This document shows positions 1-64,000 of a DNA stretch of 64,000 nt, one piece after another. Under the pieces are notes generated by a model. That model was given only the letters and a program-made list of their open reading frames with translations, had not been told where the DNA came from and did no database searches. The stretch is from Rhodospirillales bacterium (GTDB lineage Bacteria; Pseudomonadota; Alphaproteobacteria; UBA828). Both the position numbers and the translations under genes were made by a program. Location of the stretch: positions 1 to 64,000 of the forward strand of contig JAPPMY010000056.1 of the NCBI GenBank assembly GCA_028818855.1, given 5' to 3'. Position 1 is the stretch's first letter. The number at the start of each line of letters is the position of its first letter.

Positions 1-2
1 TC

Positions 3-260
3 AAGGCGGTGCTGATCCTCCTGCTGGCCTATCTCGCGAGCCCCGTCGACCTGATCCCCGACGTGATCCCCGTGCTCGGGATGCTTGATGATCTCGCGGT
101 GGCTGCGGTTGCGCTCTGGCTCGCCTATCGCCTCACGCCCCGCCACGTCATGGAGGAATGCCGGGCCAAGGCGAGCGAGGCGGCCTCAGGGAAGGAAGGC
201 TGGGTCTCGAAGCTTTGGCGCATGATCGCGGGGGATGGCCGCCATCATCCAAGACAGTGA
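3..260 (+). CDS. DUF1232/YkvA-family small membrane protein (5' partial at window edge)
   Basis: Frame open to left edge; SPVDLIPDVIPVLGMLDDLAV is the typical DUF1232 motif. Confidence 0.8.
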   Translation, partial: KAVLILLLAYLASPVDLIPDVIPVLGMLDDLAVAAVALWLAYRLTPRHVMEECRAKASEAASGKEGWVSKLWRMIAGDGRHHPRQ

Positions 261-334
261 TGGTGAAGGCAGAAGCGGGGGATTATCGAGGCTGCCCTGC
301 CCTGTGAAATGGCGCCGAAGCTGAACGTCCCCCT

Positions 335-1144
335 TTACCCCGCTGATCCAAAATCAGCAGGATCAGCTTGCGGGCAATTTTGAACTTCAAAGTGTTTGCT
401 ACTCAAGCCGCTGTCTCGGACGACGTCTTTATTGAGAAATACGCCCTTCGGGTGGAGTCTCACCGCGAAGAACATCTTCTCTCCGGAAACAAATATTTCC
501 CCATTTTCCCCCTCAACCAAGTTGAATTTCGTTGAAACTTTAGATATGACTTGACTTATGATTTCTGCAGATATGTCTTCCTTATATTCAACTTTGTATT
601 CCAGGTCGCCTTCTATTGCCGCTCTTGTCTGGCAAACAAACTCTCCGTCCATGATACGTTCAGTCACTTCATCTCCACAGGACTTGTCCTGGAGAGCGGC
701 CATCTTTATTTCTCGTAGTTTGGCGTCTGATATTAGTAAAACTCGAGGATTTTTGATTTCAGAAGAGAACTCCTTTAGGACACTTTTGTTTCCTTCTGTT
801 GTAAAGAAACTCTTGATGATGCCCTCTATACTCAGTTTTGCATCTTGATACTCGCTGATCTCAGTATGGGGAACCGGTGATTCCTCGGCTGCAGCCATTA
901 TTACTTCTCGGTCGACATCGCAGGTCGGGTGAAGCATCACCCGCCCATCGTCCGTAAATTTGACGGAGTTGATTGTGCCCGGAAGGTGAAGCGCAGTGGG
1001 TGGGACAATCGAATAATAGCCAATGCTAGCGGTCTTTTGAGTGACCGGATCCGGCTCATCCTCACTGTGGAGGAAGTATCCGACCCCCGCGGCTATCACC
1101 ACCATAGCTATCAGCAGACCGCGGTAATGCTCCTTCCTGAACAT
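335..1144 (-). CDS. Hypothetical protein with N-terminal transmembrane anchor
   Basis: 269-aa ORF; LLIAMVVIAAGVGYFL anchor; AT-richer than neighbours; no family recognised. Confidence 0.6.
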   Translation of the reverse strand: MFRKEHYRGLLIAMVVIAAGVGYFLHSEDEPDPVTQKTASIGYYSIVPPTALHLPGTINSVKFTDDGRVMLHPTCDVDREVIMAAAEESPVPHTEISEYQDAKLSIEGIIKSFFTTEGNKSVLKEFSSEIKNPRVLLISDAKLREIKMAALQDKSCGDEVTERIMDGEFVCQTRAAIEGDLEYKVEYKEDISAEIISQVISKVSTKFNLVEGENGEIFVSGEKMFFAVRLHPKGVFLNKDVVRDSGLSSKHFEVQNCPQADPADFGSAG

Positions 1145-1218
1145 ATCCGCCTCTGGCGGCTACGCCGAGACGCGGGCAGCGTAGCCTCAGTAGTTTTGTC
1201 CCGACTTCAGACCTGAGC

Positions 1219-1347
1219 TTAACAACAGAACTGACCGTTATCGCCGCACGCTACGTAGCCTTGGGGACAAGCGAGGACAGCGCTCGGTGCCCACGTGGCC
1301 CCCGCAATTGCCGCTGTCAGAAGCGCTATTGCGAGCCAAGCTCTCAT
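1219..1347 (-). CDS. Small exported Cys-rich peptide (42 aa), not in supplied ORF track
   Basis: Hand translation: MRAWLAIALLTAAIAGATWAPSAVLACPQGYVACGDNGQFCC*; AGGAGG 5 nt upstream of ATG; signal-peptide-like N-terminus. Confidence 0.6.
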   Translation of the reverse strand: MRAWLAIALLTAAIAGATWAPSAVLACPQGYVACGDNGQFCC

Positions 1348-1393
1348 GTCAGCCTCCTACACAATCTCATGCCGCATGGATGAAATGTCTTAT

Positions 1394-1405
1394 TTGATAT
1401 ATCAA
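1394..1405. promoter_or_regulatory. Perfect 12-bp palindrome TTGATATATCAA upstream of the small peptide gene (candidate operator)
   Basis: Self-complementary 12-mer in AT-rich intergenic DNA, 46 bp upstream of the ATG at 1347. Confidence 0.3.
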
Positions 1406-1658
1406 TTCAGGATAACTGGTCGGCGTCAACGACTAAATTTTGGTCATTGGATCGATTGAGGTGTGATCCCGGCGTTGGCGCCGGGATCCGGTGCGGCGCC
1501 GGACGCCGCTTTCCTGTGTGCCGGCCCCGCGTGCCGTGATGCTGTCCTGGGATTTCCTTGCCTGATGCCGGACCATCGGGCAGATTGCCGCCGGTTCCGT
1601 CGGCCGTTCTGCCTCTTGCGGCTGAGGGAAAGGCGGGACGCGCGTTAGGGAGGAAAGG

Positions 1659-2087
1659 ATGCGACCGAATATCCCCGAAGAGACCGGCATTCAGCTCGAT
1701 CAGGGCCGGGCCTCGACCGATGACTTCATCACGCGCACCTATGTGCTGCCGCTGCTCTCCGACCCGGAGACGCGGGCGCGGCTGATCGAAGAGCACCGCA
1801 ACAACCCGGTCGGCAAGCCCGGCAAGGCGGGCAAGGCCGGCGTCGGCCACAGCCCCGATCTCATCACGGTGATCGACAAGCTGCGGCGCGCGCCGATGAC
1901 CGGCAAGTACGTGCGGATCTGCACCAGGCCCCACGAGGAATACCGCATCGGCATCACCTCCGGCGTGCGCGGGGAGCCGGTCAAGATCCTGGAGGACGAG
2001 GCGTATCCGAGCGAGGACGCGTGCGAGCACGCGATCTTCGTAAAGCGCGTGCATGATCTGCTCGCGCTCTACGGCTATGGCTCGTAG
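1659..2087 (+). CDS. dmfA1: N,N-dimethylformamidase small (alpha) subunit-like
   Basis: EEHRNNPVG...GKYVRICTRPHEEYRIGITS...EDACEHAIFVKRVHDL resembles the DMFase alpha subunit as recalled; directly precedes the large subunit; good SD GGGAGGAAAGG. Confidence 0.75.
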   Translation: MRPNIPEETGIQLDQGRASTDDFITRTYVLPLLSDPETRARLIEEHRNNPVGKPGKAGKAGVGHSPDLITVIDKLRRAPMTGKYVRICTRPHEEYRIGITSGVRGEPVKILEDEAYPSEDACEHAIFVKRVHDLLALYGYGS

Positions 2088-2131
2088 ACGCCCCCTCTGA
2101 ATTCGACGAACACACGGTTGGGAGACACGAC

Positions 2132-4480
2132 ATGCTGCGGATCACCGGATACAGCGACTGCTACTCGATCCGTCCGGGCGATGACATCACGTTCTATGTG
2201 AACTCCGAGAAGGGCGAAGACTACGAGGCCAAGCTCGTCCGCCTGATACACGGCGACACCAACCCCGACGGGCCGGGCTACAAGGAAGAAGAGATCGACG
2301 CGCCGTTCGACGGCAACCACACGGGGCGCAACCAGAAGATCCACGGCGGCTCCTACGTGGTCGTGCCGCACGACGAGCGCATGTCCGTCTCGAGCTTCAC
2401 CATCCAGGCATTCATCTTCCCGACGACGCCGACCAAGGGCCGCCAGGGCATCCTGACCAAGTGGGTGAACGACACCGGCTACGGGCTCTTCGTCGACGAC
2501 GACGGCAGCCTCGCGTTCTGCATCGGCGACGGCAACCACGTGCACAAGATCTCGAGCGGCAAGCCGCTGCTGCGGAAGGTCTGGTACCTTGCGGCCGCCT
2601 CCTACGATGCGGACACCGGCGAGATTCGCCTCTACCAGGAGCCGGTGGTGACGTCCGCCAACGGCGGCCTCGGCATGGCGCTGCTGCATCCGGCTGAGGA
2701 GACGACGAACCAGGTTTCCGGCAGCTCCGATGTCGCGCCCGGCGCCAACGACGCGCCTTTCCTGATGGCGGCCTCGACCCGGGTCTCGGATTCCGGCCGC
2801 TCCATCTGCGGCGCCCACTACAAGGAGGCGCTGACGCCGGTGGCGCTGCCGGAGCAGTGCGATACCTACAACGGCAAGATCGACCGCCCCCGGCTCACCG
2901 CCGTAGCGCTCGGCAAGCACGAGATCGATGCGCTCGCCCGCGGCTTCAAGGGCTGCCCGGCCGATCTGCGGCGCGTCGTGGTCGGCGCCTGGGACTTCCA
3001 GGCCAACATCACGAAGAACATCGCCTCCACCTACATCGTCGACACCTCGCCCAACGTGCTGAACGGCCACGCGATCAACCTGCCGGCCCGCGGCATGACC
3101 GGCTACAACTGGACGGCGGACGAGATCGTCTACCACCACGCGCCGGAGGAATACGGCGCGATCCACTTCCACGACGACGACATCGACGACGCCAGGTGGG
3201 ACGCGGACTTCTCCTTCACCGCGCCGGACGGGCTGAAGAGCGGCTTCTATGCCGCGCGGCTCCGCATCGGCGGCGAGGAATCGTCGGCGACGGAGGACTA
3301 CATCCCCTTCGTCGTGCGCCCGCCCAAGGATCAGCCGTCGGCGCAAGTCGCGGTCATCATCCCGACCAACAGCTACCTCGCCTACTCCAACGACAACCTG
3401 GCGACCAACTCGGTGGTGGCGCAGCTTCTCGCCGGCAAGGTGCCGCTCATGCAGGCCTCCGACCTCTACCTCAACGAGCACCGGGAGTACGGGCTCTCCA
3501 CCTATTCGCTGCACTCGGACGGCAGCGGCGTCTGCTATTCGTCGCGGCTCCGCCCGATCCTCAACATGCGGCCCAAGTACCGGCACTGGCTCTCGCCCTC
3601 GCTCTGGCAGCTCAACGGCGACCTGCACCTCACCGACTGGCTGGAGGCCGTGGGCTTCGACTACGACCTGCACACCGACGAGGACCTGGACCGCGAGGGC
3701 GTGGCGCTGCTGAACCAGTACCGCGTCGTGCTCACGGGCTCGCATCCGGAGTATTCGTCCGAAGCGATGATCGACGCCTACGAGGCCTACCAGCACCAGG
3801 GCGGGCGCTGGCTCTACCTCGGCGCCGACGGGTTCTACTGGTGCAGCCAGTACCACCCGGACAACGGCAACATCATCGAGGTCCGCAAGGGCGAAGCGGG
3901 GACGCGCGCCTGGACCGCCAACCCCGGCGAGTACAACAACGCCTTCGACGGCAAGTACGGCGGCATGTGGCGGGCGCGGGGGCGCATCCCGAGCAAGGTC
4001 TGCGGCCTCACCTTCACGGCCTACGGCTTCGACGTGTCCTCCTACTACCGGCGCGAGCCCGACAGCTTCCGCACCGAGTGCGAGTGGATCTTCGAGGGCA
4101 TCGGCGATGACGAGATCATCGGCGACTTCGGGCTGGTGGGCGGCGGCGCCGCGGGGCTGGAGCTCGACCGCTACGACCTCGAGTTCGGCACGCCGCACAA
4201 GGGCTATCTGCTCGCGCGCTCCGAGGGCCACACCGACTTGATGCTCCAGGTCAACGAGGAGATCCACTTCGCCTGCCGCGGCTACTACGGCGGCGGCCAC
4301 GAGAACCCGCAGGTCCGGGCCGACATGATCTATTACAAGACGCCCAACGACGGGGCGGTGTTCGGGCCCGGCTCGCTGGTTTGGTGCGGCAGCCTTTCGC
4401 ACAACGACTACGACAACAACGTCTCCAAGATCATGAAGAACGTGATCGACGGCTTCCTCAAGGACGGCCCGCTGCCGTAA
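2132..4480 (+). CDS. dmfA2: N,N-dimethylformamidase large (beta) subunit-like
   Basis: 782 aa; LRITGYSDCYSIRPGDDITFYVNSE start, concanavalin-like insert, C-terminal domain typical of DMFase beta. Confidence 0.85.
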   Translation: MLRITGYSDCYSIRPGDDITFYVNSEKGEDYEAKLVRLIHGDTNPDGPGYKEEEIDAPFDGNHTGRNQKIHGGSYVVVPHDERMSVSSFTIQAFIFPTTPTKGRQGILTKWVNDTGYGLFVDDDGSLAFCIGDGNHVHKISSGKPLLRKVWYLAAASYDADTGEIRLYQEPVVTSANGGLGMALLHPAEETTNQVSGSSDVAPGANDAPFLMAASTRVSDSGRSICGAHYKEALTPVALPEQCDTYNGKIDRPRLTAVALGKHEIDALARGFKGCPADLRRVVVGAWDFQANITKNIASTYIVDTSPNVLNGHAINLPARGMTGYNWTADEIVYHHAPEEYGAIHFHDDDIDDARWDADFSFTAPDGLKSGFYAARLRIGGEESSATEDYIPFVVRPPKDQPSAQVAVIIPTNSYLAYSNDNLATNSVVAQLLAGKVPLMQASDLYLNEHREYGLSTYSLHSDGSGVCYSSRLRPILNMRPKYRHWLSPSLWQLNGDLHLTDWLEAVGFDYDLHTDEDLDREGVALLNQYRVVLTGSHPEYSSEAMIDAYEAYQHQGGRWLYLGADGFYWCSQYHPDNGNIIEVRKGEAGTRAWTANPGEYNNAFDGKYGGMWRARGRIPSKVCGLTFTAYGFDVSSYYRREPDSFRTECEWIFEGIGDDEIIGDFGLVGGGAAGLELDRYDLEFGTPHKGYLLARSEGHTDLMLQVNEEIHFACRGYYGGGHENPQVRADMIYYKTPNDGAVFGPGSLVWCGSLSHNDYDNNVSKIMKNVIDGFLKDGPLP

Positions 4481-4547
4481 GGCGGAGGAGACGATACCGG
4501 TCGCGGCCGCGCAGGCCTGCGACAGTCCGGGCGGGGAGAGACTGCGG

Positions 4548-4934
4548 ATGAGCATTTCGGACAAGAGCCGCAGCTCTCTCATGCCCATGATCATGCCGCC
4601 GCCCGGCAAGAAGATGCTGCCCACTCGCGCGCAGGCGACCGCGCTGGAGGAGGCGCTGCTCGGCAACCTCGACCCCGACAAGCTGAACGACCTCTCCGAG
4701 ATCCTGTTCGCGCTGAACGCCCACAAGTTGGGCCCCATTCCGGGCTTCTACGTCGTGGTCTGCACCAAGACGGACGAGGAGTGGTGCGTGGGCCAGCTCG
4801 CCGCCGACCGCGCGAAGCCGCTGATCATGTTCGAGGACATGCGCTTCGATAGGCCCGAAGCCGCGCTCGCGGCCGCCGAGAAGCTGAAGGCCGAGGACGA
4901 CGCAGCGGGCCGGAGCCCCATCGTCACCGGCTGA
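4548..4934 (+). CDS. Hypothetical protein; C-terminal half resembles DMFase small subunit
   Basis: Same strand, 67 bp after dmfA2; GFYVVVCTKTDEEWCVG...PLIMFEDMRF aligns to GKYVRICTRPHEEYRIG...PVKILEDEAY of dmfA1. Confidence 0.6.
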   Translation: MSISDKSRSSLMPMIMPPPGKKMLPTRAQATALEEALLGNLDPDKLNDLSEILFALNAHKLGPIPGFYVVVCTKTDEEWCVGQLAADRAKPLIMFEDMRFDRPEAALAAAEKLKAEDDAAGRSPIVTG

Positions 4935-4963
4935 TGCGGCGCCGGCTCCATCCGGCGCGGTAA

Positions 4964-5176
4964 TCACAGATCGTCAGGCGACAATCCCGTTCGCTTCGCA
5001 ATGCGGGCCAGCATGCGCGGCCCGATCTCTTCCTTGTCATGGAACGCAAAGACGAAGTCAGGATAGCCGTCTCTCGACAGGGTCCGGTGCGACCCCGACG
5101 TGCGCTTGATCTTCCAACCGATGCGCTCTAAAGCGGTGAGCACGCGGCGCGCTCGTGCGCTGCCCCATCGGCTCAT
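4964..5176 (-). CDS. hicA: HicA-family type II toxin (mRNA interferase)
   Basis: 70 aa; ALERIGWKIKRTSGSHRTLSRDG motif; ATGA overlap with hicB. Confidence 0.85.
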   Translation of the reverse strand: MSRWGSARARRVLTALERIGWKIKRTSGSHRTLSRDGYPDFVFAFHDKEEIGPRMLARIAKRTGLSPDDL

Positions 5177-5379
5177 GCGGCGGCGAAGGTGATCCTGATC
5201 GGCTCGACAGGCTGCTCTCCCGCCTCGATCCTCTCGGCGAGAACCCGGAGCGCGAGGGCCTCGACCCTGGCGATCGCCTCGCTCCGGCTCGTCCCGTACG
5301 TCATCGCGCCCGGGATCTCGGCGATCTCCGCGATCCAGCGTCCGTCCTCTTCCCGCTCGACCTCTATCGTGAACCGCAT
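5173..5379 (-). CDS. hicB: HicB-family antitoxin
   Basis: MRFTIEVEREEDGRWIAEIAEIPGAMTYGTSRSEAIARVEALALRVLAE; directly upstream of hicA. Confidence 0.85.
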   Translation of the reverse strand: MRFTIEVEREEDGRWIAEIAEIPGAMTYGTSRSEAIARVEALALRVLAERIEAGEQPVEPIRITFAAA

Positions 5380-5535
5380 CCGCCTGTCGCCTGCTCGTGG
5401 AGGGTCCGCTGCCAAGTCCGCGGGCCGCTCTCGAACCGGAGTGTCACCGAGCGCAGGCAGGTTGTCCAGCCGCGGGCCGGAGCCCCATCGTCAGCGGCCG
5501 ATGCGGGAAGGCCCGGCTCGACCGCCCGGTCGCCC

Positions 5536-6315
5536 ATGAGCGCGGGGACGCGACTCGCCAGCCTGCCGATGTACTGCGAGGCCGAGATTCGCCCGGCGAC
5601 GGAGCGCTGGTGGGCGGGCCTCGCCCGGCACCTGCGGGAGCAGGGCGTGCAGGGTGTCCCGGATGCGCTCACGTGGCCGGACGACTACCACGGGCATTGG
5701 CGCTCGCCCGGGCTGCTCTTCAGCCAGACTTGCGGCTATCCCTTCGTCAACGTCCTGGGGCCGGCGGTGAAGCTCGTTGCGACGCCCAGCTACGACGCGC
5801 CGGGATGCGCCGCCGCCGCGTACGCCGCGCACGTCATCGTCCGCGAGGATGCGGGCGCGCGCTCCGTCGCCGACCTGCGGGGCAGCCGGCTCGCAGCCAA
5901 CGGCACGGGCTCCTATTCCGGCTACCACGTCTGGCGGCACATGCTGCCCGCAGGCGAGGACCCGCCCTCCTTCTTCGGAGTGATCGCCGCCTCCGGCTCC
6001 CATCGCGCCAGCATCCGCCTCGTCGCGGCCGGGGAGGCGGACGCCTGCGCGGTCGACTGCGTCACCCATGCCCTGATCGCCGACCGGGCCGCCGACGAGC
6101 TGCGCGGCACCCGCATTCTGACCACGTCTCCGACTGCGCCGGGGATGCCCTACGTCACCGGGGCTGCGACATCGGACGAGGACATCGCAAGAATGCGCGA
6201 GGGACTGCGCGCCGCCCTCGCGGACCCGTCGCTCGCGCCCGACCGCCACGTGCTGCACCTCACCGGCATAAGCGTGCGGACGGACGAAGATTACGTGAAC
6301 GCGTTTCGAGATTAG
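5536..6315 (+). CDS. PhnD-like (phosphate/phosphonate-type) substrate-binding domain protein, no signal peptide
   Basis: LFSQTCGYPFV...VADLRGSRLAANGTGSYSGYHVWRHML...AGEADACAVDCVTHALI; internal start MSAGTRLASLPMY. Confidence 0.7.
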   Translation: MSAGTRLASLPMYCEAEIRPATERWWAGLARHLREQGVQGVPDALTWPDDYHGHWRSPGLLFSQTCGYPFVNVLGPAVKLVATPSYDAPGCAAAAYAAHVIVREDAGARSVADLRGSRLAANGTGSYSGYHVWRHMLPAGEDPPSFFGVIAASGSHRASIRLVAAGEADACAVDCVTHALIADRAADELRGTRILTTSPTAPGMPYVTGAATSDEDIARMREGLRAALADPSLAPDRHVLHLTGISVRTDEDYVNAFRD

Positions 6316-7034
6316 CGCGGGTCGGAGACGGCGCGGCCGCTTGCGGGGCGCTCGCGCATGTGGCCGGAGAGGCGGTGCTCGATGAAGCGCGAGAGCAGGA
6401 TGAAGAAGTAGCTCATCACGAGGTACATCAGGCCGGCGGTGATGTAGAGCTTGTAGGGCTCGAAGCTGCGGGCGACGATGATGCGGGCGACCCCCGTGAG
6501 GTCCAGCAGCGTGATGATCGAGACCAGCGAGGTCGCCTGCAGCAGGAACACCACCTCGTTGGTGTAGGCCGGCAGGGCGATGCGGAAGGCCTTGGGCAGC
6601 ACGATGCGGCGGTAGAGCAGGGTGCCCGAGTAGCCGAGCGCGCGCGCGGCCTCGATATCGCCGCGCGGCACGCCCTGGATCGCGCCCCGCAGGATCTCGG
6701 CGGTGTAGGCGGCGGTGTTGAGCGTCAGCGTGAGCACGGCGCAGAAGTAGGCCTCGCGGAACAGCACCCAAAGCCCGATGGAATCGAGGAAGGGCCGGAA
6801 CTGGCCGGAGCCGTAGTAGACCAGGAAGAGCTGCACCAGCAGCGGGGTGCCGCGGAAGTAGAGGATGTAGCCGTAGACCGGCATCCACAGCAGCGGGTTG
6901 GACGAGAGCCGCATGATCGCGAGCGGCACGGCGAGCGCAAGGCCGATCAGCACGCTGACGACCGTGATCTCCAGCGTGAGCGCAGCCCCGTCCAGCAGGC
7001 GGGGCAGGCTCTCCCAGATGATCGCGAGGTCCAT
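6312..7034 (-). CDS. hisM: Polar amino acid ABC transporter permease (HisM type)
   Basis: 241-codon ORF from MDLAIIWESLPRLLDGAALTLEITVVSVLIGL; EAARALGYSGTLLYRRIVLPKA loop. Confidence 0.85.
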   Translation of the reverse strand: MDLAIIWESLPRLLDGAALTLEITVVSVLIGLALAVPLAIMRLSSNPLLWMPVYGYILYFRGTPLLVQLFLVYYGSGQFRPFLDSIGLWVLFREAYFCAVLTLTLNTAAYTAEILRGAIQGVPRGDIEAARALGYSGTLLYRRIVLPKAFRIALPAYTNEVVFLLQATSLVSIITLLDLTGVARIIVARSFEPYKLYITAGLMYLVMSYFFILLSRFIEHRLSGHMRERPASGRAVSDPR

Positions 7035-7045
7035 CGCCCGCCGCC

Positions 7046-7735
7046 TCAGGCCCGGCGCACGCCGCGGTTGGCCCACACCTCGGCGCGCCGCTGCACCACC
7101 ATCGAGACGACGGTGATGCCGAGGTAGAAGAGCGAGGCCACGAAGAAGAAGGTGAACGGCAGCTTGGTCGCGCCCATGGCGATCTGGGCGTTGCGCATGA
7201 GCTCCGGGAGCTGGATCACCGAGATCAGCGCCGTGGCCTTGATCAGCACCATCCATACATTGCCGAGGCCGGGCAGCGCGAAGCGCCACATCTGCGGCAG
7301 CACGATGCGGCGGAAGGTCAGCGCGCGGCTCATGCCGATGGCGCGCGCCGCCTCGATCTGGCCGCGCGGCACGGCGAGGAAGGCGCCGCGGAACACCTCG
7401 GTCGCGAACGCGCCGTAGATGAAGCCGATGGTGATGACGCCGGCGACGAAGGGGTTGATGTCGATGATGATGTCGTGGCCCGCGCCCTCGGCGATGTCCT
7501 GGATCAGCGTCGGCACGCCGTAATAGACGAGCAGGATCAGCAGCAGCTCCGGCACGCCGCGGATGACGGTGGTATAGGTGCCCGCCGCCCAGCGGCCCGC
7601 GCGGCCCTGCGCGAGCTTGCCCCAGGCGCCGAGCAGGCCGAGGACGAGCGCCAGCGCCATGGCCCCGAGCCCCACCAGGATGGTGAGCTCCAGGCCCTGC
7701 CACAGCATCCAGCCGTAGCCCCGGAGGTCGAACAT
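7046..7735 (-). CDS. hisQ: Polar amino acid ABC transporter permease (HisQ type)
   Basis: EAARAIGMSRALTFRRIVLPQMWRFALPGLGN EAA loop; adjacent HisM/HisJ/HisP. Confidence 0.85.
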   Translation of the reverse strand: MFDLRGYGWMLWQGLELTILVGLGAMALALVLGLLGAWGKLAQGRAGRWAAGTYTTVIRGVPELLLILLVYYGVPTLIQDIAEGAGHDIIIDINPFVAGVITIGFIYGAFATEVFRGAFLAVPRGQIEAARAIGMSRALTFRRIVLPQMWRFALPGLGNVWMVLIKATALISVIQLPELMRNAQIAMGATKLPFTFFFVASLFYLGITVVSMVVQRRAEVWANRGVRRA

Positions 7736-7805
7736 CGGCCCGACCGGCTATCTCAAACGGGAGCGAGCGGCCCGGAGCGGCCGCCCGCCCATGCGTGCCA
7801 GGCGG

Positions 7806-8582
7806 TCAGTCGCCGTAGACGTCGAAATCGAAGTACTTGTCGTTGATCGTCTTGTAGGTGCCGTCGGCGCGGATGGCCGCGATGGCGCCGTTGAGCGCCT
7901 CGAGGAGTTCGGCCTCGCCCTTGCGCACCGCGATGCCGGCGCCGTCGCCGAACCACCGCGGATCGGTGAAGTCGGGCCCCACGAACTCCGCGTTCTCTCC
8001 GTCGGGCGTGTCGAGGAAGCCCCCCTGCAGGGCCATCGAATCCGCCAGCAGCAGGTCGACGCGGCCTGCGACGAAGTCGAGGTTGGCCTCGTCCTGGGTG
8101 GCGTAGGCCTTGATGGTGACGATGTCGCCGTAGTTGTCGCGCAGGAAGTTCTCGTGGATGGTCGCCCGCTGCACGCCGACGGCCAGGCCCTCCAGGCCCT
8201 CGTTCGTGATCTCGATGCCCGAGTCCTTCATGCGCACGAACTTGGCCGGCGTGGTGTAGTACTTGCCGGTGAAGTCGACCTTCTTCTTGCGCTCCTCGGT
8301 GATCGACATCGAGGCGACGATGGCGTCGTACTTCTTGGCGAGCAGGCCGGGGATGATGCCGTCCCAATCCTGCACCTCCCAGGTGCAGTCGAGCTTCGCC
8401 GCGGCGCAGAGCGCGTTGCCGATCTCGATGTCGAAGCCCTGGAGGTCGCCGTTCTCGTCGATCCAGTTGAAGGGCGGGTAGGCGCCCTCGGTGCCGAGGG
8501 TCACCTTCTTCATGTCTGCCGCGGCCGCGCCTGCGGCGAGCGCCAGCGCCGCGAACACCGCCACGAATGTGAGTCTCTTCAT
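7806..8582 (-). CDS. Polar amino acid ABC transporter substrate-binding protein (HisJ/ArgT-like)
   Basis: Signal peptide; LGTEGAYPPFNWIDENGDLQGFDIEIGNALC. Confidence 0.9.
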   Translation of the reverse strand: MKRLTFVAVFAALALAAGAAAADMKKVTLGTEGAYPPFNWIDENGDLQGFDIEIGNALCAAAKLDCTWEVQDWDGIIPGLLAKKYDAIVASMSITEERKKKVDFTGKYYTTPAKFVRMKDSGIEITNEGLEGLAVGVQRATIHENFLRDNYGDIVTIKAYATQDEANLDFVAGRVDLLLADSMALQGGFLDTPDGENAEFVGPDFTDPRWFGDGAGIAVRKGEAELLEALNGAIAAIRADGTYKTINDKYFDFDVYGD

Positions 8583-8623
8583 CTCTCCGTTCTCCTTCGC
8601 CGGTGGTGGGTGGTCTGCATGGT

Positions 8624-9451
8624 CTAGGCGTCGCCCCTCTGGCCCGAGAGGAACCGCCTGAGCCTCGGCGACTGCGGATCGTCGAGCACCGCCCTGGACG
8701 CGCCTTCCTCCTCGATCTGGCCCTCGTGCAGGAACACGGTGCGCGACGACACGTCGCGGGCGAAGCCGACCTCGTGGGTGACGATGAGCATGGTCCGGCC
8801 TTCCTCGGCGAGATCGCGGATGACCTTCAGCACCTCGCCGACAAGCTCGGGATCGAGCGCCGACGTGGGCTCGTCGAACAGCATGACGTCGGGCTCCATC
8901 GCGAGCGCGCGGGCGATCGCCGCCCGCTGCTCCTGCCCGCCGGAAAGGTGGGCCGGGAAGTAGTCGTGCTTGTCCGCGAGGCCGACCTTGTCGAGCAGCG
9001 CGCGCGCCCTCTCCGCCGCCTCGCGGCGCGGCAGCCCGAGCACGTGGATGGGCGCCTCGACGACGTTCTGCAGCACGGTCAGGTGCGACCAGAGGTTGAA
9101 CTGCTGGAAGACCATGCCGAGCCGGGCGCGGATGCGGTCCACCTGGCGGCGGTCCGCGGGGACGGCCTGGCCGCGCCGGTCGGTCCGCATGCGGATCAGC
9201 TCGCCGCCGACGTGGACCTCGCCGGCGTCCGGCACCTCCAGCAGGTTGATGCAGCGGAGCAGCGTGCTCTTGCCGGAGCCGCTGGCGCCCAGGATGGCGA
9301 TGACGTCGTGCTCGTAAGCGGTCAGCGAGACGCCCCTCAGCACCTCCAGGTCGCCGAAGCGCTTGTAGAGGTCCGCGACCTGGAGCGCTGCGCCGGGTCC
9401 CGCCCGCGGCTCGTCCAGCGTCGGTGCGGCGGTGCCCGGCGCCTGCGCCAT
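8624..9451 (-). CDS. hisP: Polar amino acid ABC transporter ATP-binding protein (HisP type)
   Basis: Walker A GASGSGKST, signature LSGGQEQR, Walker B VMLFDEPTSALD; internal start MAQAPGTAAP. Confidence 0.9.
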   Translation of the reverse strand: MAQAPGTAAPTLDEPRAGPGAALQVADLYKRFGDLEVLRGVSLTAYEHDVIAILGASGSGKSTLLRCINLLEVPDAGEVHVGGELIRMRTDRRGQAVPADRRQVDRIRARLGMVFQQFNLWSHLTVLQNVVEAPIHVLGLPRREAAERARALLDKVGLADKHDYFPAHLSGGQEQRAAIARALAMEPDVMLFDEPTSALDPELVGEVLKVIRDLAEEGRTMLIVTHEVGFARDVSSRTVFLHEGQIEEEGASRAVLDDPQSPRLRRFLSGQRGDA

Positions 9452-9477
9452 CCGCCCCGCCCCGCCGCTCTCCGCAG

Positions 9478-10842
9478 CTACGTCGTGTAGGTGCGGCGCT
9501 TGACCAGCTTGCCGCGGCCGGGCTCGGCGCTCACCTTGCCGTCTTCCACGATGATGTCGCCGCGCGAGATCGTCATGGTCGGCCAGCCGGTGACCTCGAA
9601 GCCCTCGTGCAGCTCCCAGTCCTGCTTGGAGTGCATGTCGCGCTGGCGGATGGTGACGGGCTTGTCCGGGTCGAAGACCATGACGTCGGCGTCGGAGCCC
9701 ACGGCGATGGTCCCCTTCTGCGGATACATGCCCATGAGCTTGGCCGGCTTGGTGGCGCTCACGTCGACGAACCGGTTGAGCGAGAGACGGCCCTCGCGCA
9801 CGCCTTCGGAATAGAGCATGGGCAGCACCGTCTCCAGGTTCGACATGCCGGGCAGCAGCTCGTCCACGGTGACGCTGGCCTTCTTCTGTTTCATGTTCCA
9901 GCCGACGTGGTCGGTGGCGACGGTCTGGAGCACGTTGCTGTCGAGCGCCTGCCACATCACGTCCATCTGGTCGGCCTCGCGCAGCGGCGGCCAGCCGACG
10001 TAGCGCTCGGGGTCGACCTCCTCGTTGAAGCGCTCGCGCGAGAGGTGGAGGTAGATCGGCCGGGTCTCGCCGTAGCAGGTCTGGCCGCGGCCGCGCGCGT
10101 CGTTGAGCGCGTCCAGCCCCTCCTGGCAGGAGAGGTGGACGAGATAGGCCGGCACGTCGGCCACGTGGGCCATCCAGAGCGCGCGCCGCGCGGCGAGCCC
10201 CTCCGAGATGCGCGGCCTGGAATCGGGGAAGGTGCGGACGTTGGAGTTGTTCTCCTCCTCCAGCTTCTGCGTCATGTAGGAGATGCAGCACTGGTCCTCG
10301 CAGTGGATGTTGACCATGGCGCCGAGCTTGCCGGCCTCCTCCATGCAGCGCAGGTACTGCGGCGCATACTTGTCGAACTCGGCGAAGCCGATCATGAAGA
10401 TCTTGAAGCTGGTGTAGCCGTCGGCCACGCAGTCACGCATCTCTGAGAGCGTGTGCTCGCCGGGCTGGAAGATGGTCGGGTGCAGGCCGAAGTCGATCAC
10501 CGACTTCTCGCCCCGCTGGTTCCAGCGGACGAGGCAGTCCTGCAGCGACTGGCCGGGCTCCGGGAAGGCGTAGTCGCAGATCGTCGTGATTCCGCCGCAG
10601 GCGGCGGCCACGGTGGAGGAGTGGAAGTCGTCGGCGGTCTCCTGACCCATCAGCTCGAACTCGACGTGGGTGTGCACGTCGACGCCGCCCGGGAAGAGGA
10701 GCTTGCCGCTGCAATCCACCGTGCGCCCGGCCGGCCCGAGGCCGTGGCCGATCTGCTTGATGACGCCGTCCTCGATTCCGATATCGGCGTCGTAGCTCTC
10801 GTGGGCGGTTACGATCGTGCCGTTCGCCAGGATCAGGTCCAT
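9478..10842 (-). CDS. hydA: Dihydropyrimidinase / D-hydantoinase
   Basis: MDLILANGTIVTAHESYDADIGIEDGVI; metal motif GGVDVHTHVEFE; SFKIFM; cyclic amidohydrolase family. Confidence 0.88.
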   Translation of the reverse strand: MDLILANGTIVTAHESYDADIGIEDGVIKQIGHGLGPAGRTVDCSGKLLFPGGVDVHTHVEFELMGQETADDFHSSTVAAACGGITTICDYAFPEPGQSLQDCLVRWNQRGEKSVIDFGLHPTIFQPGEHTLSEMRDCVADGYTSFKIFMIGFAEFDKYAPQYLRCMEEAGKLGAMVNIHCEDQCCISYMTQKLEEENNSNVRTFPDSRPRISEGLAARRALWMAHVADVPAYLVHLSCQEGLDALNDARGRGQTCYGETRPIYLHLSRERFNEEVDPERYVGWPPLREADQMDVMWQALDSNVLQTVATDHVGWNMKQKKASVTVDELLPGMSNLETVLPMLYSEGVREGRLSLNRFVDVSATKPAKLMGMYPQKGTIAVGSDADVMVFDPDKPVTIRQRDMHSKQDWELHEGFEVTGWPTMTISRGDIIVEDGKVSAEPGRGKLVKRRTYTT

Positions 10843-11017
10843 CTTCCCCTCCCGTCGTTTTGCTGACTCTCGTTTCTGTGTTTGGAGTATGAGCGTGTTG
10901 GCGGGGGAGGGTCCAGCGTCCCGTTGCCTCGCGAGCCGCGCGCGGCACATGGTTGGTCGCGCTCACGGGGCACGGTATAAACCGAGGCAGGATTCGAATG
11001 GCTAGGGAGGACTTGCC

Positions 11018-12058
11018 ATGAGACACGGCGATATCGTCAGCAGCCCCGATACCGTGGGATGCGCAGTCTTTCAGTACAAGATGCCGCGCCTGCACACGCG
11101 CCAGGACGTGATCGACAACTCCAGGAAGATCGCCGACATGATCGTCGGCGCTAAGGTCGGGCTGCCGGGAATGGATCTCGCGATCTTCCCGGAATACAGC
11201 ACGCACGGGATCATGTACGACCGCCAGGAGATGTTCGACACGGCGTCGGAGATCCCGGGGCCGGAGACCGACATCTTCGCCGAGGCCTGCCGCGAGGCGA
11301 ACACCTGGGGCGTCTTCTCGCTCACCGGCGAGGTGCACGAGGATCACCCCAACAAGAACCCGTACAACACCCTCATCCTGATGAACAACGAGGGCGAGAT
11401 CGTCCAGAAGTATCGCAAGATCCTGCCCTGGTGCCCGATCGAGGGCTGGTATCCCGGCAACAACACCTATGTCAGCACCGGGCCCAAGGGCATGAAGATC
11501 AGCCTCATCATCTGCGATGACGGCAACTATCCCGAGATCTGGCGCGACTGCGCGGTCAAGGGCGCCGAGCTGATCGTCCGCTGCCAGGGCTACATGTACC
11601 CGGCCAAGGACCAGCAGATCATGATGGCGAAGGCGATGGCCTGGTCCAACTGCTGCTACGTGGCGGTCGCCAACGCCGCCGGCAACGACGGCGTCTACAC
11701 CTACTTCGGTCACTCGGGGATCATCGGCTTCGACGGCCGCACCCTCGGCGAGTGCGGCGAGGAGGAGTACGGCATCCAGTACGCCCAGCTCTCCGTCTCG
11801 CAGATCCGCGATTCCCGGGCCAACGATCAGGCGCAGAACCACCTCTTCAAGCTGATGCACCGGGGCTACACCGGCGTCTACGCCTCGGGCGACGGCGACA
11901 AGGGCGTGGCCGAGTGCCCGTTCGACTTCTACCGCACCTGGGTGCAGGACCCGCGCCGGGCGCAGCAGATGGTCGAAGCGATTACCCGCGACTCCATCGG
12001 CGTCACGGGCTGCCCCATCGACGGCATCCCCGAGCCGCAGAAGATGGCGGCGGAGTAG
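11018..12058 (+). CDS. amiE: Aliphatic amidase
   Basis: Very close to Ami[69 protein letters not shown]. Confidence 0.95.
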
Positions 12059-12091
12059 GGCCGAACCTACTTCGGGAACTTTCTCAAAAAA

Positions 12092-12120
12092 GAACCCCGG
12101 CGCCCCGCGCGCCGGGGTTC
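12092..12120 (-). terminator. Rho-independent terminator for the pxpB-pxpC operon
   Basis: 11-bp perfect stem GAACCCCGGCG/CGCCGGGGTTC, 7-nt loop, then TCTTTTTT on the minus strand. Confidence 0.8.
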
Positions 12121-12153
12121 GCCGTTTCCGGGGCCTGCCGGCGCGGGCGCCTC

Positions 12154-13167
12154 TCACACGATGATGGCCGGGTCCGCGATCAGCGCTTCCTGCCGGGCCA
12201 GGATCGCCACCGCGTCCTCGTGGGAGACGCGGACGAAGCGGGTCTCCTCGAAGGGGCGGATCTGGCCGAGGCGCGCCATGTCGGTGGAGATCGCCACGGC
12301 GATCCGCGCGTAGCCGCCGATGCTGGGCGAATCGACGCAGAGCACGATGGGCTCGACGCCCGAGGGTACCTGGATCGTGCCCACCGGCGCGCCGGGGTCG
12401 ATGACGATGTTGGAGGGGTCGACGCCGGCATCCTCGACCAGATAGCGCGGCCGGCCGGGCTTGAAGGAGAGTTGCGGGCCGATGAAGCGCATCCCCGTGC
12501 GATCGGCCTTCGGGTTGAGCTTCCAGGCGGTCGCGTAGAAGGCCTCGACGCTCTCGGCCGTGAAGTGGTGCGCCTCCGGCCCCGCGACCACGCGCACGTG
12601 CGCGGGCGGCGCGTAGCGGGGAACGAGGTCCGGCCGCAGCCAGCGCCCGGCGAGTTCCCCGGCCGGCGCTGTGGCCGCGCCCACCGGCAGGCGGTCGCCC
12701 GGTGCGAGCGGCCGCCCCTCCAGCCCGCCGAAGCCGCCGCTCACATGGGTTGCGCGGCTGCCCCGGTAGAGCGGCACGTCGATGCCGCCGTGGACCGCGA
12801 GACAGGCGCGCGCGCCGCTCCGCGCGAGGCCGCAGGCGAGTGTCTGGCCCCGGCGGAGGACGAAGCTGGACCAGCAGGGCGCCGCTTCGCCGTCCACGGT
12901 GGCGCCCGTGTCGGCGCCGGTGAGCGCGACCGCGTGCTCCTCCAGGGCCCTGAGCTTCAGCCGGCCGAGGGTGATCTCGAGGCCGGCCACGCCGGGGTCG
13001 TCGCGCACGACCAGCGGCCCGCCCGCCGGGTTGCCGACGAGCAGATTGGCGATCCTGAGCGCGAACCCGTCCTGCGCGCCCGAGGGCGGAATACCCAAGG
13101 CTTGCCCGCCGCGCCGCCCCATGTCCTGCACCGTTGTGCGCAGGCCGCCTTCCAGCACCTCCAGCAT
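12154..13167 (-). CDS. pxpC: Biotin-dependent carboxyltransferase family / 5-oxoprolinase subunit PxpC (KipA-like)
   Basis: MLEVLEGGLRTTVQDMGRRGGQALGIPPSGAQDGFALRIANLLVGNP. Confidence 0.85.
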   Translation of the reverse strand: MLEVLEGGLRTTVQDMGRRGGQALGIPPSGAQDGFALRIANLLVGNPAGGPLVVRDDPGVAGLEITLGRLKLRALEEHAVALTGADTGATVDGEAAPCWSSFVLRRGQTLACGLARSGARACLAVHGGIDVPLYRGSRATHVSGGFGGLEGRPLAPGDRLPVGAATAPAGELAGRWLRPDLVPRYAPPAHVRVVAGPEAHHFTAESVEAFYATAWKLNPKADRTGMRFIGPQLSFKPGRPRYLVEDAGVDPSNIVIDPGAPVGTIQVPSGVEPIVLCVDSPSIGGYARIAVAISTDMARLGQIRPFEETRFVRVSHEDAVAILARQEALIADPAIIV

Positions 13168-14072
13168 CAGGCCGGCTCCCACGTGCTCTCGGGGTCGCGC
13201 TTTTCCGCCGGCTCGCCTGCCTCGGCGAGCCAGTCCACGTAGGCCGCGCAGTCGAAGGTGCCGTCCTCGACCCGGTATTCGTAGGTGCCGGCCTCGACCT
13301 CGGCGCGGATCGCGTCGTATTCCTCGCGGCCGATCGACTCGTAGCGGTGGCGGTCGCCGGCGCGGGCCAGCACCGGGCCGTCCGCGAAGGCGGGGCTCAA
13401 CTCTCTCGGATCGAAGATCTCGATGGGCGTGCGGCCGAAGAGCTGGCCGCCGCCCGGCACGCGGATGGGATAGATGGTGGACGTGGTGCCGCCGAAGTTG
13501 AGCAGCCGCGCGTGGGTCCAGGTGCGGGGCGTGCGGTAGAGCGGCGCGCCGAAGCGCTTCGCCGGCTCCATGGCATAGGACATGAAGGCGCCGGGGACGA
13601 AGCCTACGCCGGTGACCCAGTAATCGCAGCCCGTGTGGGTCTCGATCACCTGGGCGACCGTCATGTCGTTGAACGCGGCGATGTACTCGATGTTGTTGCG
13701 GACACCGAAGGCCTCGGCGCACTCTCGCGACCAGGGGTCGTCGTAGAGGGCCGGGATGATCACGCGCCGGCTGGGGAGCGTGGAGACCGCCCCCTGGGCG
13801 GCGATGAGCGCCTCCACGTGGGTTCTGATGCGCTCGCGCGTGGTCGCCAGCGGGTCGAACACGAGGCCGAGGGTGCGGACCTGCGGGTTGGTCTCGACCA
13901 GCCCCTCGGGCGCGTGCTCGCGGAGCGCGAAGTCGAGCGCCAGGATGCGGAAGTTGAGCGGGATGCTGGTCTCGTCGCCGAACTCGACGTTGATCGCGGT
14001 GTCGCCCAGCGTCCTGAACACCGGCTCGTCGTAGATCATGCCGCCCCCGGCCAGTTGCGCCCCCGCCATCAT
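13167..14072 (-). CDS. pxpB: 5-oxoprolinase subunit PxpB (KipI-like)
   Basis: GDTAINVEFGDE...PALYDDPWSRE...THTGCDYWVTGVGFVPGAFMSY; stop overlaps pxpC start (TGATG); start could be 14039. Confidence 0.8.
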   Translation of the reverse strand: MMAGAQLAGGGMIYDEPVFRTLGDTAINVEFGDETSIPLNFRILALDFALREHAPEGLVETNPQVRTLGLVFDPLATTRERIRTHVEALIAAQGAVSTLPSRRVIIPALYDDPWSRECAEAFGVRNNIEYIAAFNDMTVAQVIETHTGCDYWVTGVGFVPGAFMSYAMEPAKRFGAPLYRTPRTWTHARLLNFGGTTSTIYPIRVPGGGQLFGRTPIEIFDPRELSPAFADGPVLARAGDRHRYESIGREEYDAIRAEVEAGTYEYRVEDGTFDCAAYVDWLAEAGEPAEKRDPESTWEPA

Positions 14073-14217
14073 GGGCACCCCGCCTGCGCCGTCAATCTGC
14101 CCGCGGCAACGAGCATTCGCCTGAATTCTTGCTGAAGGACGACGGATTGTGCTGTACACATCACCGAATTGAGGCGGGCGCAATTTTGGTCGTCGGCGCA
14201 GACAGAGGGATCGGACC

Positions 14218-14463
14218 GTGTCGATCAAAACGTTCAAGGTCAGTGGAACCGGGCAGCGGGAAGCCGCGCCGCTCAAGCACCTCGACCTGCCCGATGACCT
14301 CTTCGACCGCGAGGATCCAGAACAGGCTCCCATCGACGTGGGTTGCGACAGCGATGCGCGCCCGGTCGGCATTGACCGCGGCATGACCATCTCGGACGCC
14401 TTCGTCGAGCTGCTTCCGGATGACCTGCGGGCAGCGTTCGAGGGCGGCGACGAAGCAACGTGA
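14218..14463 (+). CDS. Hypothetical protein (81 aa)
   Basis: Clean GTG-start ORF between divergent neighbours; no family recognised. Confidence 0.45.
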   Translation: MSIKTFKVSGTGQREAAPLKHLDLPDDLFDREDPEQAPIDVGCDSDARPVGIDRGMTISDAFVELLPDDLRAAFEGGDEAT

Positions 14464-14505
14464 GTCGTCTTCTCGGCACCTGCAGCCCGATTTGGAAGCG
14501 GCGGA

Positions 14506-14841
14506 TCACGCCGGGTCTGGCTCCGGAGGCGCGGTCTCGGCGTCTATCCAGTCGAGGTAGGCGGGGTTGCCGCCGGTGATGGGGAGGGCGATCACGCAGG
14601 GGCAGGCGTAGCTGTGCAGCGCCTTGACCCTGGCCGTGAGCGGCTCGACGAGATCGGCGCGGGTCTTCATCCAGAGCATGGTCTCGCCGGCTTCGCGCAC
14701 CACCCCTTCCCACCAGTAGAGGGACGAGACGCCCGCCACGATGTTGACCGATGCCGCAAGGCGCGCCTCCATCACGGCGCGGCCGATGGTCTCGGCCTCT
14801 GCCTGGCTGGGCGCAGTCACGCAGACGGCGACGTGGGACAT
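14506..14841 (-). CDS. cutA: Divalent-cation tolerance protein CutA
   Basis: ARLAASVNIVAGVSSLYWWEGVV...MKTRADLVEPLTARVKALHSYACPCVIALPITGGNPAYLDWI. Confidence 0.9.
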   Translation of the reverse strand: MSHVAVCVTAPSQAEAETIGRAVMEARLAASVNIVAGVSSLYWWEGVVREAGETMLWMKTRADLVEPLTARVKALHSYACPCVIALPITGGNPAYLDWIDAETAPPEPDPA

Positions 14842-15003
14842 GGGCTTCGGGCCTCGTCGGTCGCTGGGGCGGGGAAGCGGATTGTTGCCGGAGTCGCGCG
14901 TCTGCGATAGGGTGTGATGGGCGCTCCGGGTGCGGAGTCGACGGTCCCGCGCCCCGCGTACCCCCAGATGGAGCAGGAGCCTGGAGTGGGCGACAACGGC
15001 AGC

Positions 15004-15945
15004 ATGCAGGTCATTCTGGCGGAGCCACGCGGCTTCTGCGCAGGCGTCGAGCGGGCCATCGAGATCGTGGAGCGCGCGCTCGAGGTCTTCGGGCCGCCGG
15101 TCTACGTCCGCCACGAGATCGTGCACAACAAGCGCGTGGTGGACGATCTGCGCAAGAAGGGCGCGGTCTTCGTCGAGGAGATCGACGAGGTGCCCGAGGG
15201 CGCCGTCACCATCTTCAGCGCGCACGGCGTCTCCGAGAAGGTGGAGAGCGAAGCCGGGTGCCGGAACCTGCCGGTGATCGACGCGACCTGCCCGCTGGTC
15301 GCCAAGGTCCATATCGAGGCGCGGCGCTACGAGCGCGAGGGGCGCGAGATCATCCTCATCGGCCACGACGGGCACCCCGAGGTCGAGGGCACCAGCGGCC
15401 GCGTGAAGAACGGCGTCCACATTGTCGCGACGCCCGACGACGTCTCCAGGCTCGAGGTGGCCAACCCCGAGAAGGTCGCCTACGTCACGCAGACAACGCT
15501 CAGCGTCGACGACACGCGGGACGTGATCGAGGCGCTGACGTCGCGCTTCCCGAGCATCTCGGGCCCCGACGTGAAGGACATCTGCTACGCGACGCAGAAC
15601 CGCCAGGCCTCGGTGCGCAAGCTCGCGGAAGACGTGGAGCTGATCCTCGTGGTGGGCGCGCGCAACAGCTCCAACTCCAACCGCCTGCGGGAGATCGGCG
15701 AGGAGATGGGCGTGCCGACCCACCTGATCGACGATGCCCGCGACCTCGATCCCACGTGGTTCGACGGCGTGCGCCGGGTGGGCGTGACCGCCGGCGCGTC
15801 GGCGCCGGAGGAGCTGGTGCAGGACCTGGTCGCCCGGCTGCGGGAGATCAACACGGTCGAGCTGCAGATCCAGGACGGGATCAAGGAGCGCGTGCGCTTC
15901 AAGCTGCCGGCCGAGCTGGTCGAGGCCAGCGCCTCCGGTGGTTGA
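15004..15945 (+). CDS. ispH: 4-hydroxy-3-methylbut-2-enyl diphosphate reductase
   Basis: [48 protein letters not shown]; start may be further upstream. Confidence 0.95.
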
Positions 15946-15981
15946 GGGCCTGAGCCCGGTCCCGCGGGTGAGAGAGTCTCG

Positions 15982-17154
15982 ATGTCCGTCCCGCTGATCC
16001 AGAAGATTCGCGTCGGCGCCTATATCGCCGGCAAGAAGCTCTCGGGCGAGAAGCGCTACCCCCTGGTGCTGATGCTGGAGCCGCTCTTCCGCTGCAACCT
16101 CGCGTGCCCCGGCTGCGGCAAGATCGACTACCCGCCCGAGATCCTGAACCAGCGCCTCAGCGTCGACGAGTGCCTGGAGGCGGTGGACGAGTGCGGCGCG
16201 CCGATGGTCTCGATCCCGGGCGGCGAGCCGCTGATCCACCCAGAGATCGGAGAGATCGTCGCCGGCATCATCGCGCGCGGGAAGTTCGTCTACCTCTGCA
16301 CGAACGCGCTGCTGCTCAAGAAGAAGCTCGACCTCTTCACGCCGACGAAGTACCTGACCTTCTCGGTCCACCTGGACGGGCTGGAGGAGGAGCACGACCA
16401 CGCGGTGGATCAGCCGGGCACGTTCAAGCGTGCGGTGGCGGCGATCAAGGAGGCGCGGCAACGCGGCTTCCGCGTCAACGTCAACGCCACCGTGTTCGAC
16501 GGCCATCCAGCGGAGCGGCTCGCCGCGTTCTTCGACTTCGCGACGGACGAGCTTGGCGTGGAAGCCATCACGGTCTCGCCCGGCTACTCCTACGAGCGCG
16601 CGCCCGACCAGCAGCACTTCCTCAACCGGGCCAAGACCAAGGAGCTGTTCCGCGACATCTTCGCGCGCGGCGCAGGCAAGAAGTGGCGCTTCAGCCAGTC
16701 GAGCCTCTTCCTCGACTTCCTGGCGGGCAACCAGGACTTCCAGTGCACGCCCTGGGGCAACCCCACCCGCAACGTCTTCGGCTGGCAGAAGCCCTGCTAC
16801 CTGATCGGCGAGGGCTATACCGGCAGCTTCCGCGCGCTGATGGAAGAGACCGACTGGGACTCCTACGGCACCGGGCGCTACGAGAAGTGCGCGGACTGCA
16901 TGGTTCACTGCGGCTACGAGCCGACGGCGGCGGAGCACTCGCTGTCCAGGCCCTGGGCGGCCCTGATGGTGAAGCTGCGCGGGATCAGGACGACCGGCCC
17001 GATGGTGCCGGAGATCGACCTCGGCAAGGCCCGCCCGGCCCAGTACATGTTCGACCGGCACGTGCAGGACAAGCTGCGCGAAATCCGCCTCGCCGAGGAA
17101 GCCGCGTCAGAGGCTCAGGAGAAGGGGCGCCGCCCGGCGACCAACGCGGCGTAG
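15982..17154 (+). CDS. hpnH: Hopanoid biosynthesis radical SAM protein HpnH
   Basis: MSVPLIQKIRVGAYIAGKKL; CNLACPGC cluster motif; KIDYPPEILNQRLSVDECL. Confidence 0.92.
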   Translation: MSVPLIQKIRVGAYIAGKKLSGEKRYPLVLMLEPLFRCNLACPGCGKIDYPPEILNQRLSVDECLEAVDECGAPMVSIPGGEPLIHPEIGEIVAGIIARGKFVYLCTNALLLKKKLDLFTPTKYLTFSVHLDGLEEEHDHAVDQPGTFKRAVAAIKEARQRGFRVNVNATVFDGHPAERLAAFFDFATDELGVEAITVSPGYSYERAPDQQHFLNRAKTKELFRDIFARGAGKKWRFSQSSLFLDFLAGNQDFQCTPWGNPTRNVFGWQKPCYLIGEGYTGSFRALMEETDWDSYGTGRYEKCADCMVHCGYEPTAAEHSLSRPWAALMVKLRGIRTTGPMVPEIDLGKARPAQYMFDRHVQDKLREIRLAEEAASEAQEKGRRPATNAA

Positions 17155-17889
17155 CCGGTGCATCGCCTGCGCTCCGTCGAGCGCGAGCGTCATCATGTCG
17201 ATTGCTTCCCACGGGCGCCGGAGCAGCGCGCCGACGACGGCGGCGCCGTCGATCCGGCCCTCTTCGGTGATCCCGACCACGGCGGCGCGGGGAAGCGCGC
17301 GGTTGCTCGGGTCGCTGACCACGCGGAGCACCACGAAGGGCACGCCTGCCGCCACCGCTGCGCGGGCGACGACGTGGCTCTCCATGTCCGCGGCCTTGGC
17401 GCGGGTCTGCGCGAAGAGGGCGAGCTTCTCGTCGGGGCGGACCAGCGGCCGGTCGACGCCGGCGATCGCGCCGCCTTCGATCCGCATCTCCAGCCCCTCG
17501 CTCAGCGCCTCGCGCGCGCGCGTGTTCACCGCCGTGTAGGCTTCGGGCGGCGGCGGCTCCGGCGGCCCCGGCCCCTCGCTCGGCTTGAAGGACGTCATCC
17601 GGCTGAGCTGGTCGCGCACGCCGCCGCGATCGGGCGTCTCGACCTCGCCTTCGTGGGCGATCACCGTCTCCGGGAGCAGCAGGGCGCCCGGGCCGAAGCG
17701 CGGGTCGATCCCGGCGGCGAAACCGTAGCTCACCAGCAGCGTGGCGCCGCCCGCGATCATGGCCTGGGCCGCCCGCTCGGCGCGCGCGGCGCTGGCGGCG
17801 GAGACGGCAACCGTGAGGCCGCCCTCCGGGAGCGTCGCCGCTTCGGCCGCAAGCCCCGTGACGACGGCGATGCGGGACCGGTCAGCCAT
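17107..17889 (-). CDS. hpnG: Hopanoid-associated phosphorylase HpnG-like
   Basis: Nucleoside-phosphorylase-like fold; AADMESHVVARAAVAAGVPFVVLRVVSDPSNRALPRAA; downstream of shc. Confidence 0.8.
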   Translation of the reverse strand: MADRSRIAVVTGLAAEAATLPEGGLTVAVSAASAARAERAAQAMIAGGATLLVSYGFAAGIDPRFGPGALLLPETVIAHEGEVETPDRGGVRDQLSRMTSFKPSEGPGPPEPPPPEAYTAVNTRAREALSEGLEMRIEGGAIAGVDRPLVRPDEKLALFAQTRAKAADMESHVVARAAVAAGVPFVVLRVVSDPSNRALPRAAVVGITEEGRIDGAAVVGALLRRPWEAIDMMTLALDGAQAMHRLRRVGRRAAPLLLSL

Positions 17890-17915
17890 GACGCGCCCGG
17901 CCCCTCGCCCGCTTG

Positions 17916-19907
17916 CTACATGCCGTAGCGCGGGCGGTGATCGTTGCCGCCCGTGAGCGCGCGGTAGCGCGCCAGCGCCCAGAGCGGGAAGTAGGCGCTG
18001 TAGCCGTGATAGCGGAGGTAGAAGACGCGGGGGAAGCCGACTGCGGTGAACTCGTCCTCCAGCCACTTCGCCCCCTGCCTCTCGGCACGGTTGAGATAGG
18101 CGATGCCACGCCGCACGGCGTCGCTGCCCACTTCGCCCACGGCCATCAGGGCGAGCACGGCCCACGCGGTCTGCGACGGAGTCGAAACGATGTCGAAGGA
18201 GCCCTCGATGCGCTCGCCGTAGTAGCTGTCGCCGGTCTCGCCCCAGCCGCCGTCGGCGCGCTGCTTGGCCTCGAGCCAGGCCACCGCCTTGCGGATGGCA
18301 GGGGATGCCGGGTCGACGCCCGCCGCATTCAAGGCACACAGCACCGACCACGTGCCGTAGATGTAGTTGGTTCCCCAGCGGCCGAACCACGAGCCGTTCT
18401 CCTCCTGCTCGGCGAGGAGGTAGGCGATGCCCCGGGCGACGGCGTCGTGCTCGCGCGCATAGCCGATCTGACAGAGGAAGCTCACGCAGCGCGCGCTCAC
18501 ATCGGCGGTCGCGGGATCGAGCAGCGCCCCGTGGTCGGCGAAGGGGATGCGGTTGAGATAGAAGTGCTCGTTGTCGGCGTCGAAGGCGCCCCAGCCGCCG
18601 TTCCCGTTCTGCATGCCGACGATCCAGGCAGCCGCGCGCTCGATCGCTTCGCGGTGCGCCTGCGGGTCGGCGCGGTGGAGCGCCATGCCGACGACCGCCG
18701 TGTCGTCCACGTCGGGGTAGTGGTCGTTGCGGTACTGAAAGGCCCAGCCCCCCGGCGGCGCGTCGGGCCGCTCCACCGCCCAGTCACCTTCGAGATCGAG
18801 GATCTGAAGGTCGGCGAGCCAGGGGAGAGAGGCCTCGGCCGCGCGCTGCTCCGCCTCGCTGCCGCACTCCATCAGGCTGAGCGCGGCGAGGCCCGTGTCC
18901 CACACCGGCGAGACGCAAGGCTGGCAGTACTGGCTGCCATTGGCCGGATCGGTGAGCAGGAGGTTCAAGGCGCGCCGGGCGGTCTCGCGCGCCGGATGCT
19001 CGGCCGGGTAGCCGAGCGTGTCGAAGGCCATAAGCAGGTTCGCCATCGGCGGGAAGATCGCGCCCAGGCCGTCCTCGCCGTTGAGGCGCGTCATGCACCA
19101 GTCGAGCGCGCTCTCGATCGCGCGCTGTCTCAGCGCGCGCGGCATCGACCGCTCGCCGAGCGCGATCACACGGTCGAGGGTGAGGAAGAACCATTCGGTG
19201 ACGGTCCGCCTGGGGAAGTAGTGCCACTCCCGCTCAGCCGGGATGGTGAACAGCTCCGCGATATCGACCCCGCGCGGGTTCTTCGCCAAGGGCCTGAGCG
19301 CTAGCAGGATCGTGAGCGGCACGATGGTGGTGCGGGACCAGTAGGAGACCTTGCTCAGGTGGAAGGGGAACCAGCGCGGCAGAAACATGATCTCGACCGG
19401 CATCGCCGGCACGGACCGCCAGGGCACCTGGCCGAAGAGCGCGAGCGTGATGCGCGTGAACACGTTGCTCCGCGCGGCGCCGCCGGCGGCGAGCACCGCG
19501 TCGCGCGCACGGGCCATGTGCGGCGTCTGCGGATCGTCGCCGATCAGCTTTAGCGCGTAATAGGCCTTGACGGTGCAGCTCACGTCGAAGGCGCCGCCGT
19601 GGAAGAGCGGCCAGCCACCGTGTTCGCCCTGGCGTGCGCGGATATAGGCGCCGAGCCGCGCTTCGGTCTCGGGGTCGACCTCGTCCAGGAAGTGGTTGAG
19701 GAGGACGTACTCGGCCGGGATGGTCGCGTCGGCCTCCAGCTCGAACAGCCAGTGACCGTCGTCGCGCTGGAGGCTCCGCAGGCCTGCAGCCGCGTTGTTG
19801 ATGACCTCTTCCAGGTTGAGAGCGGGGATGGTGCCGTCTGCGGTGTCCGGCGTCTCGCGGACGATGGTCTCACTTCGCCGGTCTGGCCCGGCGCGTGCCA
19901 GCTCCAT
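17916..19907 (-). CDS. shc: Squalene-hopene cyclase
   Basis: DVDDTAVV catalytic motif; repeated QW motifs; start MELARAGPD. Confidence 0.95.
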   Translation of the reverse strand: MELARAGPDRRSETIVRETPDTADGTIPALNLEEVINNAAAGLRSLQRDDGHWLFELEADATIPAEYVLLNHFLDEVDPETEARLGAYIRARQGEHGGWPLFHGGAFDVSCTVKAYYALKLIGDDPQTPHMARARDAVLAAGGAARSNVFTRITLALFGQVPWRSVPAMPVEIMFLPRWFPFHLSKVSYWSRTTIVPLTILLALRPLAKNPRGVDIAELFTIPAEREWHYFPRRTVTEWFFLTLDRVIALGERSMPRALRQRAIESALDWCMTRLNGEDGLGAIFPPMANLLMAFDTLGYPAEHPARETARRALNLLLTDPANGSQYCQPCVSPVWDTGLAALSLMECGSEAEQRAAEASLPWLADLQILDLEGDWAVERPDAPPGGWAFQYRNDHYPDVDDTAVVGMALHRADPQAHREAIERAAAWIVGMQNGNGGWGAFDADNEHFYLNRIPFADHGALLDPATADVSARCVSFLCQIGYAREHDAVARGIAYLLAEQEENGSWFGRWGTNYIYGTWSVLCALNAAGVDPASPAIRKAVAWLEAKQRADGGWGETGDSYYGERIEGSFDIVSTPSQTAWAVLALMAVGEVGSDAVRRGIAYLNRAERQGAKWLEDEFTAVGFPRVFYLRYHGYSAYFPLWALARYRALTGGNDHRPRYGM

Positions 19908-19914
19908 GAGCAGG

Positions 19915-21834
19915 TCAGGCGCGGCGCGGCGCGGTGGCCGAGTTGCTGCCGAGGGCGGAGAGCGCCGTGTCGACGATGTTGCTGGCGGTGAGGCCCGCGT
20001 CCTCGTACATGCCGGCGGGCGTGCCGTGGGCCACGAAGCGATCGGGCAGCAGCATCGGCCTGATCTTGAGGCCGGCATCGAGGAAGCCCGCCGTGGCGAG
20101 GAACTGCATGACGTGCGCACCGAAGCCGCCGATCGACCCTTCCTCGAGGGTGATCAGAACCTCGTGCTCCCGCGCGAGCCTGCGGATGAGATCCTCGTCG
20201 AGCGGCTTGGCGAAGCGGGCGTCCGCCACGGTCGTCGACAGCCCCCGCGTCTGCAGCTCGTCGGCCGCACCGAGCGCCTCCTGCAAGCGGCCGCCGAGGG
20301 AGAGGATCGCGACCGCCGTGCCCTCGCGAACGATCCGCCCCTTGCCGATCTCCAGCATCCTGGGCGTCTCCGGCAGCGGCACGCCGACGCCTTCGCCGCG
20401 CGGGTAGCGGAAGGCGCTGGGGCAGTCGTCGATCCTGGCTGCCGTGTGCACCATGTGGACCAGCTCCGCCTCGTCCGCCGCCGCCATGACGACGAAGCCC
20501 GGCAGGGTCGCGAGGTAGGTGATGTCGAAGCTGCCCGCGTGCGTCGGCCCGTCCGCGCCCACAAGCCCTGCGCGGTCGATGGCGAAGCGGACCGGCAGCT
20601 TCTGGATCGCGACGTCGTGCACGATCTGGTCGTAGGCGCGCTGGAGGAAGGTCGAGTAGATCGCGGCGAAGGGCCTGAGCCCTTCCGTCGCCATCCCCGC
20701 TGCGAAGGTGACGCAGTGCTGCTCGGCGATGCCGACGTCGAAGCAGCGGTCAGGGTGCGCCTTCGCGAACTTGTCGAGCCCGGTGCCAGATGGCATGGCG
20801 GCGGTGAGCGCCACGATCTTCTCGTCGCGGTCCGCCTCCTTGATCAGGCTCTGGGCGAACACGCTGGTGTAGCTCGGCGCCTTGGCCTTGCCCTTCTTCT
20901 GCTCGCCGGTCACCACGTCGAACTTGCCGAGCGCGTGGCCGCGGTCCGGCGCGCTCTCGGCCGGCTCGTAGCCCTTGCCCTTGCTGGTGACGACGTGGAG
21001 CAGCACCGGTCCCGGCGTCTCGTCCTTGCGGACGTTGCGCAGCACCGGGACCAAGTGGTCGAGATTGTGGCCGTCGATGGGGCCGATATAGAAGAAGCCC
21101 AGCTCCTCGAAGAGGGTGCCGCCGGTAACCATGCCCCGGGAATACTCCTCGGCCCGCATGGCGGCGTCGCCCATCGCCTTGGGCAGCCGCCGCGCCCACT
21201 GCTTGCCGAGCTCGCGCAGGCTGCGGAACTGGTGGCTGGAGAGAAGCCGCGAGAGGTAGGCGTTGAGCGCGCCCACCGCCGGCGCGATCGACATCTCGTT
21301 GTCGTTGAGGATGACGATGAGGCGGGGCGGCATGGAGCCCGCGTTGTTCATCGCCTCGTAGGCCATGCCGCCGGACATGGCGCCGTCGCCGATGACACAG
21401 ATGACGTTGCGCGATTCGCCCTGGAGGCCGGTCGCCACGGCCATGCCGAGGCCGGCCGAGATCGAGGTCGAGGAATGCGCCGCGCCGAAGGGGTCGTACG
21501 CGCTCTCCGTCCGCTTGGTGAAGCCGTAGAGCCCGCCCGGCTGGCGGATGGTCCGAATCTTGTCACGCCGCCCGGTGATGATCTTGTGCGGGTAGGACTG
21601 GTGGCCCACGTCCCAGATGAGGCGGTCGCGGGGCGTGTCGAACACGTGGTGGAGGGCGACCGTCAGCTCGACCACGCCAAGCCCGGCGCCCAGATGGCCG
21701 CCGGTGACCGAGACCGCGTCGACGGTCTCGGCCCGAAGCTCCTCGGCAACCTTCTTCAGCTCCTTGATCGAGAGGCTGCGCAGGTCGTCCGGGCTACTCA
21801 CGCGATCCAGATGCGGCGTCTCCGGCATGGTCAT
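19915..21834 (-). CDS. dxs: 1-deoxy-D-xylulose-5-phosphate synthase
   Basis: [46 protein letters not shown]; start at 21828 also possible. Confidence 0.96.
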
Positions 21835-22072
21835 TCTCCGTGGCGGCTCACCGTTCGGCCCGTCGCGCGACCTGAAATTCACGAGACCAGCGTGACAAAC
21901 GTACTACAAAGGGCATGCGCGTCAAACGACCTGTCATGCCCCGCGGCTTGGGCGGCACTTGCGCGAATCGGGCCCGCCTCGGGCGCCATAATTGCACCTT
22001 GGACCGCCTTGGGGAAGGCAATCTGCCGGGGTATCCTGAGGCCCCGTGCAAGCCCTTGAGCGCGCCTGAAAA

Positions 22073-23251
22073 ATGCGAAATTCCGACGACGATCCCCCGA
22101 TCATCACGCTGAGCGCAGGGCCGGTCGATGCCTATCCCGTGGTCCTGCGGGCGCTCTCGCGGCCCGTCACCTACGACTTCGATCCCTCCTTCCAGCAGTT
22201 CTACGAATCCACCGTTCTCAAGACCGCCGAATCGCTGCGGACCGGGCTGCCGCCGGTGATCCTGCAGGGCGAGCCGGTGCTCGCCCTGGAAGCCGCCGCT
22301 GCCGCCCTGATCGGCGCAGACGACGTGGTGCTGAACCTCGCCTCGGGCGAATACGGCAAGGGGTTCGGCTTCTGGGCCGCGCGCCATTGCCGGGAGCTGC
22401 TGGAGATCGAGGTTTCCTACGACGACGCCATCGATCCTGAGGCGGTGAGCGAGATGCTGGAGGCCCGGCCGGACATTCGCGTCCTCTCCGTCTGCCACCA
22501 CGACACGCCCTCCGGCACGCTCAACCCGGTGCGCGAGATCGGGGCGCTCTGCCGGGACCGCGACGTGCTCACCATCGTGGACGCGGTCTCCTCCTTCGGC
22601 GGCATGGACATTCACCCGGAGGACGTGAACGCCGACATCTTCGTGACCAGCCCAAGCAAGTGCCTGGGCGGGAGCACCGGCCTCTCCATCGTCCACGTGA
22701 GCGAGCGTGCCTGGGCGAAGATCGACGCCAACCCTGCCGCCCCTACGGCCTCCGTGCTGAGCCTCAAGGACTGGCGGGACGCCTGGCGCTCGGACGTGCT
22801 GTTCCCGTTCACGCCGTCGGTCTGCGAGGTCCATGCGCTGGATGCCGCCGTGCAGAACTACCTGGACGAGGGGCCGGAGAGCGTATGGGCGCGGCATGCG
22901 CTGACGGCGCGCGCCTGCCGCGCCGGGGTCCGCGCCCTGGGTCTCGACCTCTGGCCCGCGCGCGAGGCCATCTGCTCCGATACCGCGACCACGGTGCGGG
23001 TGCCGGGCGGCCTGGAGGACGAAGCGATCCGGCGGGAGGCGCGCGGGCGCTACGGCGTGGTGTTCTCGGCGGGCCGCGGCTCGCTCATGGGCAGGCTGGT
23101 GCGTATCGGCCACATGGGGCCGGTGGCCCGGCCGATCTACGCCGTCGTGGCCGTCAGCGCGCTCGGCGGCGCCATCGCGGCGCTGGGCGGAAAGACCGAC
23201 GTGGGGGCGGGCGTCGAGGCGGCGCTCGCGGTCATCGACGGCGCTGGATAG
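22073..23251 (+). CDS. ppaT: Pyridoxamine-pyruvate transaminase-like class V aminotransferase
   Basis: Resembles Mesorhizobium PPAT as recalled: ITLSAGPVDAYP, VILQGEPVLALEAAAAALI, VCHHDTPSGTLNP, VDAVSSFGGM, GPESVWARHALTA. Confidence 0.78.
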   Translation: MRNSDDDPPIITLSAGPVDAYPVVLRALSRPVTYDFDPSFQQFYESTVLKTAESLRTGLPPVILQGEPVLALEAAAAALIGADDVVLNLASGEYGKGFGFWAARHCRELLEIEVSYDDAIDPEAVSEMLEARPDIRVLSVCHHDTPSGTLNPVREIGALCRDRDVLTIVDAVSSFGGMDIHPEDVNADIFVTSPSKCLGGSTGLSIVHVSERAWAKIDANPAAPTASVLSLKDWRDAWRSDVLFPFTPSVCEVHALDAAVQNYLDEGPESVWARHALTARACRAGVRALGLDLWPAREAICSDTATTVRVPGGLEDEAIRREARGRYGVVFSAGRGSLMGRLVRIGHMGPVARPIYAVVAVSALGGAIAALGGKTDVGAGVEAALAVIDGAG

Positions 23252-23290
23252 GGCGCCCTCCGGGGCCGGTCCCCGGGGCGGGACGGGCGG

Positions 23291-24016
23291 TCACGCCATG
23301 TGGGGGGCGAGCGCCTGCCGCAGCACCGGCGCCACCGCGTCGATCCCCGGCGTGTCGGAGTGGATGCAGACGGTCTCGACACGGATCGGCACGTCCACGC
23401 CTTCCACCGACGTCACCCTGCCGTCCTCGATCGCGCGGAGCGTGCGCCTGGCCGCAGCCTCCGGCTCGTAGGGCTCGTGCTCGCGCGTGATGATGAGGTT
23501 GCAGTCGCGGTCGTATTCCAGGTCCGCGTAGAACTCCGGCCACCAGGGCAGGCCGCGACGCGAGTAGACGGTGTCGTGCATGGTGCCGGCCTGGCCGATC
23601 AGCGGCACGCCGAAGACCGCTGCCGCGTCCGCCGCCGCCTCGGCGCAGTGCTCGTATTTCGACGTCATGCCGAAGAGCGCGCCGTGGGGCTTGATGTGGT
23701 TGAGCGGCGCGCCGGCCGCCTCCAGGAAGCCCTTGAGCGCGCCGACCTGGTAGATCAGCAGATCGCGCAGCTCCTCCCGCTCCATCTGCATCTCGCGCCG
23801 GCCGAAGCCCTGGCGGTCGGGGAGGGAGGGGTGCGCGCCGACCTTCACGCCGTGCTCCAGCGCGAGGCGGACGGTCGCGTGCATGACCGACGGATCGGAG
23901 GCATGAAAGCCGCAGGCGACATTGGCGATGCTGATGAACGGCATGATCCGCTCGTCGTTGCCGAAGGTGTAGAGGCCGTAGCCCTCGCCGATGTCGCAGT
24001 TGATGGTGATCGCCAT
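23291..24016 (-). CDS. pxpA: LamB/YcsF family, 5-oxoprolinase subunit PxpA
   Basis: INCDIGEGYG...ANVACGFHASDPSVM...GAHPSLPDRQGFGRREM...HIKPHGALFG. Confidence 0.9.
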   Translation of the reverse strand: MAITINCDIGEGYGLYTFGNDERIMPFISIANVACGFHASDPSVMHATVRLALEHGVKVGAHPSLPDRQGFGRREMQMEREELRDLLIYQVGALKGFLEAAGAPLNHIKPHGALFGMTSKYEHCAEAAADAAAVFGVPLIGQAGTMHDTVYSRRGLPWWPEFYADLEYDRDCNLIITREHEPYEPEAAARRTLRAIEDGRVTSVEGVDVPIRVETVCIHSDTPGIDAVAPVLRQALAPHMA

Positions 24017-24103
24017 GTCCCGCTCCCCGCTGCCTGCCGGCGCGCAACACTGCACGGGCGGCAGCGGCCAGTCAAAGCGGCGCCTCGGCGGTGGCCGGCG
24101 GGG

Positions 24104-25021
24104 TCAGATGTCCCGCGTGGTGATGGGATCGACGATGTTGAGGCGGGTGATAAAGCGCTGGAAGATCAGCGCGAGCACGAGCGGCGGGGCGATGGAGAGC
24201 GTGCTCGCCGCGGCGAAGAGGACCATCGGCGAGGCGCCGGCTGCGGTCAGCGGCCCGATCGCGAGCAGGGTCGGCGAGAGAGTCTGCCCGCCGGTGCCGC
24301 CGACGAGGATGATGCCGAACAGCAGCTCGTTCCAGCAGAACAGGAAGGCGATGATGAAGGCCGCGCTGATACCGGGCATCGCCATCGGCACGATGATGTA
24401 CCAGAGCACCTGGAGCCGGCCGCAGCCGTCGACGCGGGCGGCGCGCTCCACCTCGATCGGCAGCGTCGCGAAGTAGCCCATGAGGATCCACGCGAGCAGC
24501 GGCGTGATGCCGGTGAGATAGGTCAGGAACAGCCCGACCGGGCTGCCGATCAGGCCGACCGCCTGGAAGAAGGAGTAGTAGGGGATGAGGACGGCGATGG
24601 GCGGCAGCACACGGGTGAAGAGGAGCGCGAAGAGCAGGCCCATCTGGCCGGGGAAGGTGAAGCGCCCGAAGGCGTAGCCCGCGAGAGTCGCGATCACGGT
24701 CGCCATGAAGGCGGCCGGCAGCGAGACGATCATGCTGTTGAGGAAGCCCCGGCCGATCTGCTTCGTCTGCCCGCCGAAGATCGCCTCCTCGTCGGCATGG
24801 CCCAGGATCCGCAGGTAGTGCTCCAGGGTCGGCTTCTCGATGTTGCCCACGACGCCGGTCACCATCTCGCCCTCGGTCATGAGCGAGACCCAGAACATCA
24901 GCAGGAAGGGCAGGGTCGACCAGATCAGCACCAGGATGGCGGCGCCAATGACTACGATTCCGAGCCGCTGGTAGCCCGAGGCGGAACGCCAGCGGCCGCG
25001 GAGGCGGCGCACGAAGCTCAC
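24104..25021 (-). CDS. Carbohydrate-type ABC transporter permease (MalG/UgpE family), orphan
   Basis: 305 aa; ERAARVDGCGRLQVLWYIIVPMAMPGI EAA loop. Confidence 0.85.
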   Translation of the reverse strand: MSFVRRLRGRWRSASGYQRLGIVVIGAAILVLIWSTLPFLLMFWVSLMTEGEMVTGVVGNIEKPTLEHYLRILGHADEEAIFGGQTKQIGRGFLNSMIVSLPAAFMATVIATLAGYAFGRFTFPGQMGLLFALLFTRVLPPIAVLIPYYSFFQAVGLIGSPVGLFLTYLTGITPLLAWILMGYFATLPIEVERAARVDGCGRLQVLWYIIVPMAMPGISAAFIIAFLFCWNELLFGIILVGGTGGQTLSPTLLAIGPLTAAGASPMVLFAAASTLSIAPPLVLALIFQRFITRLNIVDPITTRDI

Positions 25022-25104
25022 GGCGCCGCCCCTGCCGCCGGAGCGATTCCCGGCCGTCCATAATTGCCGCAGGTTCGCATAGCTGCTTTCCGCGTGGGTC
25101 TTGC

Positions 25105-25207
25105 CTCCCCCACCTCACCCCGGCCCTCTCCGCCCCAGCGGCGGAGAGGGAGACAGGGCCGGTGCAGCTTGCGTTCCCCCGCCGCCGTCTGGGGGAGGGG
25201 GAAGTGG
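25105..25207 (-). repeat. Dispersed ~110-bp double-hairpin intergenic repeat, copy A (inverted relative to B and C)
   Basis: Reverse complement ends GGAGAGGGCCGGGGTGAGGTGGGGG like copy C; contains GGGGGAACGCAAG like copy B. Confidence 0.7.
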
Positions 25208-25248
25208 AAAATGCGGGCCGCCGCGACCCCGCGGGGCGGGTTGCCGGT

Positions 25249-26436
25249 CTAGTTCTTCAGGATGACGTCCTTCGGAATCGGACCGGCGGTCACGTAGCCT
25301 TCCATCCGGGTTTTGCCCTCGTCGGTGCAGACGATTGCGTAGCGCGCCTTGTCCTGGATGTGGAGCCTGTCGGAGAAGCTGCGGGGGCCCATCAGGGTGG
25401 GCTCGTCCGTGAACTTCTCCATCTCGGCGGTGACCGCAGCCGAGTCCACCGTGCCCGCGCGCTCCACGGCCTTCGCCCAGAGGTCCATCAGCACGTAGCC
25501 CGCGATCGGGAGTGAGGTGGCGGTCGGCCCGCCTTCCTTGACCTCTAGCTTCTTGAAGAACGCTTCGACCTCCTCGCCGGCACCGCCGTAGAGCGAACTG
25601 AACGCCGCCGAGCAGAAGTTGCTGAGGTTCGGCACGGCGTCGAGCCAGTAGTGGCCGTCCATGGCGACTCCCGAGACGATCAGAGTCTCGACGCCCGAGG
25701 CACGCATCTGCTTGATGGCGGATGCGGCGCCCGGCACGTAGGAGCAGACCGCGATCACGTCCGGCACGGTGTCGAGCGCCTTGATGCGGTCGATCTGGCC
25801 CTGGATCGACGGGTCGTTGTTCTGGAACACGTCGAGGCCCAGCATCGTGGTGCCTTCGAGGCGGGGCCAGGCCCATTCGAAGCCGGCGCAGACCGACTTG
25901 TTGTACTCGATGGTGTCGTCGCGCAGCAGATAGGCGGTGCGCGCGCCGCGATTCTCGTAGGCGAAGGTGGCGATGGAGGCGCCGTCGAGATGCGCCGCCT
26001 GGCCGCCGGTGAAGGCGAAGGGGCCGATGCCCTCGATGCCCGCCTTGGCGTCGCCCGCGCAGAGGAAGAGCGAGATGAGGCCGGCGTTCTGCGCCACGTT
26101 GGCGGCCGGCGCGCCCATGTCGAAGTCGCAGTCGACGAAGACCACGTTCGCGCCGTCGTCGACGACGATCTGGCCCGCCTTGACGCCTTCCTCACGCTCG
26201 GACTTGGAGTCCGCCTGCGCGATCACGAGCTGCTTGCCGAGCAGACCGCCGGCAGCGTTGATCTCCTCGAGCCTGATCTGGGCTGCGAGCGTCGCCGGGC
26301 CGGTGTAGGCCGCTTGCCACCCGCTGGTCGAGACGGCGAAGCCGACCACGATCTCGTGGTCGTCCGCCTGCGCTGCGACCGATCCACCGGCGACGAGTGC
26401 GCCGGCCATGACGGCGCCCACAATTCGTTTCAACAT
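25249..26436 (-). CDS. Branched-chain amino acid type ABC transporter substrate-binding protein
   Basis: Signal peptide; EEINAAGGLLGKQLVIAQADSKSE...QNAGLISLFLCAGDA; Peripla_BP_6 type. Confidence 0.85.
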   Translation of the reverse strand: MLKRIVGAVMAGALVAGGSVAAQADDHEIVVGFAVSTSGWQAAYTGPATLAAQIRLEEINAAGGLLGKQLVIAQADSKSEREEGVKAGQIVVDDGANVVFVDCDFDMGAPAANVAQNAGLISLFLCAGDAKAGIEGIGPFAFTGGQAAHLDGASIATFAYENRGARTAYLLRDDTIEYNKSVCAGFEWAWPRLEGTTMLGLDVFQNNDPSIQGQIDRIKALDTVPDVIAVCSYVPGAASAIKQMRASGVETLIVSGVAMDGHYWLDAVPNLSNFCSAAFSSLYGGAGEEVEAFFKKLEVKEGGPTATSLPIAGYVLMDLWAKAVERAGTVDSAAVTAEMEKFTDEPTLMGPRSFSDRLHIQDKARYAIVCTDEGKTRMEGYVTAGPIPKDVILKN

Positions 26437-26619
26437 CGACGATCTCCCTCTGGTTCTCATGTCGTCTGCGTTGCGGCGGGCTTCCCTGCGCCACCGCGCC
26501 GGACACGCTCCTGGCGCCCCGCACCCCAAGGTAACGGTCGCCGGCGGGGTGCGGCAACAGCGCGTCTCGGCGGTTTTCAGGCTTGGGGTTCAAAGAGGGC
26601 GGGGGAGGGACCCCGCGAG

Positions 26620-28449
26620 TCAGCGGTCGAGGGCTTCGGCCCTGCCCGGCTCCTCCCACCACGCATCGAGAACGGCGCCATAGACCGGCGTGAACGCGGG
26701 CCGGCCGAACTTGTCCCAGTAGGCGAAGCGGTCGTCGTTCAGGTGATAGAGGGGGATCATGTAGTGCCCCCACAGCAGCACCCGGTCCATGGCGCGGACC
26801 ACGTCGACGAAGTCGCTGCGTTCGCGCGCTTCGGTCATCTGCGCGATGAGATCGTCGACGACGGGGTCCTCGATCCCGGGATAGTTGCGGGTGCCCTCCT
26901 GGCCCGCGGCCTCGACGCCCCAGTAGAACGCCTGCTCGTTGCCGGGGGAGAGCGACATGCCCCAGCGGTAGATGATCATGTCGAAGTCGTAGACGTTGCG
27001 GCGATACTGGTACTGCGCCGTGTCCACGGTGCGGACCTTCGCCTCGACGCCGAGCCGCTCGAGGCTTCGCGTGAAGTTGAGCGCGATCTTCTCGTTGCCC
27101 GGATTCACTAGCAGGACTTCGAAGGCCATGGGCAGGCCGTCGGACGTGCGCTGGAGCGCGCCGTCCTCGATGCTCCATCCGGCCTCGGCCAGCAGGCGCC
27201 GCGCAGCCGCGAGGTTCTTGCGAAGGCCGCCCTCCACGACGGGCGCGTGATAGGCGGTATCGAACAGCTCGGGCGGGAGGCTCGCCCGGTGAGGCTCGAG
27301 CAGGGCAAGCTCGCCGCCCTCGGGGAGGCCTCGCGAGCCCAGTTCAGAGTTGTCGAAGATGCTGTTGGTTCGCACATAGGCGCCCTGCAGCAGGTTCCTG
27401 TTGATCCAGTCGAAGTCGAAGGCGAGCGACAGTGCGTAGCGGACCGCGCGGTCGGCGAACATCGGCCGGCGCGTGTTGAAGACCATCGCGAACATGCCGG
27501 ACGGCCTGCCGTGCGGCAGCAGCTCGAGCTTGACCCGGCCATCTTCCGCGGCGGGGAAGTCGTAGCCGGTGGCCCACCGCGTCGCCGAACGCTCCTGGCG
27601 AAGGTCGTACTCGCCCGCGCGGAAGGCCTCCATCATCACTTCGTCGTCGCGGTAGTAGTCGTAGCTGATGCGGTCGAAGTTGTTCAGGCCGCGGTTGATA
27701 GGCAGGTGCCGGCCCCAGTAGTCGGAATCGCGGCGGTAGACGATGCCGCGGCCTGCATCGACGCTCTCGATCCTGTAGGGGCCGCTGCCGAGCGGCGGTG
27801 TGAGCGTGGTCTCCTCGAAGGTCACGTGCGAGTAGTACGCCTTCGAGACGATCGGCATGAGCCCGAGGATCAGCGGCAGCTCGCGGTCCGGGGTCTCGGT
27901 ATCGAAGAGGAAGCGCACCGTGCGCGCGTCGGGCCGCTCGATCGCGCGGACCTTGTTGTAATAGAGCCGGTGGTTGGGGCGGCCCTGCTCCTTCAGCGTC
28001 TCCCACGAGAAGATCACGTCATCCACAGTGATCGGGCTGCCGTCGTGAAAGCGAGCCTCCGGCCGGAGCGTGAAGGTGACCGACGAGCGGTCGTCCGGCA
28101 CGTCCACCGTCTCGGCGATCAGCCCGTAGAGCGAGAACGGCTCGTCCCAGGTGCGCTTGAGCAGGCTCTCGAACACGAGATGCCGCCCGTGCGCCACCAC
28201 GCCCTTGATGATGAACGGGTTGAGGTTGTCGAAGGTGCCGGTGGCCGCGCGCCGCAGCGCGCCGCCCTTGGGTGCGTCGGGATTGACGTAGTCGAGATGT
28301 TCGAAGTCCGGCCCGTACTTCGGCGCCCCGTGCATGGCGATGCCGTGGGCGGGCGCAGCCGGGGCCTCGGCGCCGGCGAGCGTCAGGGCCGCGAATAGGC
28401 CGGCCGCGGTCAGTGCTCCGGCCGTTCGCCGGCTCCGCCGCGCCGGCAT
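26620..28449 (-). CDS. Peptide/microcin-C type ABC transporter substrate-binding protein (YejA-like)
   Basis: 609 aa SBP family 5; HGIAMHGAPKYGPDFEHLDYVNPDAPKGG is typical of YejA. Confidence 0.88.
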   Translation of the reverse strand: MPARRSRRTAGALTAAGLFAALTLAGAEAPAAPAHGIAMHGAPKYGPDFEHLDYVNPDAPKGGALRRAATGTFDNLNPFIIKGVVAHGRHLVFESLLKRTWDEPFSLYGLIAETVDVPDDRSSVTFTLRPEARFHDGSPITVDDVIFSWETLKEQGRPNHRLYYNKVRAIERPDARTVRFLFDTETPDRELPLILGLMPIVSKAYYSHVTFEETTLTPPLGSGPYRIESVDAGRGIVYRRDSDYWGRHLPINRGLNNFDRISYDYYRDDEVMMEAFRAGEYDLRQERSATRWATGYDFPAAEDGRVKLELLPHGRPSGMFAMVFNTRRPMFADRAVRYALSLAFDFDWINRNLLQGAYVRTNSIFDNSELGSRGLPEGGELALLEPHRASLPPELFDTAYHAPVVEGGLRKNLAAARRLLAEAGWSIEDGALQRTSDGLPMAFEVLLVNPGNEKIALNFTRSLERLGVEAKVRTVDTAQYQYRRNVYDFDMIIYRWGMSLSPGNEQAFYWGVEAAGQEGTRNYPGIEDPVVDDLIAQMTEARERSDFVDVVRAMDRVLLWGHYMIPLYHLNDDRFAYWDKFGRPAFTPVYGAVLDAWWEEPGRAEALDR

Positions 28450-29558
28450 CAGAAGGTGACGACGCTGCGGATCGATTCGCCCTCGTGCATGAGCTCGAAC
28501 GCCTCGTTGATTTCGTCGAGGGGCATCACGTGGGTGATCATCGGGTCGATTTCAAGCTTGCCGTCCATGTACCAGTCCACGATGCGGGGCACGTCGGTGC
28601 GGCCCTTGGCGCCGCCGAACGCGGTGCCGCGCCAGACCCGGCCGGTCACGAGCTGGAAGGGGCGGGTGGAAATCTCCTGGCCCGCGCCGGCGACGCCGAT
28701 GATCGTGCTCTCGCCCCAACCCTTGTGGCAGCACTCCAGCGCCTGGCGCATGGTGTCCACGTTGCCGATGCACTCGAAGCTGTGGTCCGCCCCGCCGCCG
28801 GTGAGGTCAACCAGATAGGGCACGAGGTCGCCCTCGACCTCGCGCGGATTGACGAAGTGGGTCATGCCGAAGCGCTCGCCCAGCGCTTCCCGTTTCGGGT
28901 TGATGTCGATGCCGACGATCATGTTGGCGCCGACCAGGCGGGCGCCCTGCACGATGTTGAGGCCGATGCCGCCCAGGCCGAAGACCACGACGTTGTCGCC
29001 GGGGCGCACCTTCGCCGTGTTGATGACGGCGCCGACGCCGGTGGTGACGCCGCAGCCGATGTAGCAGATCTTGTCGAAGGGCGCGTCCTCGCGGACCTTC
29101 GCCACCGAGTACTCGGAGACGACCGTGTAGTTCGCGAAGGTCGACGTGCCCATGTAGTGGAAGATCCTGTCGTCGCCGAGGGAGAAGCGGCTGGAGCCAT
29201 CGGGCATGACGCCCGCGCCCTGGGTGACGCGGATCGACTGGCAGAGGTTGGTCCTGCCGCTCGTGCAGTAATCGCACTGGCGGCATTCCGGCACGTAGAG
29301 CGGGATCACGTGATCCCCCGGCGCCACGCTCGTCACGCCGTCGCCGACGTCGACCACGACGCCCGCGCCCTCGTGCCCGAGGATGGCGGGGAACAGACCC
29401 TCCGGGTCCTCGCCGGAGAGGGTGAACGCATCGGTGTGGCAGACGCCGGTGGCCTTGACCTCGATCAGCACCTCGCCGGCCTGGGGGCCTTCCAGATGCA
29501 CGGTCTCAATGGTGAGCGGCTTTCCTGCGCCGGTCGCCAGCGCTGCACGGACCTCCAT
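28449..29558 (-). CDS. frmA: S-(hydroxymethyl)glutathione dehydrogenase / class III alcohol dehydrogenase
   Basis: [50 protein letters not shown] structural Zn site. Confidence 0.92.
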
Positions 29559-29687
29559 CGCACCCTCCTCGTCGGTGGCGTCAGTTGCGAATCGCTCGCA
29601 CGCTACTGTCACACCGCGTGCGGGCGCGGGCAAGACCCGGTGCCCACGTCACACATGCGTCTCGGTCATGCGACCGGGACGAGCCGC

Positions 29688-31367
29688 TCAGCGCTGCCGG
29701 GTCTCCCAGTCGGGGTGAATCCAGGGCACGTCGTTGGCCGGCGGGAGCGGGTCGCGGCCGAGGATGTGGTCGGCGGCCTTCTCGCCCACCATGATACTGG
29801 GCCCGTTGAGGTTGCCGTTGGTGATGTGCGGGAAGATCGAGCTGTCGACCACCCTGAGTCTCTCGACCCCGATGACGCGGCAAGCCGGATCGACGACCGC
29901 GAGCCCGTCGTCGGCCGCGCCCATGCGGCAGGTGCCGCAGGGGTGATAGGCGCTCTCCACGGCGCCTTTCACGAAGTCGTCGAGTTCGTCGTCGCTCTGG
30001 ATGTCGGCGCCGGGCGCGATCTCCTCGCCTGCGTAGTCCGCGAGCGCCGGCTGGGAGAAGATTTCCCGCGTCAGGCGGATGCAGGCCCGGAAGTTCCGCC
30101 AGTCGTCGGCGTGAGACATGTAGTTGAAGAGGATCGAGGGCGCGGCGCCGGGCTCGGGCGAGGCCAGCCGCACGCGGCCCCGCGACTTCGAGCGCATGGG
30201 CCCCACGTGGGTCTGGAAGCCGTGGCCCTCGGCGGCGGCCTTGCCGTCGTAGCGCACGGCGAAGGGCAGGAAGTGATACTGGATGTCCGGGTACCTGACG
30301 CCGGCGCGGGAGCGGATGAAGCCGCAGGACTCGAAGTGATTGGTGGCGCCCAGGCCGTTCTTGAAGAAGAGCCAGCGCGCGCCGATCAACGCCTTGGAGA
30401 CGAGGTTCCAGTGGCGATAGAGCGTGATCGGCTCGCGGCACTTCACCTGGAGGTATATCTCCAGATGGTCCTGCAGGTTGGCGCCGACGCCGGGCCGGTC
30501 GGCGATCACATCGATGCCGTGCTCCTGCAGATGCTCGCCCGGGCCGATGCCGGAGAGCATGAGTATCTTCGGCGAGTTGATGGAGGAGGCCGCGAGGACG
30601 ACCTCAGCCCTGGCGCCGACGCGGCGGACCGCGCCGCCGGTCTCGTACTCGACGCCAGTGGCCCGCCCGCCTTCGACGATGACGCGGCGAACGTGGGCGT
30701 GCGCCCTCAGCTTGAGGTTGCGCCGTTGCAGCGCCGGTTTGAGATAGGCGTTGGCGGTGGACCATCGGCGGCCCTGCCAGACGGTCATCTCCATCGCGCC
30801 GAAGCCCTCCTGGCGCTCGCCGTTGTAGTCCTCGGTGGCCGCGTAGCCGGCTTCCTCGCCGGCCTCGATGAAGCGCCTGTAGAGCGGGTTCTCCAGGCGC
30901 CCGCGGGTGACGTGGAGCGGACCTTCGCTGCCGCGCCACCCGGCCTGCCCGCCGTGCGCGTGCTCCATGCGCCGGTAATAGGGCAGCACGTGGCGATAGC
31001 CCCAGCCGGCCGCGCCCAGCTCCTCCCAGGTATCGAAGTCGCAGGCGTGGCCGCGCACGTAGACCATGCCGTTGACCGATGAAGAGCCGCCGATCACTTT
31101 GCCGCGCGGCGTGGCCAGGCGCCGCCCGCCCAGGTGCGGCTCTGGCTCGGTGACGAAGCCCCAGTCGTAGCGGGGCATGTTCATGGGGTAGGAGAGGGCG
31201 GCCGGCATCTGGATGAGCGGGCCGGCGTCGGTGCCGCCATGTTCGAGCACCAGCACACGGTTCCCGGGATCCTCGGAAAGCCGCGCGGCGATCACGGAGC
31301 CGGCGGACCCTGAGCCGACGATTACATAATCGAACGCGTCGTCGTAGCTCCCGTTCATCGAGTTCAC
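29688..31367 (-). CDS. betA: Choline dehydrogenase (GMC oxidoreductase)
   Basis: [38 protein letters not shown]; next to betI and choline transporter. Confidence 0.88.
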
Positions 31368-31385
31368 GTGCCCGCTACCGCCCGC

Positions 31386-32066
31386 CTATTTGCGCCGGGC
31401 CGAAGGCTCGGACGGCGCGACAGCGCCGCGCGCCGAATGGCGCGTAGCCAAGCGCGCGGAGCGAGCGCCCGGCGCCTGAGGGTCATCAAGAGGCCCGAGC
31501 TGGCTGTCGATATGCGCTTCCATGATCGCGACCGAGCTTTCGCCGCAGGGCTCCGCGTCGCCGAGCACGCGGCGGAGCCAGAGCCCGTCGATCATGGCGG
31601 CGGTGGATTCGGCGGCGACTTCCGCCGACTCGCGCGTCGGCAACCGCCGGTACTCGTGGCGCAGGTTGCTGATGAGACGGCGCTGGTAGATGAGAAGGAG
31701 CCGGCGGACCTCGGGCTCCGTCAGCGCCTGGACGTAGAACGTGAGCCAGGCGGAGACCACCTCGGGCCGCTGCTGCGCCTCGCAGAAGCTGCCGTCAACG
31801 ATTGCAGACAGCCGCTCCCGCGGGGTCCTGGCCTCGCGCAGCCGCTCTCGCACGCCGGCGCCGAACTCGATGAGGAGGTGGCGCATGGTGGCGATGAAGA
31901 GAGCGCTCTTCGAGCCGAAGTAGTGGTGAACGAGCCCTTGCGACAGGCCGGCCTCACGCGCGACGTCGCCGGTCGTCAGATCGACGAACCCGCGGTCGTG
32001 GATGCCCCTTATGGCCGCTTCGACGAAGGCGCGCCGGCGCACGGGCGCCATTCCGGTCTTTGGCAT
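31386..32066 (-). CDS. betI: TetR-family choline-responsive repressor BetI
   Basis: N-terminal HTH DLTTGDVAREAGLSQGLVHHYFGSKSALF; upstream of betA. Confidence 0.85.
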   Translation of the reverse strand: MPKTGMAPVRRRAFVEAAIRGIHDRGFVDLTTGDVAREAGLSQGLVHHYFGSKSALFIATMRHLLIEFGAGVRERLREARTPRERLSAIVDGSFCEAQQRPEVVSAWLTFYVQALTEPEVRRLLLIYQRRLISNLRHEYRRLPTRESAEVAAESTAAMIDGLWLRRVLGDAEPCGESSVAIMEAHIDSQLGPLDDPQAPGARSARLATRHSARGAVAPSEPSARRK

Positions 32067-32096
32067 CGGTTGCTCCTGTTACCCCTGTCATTATAT

Positions 32097-32116
32097 TTGG
32101 TTGGTTGACCAATCAA
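32097..32116. promoter_or_regulatory. Predicted BetI operator between betI and choX
   Basis: TTGGTTGGT-TG-ACCAATCAA, 9-2-9 inverted repeat, 8/9 matching. Confidence 0.75.
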
Positions 32117-32166
32117 GAAAAACTTGCGAGACTCCGCTGAACCTATCGAGCTTGAGGGAGGGTGCA

Positions 32167-33117
32167 ATGCACATTCGGATGACATCCGCAATCGCCGCCG
32201 TCGCCATGGGCGCCGCGGCCTTCGCGGGAAATGCCTACGCCGACGATGCCGCCACCTGCAGCGAGGTGGAATTCTCGGATGTCGGCTGGAGCTGCATCAC
32301 GGCGACCACCGCCGTGGCAACCACGGTCTTGGAGGGCCTCGGCTACGAGCCCAAGGCGACCGTGCTTTCGGTGCCGGTGACCTTCGCCAGCCTTTCCAAC
32401 GGCGACATCGACGCCTTCCTCGGCCTCTGGCTGCCGACCCAGCAGAGCATGATCGACCCGTACTTCAACGACGGCACCGTGGAGAACGTGGCCGTGAACC
32501 TCGAGGGCGCCAAGTACACCCTCGCCGTGCCGACCTACGTTTACGAGGCCGGGGTCAAGACCTTCGGCGATATCGCGGCGCACGCGGACAAGTTCGACGG
32601 CAAGTTCTACGGCATCGAGCCGGGCAACGACGGCAATCTGATCATCCAGGGCATGATCGATGACAACGCCTTCGGCCTGAGCGGCTTCGAGGTCGTGGAG
32701 TCGAGCGAGCAGGGCATGCTCTCCCAGGTCGAGGCCGCGGTCAGGAGCGACGAGTGGATCGTCTTCCTCGGCTGGGAGCCGCATCCCATGAACCGCCGCT
32801 TCGACATGAGCTATCTCGATGGCGGCGACGACTACTTCGGCCCCAACTTCGGCGGGGCCACGGTCTACACGCTGGCCCATGCCGGCTACACCGAGGCCTG
32901 CCCCAACGTCGGCGCCCTGCTGAAGAACATGAAGTTCAGCTTGGCGCTTGAGAACGAGATGATGGGCTATATGCTCGACGACGGGATGGACCCGCAGGCG
33001 GCCGCCCGGAAGCTCGTCGAGATGCACCCGGAGCTGGTCGACGAGTGGCTCGCGGGCGTGACCACGCTGGACGGCCAGGATGGCGCGGCTGCCGTGAAGG
33101 CCCATCTCGGCATGTAG
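32167..33117 (+). CDS. choX: Choline/betaine ABC transporter substrate-binding protein
   Basis: Signal peptide; VGWSCITATTAVATTVLEGLGYEPKATVLSVPVTFASLSNGDIDAFLGLWLP. Confidence 0.9.
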   Translation: MHIRMTSAIAAVAMGAAAFAGNAYADDAATCSEVEFSDVGWSCITATTAVATTVLEGLGYEPKATVLSVPVTFASLSNGDIDAFLGLWLPTQQSMIDPYFNDGTVENVAVNLEGAKYTLAVPTYVYEAGVKTFGDIAAHADKFDGKFYGIEPGNDGNLIIQGMIDDNAFGLSGFEVVESSEQGMLSQVEAAVRSDEWIVFLGWEPHPMNRRFDMSYLDGGDDYFGPNFGGATVYTLAHAGYTEACPNVGALLKNMKFSLALENEMMGYMLDDGMDPQAAARKLVEMHPELVDEWLAGVTTLDGQDGAAAVKAHLGM

Positions 33118-33213
33118 CGGCCGGTTACGCGGGCGGTCCAACGGGCCGAACTCGCGGGCGGTCGGCGCTGAGAGGCGCCGGCCGCCTGTCCCGTCCGGTC
33201 GGGGAGGGGCGTC

Positions 33214-34089
33214 ATGGGCACCGACGATCTCGGAGTCCTTACCGAGAAGATTCCGATCGGCAAGTGGGTCGCCACCGCAATCGAGTTCATCAAGGACAAC
33301 TTCTTTCACGAGCTTCGCGCGTTCTCCGGTGGCCTGGACTGGGTGCTGGAGGCCTTCGCCCACTTCCTCGGCCTGATCCCGCCGCTGGCCTTCATCGCCC
33401 TGGTGGCGGGCGTCGCGTTCTACCTGCATCGCAGCATCGTGCTCGTGATCGGCGTCGTCATCGGGCTGCTGCTGATACTCAACATCGGCTACTGGGGCGA
33501 GATGCTGTTCACGGTGGTGCTCGTCGCGGCATCCACCATCGTCTGCATCCTGGTCGGCGTGCCCGTCGGCATCGCCGCAGCGCACCGGCCGTGGCTCTAC
33601 CGGGCGCTGCGGCCGATCCTCGACCTGATGCAGACCATTCCGCCCTTCGTCTATCTGATCCCGACCCTCACCTTCTTCGGGCTGGGGCTGGTGCCGGGTC
33701 TGATCTCGACCGTCATCTTCGCGATTCCTGCGCCGATCCGGCTCACCCACCTGGGCATCTCCAGCGCGCCCCGGCCGCTGCTGGAGGCGGGCCGCGCCTT
33801 CGGCGCCAGCGACAGGCAGCTTCTCCTCAAGGTGGAGCTTCCCCACGCAATGCCGACGATCATGCAGGGCATCACCCAGTGCATCATGCTGTCGCTCTCG
33901 ATGGTGGTGATCGCGGCCCTCGTCGGCGCCGACGGGCTCGGCGTGCCGGTGGTTCGCGCGCTCACCACGGTCAACGTGGCGCAGGGCTTCGAGGCCGGAC
34001 TGGCCATCGTGGTCGTCGCCATCGTGCTCGACCGCATCCTGAAGCAGGTCGAGAGGCGCAAGGGCAGGGGCGGCACCGCCACACGCTGA
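33214..34089 (+). CDS. choW: Choline/betaine ABC transporter permease
   Basis: ProW-like; LMQTIPPFVYLIPTLTFFGLG; follows choX. Confidence 0.9.
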   Translation: MGTDDLGVLTEKIPIGKWVATAIEFIKDNFFHELRAFSGGLDWVLEAFAHFLGLIPPLAFIALVAGVAFYLHRSIVLVIGVVIGLLLILNIGYWGEMLFTVVLVAASTIVCILVGVPVGIAAAHRPWLYRALRPILDLMQTIPPFVYLIPTLTFFGLGLVPGLISTVIFAIPAPIRLTHLGISSAPRPLLEAGRAFGASDRQLLLKVELPHAMPTIMQGITQCIMLSLSMVVIAALVGADGLGVPVVRALTTVNVAQGFEAGLAIVVVAIVLDRILKQVERRKGRGGTATR

Positions 34090-35333
34090 TGGCCGTCATC
34101 ACCTTCGATCGCGTCGACGTCATCTTCGGCCGGCGGGTCAAGGAGGCTCTTGCGCTGCTCGACGCCGGCGCCGACAAGGACCGCGTCTTCGAGGAGACCG
34201 GCCAGGTGGTGGGCGTGCAGGACGCCTCGCTCCAGGTCGAGGCCGGCGAGATCTTCGTTCTCATGGGGCTTTCCGGCTCGGGCAAGTCGACGCTGCTGCG
34301 CTGCGTGAACGGCCTGAACCGGGCGACGCGCGGCCGGGTCCTGATCGACGACGGCGGCACGGAGGTCGACGTCACCGACTGCGACCCCAAGCTCATGCGC
34401 ACGCTGCGCATGAACCGCGTCTCCATGGTCTTTCAGCAGTTCGCGCTGATGCCGTGGCGGACCATCGGCGCCAACGTCGCCTTCGGGCTCGAGGTGCGCG
34501 GCGTGTCCAAGGCCGAGCGCCGCAAGCGCGTGGCCGAGGTACTCGAGCAGGTGGGGCTCGGCTCCTGGCTCGACCACTATCCGCATGAGCTTTCCGGCGG
34601 GATGCAGCAGCGCGTGGGGCTCGCGCGCGCGTTCGCGACCGATGCCGAGATCCTGTTGATGGACGAGCCCTACTCGGCGCTCGATCCGCTCATCCGCGAA
34701 CGCCTGCAGGACGAGCTTCTCGGGCTTCAGCGCACGCTGCGGCGCACCATCCTGTTCGTGAGCCACGACCTCGACGAGGCGCTCAAGATCGGCACGCGGA
34801 TCGCCATCATGGAAGGCGGCCGCATCGTCCAGGTGGGTCCGCCGGAGCAGATCGTCACCGAACCCGCGGACGAGTACGTGCGCCAGTTCGTCGCCAACGT
34901 GAACCCGCTCAACGTGCTGTGCGGCGTGACCCTGATGAAACCGCTCGCCGCGCTCCGCAGCGAGGACGACGTTCACCTGCTCGACGATGCGTCGGCGATG
35001 TTCTGCCGGCTGGATGCGGACGGCCGGCCCGAGGCGGTCTCCCTGGAAGGAACGCCTGCGCAACTCGTGCCCTACCGCGAGGACCTCGACCTGGGCGCGC
35101 TCGGCAACGGCCAGATCGTGGCCGGCAGGCCCGAGACGACCATGCGCACGGCGCTCGAGGTGCGCCACGAGACCGGGCGGGCGATGCCGCTGGTCGACGA
35201 CGAGGGCCGGCTGATCGGCGTGATCGGCGCGTCCGAGCTGCTGGCGGCGCTGGTGCACCGCGGGGCAGGCCCCGCGTCGGCGGACGGAGAGGCGGGAGCG
35301 GGCGATCCGGCGCCGCCCGCAGAGCAAGGATGA
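34089..35333 (+). CDS. choV: Choline/betaine ABC transporter ATP-binding protein
   Basis: Walker A GLSGSGKST; ELSGGMQQRVGLARA; C-terminal CBS-like region; TGATG overlap with choW. Confidence 0.9.
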   Translation: MAVITFDRVDVIFGRRVKEALALLDAGADKDRVFEETGQVVGVQDASLQVEAGEIFVLMGLSGSGKSTLLRCVNGLNRATRGRVLIDDGGTEVDVTDCDPKLMRTLRMNRVSMVFQQFALMPWRTIGANVAFGLEVRGVSKAERRKRVAEVLEQVGLGSWLDHYPHELSGGMQQRVGLARAFATDAEILLMDEPYSALDPLIRERLQDELLGLQRTLRRTILFVSHDLDEALKIGTRIAIMEGGRIVQVGPPEQIVTEPADEYVRQFVANVNPLNVLCGVTLMKPLAALRSEDDVHLLDDASAMFCRLDADGRPEAVSLEGTPAQLVPYREDLDLGALGNGQIVAGRPETTMRTALEVRHETGRAMPLVDDEGRLIGVIGASELLAALVHRGAGPASADGEAGAGDPAPPAEQG

Positions 35334-35344
35334 AGGGGGGACTC

Positions 35345-36157
35345 ATGGCACGCAGGTTCCGCACGCTCGCTCTGGCCCTGCTCGCCCTCGTCGCGGCTCC
35401 GGCGGCAGCCTCGGCGCACTACGTCGACCTGAACGAGGCGCTGCACAGCAGGAACACGCTGACCGTCGGCATCGCGCTGACCGGCCAGCCCTTCGCCTAC
35501 AAGAGGGACGGCGTCGTGCGCGGCTTCGAGGTCGAGATGGCAGAAGCCGTCGCCGAGGCCCACGGGCTGGCGCTGGAGGTCGTCCGCCTGCCGCGCGGGA
35601 AGCTGGAGGCCGCGCTCGCCGCCGGCGATGTGGACGTCGCCAACACGCTCGCCCTGGAGGCGGAGTCAGGCGACGTGAAGACGGTGCCCTATCTCGTGAT
35701 CGGCGACCACCTGATGGTGCTTCGGGGCAATCCGTTCCGCATTCGCGCGGTGACCGACCTGAGCGGCAGGGTGACGTCGGTCACCTCGGGCTCGACGGGG
35801 GAGGCGTTCGCCCACGCGCTGAACGGGGAGTTCGCGGACGCGGGTCTCGAGCCCATGCACGTCCACTCCTTCCCTCATCACCGCTGGACGCACTTCCCGG
35901 TCTCCATGGGGCACGCGCAGGGCTACTTCATTCAGACGGTGAGCGCGGTGGCGATCAGCGCCGACCCTGAGTCCCGCACCCACATGGTCGAAGGCGTGTT
36001 CCGGCCCGTGCGCGAGGTGGGCTTCGCCGTGCGCGGGGACAACGACAAGCTCCACCACGCGGTGGAGCACGCCGTCGCCGCCATGGTCGCCACCGGCAAG
36101 TACCGGAAGCTGCGCGAGTCCTACGGACTGCCGCCCGAGCTTTCGCCTTACCGATAA
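35345..36157 (+). CDS. Family 3 ABC transporter substrate-binding protein
   Basis: Signal peptide; LTVGIALTGQPFAYKRDGVVRGFEVEMAEAVAEAHGL. Confidence 0.8.
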   Translation: MARRFRTLALALLALVAAPAAASAHYVDLNEALHSRNTLTVGIALTGQPFAYKRDGVVRGFEVEMAEAVAEAHGLALEVVRLPRGKLEAALAAGDVDVANTLALEAESGDVKTVPYLVIGDHLMVLRGNPFRIRAVTDLSGRVTSVTSGSTGEAFAHALNGEFADAGLEPMHVHSFPHHRWTHFPVSMGHAQGYFIQTVSAVAISADPESRTHMVEGVFRPVREVGFAVRGDNDKLHHAVEHAVAAMVATGKYRKLRESYGLPPELSPYR

Positions 36158-36160
36158 GCG

Positions 36161-37090
36161 CTATGCGCCCCTGAGCCGGGGGTCGAGGGCATCGCGCAGG
36201 CCGTCGCCGATGTAGTTCACGCTCAGCACCGTGAGCGAGATGGCGAGGCCCGGCCAGAGCACGCGGGCCGGCGTCACGGATATGAAGTTGGCGCCGTCGA
36301 AGAGCAGCCGCCCCCACGTCGGGAAGTCCGGCGGGAAGCCCAGCCCCAGGAACGAGAGCGCGGATTCGATGATGATCGCGTTGGCGATGCCCAGCGTCGC
36401 GGACACCATGATCGGGCTCAGCACGTTGGGCAGGATGTGGCGGGTGATGATGCGGCGCCTGCGCGTGCCGATGCTGCGGGCCGCCGTCACGAACTCGCGC
36501 TCTCGGAGCGCCAGCACGTCGCCGCGCACGATGCGCGCGGTCTGCATCCAGCTCGTGATGCCGATGATGAACACCACCAGCAGGAAAATCCCGGTCTCCG
36601 GGCCGAAGGCGGCACGCAGGCTCTCGCGGAAGAGCATGATGACCACCAGCAGCAGCGGCAGCAGCGGCAGCGCCAGGAACATGTCGGTGAGCCGCATCAG
36701 GAGCCCGTCCAGCCCCCGGAAGAAGCCGGCGAGCACGCCCACGAGGGTGCCGAGCACCAGCGCGATCATCATGGCGGTGAAACCGACGGCCAGCGATATG
36801 CGCCCACCCGCCAGCACCTGGGCGAGCGTGTCGCGGCCGAGGTTGTCGGTCCCCATCGGGTGCTTGAGGGAGGGGCCCTGGTTCTTCGCCAGGATGTCGA
36901 GGTAGTGGGGGTCTATAGTGTGGATCAGCGGGCCGACGGCGACCGCGAGCGCGATGGCGATGAAGACGCCGGCGCCGGCCAGCGCGCCGGTGTGGTTGCG
37001 GAAGGCGAGCCAGACGTCCATCCAGAGGGAGCGGTGGCGCCCCGTCGCGCGCGATGGGGCGGTGAGGCTATCCGACGAGGTCGCCGCCAT
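36161..37090 (-). CDS. dppC: Dipeptide/oligopeptide ABC transporter permease (DppC)
   Basis: KHPMGTDNLGRDTLAQVLAGGRISLAVG. Confidence 0.9.
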   Translation of the reverse strand: MAATSSDSLTAPSRATGRHRSLWMDVWLAFRNHTGALAGAGVFIAIALAVAVGPLIHTIDPHYLDILAKNQGPSLKHPMGTDNLGRDTLAQVLAGGRISLAVGFTAMMIALVLGTLVGVLAGFFRGLDGLLMRLTDMFLALPLLPLLLVVIMLFRESLRAAFGPETGIFLLVVFIIGITSWMQTARIVRGDVLALREREFVTAARSIGTRRRRIITRHILPNVLSPIMVSATLGIANAIIIESALSFLGLGFPPDFPTWGRLLFDGANFISVTPARVLWPGLAISLTVLSVNYIGDGLRDALDPRLRGA

Positions 37091-37093
37091 CGC

Positions 37094-38107
37094 TCAGCCG
37101 TAGCGGATGCGCGGATCGAGGATGCCGTAGAGCACGTCCGCGATCAGGTTGAAGAGCACGATCAGCACCGCGAAGAGGAAGGAGAGCGTCTGCACCAGGG
37201 GAATGTCGGCGCCCTGAATGGCGGTGATGAGAAGCTCGCCGATGCCGTTCACCCGAAAGATCTTCTCCGTGATGATGGCGCCGCCGAAGACGGTGGGGAT
37301 GCCGAGCGCGATCAGGGTCACTACCGGGATCAGGCTGTTGCGCAGCACGTGGATGAAAAGCACCACCCGCTCGCGCAGGCCCTTGGCGCGGGCGGTGCGC
37401 ACGTAGTCCTGCGTCAGGTTGTCGAGCACGGCGGCGCGCATGAAGCGGCTGATCTGGGCCGCGTTGAAGAGCGCGAGCACCATCACCGGCATCGCCATCT
37501 GCTTGATCTGCACCCAGAAGCTCGAGAGGTCGGTCACCCGGTGCGTGGTGTCGTAGATGGACGGCAGCCACTGCAGCGTGACGCTGAAGACGATGATCGC
37601 GAGCAGGCCGGTGAAGAAGGTCGGCACCGAGAAGCCGATCATGGAGACGAAGGTGCCCAGCTGGTCGAACCAGGAATACTGCCGGTAGGCCGAGACAATG
37701 CCGATCGGGATCGCGATCAGGATGCCGATCAGGTAGGAGAGGCCGACCACCCAGAGCGTCTGCGGCAGCCGTTCGATGATGAGGTCCACCACCGGGCTGC
37801 GCGTCGCCCAGGAGCGCAACCGCAGGCGCTCCTCGGAAGCGCCGATCTCCACGCCGAACGCGCGCTCGATGAGGTTGAGCGGCTCGTTGACGAAGAACTG
37901 CTCCATCCACTTGGCGTAGCGGATGTGGAAGGGCTGCCCGAGCCCGAGGGATTCGCGGATCTGCTCGCGCGCCTCCGCCGGGATGGTGAGCGGGAGCTGG
38001 CCTGTCGGATCGTTGGGCGCGAGGTCGAGGAGGGCGAACAGGATGAAGCTGATCGCGATGAGCGTCGGAACCGCGAAAAGCAGGCGGCGGATGATGTAGT
38101 GCGTCAT
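37094..38107 (-). CDS. dppB: Dipeptide/oligopeptide ABC transporter permease (DppB)
   Basis: YIIRRLLFAVPTLIAISFILFALL; DYVRTARAKGL. Confidence 0.9.
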   Translation of the reverse strand: MTHYIIRRLLFAVPTLIAISFILFALLDLAPNDPTGQLPLTIPAEAREQIRESLGLGQPFHIRYAKWMEQFFVNEPLNLIERAFGVEIGASEERLRLRSWATRSPVVDLIIERLPQTLWVVGLSYLIGILIAIPIGIVSAYRQYSWFDQLGTFVSMIGFSVPTFFTGLLAIIVFSVTLQWLPSIYDTTHRVTDLSSFWVQIKQMAMPVMVLALFNAAQISRFMRAAVLDNLTQDYVRTARAKGLRERVVLFIHVLRNSLIPVVTLIALGIPTVFGGAIITEKIFRVNGIGELLITAIQGADIPLVQTLSFLFAVLIVLFNLIADVLYGILDPRIRYG

Positions 38108-38123
38108 CGCATGTGCGGACGAA

Positions 38124-38160
38124 AGAGGCGGCCCCCGACCGGTTGCCGAAAGCCGCCTCT
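38124..38160 (-). promoter_or_regulatory. Intra-operon stem-loop between the SBP gene and dppB
   Basis: Perfect 9-bp arms AGAGGCGGC/GCCGCCTCT in the gap between the two genes. Confidence 0.5.
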
Positions 38161-38215
38161 CGCGTTGGCGCCGCCGGACTGGCCGGCGGCGGCGTAGGGC
38201 GCGAGGCTCACCGCG

Positions 38216-39928
38216 TCAGCGGTGCCAGTCCGCGATGTTCCAGAGTTCCGAATCCCACGAGTTTATGCGCACGCCCTTGAGCGTGCTCGCATGGGCCGAA
38301 ATTCTCGCGCGCCAGATGAGAGGGATCAGGTACTGGTTCTGGACGATGATGTCGTTCATCCGCTTGGCGATGGCGGCGCGCTCGTCGAGGGAGGCGGTCA
38401 CGGCCAACTCGGCGGCGAGCGCGTCGTATTCGGCATTGCAAGCGCGGGCGATATTGCCGCCGAGCCACTGGTTCTCGGGCCCCGGGATCTCGGAGCACCT
38501 CCAGTTGGCCATGTAGGCCTCGGGGTCCACGCCGTCGAAGTTGTTCGTGTACATCTGGATGTCGGCGTAGAACTTCATGTAGGTGTCGGGGCTTGCCGGG
38601 TCGCCGCCGAAGAACACCGCGGCGTCGATGTTGCGCAGCTCCGTCTCGACCCCGATCTGCCCCCACATCTGCTTGATGAGCGCCTGGGTGCCCTGGCGCA
38701 CGGAGTTCGTGGAGGTCTGGTAGAGGATCGAGAGGCGGACGCCGTCCTTCTCGCGCACGTCGTCCTCGCCCGGCAGCCAGCCGGCCTCGTCCAGGATGCG
38801 GTTCGCCTCGGCGATGTTCTGCGTCATGCAGGCATCGTTGGAGTCGGACGCGTAGACGGGCGGTGCCGGCAGGACGTTGCAGGTGACCTGGCCGGCGGCG
38901 CCATAGCCGAAGTCCACCAGGATCTGGCGGTCGATGGCGAGCGAGAGCGCCCGGCGCACGGCCGGATCGGAGAGGAAGGGGTGCGGGTTCGTGCCGTCGA
39001 GGTGGAGGGAGCGCGTGTCCTTGCCAAGGTCGGGGGAGTTGTTGGTCTGGTTGACCACCAGGCGCTCCACCATCGTGCCGAAGCCGGCGACCAACGTCCC
39101 CCTGCCGTTGGTCACCATCTGCTCCAGCACCTCGGGCTCGATCTGCAGGTTCCAGGCGTAGTCGAACTCGCCGGTCGACAGCACGGCACGGGCGGCGGAG
39201 GTCGCGTCGCCGCCGCCCTTGAAGGTGACGGTGGCGAAGGCGGGCTTGTCGGACTCGCGGTAGTTCCCGTTGGCGGAGAAGATGACCACGTCGTTGGCGC
39301 GGAACTCGTCGACCTTGAAGGGGCCGGTGCCGATGGGTCCGAAATTCTGCTCCGTGCAGGTCTGCGCCCTGGCGCCGGTGCAGTTCTCGAACTGCGCCTT
39401 CTGCAGGATCGGCGCGGTGGAGCCGGTGAACGGGCCGTACGGGAAGGGCTTGGCGACGCCGAAGTTGATGCGCACGGTGTGGTCGTCCAGCGCCTCGACG
39501 CCCGTGACGTCGGTAAAGCTGGAGAGGGGGTTGCAGCCCATCTCCTCGTTCAGGCAGTACTCGGCGGAGAACACCACGTCGGCGGCAGTGAACGGCGTGC
39601 CGTCGGACCAGACGATGTCCTGCCGGAGCGGCCAGGTGATGGACATGAGGTCGGCCGCCACGCCACCGTTCTCCACGGTGGGGATGTCGGCGGCGAGCGC
39701 GGGCACCATCGTGCCGGAGTCGTCGTAGCGGGCCAGCGGCTCGAGCACGAGGGAGGCCGCCTCGATGTCCTTGGTGCCGCCCGAGAGGTAGGGGTTGACG
39801 GTCGAGACCGCCTGCCAATAGAGGATCTTCAGATGGCCGTCGCGGCCGCGCTCGGCCTGGGCCGCAGTCGCGATCATCGCCGTGGCGAGCGCGGCGATCG
39901 CCAAGCCTGACAGGCATCTCTTGATCAT
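38216..39928 (-). CDS. Peptide ABC transporter substrate-binding protein (family 5)
   Basis: MIKRCLSGLAIAALATAMIATAAQA signal; RQDIVWSDGTPFTAADVVFSAEYCL. Confidence 0.9.
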   Translation of the reverse strand: MIKRCLSGLAIAALATAMIATAAQAERGRDGHLKILYWQAVSTVNPYLSGGTKDIEAASLVLEPLARYDDSGTMVPALAADIPTVENGGVAADLMSITWPLRQDIVWSDGTPFTAADVVFSAEYCLNEEMGCNPLSSFTDVTGVEALDDHTVRINFGVAKPFPYGPFTGSTAPILQKAQFENCTGARAQTCTEQNFGPIGTGPFKVDEFRANDVVIFSANGNYRESDKPAFATVTFKGGGDATSAARAVLSTGEFDYAWNLQIEPEVLEQMVTNGRGTLVAGFGTMVERLVVNQTNNSPDLGKDTRSLHLDGTNPHPFLSDPAVRRALSLAIDRQILVDFGYGAAGQVTCNVLPAPPVYASDSNDACMTQNIAEANRILDEAGWLPGEDDVREKDGVRLSILYQTSTNSVRQGTQALIKQMWGQIGVETELRNIDAAVFFGGDPASPDTYMKFYADIQMYTNNFDGVDPEAYMANWRCSEIPGPENQWLGGNIARACNAEYDALAAELAVTASLDERAAIAKRMNDIIVQNQYLIPLIWRARISAHASTLKGVRINSWDSELWNIADWHR

Positions 39929-39992
39929 GTCGCGGTCCTCCGGTTGGGGGAGGGGAGCGCGCCTCGGAACGCGCGGCCCCAATATTCCGCCA

Positions 39993-41000
<1,008 letters not shown>

Positions 41001-42143
41001 ACCAGCAGGCGACCTCGTGGTCCTGCGAGACCGGGGCCAGCGCCGGGTTCTGCTCGTGGCAGCGGGCGAAGGCGTGGGCGCAGCGGGGCGCGAAGGGGCA
41101 CGCATCGGGCGCGCGCAGCAGGGTCGGCGGCTGGCCGGGAATGCTGGCGAGGCGCTCGCCCCGCTCGCCGCCCTCGATCCTGGGCAGGGCGCGCAGGAGG
41201 CTCCGCGTGTAGGGGTGCTGAGGGCGCGCATAGAGGGAGCGCACGTCCGCACGCTCGACCGCCTGGCCGCCGTACATCACCATGACGCGATCCGCGAGGC
41301 CGGCGACGACGCCGAGGTCGTGGGTGATCCAGACGATCGCCATGCCGCGCTCGCGCCGGAACCGCTGCAGCAGGTCGAGGATCTGGGCCTGGATGGTCGC
41401 GTCCAGCGCGGTGGTCGGCTCGTCGGCGATCAACACCTTGGGATCGCATGCCAGCGCCATGGCGATCATCACGCGCTGACGCATGCCGCCGGAGAACTGG
41501 TGGGGGAAGTCGCCGAGGCGGCTCTCCGCCGCAGGGATGCCGACGCCTTCCAGCAGCGCCGCCGCCCGGCGCCGCGCCGCGCGCCGGCTCAGGCCCAGGT
41601 GTGTGCGAAGCGGCTCGGCGAGCTGGAAGCCCACGCTGAGCACGGGGTTCAAGGAGGCCATCGGGTCCTGGAAGATGAAGCCCACCTTGGCGCCCCGCAC
41701 GCGGCGAAGCTCCGCTGGCCCGAGCGCGAGCAGGTCCTCGCCGTCGAGCAGGGCCTGGCCCGAGGCGATCTCGGCCGGCGGCATGGGGAGCAGGCCCAGC
41801 AGCGAGAGCATGGTCACGCTCTTGCCGGACCCGCTCTCGCCCACCACGCCGAGCAGCTCGCCCTCGTGCAGGTCGAAGCCGATGCCGTTGACCGCGTGCA
41901 CCGTGCCGCCGCCCGGCGTGCGGAAGCGCGTGCGCAGGTCTCTCACGGAGAGCACGGGCCAGTCCCCACCGCGGCGGGTTGGCGGGTCGCCTGTCCTGTC
42001 CTCTCCGGCCGCGGTCATGGATCAACCTGCGCGGTGTTCACGGGTGCCAAGCACATGCTCCCCGATCCTAACCGTCGCCTGATCCGGCATGCTAGTCTCC
42101 CGCGCCCGGTGCGGGGCCGGTGGACAGTGAAGGCGGAGCGGGC

Positions 42144-43343
42144 ATGACAGTGCGTGGCAGGGAGCGGCTGGGGGCGGCTGACATCGTGGTGGTCGGCGCC
42201 GGGATCATGGGGGCGAGCATCGCCTGTCAGCTCACGCGGCAGTCCGGCCGCAGGGTCGTGGTGGTCGACGAGCGGCCGCCGGTGGGCGGCATGTCGGGGC
42301 GCACCTTCGGGCAGATCCGCCAGCACTACTCCAATGCACTGATGGTCGAGATGGCCATCCGGGGATTCGAGGTGCTGAACAACTGGCAGGCAGAGGTGGG
42401 CGTCGGCGATCCGGGCTACGTGAAGCTCGGCTACATGCTGCTGGTCGTCGAGGCGCAGGTGGAGGCCTGCCGGCGCAACGTCGACCTTGGCCGGCAGCTC
42501 GGCGTCGACACACGCTTCGCGAGCCCCGACGAGATCAAGGCGCTGGAGCCCGCGCTGGTGACCGACGATCTGGCCGGCGGCGCCTGGGAGCCCAACGGCG
42601 GCTACATCGACGTGACCCGCATGGTGCTGAGCTGGCTCGGCGCGGCGCAGGCGGCAGGCGCCACGCTGCACTCCGGCCTGCGGGTGGAGGGCATCGCCAC
42701 AGGGGACGGCAAGGTCGTGGGCGTGGACACGGCCGAGGGCCGCATCGAGGCGCCCGTGGTCGTCTGCGCAGCCGGCGCCTGGACCACCGACCTGCTCGAC
42801 CCCATCGGCGTCGATGCGCCGATCGAGCGTCGCCGGCTCGACATGGCCTATCTCGAGCAGCCGCCGGGCCGGCCCACGATCCGCACCTGCATCACCGACG
42901 GCAACTCCAACGTGGTGATGCGCCCCGACATGGGGCCCTATCTGCTGGCGGTCGCCTATCCCAACGAGATGCCCGAGGTCGCCGACCCTGCCGCGCCCGC
43001 GCCGGCGGCGGACGAGGCGCGCCACCGCACGCGCCTCGACAAGGCGCTGGCCGAGCGACTGCCGGACTTCACGGACGCGAAGGTCGTGCGCACGGTCTCC
43101 GGCGCCTACGACATCACGCCGGATTTCCACCCCATCCTCGGCTGGGCGCCGGGGCTCGACGGGCTCTATCTCGCTGTCGGTTTCTCCGGCCACGGGCTGA
43201 AGCTCTCGCCGGCGGTGGGCGAGTGCGTCGCCGCTGCCGTGCTCGAAACGGACTCGCCGTTCGATATCCGCCCGCTCAGGCCGTCGCGCTTCGCCGACGG
43301 CGAGCCGATGTACCTCGCCTACGGGCCCTCCGCCCGCGCCTGA
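42144..43343 (+). CDS. FAD-dependent oxidoreductase (DAO family, sarcosine oxidase beta-like)
   Basis: ADIVVVGAGIMGASIACQL; GQIRQHYSNALMVEMA; YDITPDFHPILGWAPGLDGLYLAVGFSGHGLKLSPAVGE. Confidence 0.87.
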   Translation: MTVRGRERLGAADIVVVGAGIMGASIACQLTRQSGRRVVVVDERPPVGGMSGRTFGQIRQHYSNALMVEMAIRGFEVLNNWQAEVGVGDPGYVKLGYMLLVVEAQVEACRRNVDLGRQLGVDTRFASPDEIKALEPALVTDDLAGGAWEPNGGYIDVTRMVLSWLGAAQAAGATLHSGLRVEGIATGDGKVVGVDTAEGRIEAPVVVCAAGAWTTDLLDPIGVDAPIERRRLDMAYLEQPPGRPTIRTCITDGNSNVVMRPDMGPYLLAVAYPNEMPEVADPAAPAPAADEARHRTRLDKALAERLPDFTDAKVVRTVSGAYDITPDFHPILGWAPGLDGLYLAVGFSGHGLKLSPAVGECVAAAVLETDSPFDIRPLRPSRFADGEPMYLAYGPSARA

Positions 43344-43408
43344 GCGCGCCGTCTTATGAGAGGCTAAGTCGCCTTATGACCTTTCCTAGTTACGGTTGCC
43401 CGCAAAAT

Positions 43409-43527
43409 CCCCACCTCCCCCTGTCCCCCTCCCCCCGGAGGGCGGAGGGGGAACGCAAGTAGCGCCGGCCTTTTTCACCCTCTCCTCCCCGCCGGGGAGG
43501 AGAGGGTCGGGGAGAGGAGGGGGTTTT
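43409..43527 (+). repeat. Dispersed double-hairpin intergenic repeat, copy B
   Basis: CCACCTCCCCCTGTCCCCCTCCCCCCGGAGGGCGGAGGGGGAACGCAAG...CCCTCTCCTCCCCGCCGGGGAGGAGAGGG. Confidence 0.75.
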
Positions 43528-43596
43528 TAGCCGCGCGGCATGGGAACTTTCGAACGTGCGGTTACTGGCTGCGATTTCTCCTCGCCGGATTGCGGG

Positions 43597-43968
43597 CTAA
43601 GGGTCGCGGCTGAGGCCGCGCTCTTCCAGCGCATCGAGGTAGGTGCGCCAGATCGCGTCGCGGTTCTCGGCGAGGTGGCGCAGGTAGGACCAGGTGTAGA
43701 TGCCGGTGGTGTGCAGGTCGTCGAAGTGGAGGCGGACGGCATAGTTGCCGACCGGCTCGATCAGGGTGATGCCGACATGGCGGCGGCCGGGAACGATGGT
43801 CTTGCCTTCGCCGTGGCCCCTGACTTCGGCCGACGGGCTCTCGACGCGCAGCAGCTCGGCGGGCAGGCTGCACCGGAGGTCGTCGTCGAAGTCGATCTCC
43901 AGGGCCTTCTCGGCGCTCTTGTAGCGAAGCTCGACCGGCCAGGGCTGGTCCTCGAAGGGCGCGCTCAC
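43597..43968 (-). CDS. DUF971 domain protein (gamma-butyrobetaine hydroxylase N-terminal-like)
   Basis: [21 protein letters not shown]...[30 protein letters not shown] start. Confidence 0.85.
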
Positions 43969-44165
43969 TTGGCCTCGTCCTCCTCCAGCGGCCGCGCTTC
44001 GTCCGGCAGCATGATCGGGATGCCGTCCCGGATCGGGAACGCGAGCCTGGCACGGTCGCTGATCAGCTCCTGGCGCTCGGCGTCGTAGCGGAGCGATTCC
44101 TTGGTGATGGGGCAAACCAGGATCTCCAGCAGCTTGGGATCGACCGTGGCCCGTTCGTCCGCCAT
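43965..44165 (-). CDS. Trm112-family protein
   Basis: [50 protein letters not shown]. Confidence 0.92.
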
Positions 44166-44179
44166 CGCAGTGGCCTCCC

Positions 44180-44845
44180 TCACTGTACCCGCGAGCGCGG
44201 CCCCGATGCCGCGTGGGCCGACATCTCGAACAGCGCCTGCATCATGGCGAGGCGCTCGCTCTCGGCCCGGCACTCGAGGAGTGCCTGCTTCTCGCTCGGC
44301 TCGAAGGGGCAGGCCATGGCGAGGCAGGTGACCAGGGCATCGTCGTTGGCGCGGTCGATCGCGTCCCAGTCGGCGGTGAGGCCGTGGTGGTCGAAGTATG
44401 ACCGGAGCGCCGGCAGCAGGCGGCCACGGTCGACCGTGAGCGGCGCGGGCTCCGGCAGGTCGCCGGCGAAGCGGCTGTAATCGGCGCTGACGCGGCGGTA
44501 GAGCAGGCCGTCGGCCTCCAGCTCGCGCGTGATGGCGAAGCGGCAGACGCCGGTCAGCGTGATCAGGAAGCGGTTGTCCGGCGTCTCGGAAAACGACGTG
44601 ATGCGGCCGGCGCAGCCCACGGGGTAGACCTCGGGCGAGGCGAGACTGGCCTTGGGGTCCGCCGGCTGGATCATGCCGATCATCCGGTGCGAGGCCATCG
44701 CGTCCTGGGTCATCTGCAGGTAGCGCGGCTCGAAGATGTTGAGCGGCAGCCGCCCGCGCGGCAGCAGCATCACGCCCGGAAGCGGGAAGATCGGGATGAC
44801 GCGCGGCAGGTCCTCGATGCCGCCGGGTTCGTGGCCGGCGCTCAC
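44180..44845 (-). CDS. LON peptidase N-terminal substrate-binding domain protein
   Basis: [37 protein letters not shown] start. Confidence 0.88.
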
Positions 44846-44853
44846 GTCTCGCC

Positions 44854-45759
44854 TCAGGAGAACAGGATCGACGAGAGCTTGCGGCGGCCGGCGACCGTGA
44901 GCGGGTCCGCGTGGCCGATGGCCTCGAACAGCTTGAGAAGCTGCTGGCGCGCGGCCTCTTCGTTCCATTGCCGATCCTGGCGGATGATCTCGATCAGCTC
45001 GTCGATGGCCTGCTCGTTGCGCCCGGCGCCGTGGTGAGCCATGGCGAGGTCGAAGCGCACCTGGTGGTTGGCGGGGTCCCGGGCGAGCTGTGCCTGCAGG
45101 TCGGCGGTATCGCCATCGGCCTCGCCAGCCTGCTCCGCGAGAGAGAGTGCCGAGATGGCGCCCTCCACGTCGGCGTCCTTCAGCGCGCCGTCGTCGAGCC
45201 CGTCCACAAGCTCGCGCGCCTCGGCGAGATCGCCGGCGGCGACGAGGCATCGCACCAGCCCGGCGATCGCGGCCGTCTCGCCCGGCACCTGCCGCAGGAT
45301 CTGGGCGTAGATGTTCGACGCGGCGGCATGGTCGCCTGCGTCCAGCGCCTGCTTGGCCTGATCCAGAGCCTGCTCGAGCGGGGAGGGGCCCATCGGCCCG
45401 ACCAGCCGCTCCACGAACTGCTTGATCTGGCTTTCCGGCTGGGCGCCCATGAAACCGTCGACCGGCTGGCCCTGCTGGAAGGCGAAAACAGCCGGGATCG
45501 ACTGGATGCGGAGCTGCTGCGCGATCTCCGGATTCTCGTCGATGTTGATCTTGACCAGCGCCACCTTGCCGCCGGCATCCCGCACGGTCTTCTCCAGGAT
45601 CGGCGCAAGCTGCTTGCAGGGGCCGCACCAGGGCGCCCAGAAATCGACGATGACGGGAGTCTGGTGCGACGCTTCGATCACGTCGGCAGCGAAACTCTGG
45701 GTCGTCGCGTCCTTCGGCTGCGCTGCGCCGCCGGCCGCCTGGCCGATGAGGGGATCCAT
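44854..45759 (-). CDS. Thioredoxin-TPR co-chaperone (YbbN/CnoX-like)
   Basis: [20 protein letters not shown] then TPR-like C-terminal domain. Confidence 0.9.
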
Positions 45760-45915
45760 ACCCGTGTGCTCCCGGCTGGAGAGTATGCGGTTGGGCGAAC
45801 TTACATGGCAGCTTGCAACCGGCCTTGCAACCCCGCCTCCGGCATCGCCCCGACTCGTTCTTCTAGACGGCCGAATTCGGTTTACCGGGCCGCGCGCAGC
45901 CGATAGACCACGCCG

Positions 45916-46389
45916 ATGCCTGTTCGCCTGGAGCAGATGCGCGCGCTTGCGCTGGTGGCTCTGCTTGCGGTTGTAGCGTTCGCGCCCGCCGCCGCGGCGG
46001 AGAGCGGCGCGCTCGAGCCGTTGACGATCGAAACCGGCGCGGGCGTTCACGCCATCGAGGTGGAGGTTGCCCGCACGGCGGCGGAGCGCGGCGTCGGCCT
46101 CATGCACCGCGCGGAGCTGGCGCCTGAGCACGGCATGCTCTTCGACTTCGGCGCGACGCGGCAGGTCACCATGTGGATGAAGAACACGCTGATTCCCCTC
46201 GACATGTTCTTTGCCGACGAGGACGGGCGCATCGTGACCATCGCCGAGCGGACAACGCCGCTTTCCGAGAAGCGGATACACTCGGGCCAGCCGGTCCTAT
46301 TCGTGCTCGAGATGATCGGCGGCAGCGCCGAGCGCCTCGGGATCGCGGTGGGCGACCGCCTGCGTCACGTGCTCATCGGGCGGCAATGA
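45916..46389 (+). CDS. DUF192 family exported protein
   Basis: Signal peptide; EVARTAAERGVGLMHRAELAPEHGMLFDFGATRQVTMWMKNTLIPLDMFF. Confidence 0.9.
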   Translation: MPVRLEQMRALALVALLAVVAFAPAAAAESGALEPLTIETGAGVHAIEVEVARTAAERGVGLMHRAELAPEHGMLFDFGATRQVTMWMKNTLIPLDMFFADEDGRIVTIAERTTPLSEKRIHSGQPVLFVLEMIGGSAERLGIAVGDRLRHVLIGRQ

Positions 46390-46724
46390 GCGCGGCGCGA
46401 CTCAAGACCGAGGTGCTGGTGCAAGCCGGATTCCGCTATTGCCAGCAGGCCCTGCTCGCCGCGGCGCTCAGGCGGCGGGGGGATGCCGACGCAGGCGCGC
46501 TGCTGGTGAAGGTGAGTCGCCTCGACGGCACGGCGGCCGTCTTCGCCCGGACGCAATCGCTCGACGGCGACCTCGCGTGGCGCCGCGCAACCGGGGAGGG
46601 CTGGATCCCCGAGGAGGAGGCCGAGGCGCGGCTCACGCGAGAGGTCGACTTCGATCCGGACGTCTGGATCGTCGAGGTCGAGGACCCCGAGGGCCGCAAC
46701 CCGTTCGTGATGCTCTCGGGCTGA
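46386..46724 (+). CDS. DUF1491 family protein
   Basis: RLKTEVLVQAGFRYCQQALLAAALRRRGDADAGALLVKV; ATGA overlap with DUF192 gene. Confidence 0.85.
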   Translation: MSAARLKTEVLVQAGFRYCQQALLAAALRRRGDADAGALLVKVSRLDGTAAVFARTQSLDGDLAWRRATGEGWIPEEEAEARLTREVDFDPDVWIVEVEDPEGRNPFVMLSG

Positions 46725-46818
46725 TGCACGCGCCGCGCGCCGTGCACCGCACCTTGGGCCGGGGATAACAGGTCAGAGCAGTATCCGACCTTACGGGGTC
46801 ACAATGGCTCGAACGCAA

Positions 46819-46926
46819 CCCACCTCCCCCTTTCCCCCTCCTCCCAGGAGGAGGGGGAACGAAGGCGGCGCCAGCTTTTTCCCCCTCTCCTCCCTGGGGA
46901 GGAGAGGGCCGGGGTGAGGTGGGGGG
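46819..46926 (+). repeat. Dispersed double-hairpin intergenic repeat, copy C
   Basis: CCCACCTCCCCCTTTCCCCCTCCTCCCAGGAGGAGGGGGAACG...CCCTCTCCTCCCTGGGGAGGAGAGGGCCGGGGTGAGGTGGGGGG. Confidence 0.8.
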
Positions 46927-46999
46927 TCTCGAGCCGCACTGCATGCAAGAGGAGGAACGTGCGGCAGTCGGATGTGACCCCGCCCGGTCAGAACTTGCT

Positions 47000-49081
47000 C
47001 TAGCCGGAGCGCAGGTAGCGCACTGCCATGTCGCGCTCGAAGAGGTAGAGCAGCGTGCGGAGCGCCTGGCCGCGCTCCGATTCCAGCTCGGGGTCGCGGC
47101 CGAGCAGCACGCGCACGTCGTCGCGGGCGACCGCCAGAAGCTCCTCGTGGACGGCGAGGTCGGCGAGATGGAAGGCCGGCATGCCGCTCTGGCGCGTGCC
47201 CAGCAGCTCGCCGGCGCCCCGCAGGCGGAGATCCTCGTCGGCGATGCGGAAGCCGTCGTCGGTCTCGCGCAGGATGGCGATGCGGGCGCGCGCGGTCTCG
47301 CCGAGCGGCTGGGCATAGAGCAGCAGGCAGGTGCCGGGTTTCTCGCCGCGCCCGACGCGGCCGCGCAACTGGTGAAGCTGGGCGAGGCCGAAGCGCTCGG
47401 CGTGCTCCACGATCATGATGGTGGCGGCGGGCACGTCGACGCCGACCTCGACCACCGTCGTCGCCACCAGGATGTCGGCGCCGTCGCCGGCGAAGGCGGC
47501 CATTGCGGCGTCCTTCTCCGCCGGCTTCATGCGGCCGTGGATGAGCGCCACGCGCTCGCCGAAGGCCTCCGCCAGCCTGGCGTGCCGGTCGGTCGCGGCG
47601 GCGAGGTCCACGGCCTCCGAGTCGTCCACCAGCGGGCAGACCCAGTAGACCTTGGCGCCGGCGGCGCGCGCGCGGCGCACGGCGGCGACGACCTCCTCCA
47701 GCCGCTCCAGCGGCATGGCGCGGGTCGCCACGGCGGCCCGGCCCGGCAACCGCCCCAGGATGCGGGAGACGTCCATGTCGCCATAGGCGGTGAGCACGAG
47801 CGAGCGCGGGATCGGCGTGGCGGTCATCACCAGCAGGTCCGCCGCAGGCCCCTTGCGCGCGAGCATCATGCGCTGGTGCACGCCGAAGCGGTGCTGCTCG
47901 TCGACCACGGCGAGCGCCAGGTCCTTGAAGTCCACGCCCTTCTGGAAGAGCGCATGGGTGCCGACCAGGATGTCGACCTCGCCAGCGGCGAGCGCCGCCA
48001 GGGTCCTCTCGCGGGCGCGGCCCGTGTCCCGCCCCGTGAGGAGGGCAAGGGTAACGTCGCTGCCCGCCAGCAGCGTGCCGAGGGTTTCCGCGTGCTGGTT
48101 CGCCAGCAGCTCGGTCGGCACCATGAGCGCGGCCTGCGCGCCGGCTTCGACCGCCACCAGCATGGCGAGCAGCGCAACCACGGTCTTGCCGCTGCCGACG
48201 TCGCCCTGGAGGAGACGGAGCATGCGGCGCTCTTTCGCCAGATCGTCTGCGATCTCGGCGGCGGCCGCGCGCTGGCTCTCAGTCAGCTCGAAAGGGAGCG
48301 TCGCTTCGATCCTGGCGCGGAGCTTGCCGTCGCCGGCGAGAGAGCGGCCGCGCCCGCCCCTGGCGGAGCGACGCACCAGCGCCAGGGCGAGCTGGTTCGC
48401 CAGCAGCTCGTCGTAGGCGAGGCGCGAGCGGGCGGGGGTGTCCGCCTCCAGGTCGGCCGCGTTATCAGGTGCGTGCGCGGCCGCCAGCGCCTCGTTCCAG
48501 GGCGGCCAGCGGCGGGCCTCGACCAGCCGGGGTTCGCCCCACTCCGGCAGCGCCGGCGCCTTCGCGAGCGCTGCGCGCACGGCGCGGGTCATCGGCTTCA
48601 GCGTGACGCCCGCCGTCAGCGGATAGATGGGCTCCACCGTCTGCACGCTGTCGCGCTCGTCGAGCGGCGCGATGTGATCGGGGTGGACCATCCGGATCTC
48701 GCTGCCGTAGTGCTCGACCCGGCCGCTCACCACGCGCACGGCCCCCTCCGGCAGCCTCTGGCGGAGCCAGTCGCCCTTGGCATGGAAGAAGACCAGGGTG
48801 AGGGTCCCGGTCTCGTCCGAGCAAAGGACCCTGGTCGGGTGCCGCCGGCTGCGGGAGGGCTGGTGCTGGTCGACGCGCACGGTGAGCGTCGCCGTGGCGC
48901 CGGCCTCCGCCTCGGCGACCTTGGGCGCGTGGCGCCTGTCGATCAGGCCCGACGGCAGGTGCCAGAGCAGGTGAACCACGAGCGGCCCGGCCAGCCGCTC
49001 GATGGCCGCGCGCGTGCGGGCGCCGACTCCCGGCAGCGCCGTCGCCGGCGCGAACAGCGGATTGAGGATGGCCGGGCGCAT
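47000..49081 (-). CDS. recG: ATP-dependent DNA helicase RecG
   Basis: LLQGDVGSGKTVVALLAML; DEQHRFGVHQR; TATPIPRSLVLTAYGDMDVS; QLRGRVGRG. Confidence 0.96.
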   Translation of the reverse strand: MRPAILNPLFAPATALPGVGARTRAAIERLAGPLVVHLLWHLPSGLIDRRHAPKVAEAEAGATATLTVRVDQHQPSRSRRHPTRVLCSDETGTLTLVFFHAKGDWLRQRLPEGAVRVVSGRVEHYGSEIRMVHPDHIAPLDERDSVQTVEPIYPLTAGVTLKPMTRAVRAALAKAPALPEWGEPRLVEARRWPPWNEALAAAHAPDNAADLEADTPARSRLAYDELLANQLALALVRRSARGGRGRSLAGDGKLRARIEATLPFELTESQRAAAAEIADDLAKERRMLRLLQGDVGSGKTVVALLAMLVAVEAGAQAALMVPTELLANQHAETLGTLLAGSDVTLALLTGRDTGRARERTLAALAAGEVDILVGTHALFQKGVDFKDLALAVVDEQHRFGVHQRMMLARKGPAADLLVMTATPIPRSLVLTAYGDMDVSRILGRLPGRAAVATRAMPLERLEEVVAAVRRARAAGAKVYWVCPLVDDSEAVDLAAATDRHARLAEAFGERVALIHGRMKPAEKDAAMAAFAGDGADILVATTVVEVGVDVPAATIMIVEHAERFGLAQLHQLRGRVGRGEKPGTCLLLYAQPLGETARARIAILRETDDGFRIADEDLRLRGAGELLGTRQSGMPAFHLADLAVHEELLAVARDDVRVLLGRDPELESERGQALRTLLYLFERDMAVRYLRSG

Positions 49082-49165
49082 GGTGCGTGCAGCCTATCCG
49101 TGCGGTTTGCGGCCGCCAACCGCGCGGCTAAGGTGCTCCGACCGGATCGAGAAGCGGAGGCTCCC

Positions 49166-49612
49166 ATGTCTGGCGAAAGCACGCACGAGGCCACCTGCAC
49201 ATGCGGCGCGCTGCGGGTGACGACGGTGGGCGAGCCCGATCTCGTCATCGCCTGCAGCTGCATCGCCTGCCAGCGCCGGACCGGCAGCCCCTTCGGTGTC
49301 GGCGCCTACTTCAGGAAGGAGCGGGTCTCGACGGCGGGCGAGAATCGCGTCTACACGCGAACCGCCGATTCCGGCCTCGAGGTCTCGATACGCTTCTGCC
49401 CCGAGTGCGGCAACAGCGTCTACTGGTTCGCCGCGCTCCGCCCGGATCACCTTGGCGTCGCGGTCGGCTGCTTCGGCGAGCCCGGATTGCTCGAGCCCGG
49501 GCGCGTGGTCTGGAACGAGAGCAAGCATCCCTGGGTCAGGTTCCCCGAAGGGGTACCGGTGTTCGACAAGGGCGTGCCCCTGCCGAAGGCGGAGCCGCCG
49601 GAGGGGGACTAG
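49166..49612 (+). CDS. GFA (glutathione-dependent formaldehyde-activating) family protein
   Basis: TCTCGALRV...CSCIACQRRTGSPFGVGAYF...RFCPECGNSVYW. Confidence 0.9.
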   Translation: MSGESTHEATCTCGALRVTTVGEPDLVIACSCIACQRRTGSPFGVGAYFRKERVSTAGENRVYTRTADSGLEVSIRFCPECGNSVYWFAALRPDHLGVAVGCFGEPGLLEPGRVVWNESKHPWVRFPEGVPVFDKGVPLPKAEPPEGD

Positions 49613-49628
49613 GGCAGAGCGCGCGTCG

Positions 49629-50315
49629 CTAGAACGGCACGCCGACGGCGCGGCAGAGGAAGGCGGTCAGCGCGCTTCCGGCGCGCGTGATCGTCGCGAA
49701 GCTGTCGAGGAAATCGGGGCGGATCGCGTCTGCCTCCGGGATGTCGGTGATCGCGACGAAGTCCTTGCGCTTGAGGTCCTCGATCAGCGGGTGCTCGGGG
49801 TCGTAGCCGCGCGGCGGGCGCTTGAGCGCCTCGCCCGCAAGGCGGAAGGTCCTGCAGAAGGCGTCGGACGCGGTGATGCGCGTCCATTCCTCCGGCCGGT
49901 CGACGATCGCGTCGCGGATCCTGCCGAGGGTCGGGCTGTCCGGATGCCAGACGCCGCAGCCGGCGAAGCACATTCCCGGCTCCAGGTGGAGGTAGAAGCC
50001 GGGCGCGTGGGCGTCCTTGCCCGCCTCGTGGCGGAAGTGGGCGCCGACGTTGGTCTTGTAGGGCGTCTTGTCCTTGGAGAAGCGCGTGTCCCGATAGATG
50101 CGGAAGAGGGAGCCGCCGTTGGCCCGGGGGTCGGCGCGGAAGTGCGGGCTGATCTCGGCCAGCGGCTCGGCGAAGGCCTGGATGAAGTCGAGCATGGGGT
50201 CCCGCACCTCTGCCCGGTAGCGCGCCTTGTTCGCCTCGAACCAGGGCCGCTCGTTGTTGGCCCTGAGGTCGCGCAGGAAGTCGAAGAGCGCGGGGGCGAT
50301 GGGTTGTGCGGTCAT
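49629..50315 (-). CDS. DUF2461 family protein
   Basis: LFDFLRDLRANNERPWFEANKARYRAEVRDPMLDFI...RIYRDTRFSKDKTPYKTN. Confidence 0.9.
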   Translation of the reverse strand: MTAQPIAPALFDFLRDLRANNERPWFEANKARYRAEVRDPMLDFIQAFAEPLAEISPHFRADPRANGGSLFRIYRDTRFSKDKTPYKTNVGAHFRHEAGKDAHAPGFYLHLEPGMCFAGCGVWHPDSPTLGRIRDAIVDRPEEWTRITASDAFCRTFRLAGEALKRPPRGYDPEHPLIEDLKRKDFVAITDIPEADAIRPDFLDSFATITRAGSALTAFLCRAVGVPF

Positions 50316-50431
50316 GGTCTCCTCTCCGGGCAGGGGCGCATCGCGGCGCCACCTTCGCATAGCCGGGGCAACGGCCAAAGAGCCGTGCTAGATTGGCGCC
50401 GTTCGATCCCCACAGCGGCAGAGATTTCCTC

Positions 50432-51856
50432 ATGGCCCTCGCCCGAGCGACCGCCCCGCAGCCCCAACCCGCACCGAGCGAGCCGATCGCGCGCACGCTG
50501 GCGCGCTTCACCCGCGAACTGGTGCTCGACGACGTGCCTGAAGCGGTGGTCGAGCGCGCCAAGCTGCACATTCTCGATGCGCTGGGGATCGGCCTCGCGG
50601 CCTCCCGCTACGACTTCAGCCACAAGACGCTGACGGCGATCCACGGGCTCGCCGGAGACGGGCCCTATCCCGTGATCGGGATGCCGGCCGGGCTGCCGCT
50701 CCGCGATGCCGCGCAGATGAACGGCTTCCTCATCCACGGCCTCGACTACGACGACACTCACGTGGGCGGCGTGATCCACGCCACGGCGAGCGCGGTGCCG
50801 ACGGTGCTGGCCGCCGGCCAGCGGCACGGCGCGTCCGGGCGGGAGACGCTCGTGGCCTACCTCGCGGCCATCGAGGGCGCGGCGCGGATCGCCGCAGCAG
50901 CCCAGGGCGGGTTCCATCGCTTAGGGTTCCATCCCACCGGCATGGTCGGCGTATTCGGCGCAACGCTGGCTGCCGGCCGACTCGCCGGCATGACGGAGGA
51001 GCAACTCGCGCATGCGCAGGGCATCGCGCTCAGCATGGCGTCCGGCAGCCTGCAGTTCCTGGATGACGGCGCGTGGACCAAGCGGATGCACCCCGGCTGG
51101 GCGTCGGTGGCAGGCATCAGCGCCGCGGCGCTGGCGCAGCAGGGGTTCCAGGGCCCGGCCGAGCCCTACGAGGGACGCTTCGGCCTCTACGCCCTCTACG
51201 GCGCTCACGACGCGGAGATCGATTGGCCTACGTGCACCGCCGGGCTCGGCGAGGACTGGGAGATGCTGCGCATCGGCATCAAGCCTTATCCCGCCTGCCA
51301 CCTCGTGCATGCGCTCGGCGATGCGGCGCAAGCGCTCCGCGACGGGCACGGGCTCGCGCCCAAGGACGTGGAGAGCGTGGATGCGCTGATCGGCGAAGGC
51401 TGCGTCAGTGTCGTCTGCGAGCCGGAGGCGGCCAAGCGGCGCCCGGCCAGCGCCTACGAGGCGCAGTTCAGCGCGCACTACATGATCGCAAGCGTGCTCG
51501 CCCGCGGGCGCTTCACGCTGGCCGAGCTGGAGCCAGAGGCCTACACGGACGCAGGCGTGCTCGCGCTTTGCGACCGGATCAGCTACCGCGTCGATCCCGA
51601 CTCGGCGTTCCCGACCTATTACTCCGGCGAGGTGGTGATCCGCACGACCGACGGCCGCACGCTCCGCCACCGCGAGCAGGTCAACCGGGGCGCCGACAGC
51701 CGGCCGCTCGGTGCGGACGAGATCATCGCCAAGTACCACGACAACGCGGCGATGACGCTCTCGCCCGACCGGGCCGCGCGCGCGCTCGACGCGATCATGA
51801 CACTCGACGGGGACTCGACGCCGGCGGAGGTCGCGCGGTTGCTGAGCCTGGTCTGA
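50432..51856 (+). CDS. MmgE/PrpD family protein
   Basis: HILDALGIGLAA...NGFLIHGLDYDDTHVGGVIHATASAVPTVLA. Confidence 0.92.
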   Translation: MALARATAPQPQPAPSEPIARTLARFTRELVLDDVPEAVVERAKLHILDALGIGLAASRYDFSHKTLTAIHGLAGDGPYPVIGMPAGLPLRDAAQMNGFLIHGLDYDDTHVGGVIHATASAVPTVLAAGQRHGASGRETLVAYLAAIEGAARIAAAAQGGFHRLGFHPTGMVGVFGATLAAGRLAGMTEEQLAHAQGIALSMASGSLQFLDDGAWTKRMHPGWASVAGISAAALAQQGFQGPAEPYEGRFGLYALYGAHDAEIDWPTCTAGLGEDWEMLRIGIKPYPACHLVHALGDAAQALRDGHGLAPKDVESVDALIGEGCVSVVCEPEAAKRRPASAYEAQFSAHYMIASVLARGRFTLAELEPEAYTDAGVLALCDRISYRVDPDSAFPTYYSGEVVIRTTDGRTLRHREQVNRGADSRPLGADEIIAKYHDNAAMTLSPDRAARALDAIMTLDGDSTPAEVARLLSLV

Positions 51857-51882
51857 CAGGCGAGGCTGCCGGCACATCGGGC

Positions 51883-52194
51883 ATGACCGCACGCATCGAC
51901 ATTCCGGCCGAGGGGATCGCCGCATTCTGCGAGCGCTGGCAGGTGACGGAGATGGCGCTGTTCGGCTCCGTCCTCAGGGACGATTTCGGGCCGGAGAGCG
52001 ACATCGACGTGCTGGTGGCGTTCAAGGAGGGCGCGCGCCACACGCTCTTCGACATGGTCGAGATGGAGGAAGAGCTGAAGGCGGTGTTCGGCCGCGACGT
52101 AGACCTCGTCTGTCGGCGTGGCATCGAGCAGAGCGGCAATTGCTTGCGCCGAGAGGCTATCCTCCAATCGACCGAGACGATTTACGCGGCATAG
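51883..52194 (+). CDS. MntA-like nucleotidyltransferase domain protein (HepT partner not found)
   Basis: LFGSVLRDDFGPESDIDVLVAF (GSX10DXD); ends LRREAILQSTETIYAA. Confidence 0.85.
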   Translation: MTARIDIPAEGIAAFCERWQVTEMALFGSVLRDDFGPESDIDVLVAFKEGARHTLFDMVEMEEELKAVFGRDVDLVCRRGIEQSGNCLRREAILQSTETIYAA

Positions 52195-52286
52195 TGATGC
52201 CATGTGGCAGACGGTGCGCAGGCAGGCGTAATTCCGCCGCTCTGGCACGATGTTGACGGCCGGAGTTCCGTCGGTCCGGACGGGGC

Positions 52287-53174
52287 CTACACAGCTTGGG
52301 CGATCCGCGCCGGGTCGCCGGTGTCGAGCGTGGTGACGCGGCGCATCTCCCGCCGGTGCACCGTGTCGTCGAACGGGCGGGCGCGGTGCATGGTGGCGCG
52401 GTTGTCCCAGATCAGGAAGTCGCCGCTGCACCAGGAATGGCGGTACACCCGCTCGGGCTGCGTCGCGTGCTCCATGAGGTCGCGCAGCAGGAGCCGGCCG
52501 TCCGGCACGGGCCGGTCGAGGATCCGCGACGCGTGCGAGGCGAGGTAGAGGGAGCGCCGCCCGGTGCGCGGGTTCTCCAGCACCAGCGGCTGGATCGCCC
52601 CCTTGAGCCGGTCGCTCTCTTCCTCCGAGAACTCGAAGCCGAGGGTCACGCGCGAGTACGCGATCGAATGGTGCGCGCGGAGGCCTTGCAGGCTCGCCTT
52701 CGTCTCGTCCGCCAGCGTGTCGTAGGCGGCCCGCATGTCCGCGAACTCGGTGTCCGACGCGACCGGCGGCAGCGCGAGGGCGGCCAGCATCGAGTAGCGG
52801 CCGCGCGGGTCCTGAAACGACGCGTCGGTGTGCCAGAGGCGGTTCGCGATACCGTACTGGCGCTTCCGGTCGTCCGCCTGCAGGAGCGCGCCGTCGGCAT
52901 CCACGTTCGAGACATCGGTGATCGCTTCGTCGCCGAAGCGGCTCTTCGCCAGGACGCTGATGCCGGTCTTGCGATGGAGCTCCCCGTCAAGCCGGGTGGC
53001 GAAGGCAAGCTGCTCCTCGCTGGAGAACGCCTGATCCCGGAACACGAGCACCGCGTGCTCGTCCATGCCTGCCCGGATCCCCTCCAGCGTCTCCGTGTCG
53101 TGCACACGGCGCAGATCGACGCCGCTCGCCTCGGCGACGAAGTGAGGATGAAGCTTGCGGAACTGGAGGGTCAT
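52287..53174 (-). CDS. TauD/TfdA family dioxygenase
   Basis: LWHTDASFQDPRGRYSMLAALALPPV; CSGDFLIWDNRATMHRARPFDD. Confidence 0.9.
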   Translation of the reverse strand: MTLQFRKLHPHFVAEASGVDLRRVHDTETLEGIRAGMDEHAVLVFRDQAFSSEEQLAFATRLDGELHRKTGISVLAKSRFGDEAITDVSNVDADGALLQADDRKRQYGIANRLWHTDASFQDPRGRYSMLAALALPPVASDTEFADMRAAYDTLADETKASLQGLRAHHSIAYSRVTLGFEFSEEESDRLKGAIQPLVLENPRTGRRSLYLASHASRILDRPVPDGRLLLRDLMEHATQPERVYRHSWCSGDFLIWDNRATMHRARPFDDTVHRREMRRVTTLDTGDPARIAQAV

Positions 53175-54097
53175 CGGGTCTCGCGCGCCTGTGGGCCGGT
53201 TTCGATCGGCAGGCCGGGGTCGTGCGCCCACTCGCCCATCGAGCCGTCGTAGAGCGTGAGGTCACGGTAGCCGAGCTGGTGCAGGAGGAACAGGCCGACG
53301 GTGGCGGAGATGCCGCCGCCGCAATAGGCGACCACGTGGCGGTCCGGGGTTATTCCCGCTTCTTCGTGGAGCTGCCTCGCTTCGTCCAGCGACACGAACG
53401 CGCCGTTCGACGCAGGGTCCAGCAGGGTGGCCGCAGGCACGTTGACGCTCCCCGGGATCCGGCCCGGGCGCCCGTAGCGGCTCGGCCCTTCGCCCAGATG
53501 AAACTCGGGTGCGAGCGCGTTCACCATGACGGCGTCGGCATCGCCGAGCCGGGACCGCACGTACGCGCTGTCGACGAACCGCCCGGGCTTCAACGTCGCG
53601 GTGAAGCGCGCCGGTGGATAGCGTCCCGGCTCGGTGGAGACGGGGCGCCCCTCCGCCTTCCACTTCTCCCAGCCGCCGTCGAGCACCGCCGCACGCTCAA
53701 AGCCGAACGCCCGCAGCATCCACCACACCCGGGTTGCCCACATGATGCTGCCGGCGGCGTAGAGCACAACGCGCGAGTCGTCCCCGACGCCGAGTGCGCC
53801 CATTGCGTCCGCGAAGCGCTCGGGCGAGGGCGCCATGAACCTGAGGCGCGTGTCCGGATCGGAAATCGTCCCCTGAATGTCGAGGAAGACGGCGCCCGGA
53901 ATATGCTCGGCGTCGTACTCCGCCCGGCCGGGGACGACGCGGTAGGGGGCATCGTCGCCCGGCTCGGCCGGCTTCAGCCACGTCGTGCAGTCCAGGATGC
54001 GGAGCGCGGGATCGCCGAGGCTCGCCTCGAGCGCGCCGGTCTCGATCAGCGCCTGCGGCTCGCGCCACGCGGACAGGTCGGCTCGGCCTTCGGTCAT
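53171..54097 (-). CDS. Thiosulfate/3-mercaptopyruvate sulfurtransferase (rhodanese tandem)
   Basis: Two rhodanese domains; VVAYCGGGISATVGLFLLHQLGY; ATGA overlap with TauD. Confidence 0.9.
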   Translation of the reverse strand: MTEGRADLSAWREPQALIETGALEASLGDPALRILDCTTWLKPAEPGDDAPYRVVPGRAEYDAEHIPGAVFLDIQGTISDPDTRLRFMAPSPERFADAMGALGVGDDSRVVLYAAGSIMWATRVWWMLRAFGFERAAVLDGGWEKWKAEGRPVSTEPGRYPPARFTATLKPGRFVDSAYVRSRLGDADAVMVNALAPEFHLGEGPSRYGRPGRIPGSVNVPAATLLDPASNGAFVSLDEARQLHEEAGITPDRHVVAYCGGGISATVGLFLLHQLGYRDLTLYDGSMGEWAHDPGLPIETGPQARETR

Positions 54098-54113
54098 CGG
54101 CGGTCTCCTCTCC

Positions 54114-54950
54114 TCATGGTCGTTCCTTGCGCACGAAGAGCATCCAGAACGCGCCGCAAATCAAGATCAGGCTGGCCACCAGCGCAAGCGTGTTGAGCGC
54201 ATAGATCAAGGGCACGTTCGACGAGTGGGAGGATGCCTGCGCCCAGGCATAGAGGGGGAGGGTGGTCTTGCGGCCGCCGACGTAGATGCTGCGCGAGAGC
54301 TCGTTGAACGACAGCAGGAAGCCGAAGAGCCCGGCGGCGATGATCCCGGGCCTCAGCGCCGGAAACTCGATGTGCCAGAAACGCTCCCAGGCGCCGGCGC
54401 CGAGGTCGGCTGCGGCATCGAGCAGGCGCGTGTCGAAGCGGGACGCCATCACCACCACGGCGAGCAAGCAGAAGGGAAAGGCCCAGACGAAATGGCCGAT
54501 CCCGAGCGACCAGTAGCCGAGCCTCAGCCCCATGAACGAGCGGAAATACATGAAGAGCGCGGTCCCCATGATCACGCCCGGCACGAAGAGCGGCAGGATG
54601 ACGGCGAAGAGCACCGGGCCGCGACCGCGCATGTGCGGCAGTGCCCGGCCGACCAGGGTGGCGCTCACCATCGAGACGAAGCCGACGACCGTGGCGATGA
54701 GCAGGCTCAACCAGAGCGGATCGACCCACTTCGTGTTCTGGAACAGCCGTTCGTACCACTCCGCGGTGAAGTCGCCCGGAATGCCGCTGAGCGGCTCCGA
54801 CGTGCCGGACATCAGCGCCAGCCAGACGATCGGCGCGTAGATCAGACCGATGATCACGTAGCCGGGGCAGGCCGTGAGCCAGCTCCGCCAGCCCTCGTCG
54901 TTCCTGCGGCGGCGGTCAAGGCGGAGGCGGAGCGGGGACAGCACGCTCAT
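54114..54950 (-). CDS. potC: Spermidine/putrescine-type ABC transporter permease (PotC)
   Basis: EAA loop DAAADLGAGAWERFWHIEFPALRPGI; start MSVLSPLRLR. Confidence 0.85.
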   Translation of the reverse strand: MSVLSPLRLRLDRRRRNDEGWRSWLTACPGYVIIGLIYAPIVWLALMSGTSEPLSGIPGDFTAEWYERLFQNTKWVDPLWLSLLIATVVGFVSMVSATLVGRALPHMRGRGPVLFAVILPLFVPGVIMGTALFMYFRSFMGLRLGYWSLGIGHFVWAFPFCLLAVVVMASRFDTRLLDAAADLGAGAWERFWHIEFPALRPGIIAAGLFGFLLSFNELSRSIYVGGRKTTLPLYAWAQASSHSSNVPLIYALNTLALVASLILICGAFWMLFVRKERP

Positions 54951-55864
54951 CGCTTGAGCCCCTCGAAGACCTCGCCGAAACCGCCGAGCCGCAGCATCAG
55001 GAGCCGCAACACGAAGAGTAGGGCGACCATGGCAAAGAGGATGACCGTCGACATGGCGCTCGCCACCGCATAGTTGAGCGCGGTGAGCAGGGAATGCACC
55101 GAGTTGCCCAAGAGGTGGGCGTGCCCGCCGCCGAGCAGGGCGGGAATGACGTCCGCCCCCAGCATGGGGACGAAGGTGAAGACGATGCCTGCGATGATGC
55201 CCGGCATCACGAGCGGCAGGATCACGTGCACCAGGGTGTGCAGCGTGCCGCCGCCGAGGTCCCGGCTCGCGGCCAGCAGCTCGTCGTCGATCATCACGGC
55301 GGCGAGGAAGATCGGGAACACCATGGTCGGGAAGTAGGGCCCGATGAGCCCGAGGTGCACGGCGAACTCCGAGAACAGCAGCCAGTCGAGCGGCTCGTCG
55401 ATCAGGCCCAGCCAGATGAGGGCGCTGTTGACGAAGCCCTGCGTGCCGAGCACCGCGCGCCAGACGATGGTGCGCGCGGCCACGCTCAGGAAGAAGGGAA
55501 CCGTCAGGAGCGCGAGCGTCATCGCGCGGACGACGGCGGACCGCGTCCCCTTGGCCAGCCAGAGGGCGAAGGGGAGCGCGAGCAGCAGCTCGATCGCCGT
55601 CACGGTCGCCGCGATGCGGAGCGTCCGCACCGTTACCGACCAGCGGCCCGATTCGAAGAGGTTGAGGTAGGCGTCGACGTTGGGGTCGAAGGAGACCCGG
55701 AAACCCTTGATGGTGAGAAACGACCAGACGACGAGGCCGACCAGGGGCACCAGCATCACCAGCGCCCACATCACCAAGAAGGTCCAGACCGGGCCGTGGC
55801 GTTCGCCCACCAGCCCGCGCAGGAAATGCAGGGCGGGCGGCGGGGTGCCGAAGCGTTCAGACAT
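54947..55864 (-). CDS. potB: Spermidine/putrescine-type ABC transporter permease (PotB)
   Basis: AASRDLGGGTLHTLVHVILPLVMPGI; overlaps potC start. Confidence 0.85.
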   Translation of the reverse strand: MSERFGTPPPALHFLRGLVGERHGPVWTFLVMWALVMLVPLVGLVVWSFLTIKGFRVSFDPNVDAYLNLFESGRWSVTVRTLRIAATVTAIELLLALPFALWLAKGTRSAVVRAMTLALLTVPFFLSVAARTIVWRAVLGTQGFVNSALIWLGLIDEPLDWLLFSEFAVHLGLIGPYFPTMVFPIFLAAVMIDDELLAASRDLGGGTLHTLVHVILPLVMPGIIAGIVFTFVPMLGADVIPALLGGGHAHLLGNSVHSLLTALNYAVASAMSTVILFAMVALLFVLRLLMLRLGGFGEVFEGLKR

Positions 55865-55932
55865 GACTTACGGCTTCAGCAGCCCGCCATCCTTCGTCAT
55901 TGCACGCAGTTGTCGCCGCGAGCGGCCCGGCG

Positions 55933-57126
55933 CTACGCCTGGACGAAACGCTCCCACTCGGACTCGATGGACTGCATGTTGTCCGGCGCGGCGTTCTGCC
56001 AGAACTGCTCCGCCGTGAACTTGTTCTGGATCTTGTCCAGGTTGTCCTCGATGGACTGGATCTTCTCCGGCTCCCAGTTCATCGACTTGGCGAAGTCGAG
56101 GCCGAGCTGCGGGTTCCCCGTCACGTAGCCGCGCAGCACGGCGATCTGGGCGCTGTAGGCGCCGCCGAGGAAACCGTCGATCGCGCGGTAGATCTTCTCG
56201 AGGTTGCCGCGATCCGCCGCCTGCGAGGGGATGTAGGCGCCCAGCATCCACTTGTTGTAGCCCTCGACCGTGTAGGCGTAACGGACGTTGTGGCCCTGGC
56301 GTTGCAGCGCCTTTACCGCCGGCTCCCAGCAGTTCTGGACGATGACCTCGCCGTTGGCCATGAGGTCGATGGATTCCTCCCAGGTGCCCCAGAGGGAGCG
56401 GAACTGGCCGGCGTTCTTGCGCTCGATGAGGAAGTCCGCCGTGGTCCTCGCCTCCTCGGCCGTCATGTTCGACGGCTGGTCGATGGTGGCGAGGCCGTGG
56501 TGCTTCAGGTACATGCCGGCCATGGCGAAGGTGGTGAGCCAGGTGTCCTCCAGCGAGACCTTGCCCAAGGTGACTTCGCTATCGAACAGAAGGTCGTAGG
56601 TCAGCGGCTCCTCGCGATCGATCAGGTCGGGGAAGTACGCGAAGGAATCGGCGTTGAAGACGATGGGGACGCCGTACTGGGTGCCGTCCTTGCCGCGAAG
56701 CAGGGGGCTGCGCTTCACGTTGTCGGGCACGCCCTCCCAGCGCTTCATGGCGGCTTCGTCGATCGGCATGATGAGGCCTTCCGGCGCCAGCCGGTCCTCC
56801 ACGCCGCCGTCGAAGCAGAACATGTCGAAGTCCTCGCCGGCCTCGTCGGCGATGGCCTCCTTCAGGAACACGCCGGGGTCGCTGGCGATCCCCTTCCACT
56901 CGACGGTGAGGCCGGTCTCCTCGGTGAACGCGGTCCAGTCGTCGAGCGCGATCACGTTGGGGCCGATGATCCTGATGACGTTGTCGTCGGCCCTCGCCTG
57001 CCTCGGCGAGGTCTTGAGGATCGCCGGCGCGGCGATGGCCGCTGCGCCGAGCGCCGCCGAGCCCTTGAGGAAGCTGCGACGGCTGCGCCCTTTCGCCGTC
57101 CGGGCATCGTTCTTGTGCTTAGGCAT
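55933..57126 (-). CDS. potD: Spermidine/putrescine-type substrate-binding protein (PotD), Tat signal
   Basis: RRSFLKGSAALGAAAIAAPAIL Tat motif; FDMFCFDGGVEDRL. Confidence 0.85.
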   Translation of the reverse strand: MPKHKNDARTAKGRSRRSFLKGSAALGAAAIAAPAILKTSPRQARADDNVIRIIGPNVIALDDWTAFTEETGLTVEWKGIASDPGVFLKEAIADEAGEDFDMFCFDGGVEDRLAPEGLIMPIDEAAMKRWEGVPDNVKRSPLLRGKDGTQYGVPIVFNADSFAYFPDLIDREEPLTYDLLFDSEVTLGKVSLEDTWLTTFAMAGMYLKHHGLATIDQPSNMTAEEARTTADFLIERKNAGQFRSLWGTWEESIDLMANGEVIVQNCWEPAVKALQRQGHNVRYAYTVEGYNKWMLGAYIPSQAADRGNLEKIYRAIDGFLGGAYSAQIAVLRGYVTGNPQLGLDFAKSMNWEPEKIQSIEDNLDKIQNKFTAEQFWQNAAPDNMQSIESEWERFVQA

Positions 57127-57303
57127 TGTGTTTCCTCCCTTCATGATTCTTGAGTCAACAGTAGCGACATGGCCGGAACCGCTCAACCGACCGGCAGGAC
57201 GGGGCACGGCTGCCACGCGCGTGCGAACGCGCGCTGCAACCACGTTCCATCTGCCCGTATCGTGCTCTAGCATGCCTGCGGGACCAGCCGCCGGGGGCCA
57301 GTC

Positions 57304-58158
57304 ATGATCCTGCTGACCGGAGCGACGGGGACGACGGGGAGTGCCACCGTCGCCCAGTTGCGCGCGACGGGCCGGCCGTTCCGCATCATGAGCCGCGACG
57401 TGGCGCGCGCCAGGCGGCAGTTCGGGGACGACCTCGACTACGTGGCGGGCGACTTCGCCGAGCCCGGCACCCTCGATGCCGCGTTCGACGGGATCGAGAC
57501 CCTCTCGCTCCTCTGCGCCTTCTCCGAAGCGATGGTGGAGTTGGAGCTGAACGCGGTCGAGGCCGCCAAGCGGGCCGGCATCCGGCGCATCGTCAAGATG
57601 TCGGCGATCAAGGCCGCACCCGACGCGCCCACCACCATCCGGCGCTGGCACGGGGTGATCGAGCAGCGCATCAACGAGTCCGGCATTCCCTACACCCATC
57701 TCTGGCCCAATGCCTTCATGCAGAACTTCCGGCGCTTCGCTCCCCTCATCAGGGAGCAGGGCGCGTTCTACGCGCCGGTGGGCGATGCCAGGATCTCGCT
57801 GGTCGAGATCGAGGACGTGGCGGCGGTGACCGTCGCAGCCCTGGTGGAGGACGGGCACGAGGGCGAGACCTACGAGATCACCGGGCCGGCGGCAGTTTCC
57901 TATGCGGAATGCGCGGCGATCCTCTCGGAAGAACTGGACCGGGAGGTGCGCTACGTCTCCGTCAGCGACGAGGAGGCGCGGGCTGCGCTCGGCGCGGCCG
58001 GCATCGGGCCCGAGGCGGCGCATGCGCTGGTCGAGATCGACGGCCTCTTCCGCGAGGGTTTTGGGGCGCCGGTGACCGACGTGGTGGAACGCGTGACCGG
58101 CCGCAGCCCGCGGGACTTCCGCACCTTCGCCCGCGAGAACGCGGCGCTCTTCCAGTAG
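57304..58158 (+). CDS. NmrA-like NAD(P)-binding family protein
   Basis: ILLTGATGTTGSATVAQLRATGRPFRIMSRD. Confidence 0.88.
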   Translation: MILLTGATGTTGSATVAQLRATGRPFRIMSRDVARARRQFGDDLDYVAGDFAEPGTLDAAFDGIETLSLLCAFSEAMVELELNAVEAAKRAGIRRIVKMSAIKAAPDAPTTIRRWHGVIEQRINESGIPYTHLWPNAFMQNFRRFAPLIREQGAFYAPVGDARISLVEIEDVAAVTVAALVEDGHEGETYEITGPAAVSYAECAAILSEELDREVRYVSVSDEEARAALGAAGIGPEAAHALVEIDGLFREGFGAPVTDVVERVTGRSPRDFRTFARENAALFQ

Positions 58159-58171
58159 GGCGGCGGCAGGC

Positions 58172-59089
58172 ATGACCGACTCGCCCTATCCCCGCGACAT
58201 GGTGGGCTACGGCCGGGGTCGGCCGCACCCTCATTGGCCGGGCGGGGCGCGCATCGCCGTGCAGTTCGTCATCAACTACGAGGAGGGCGCGGAGAACAGC
58301 ATCCTCCACGGCGATGCGGGCTCGGAGACGCTTCTCACCGAGTTCGGCTTCGCCGAGCCCCGCATCGGCGAGCGCGCGCTCCCCATCGAATCGATGTACG
58401 AGTTCGGGAGCCGTGTCGGCTTCTGGCGGCTGCATCGGCTGTTCACCGAGCGGAGCGTGCCAGTCACGATCTTCGGCGTTGCGATGGCGCTCGCCCGCAA
58501 TCCCGAGGCCGTCGCCGCGATGACGGACGCGGACTGGGAGATCGCGAGCCACGGCTACCGCTGGATCGACTATCACGCCGTGCCCGAGGCGGACGAGCGC
58601 GCGCACATCGAGAAGGCGATCGCGATCCAGCAGAAGCTCACGGGCACGCGGCCCCTGGGTTACTTCCTCGGCCGCCGCAGCCCACGGACTGTGCGCCTCG
58701 TGGCGGAGGAGGGGGGCTTCCTCTACAGCCAGGACTCGTACGCCGACGAGCTGCCGTACTGGGTCGAGGAGGCCGGCCGGCCGCTGCTGATGATCCCCTA
58801 TACGGCGGACCACAACGACCACCGCTTCGCCACCGTGCCGGGCTTCGACTGGGGCGAGCCCTTCTTCGCCTACCTGCGGGACGCCTTCGACGTGCTCTAC
58901 GAGGAGGGCGCCGAGCAGCCCGGCATGATGGGCATCGGCCTGCACAGCCGGCTGGTGGGACGCCCCGGCCGCTTCGCTGCGCTCCGCCGCTTCGTCGACC
59001 ACGTGCTCGCGCACGACCGCGTCTGGCTCTGCCGCGGCATCGACATCGCCCGCCACTGGCACGCCCGGGACGACGCGCCCCGGACGTGA
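58172..59089 (+). CDS. puuE: Allantoinase PuuE (polysaccharide deacetylase family)
   Basis: YPRDMVGYGRGRPHPHWPGGARIAVQFVINYEEGAENSILHGD...SHGYRWIDYH. Confidence 0.9.
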   Translation: MTDSPYPRDMVGYGRGRPHPHWPGGARIAVQFVINYEEGAENSILHGDAGSETLLTEFGFAEPRIGERALPIESMYEFGSRVGFWRLHRLFTERSVPVTIFGVAMALARNPEAVAAMTDADWEIASHGYRWIDYHAVPEADERAHIEKAIAIQQKLTGTRPLGYFLGRRSPRTVRLVAEEGGFLYSQDSYADELPYWVEEAGRPLLMIPYTADHNDHRFATVPGFDWGEPFFAYLRDAFDVLYEEGAEQPGMMGIGLHSRLVGRPGRFAALRRFVDHVLAHDRVWLCRGIDIARHWHARDDAPRT

Positions 59090-59133
59090 ACGCCTGGCGG
59101 TTTCTCCGGCCAGGAGGGATGCCCGGTGGCCGC

Positions 59134-61563
59134 TCAGGCGCGGAGCCGCTCGTTGGATGGGTCGGCGGGTGAGTTGGGGACGATCCGCGCGGACTTCCGC
59201 TCCCCCAGGATCCCGATCGCGAGACGCCGGCCCCGCACCGCGTGCGCGCGGGCGACGTAGCCGAGCGCAAGGCTCCTGCCCACGGTGTGGCCGTAGGCGC
59301 CCGAGGTGGCCCGGCCGATCATGGTCTCGCCGTCGTAGATCGGCTCGTTGCCCCAGGGGTCGGCGTCGTCCGCCTCCACCTCCAGGGTCACGAAGTCCTG
59401 CGGAACGCCCGCCTCGCGCTGGGCGACGAGCGCGTCGCGCCCGACGAAGTCGCCCTTCTCCAACGCCACGAAGCGATCCAGCCCCGCCTCGAAGGCCGAG
59501 TACTCGATGGTGAGGTCCTGCCCCCACATGCGATACGACTTCTCGATCCGGAGCGAATCCATCGCCCGCATGCCGCACATGGCGAGCCCGTGCGCCTCGC
59601 CGGCTTGGACGAGCGCATCGAAGATGCGGTTCTGGTACTCGATCGGGTGGTGCAGCTCCCAGCCGAGCTCGCCCACGAAGTTGACCCGCATGGCGGTGGC
59701 CGGCGCCACGCCGATGGCGATGGGTTGTGCCGTGAGCCAGGGGAAGGCCGCGTTGGAGAGGTCGGCGTCGGTCACGGCCGCCAGGATGTCGCGGGAGCGC
59801 GGGCCTGCCAGCACCAGCACGCCGTGGGCGGTGGTGATGTTTTCCACGGTAACTCCGTCGCCCGCGACGTGGCGCAGCAGAAAGTCGTGGTCGTAGCGCT
59901 CGGCCGCCCCTGAGCTCACCAGGTAGAACGCTTCAGGCCCCTCGCGCATCACCGTGAACTCGGAGCGGACGCCGCCGGTGGCGGTGAGCGCATGGGCGAG
60001 CTTGAGGCGGCCCACGGCCTTGGGCAGCCGGTTGGCGAGCACGCGGTCGAGCGCCGCCTCCGCGCCCGGCCCTGAGACCCGGAACTTTGAGAAGCTGGTA
60101 ATGTCGATGAGGCCGGCACGCTCGCGCACCGCCCGGCACTCGTCGCCCACGGGCCCGAAATAGTTGGTGCGGCGGAAGCTCCAGTCGTCGCGTCCCTCCA
60201 CACCGTCGGGTGCGAACCAGTTGGGCCGCTCCCAGCCGTAGCGCTGGCCCCAGACGGCGCCCTGGGCCGCGAGGCGCTCGTGGCACGGGCTGGTCTTGGC
60301 GGGCCGTGCCGCCGGGCGCTCCTCATCCGGGTAGTGGATGATGAAGACGTGGGCGTAGGCCTCCTCGTTCTTGACCCTGGTGTAGGTCTTGTTGGCGTAG
60401 GCGCCGAAGCGGCGGGGGTCGACCGCCAGCATGTCGATGGAGGGCTCGCCGTCGGCGATCCAGCCCGCCAGTTGCCAGCCGGCGCCGCCCGCAGTCGTGA
60501 TACCGAAGGCGAAACCCTCCGCCAGCCAGAAGTTGGGGAGGCCGTAGGCCGGGCCGATGAGGGGGTTGCCGTCCGGCGTGTGGGGAATGGGGCCGTTGAC
60601 GCAGTCCTTGATGCCTGCGCGGCCGAAGGCAGGAACGCGCTCGATCGCGGCCTCGATGTGGGGCTCAAGGCGTTCGAGGTCGGGCGGCAGCAGCTCCTGG
60701 CCGAAATCCTTCGGCACGCCGTCCACCGCCCAGGCCGGCGCCCCTTTCTCGTAGGGTCCGAGGATCAGGCCCTGGCGTTCCTCCCGCATGTAGTAGGAGG
60801 CGTCAGTCTCTCGCAGCACCGGCAACTCGGGGAGGCCGGCCTTGTTGCGCTCCTCCAGCTCGGGAATCACGTCGGTCACGAGGTACTGGTGCTCCACCGG
60901 GATCGCCGGGAGGTCGAGGCCCACCATGGCGCCCACCTGCCGCGCCCACGAGCCCGTCGCCGTCACCACCGTCTCGCAGGTGATGTCGCCCCGCGTTGTC
61001 TTGACCAGCCACTCGCCGGCGCGCGTCCGCTCGATCCCCGTCACCTCGGTGTTGCGGTTGATCTCCGCACCCTTGTCGCGCGCGCCCTTGGCCAATGCTT
61101 GCGTTACATCCACCGGCGCCACGTGGCCGTCGTGCGGGTGGAAGAGGGCGCCCACCAGGCCATCCAGGTTGCAGAGCGGCCAGAGCGCCCCGATCTCGTT
61201 GGGGCCGATCAGCTCGAAGGGGACGCCGATGGTGTTCGCGGTGCCGCAATAGTTGCGGTACTCGTCCATCCGCTCCTGGTTGGTGGCGAGCCGGAGGTTG
61301 CCGGTGCGATGGAAGCTCACCGCCTGCCCGGTCTCCTCCTCAAGCTGCTGGTAGAGATCGATCGAGTACTTGTGGAGCTGACCCACGCTGTAGCTCATGT
61401 TGAAGAGCGGCAGCAGGCCGGCGGCGTGCCAGGTGGAGCCTGCGGTAAGCTCGGTCTTCTCGACCAGCACCACGTCGGACCAGCCGAGCTTCGCCAGATG
61501 GTAGAGCACGCTGCAGCCGACGATGCCGCCGCCGATCACCACCACCCGCGCCTGGTCCTTCAT
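59134..61563 (-). CDS. FAD-dependent dimethylglycine/sarcosine dehydrogenase with GcvT-like C-terminus
   Basis: VVVIGGGIVGCSVLYHLAKLGWSDVVLVEKTELTAGSTWHAAGLLP; C-terminal aminomethyltransferase domain. Confidence 0.9.
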   Translation of the reverse strand: MKDQARVVVIGGGIVGCSVLYHLAKLGWSDVVLVEKTELTAGSTWHAAGLLPLFNMSYSVGQLHKYSIDLYQQLEEETGQAVSFHRTGNLRLATNQERMDEYRNYCGTANTIGVPFELIGPNEIGALWPLCNLDGLVGALFHPHDGHVAPVDVTQALAKGARDKGAEINRNTEVTGIERTRAGEWLVKTTRGDITCETVVTATGSWARQVGAMVGLDLPAIPVEHQYLVTDVIPELEERNKAGLPELPVLRETDASYYMREERQGLILGPYEKGAPAWAVDGVPKDFGQELLPPDLERLEPHIEAAIERVPAFGRAGIKDCVNGPIPHTPDGNPLIGPAYGLPNFWLAEGFAFGITTAGGAGWQLAGWIADGEPSIDMLAVDPRRFGAYANKTYTRVKNEEAYAHVFIIHYPDEERPAARPAKTSPCHERLAAQGAVWGQRYGWERPNWFAPDGVEGRDDWSFRRTNYFGPVGDECRAVRERAGLIDITSFSKFRVSGPGAEAALDRVLANRLPKAVGRLKLAHALTATGGVRSEFTVMREGPEAFYLVSSGAAERYDHDFLLRHVAGDGVTVENITTAHGVLVLAGPRSRDILAAVTDADLSNAAFPWLTAQPIAIGVAPATAMRVNFVGELGWELHHPIEYQNRIFDALVQAGEAHGLAMCGMRAMDSLRIEKSYRMWGQDLTIEYSAFEAGLDRFVALEKGDFVGRDALVAQREAGVPQDFVTLEVEADDADPWGNEPIYDGETMIGRATSGAYGHTVGRSLALGYVARAHAVRGRRLAIGILGERKSARIVPNSPADPSNERLRA

Positions 61564-61706
61564 GCCTGACCCTTTCCTACGCTGCACGCCCGCCCTGGGG
61601 CGCGTAAGATACTTGATTAAGGGCCGCCACCTGCATCAAGTTCCGCTCCGAGCGCGGCCGGGGCGCGTGGCGTGCCACCCCGGAGTTTCGAGGAGCAGTT
61701 CGTGCG

Positions 61707-63140
61707 ATGAGCCAGCCAGCACACGCCAGGATCGACGTTGGCGAGCGGGACCCGGTTTCCGTCGCGGGCGCGCTGGTCCGCCGTGCGCGCGCGGCTATGG
61801 AGGCCTTCGCGGATTCGGACCAGGCGCGGGTCGACGAGGCGGTGACTGCGCTGGCGTGGTCGCTCTACAAGCCGGAGAACGCCGAGGCTCTTGCCGCGAT
61901 GGCGGTGGACGACACCGGCCTCGGCAACGCGGCGGACAAGGTCGTGAAGAACCAGCGCAAGACCTTCGGCACGCTGCGCGACCTCATGCGGGCGAAGACC
62001 GTCGGTATCATCGAGGAGCGGCCCGAACTCGGGCTCGTGAAGTACGCGAAGCCGGTGGGCGTGGTCGGTGCGGTGACGCCTTCCACCAATCCCTCCGCGA
62101 CTCCGGTGAACAAGGCGATGATGGCGCTCAAGGGCCGCAATGCCATCGTCATCGCGCCATCGCCCGCCGGCCTCGCGACGACCACGCGAACGGTCGAGCT
62201 GATGCGGGCGGAGCTGCGGAAGATCGGCGCGCCGGCGGACCTGGTGCAGGTGCTCCCGGCCCCGGTGGACAAGGCGCTCACCCACGCGCTGATGGAAGCC
62301 TGCGACCTCGTGGTCGTCACCGGCTCGCAGAGCAACGTGCGCGCCGCCTACCGGAGCGGCACGCCCGCAATCGGCGTGGGCGCGGGCAACGTGCCGGTCA
62401 TCGTCGATTCCAGCGCCAGGCTGGACGAAGCGGCGGCGAAGATCGCCGCGTCCAAGTGCTTCGACAACGCCACCTCGTGCTCGTCGGAGAACGCGGCGAT
62501 CGTCCTGGACGATGTCTACGAGGATGCGCTGGCCGCGCTCCAGCGCGCCGGCGGCTACCTGGCGGACGCGGCGGAGAAGGAGGCGATCCACAATACCCTC
62601 TGGGTGGACGGCAGGCTCAACCGCCGGGTCATCGCCAAGGATTTTGGGGTGTTCGCGGCGGCATGCGGCCTCGGCGACAAGGCGCAGGGGGCACGGTTCT
62701 TCATGGTCGAGGAGACCGGCGCCGGCCCGGACCATCCGTTCTCCGACGAGAAGCTCGCCCTGGTGCTGACCGTCTATCGCGCGCGGGACTTCGACGACGC
62801 CATGGACAGGGTCCGCGCAATCATGGCGGTGAAGGGGCGCGGCCATTCCGTCGGCATTCACACGCAGGAGATGGCGCACGCGCGCAGGCTCGCGGAAGAA
62901 CTCGACACCGCCCGCGTCCTGGTGAACATGGCCCACACCTTCGGCAACGGCGGCGGCTTCGACAGCGGGCTCAACTTCACGCTCTCCATGGGCTGCGGCA
63001 CCTGGCAGGGCAACAGCATCAGCGAGAACCTGAACTACCGGCACTTCCTCAACATCACCCACCTCGCGGTGCCGATCCCCGAGGACAGGCCCAGCGAGGA
63101 GGCGCTGTTCGGGGCCTACTGGGCGAAGTACGGCAAGTAG
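61707..63140 (+). CDS. CoA-acylating aldehyde dehydrogenase (sulfoacetaldehyde dehydrogenase-like)
   Basis: GVVGAVTPSTNPSATPVNKAMMALKGRNAIVIAPSP; catalytic Cys region DNATSCSSENAAIV; GNSISENLNYRHFLNITHLAVPIP. Confidence 0.85.
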   Translation: MSQPAHARIDVGERDPVSVAGALVRRARAAMEAFADSDQARVDEAVTALAWSLYKPENAEALAAMAVDDTGLGNAADKVVKNQRKTFGTLRDLMRAKTVGIIEERPELGLVKYAKPVGVVGAVTPSTNPSATPVNKAMMALKGRNAIVIAPSPAGLATTTRTVELMRAELRKIGAPADLVQVLPAPVDKALTHALMEACDLVVVTGSQSNVRAAYRSGTPAIGVGAGNVPVIVDSSARLDEAAAKIAASKCFDNATSCSSENAAIVLDDVYEDALAALQRAGGYLADAAEKEAIHNTLWVDGRLNRRVIAKDFGVFAAACGLGDKAQGARFFMVEETGAGPDHPFSDEKLALVLTVYRARDFDDAMDRVRAIMAVKGRGHSVGIHTQEMAHARRLAEELDTARVLVNMAHTFGNGGGFDSGLNFTLSMGCGTWQGNSISENLNYRHFLNITHLAVPIPEDRPSEEALFGAYWAKYGK

Positions 63141-63174
63141 GCGCGAGCCGGAGCGCCGTTCGGAACCAGGCATC

Positions 63175-64000
63175 GTGAACTTCGAGGAGCACGCGGCGAA
63201 GCCGCTGCTGCAGGCGGCGGGGATCGCGGTCCCGCGCGGTCGGCGCGCCCGGAGCGCAGGCGAGGCCGAGGCGGTAGCGGCGGCGCTCGGGGTGCCGGTA
63301 GTGGTCAAGGCCCAGGTGCCGGCGGGCAAGCGCGGCAAGGCCGGCGGCATCCGCGCGGCGGACGATCCTCGCGCCGCGCACGACGCGGCCAGCGCGATGC
63401 TCGGCATGGAGATCGCGGGGCACCGGGTGGCCTCGGTGCTCGTCGAGGAACGGGCGGAGATCGCGGCGGAGTACTACGCAGCGGTGCTGAATGACGCGGC
63501 TTCCAAGGGGCCGCTCGTGATGTTCGCGCCCGAAGGCGGCATGGACGTCGAGGAGATCGCGGCCTCGATGCCGCATCGGCTGCGGCGGGCGCGGGTGGAC
63601 ATCCTGCGGGGGTTCGATCTCGAGGCTGCGCGCACGATGCTGGGCGGCCTCGGTCTCGGCGACGCGGAGGGACCCATCGCCGAAGCCCTCGTCGCGCTCT
63701 ACCGCGCCTGGCGCGAGAACGACGCCGAACTGCTCGAAGTGAATCCGCTGGCCCGGCTCGCGGACGGGCGGCTTGTGGCGCTCGACTGCAAGTTCACCCT
63801 CGACGATTCCGGCGTCCAGCGCAGGCAGGAACTCGCGCGCGCGGGGAGCCCGGAGCCGCTCACCGCACTGGAGGCGCGCGGTCAGGCGCTGGGACTGCGA
63901 TACATCGAGCTGGATGGCGACATCGGCGTGCTCGCCAACGGCGCCGGCCTCACCATGACCACCATGGACGTGATCGCGCACCTGGGCGGACGGCCCGCGA
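63175..64000 (+). CDS. ATP-grasp acyl-CoA synthetase (succinyl-CoA ligase beta-like), 3' partial; not in supplied ORF track
   Basis: GTG start VNFEEHAAKPLLQAAGIAVPRGRRARSAGEAEAVAAALGVPVVVKAQVPAGKRGKAGGIR...LLEVNPLARLADGRLVALDCKFTLDDSG; frame open to window end. Confidence 0.85.
   Translation, partial: MNFEEHAAKPLLQAAGIAVPRGRRARSAGEAEAVAAALGVPVVVKAQVPAGKRGKAGGIRAADDPRAAHDAASAMLGMEIAGHRVASVLVEERAEIAAEYYAAVLNDAASKGPLVMFAPEGGMDVEEIAASMPHRLRRARVDILRGFDLEAARTMLGGLGLGDAEGPIAEALVALYRAWRENDAELLEVNPLARLADGRLVALDCKFTLDDSGVQRRQELARAGSPEPLTALEARGQALGLRYIELDGDIGVLANGAGLTMTTMDVIAHLGGRPA

Follow-up and report, generated by a model that had tools for sequence, protein, structure and literature searches.

Does a 42-codon reading frame upstream of a gene for a 269-residue protein encode an exported, cysteine-rich peptide, and if so, what might the two products do together? 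The question concerns the following features of the window, the 64-kb stretch of DNA analyzed here:

3..260, plus strand: DUF1232 gene, the left flank of the insert, outside the module
335..1144, minus strand: gene for the 269-residue partner (p269), with an N-terminal membrane anchor and a predicted exported domain carrying C75, C156, C171, and C257
1158..1186, minus strand: inverted repeat GGCTACGC...GCGTAGCC between the two genes
1219..1347, minus strand: gene for the 42-residue, predicted exported Cys-rich peptide, stop codon included (from translation and orthologs)
1222..1269, minus strand: predicted mature peptide CPQGYVACGDNGQFCC, of the pattern C-x6-C-x6-CC (from conservation and pN/pS)
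1270..1347, minus strand: predicted signal peptide, residues 1–26, MRAWLAIALLTAAIAGATWAPSAVLA (by visual inspection: R2, a hydrophobic core, and a terminal V-L-A)
1353..1358, minus strand: Shine–Dalgarno sequence AGGAGG, kept in the congeneric genomes G002 and G007
1659..2087, plus strand: 142-residue gene before a dimethylformamidase-like gene, the right flank, outside the module

The reading frame and its conservation

The minus-strand translation of positions 1219–1347 on which the original prediction was built is exact, as are its coordinates and four cysteines. The AGGAGG placed 5 nt before the ATG is present at 1353–1358, and the 74-bp gap to the 269-residue frame (335–1144) on the same strand is correct. 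The product reads MRAWLAIALLTAAIAGATWAPSAVLA followed by CPQGYVACGDNGQFCC, with the predicted cut site between them. A structure model of the 42-mer contains a helix at residues 3–26, and the mature part comprises 16 residues, with no His in the genus of the window.

Orthologs of the 42-mer were found in two of 60 related genomes, G002 (93% identity, E 8.5e-23) and G007 (62%, E 7.1e-15), both congeneric, at the same location as in the window and with invariant neighbor order and strand. Failure of the reading frame or cysteines to persist in close relatives had been named as grounds for rejecting the gene; both are kept in these genomes, and the four cysteines and the segments CPQGYV, CG, NG, and FCC are invariant across the three sequences. 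Weak peptide matches in distant genomes (E 0.003–1) were left out of the evidence. Between the window and G007, the mature part shows 7 synonymous differences over 9 sites and 5 nonsynonymous differences over 39 sites (pN/pS 0.165), and pN/pS over all 42 codons is 0.36. Values of 0.12–0.17 for the mature part within the window group point to selection, and every peptide subtype encountered in the wider family is under purifying selection in this part (pN/pS 0.14–0.26).

A C-C-CC motif near the end of an ORF occurs once in the six frames of the 64-kb window, and in approximately 180 kb of control loci it was found only in copies of this gene. A chance ORF is ruled out by the orthologs, the zero motif background, and the purifying selection, and the 42-residue frame is confirmed on these sequence grounds as real.

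The 42-mer has no match in Pfam at E ≤ 1, and neither it nor p269 is meaningfully matched in Pfam or NCBIfam. A PDB sequence search returned nothing, the PADLOC models of anti-phage defense gave nothing better than E 0.035, and the 42-mer was absent from the plasmid records searched. In the open-licence literature, no paper with the motif letters was found, nor anything otherwise relevant. As neither protein is represented in the curated libraries searched, the peptide has probably been missed in most annotations.

The gene pair as an insert and as a wider family

The 42-mer and p269 co-occur in exactly the same three of 21 genomes of the family. In G001, G005, and G006 the site is empty, with a short spacer and nothing else between the DUF1232 gene and the dimethylformamidase small gene. 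This co-occurrence and the empty sites indicate that the pair was gained or lost as a unit, and on this comparison it is an accessory insert. The assembly to which the window belongs has another contig (G000:C73, L064) with a DUF1232–dimethylformamidase locus lacking the insert; it is likely that this represents a second strain or a paralog, the contamination estimate for the assembly being 6.9%. To the right of the insert, positions 2132–4480 encode a dimethylformamidase beta-subunit-like protein with a Laminin_G_3 domain (PF20254, E 2e-93), and the conserved 142-residue gene preceding it has no Pfam match.

The two genes of the insert have diverged very differently. Relative to the window copy, p269 is 44% identical in G002 and 38% in G007, against 93% for the G002 peptide, and it is much more diverged than the flanking genes. 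The pS values between the window and G002 are 0.06 for the 42-mer, 0.58 for p269, and 0.22 for the dimethylformamidase-like gene. The low value for the 42-mer relative to p269 and the flank marks the peptide gene and its ribosome site as an isolated stretch of high identity, which may be a tract of recombination. The inverted repeat at 1158–1186 recurs in G002 and G007, with one double change from T-A to C-G; in the window copy, the minimum-energy fold of the gap is a different one. The repeat is possibly a processing or attenuation hairpin.

Profile searches with p269 recovered 39 loci in four families of Alphaproteobacteria. A p269 profile reached G389, in another alphaproteobacterial family (E 1.6e-7), in which the peptide MRIVLAASLALFTVLAVATAAYACPQGYAACGPHYCCPR lies directly upstream of p269 and overlaps it by ATGA. 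A broader profile reached G579 (E 3.8e-23), with MRAIIIFRILLTILAATSVVTSASACPAGYRVCGGACCPGR directly upstream. Among 309 relatives of G579 searched, 34 genomes contain 35 p269 loci; the motif ORF was found upstream in all 30 loci first examined (28 by script, two by reading) and in four of the remaining five. Together with the window, G002, G007, and G389, a short ORF of the form C-x(3-6)-C-G-x(2-5)-CC thus lies directly upstream, on the same strand, at 38 of 39 loci, with intergenic distances between +77 and about −64 bp. These loci do not count as independent observations: a single genus (g270, with genomes of 7–11 Mb) supplies 33 of the 34 genomes. The exception, G1035, belongs to yet another family and has an exported two-Cys peptide, MLNRFAAFSLGLTVLLWGSSVVLACPDNAKLVNGFCVPK, in the same position. 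What began as one hand-translated ORF is therefore a recurring gene pair, in which the proposed recurrence of the Cys tail beside homologs of the 335–1144 protein holds. The constancy of order and strand lends strong support to the suggested two-gene operon, with co-transcription probable on that basis.

Within g270, three peptide subtypes occupy different sites, the x6/x6 type adjoining metF–metH, and overall the modules occur in several unrelated genomic neighborhoods, showing that the pair travels as a unit. No third gene recurs beside the module across different sites. Two modules are damaged: in G777 the peptide gene is intact and matches the consensus of its type at 97.7% identity, next to a p269 that lacks approximately residues 33–202 through an internal deletion, and G873 has frameshifts in the module.

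The partner protein and its cysteines

The description of the larger protein as membrane-anchored suits the window copy; its two congeneric orthologs are lipoprotein-like (VAGC, LAGC). The lipobox Cys of these orthologs (L040:5205-5981 and L041:5183-5953) is missing in the window p269, where only the membrane helix is kept. A structure model of p269 is poor (pLDDT 40). A match of the window p269 to PHROG 29327 (E 4e-4) was dismissed, as it covers residues 1–32, the anchor alone; no p269 was found in phage records.

C75 and C156 are invariant in all 42 p269 proteins. C171 and one C-terminal Cys are present in all 36 intact partners of four-Cys peptides, whereas the five relatives in which no peptide was detected (from Sinorhizobium, Rhizobium, and Chondrinema plasmids) all have Tyr or Ser at position 171 and lack the C-terminal Cys. 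The column of the C-terminal Cys also varies with the peptide, corresponding to window residue 257 in 21/21 x6/x6 modules and to residue 234 in the 15/15 others. In G1035 (L126:6691-7554, minus strand), p269 has Ser at the C171 position, a Cys two residues earlier, and the C-terminal Cys. The p269 tree and the peptide subtypes agree with the minimum possible number of label changes, which indicates co-inheritance of peptide and p269. By the same token, the cysteine correlation, which tracks deep clades, may stem from just one or two ancestral events; it is a lead for physical contact, and is not proof of it. The strict pairing, and a cysteine pattern that shifts with the peptide, make binding between the peptide and p269 directly testable.

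Export, function, and comparison with known systems

The best reading of the 42-mer is a disulfide peptide that is exported by Sec, cleaved by signal peptidase I, and paired with an envelope-anchored protein of its own. A basic n-region, a hydrophobic core, and small residues at −3/−1 are seen by eye in all subtypes, and the frame, the cysteines, and the small-residue pattern before the first Cys are kept across 38 loci, which supports the proposal of an exported Cys-rich peptide. Of the two fates originally offered, cleavage by signal peptidase is favored. The other, a tiny lipoprotein in which the first Cys is lipidated, draws on the V-L-A that precedes this residue in the window (VLAC), but can hardly be credited because relatives lack a lipobox here: they read AHA-C, AYA-C, ASA-C, VFA-C, and AAAD-C, the −3 Leu is not conserved, and in the largest clade an acidic residue directly precedes the Cys (ADC/AEC). 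A lipobox of the pattern [LVI][ASTVI][GAS]C at the end of the signal peptide is not conserved: VLAC in the window stands against HAC, YAC, SAC, FAC, and ADC/AEC in the relatives.

In the mechanism we propose, Sec would export the translated 42-mer and signal peptidase I would cleave it behind Ala26; periplasmic oxidation would then give the 16-residue mature part a compact form with two disulfides. p269, a product of the same transcript, would be tethered to the envelope through a membrane helix or a lipid, with its periplasmic domain acting as a dedicated partner and with C171 and the C-terminal Cys adapted to the peptide. The pair would then form one accessory module in which the peptide is a ligand or small subunit of anchored p269, a reading that we hold to be somewhat more probable than its negation. 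Against it, identity between the window and G002 is far higher for the peptide (93%) than for p269 (44%), G1035 blurs the cysteine correlation, and the intact peptide of G777 beside a broken p269 may act alone or be decaying. An accessory role for such a complex in envelope conflict or signaling is a guess.

Other functions can be envisaged for the same two genes. That the peptide damages the envelopes of competitors and p269 confers immunity, as in a bacteriocin-like pair, would suit the order of a small exported peptide followed by an anchored protein, the patchy accessory distribution with empty sites, the fast divergence of the partner, and the context of the peptide-less p269 relatives, which are neighbors of exported GH25 muramidases and caspases or carry a fused papain-like protease. 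We nevertheless consider it unlikely: a self-toxic peptide should forbid the state of G777, in which the peptide gene is intact without a working p269; within a clade the peptide hardly varies and p269 drifts, whereas toxin–immunity pairs usually co-diversify; and dedicated export or processing genes were not found traveling with the module. The broken p269 of G777 and the frameshifts of G873 lead us to prefer the ligand or subunit role. A periplasmic thiol or metal function, in which the peptide binds metal or exchanges thiols and p269 holds, delivers, or recycles it, would account for four closely spaced cysteines and for two additional conserved cysteines in p269 where the peptide is present. 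It is rather improbable, given that no gene recurs beside the module across sites and that the mature peptide of the window genus lacks His. More improbable still is a leader ORF whose translation merely controls that of p269, the peptide itself being without a role. The start of p269 does lie inside the small ORF in some modules, with an overlap of 4 bases in G389 and of some 40 bases in the x6/x6 type of g270, but a leader peptide requires neither a signal sequence nor cysteines, and purifying selection maintains both even in modules with non-overlapping genes (the window trio, x6/x3, and x3/x3).

No known kind of system was matched by sequence, library, or literature, although the function may still prove familiar. 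Two-gene bacteriocin/immunity operons with small Cys-containing bacteriocins resemble the module in having a small exported disulfide peptide, a membrane-anchored protein next to it, and an accessory distribution. The module differs in its generic Sec-type signal, in having no transporter gene or library match, and in combining a conserved peptide with a fast-evolving partner, which is broken in one genome. Entericidins EcnA and EcnB are exported products of Proteobacteria of about 40 residues, and are lipoproteins with a lipobox Cys; the 42-mer is similar in size and predicted export, but has no Pfam match, and its relatives have no lipobox. LptM is a small periplasmic Cys lipoprotein that aids disulfide formation in LptD. 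The combination of a small exported Cys protein with an envelope protein is alike, but LptM is a lipoprotein; the NCBIfam LptM model does not match the peptide, and scores 14.1 bits, below its cut-off of 27.7, against the signal segment of a p269 relative that lacks the peptide.

A further comparison is with homologs of the p269 domain itself (E 4e-8 to 1e-4), found in Sinorhizobium and Rhizobium plasmid lipoproteins and in a Chondrinema litorale fusion. These share C75 and C156 with p269, but lack C171, the C-terminal Cys, and a detected upstream Cys-rich peptide. On plasmids of S. terangae, S. medicae, and R. lusitanum, the p269-like lipoproteins are encoded near exported GH25 muramidases, and in C. 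litorale a papain-like C70 peptidase forms one protein with the domain. An exported fusion of a caspase domain (PF00656) to a GH25 muramidase is encoded close to the p269-like lipoprotein of the S. terangae plasmid (L074:5723-7654), and a similar two-part protein seems to be present at L078:2064-3887. The location of p269 relatives beside, or fused to, hydrolases points to p269 as the probable constant component, with an exchangeable neighbor, hydrolase or peptide. It is tempting to extend this to a mobile, so far undescribed family of alphaproteobacterial two-gene modules of the envelope, a tentative view to which we give less than even weight. In these, a C-C-CC peptide of roughly 10–20 residues would be held by, or disulfide-joined to, an anchored protein dedicated to it, with extra cysteines that evolved alongside the peptide, and the peptide would take the place of the muramidases and proteases found beside the peptide-less relatives of p269.
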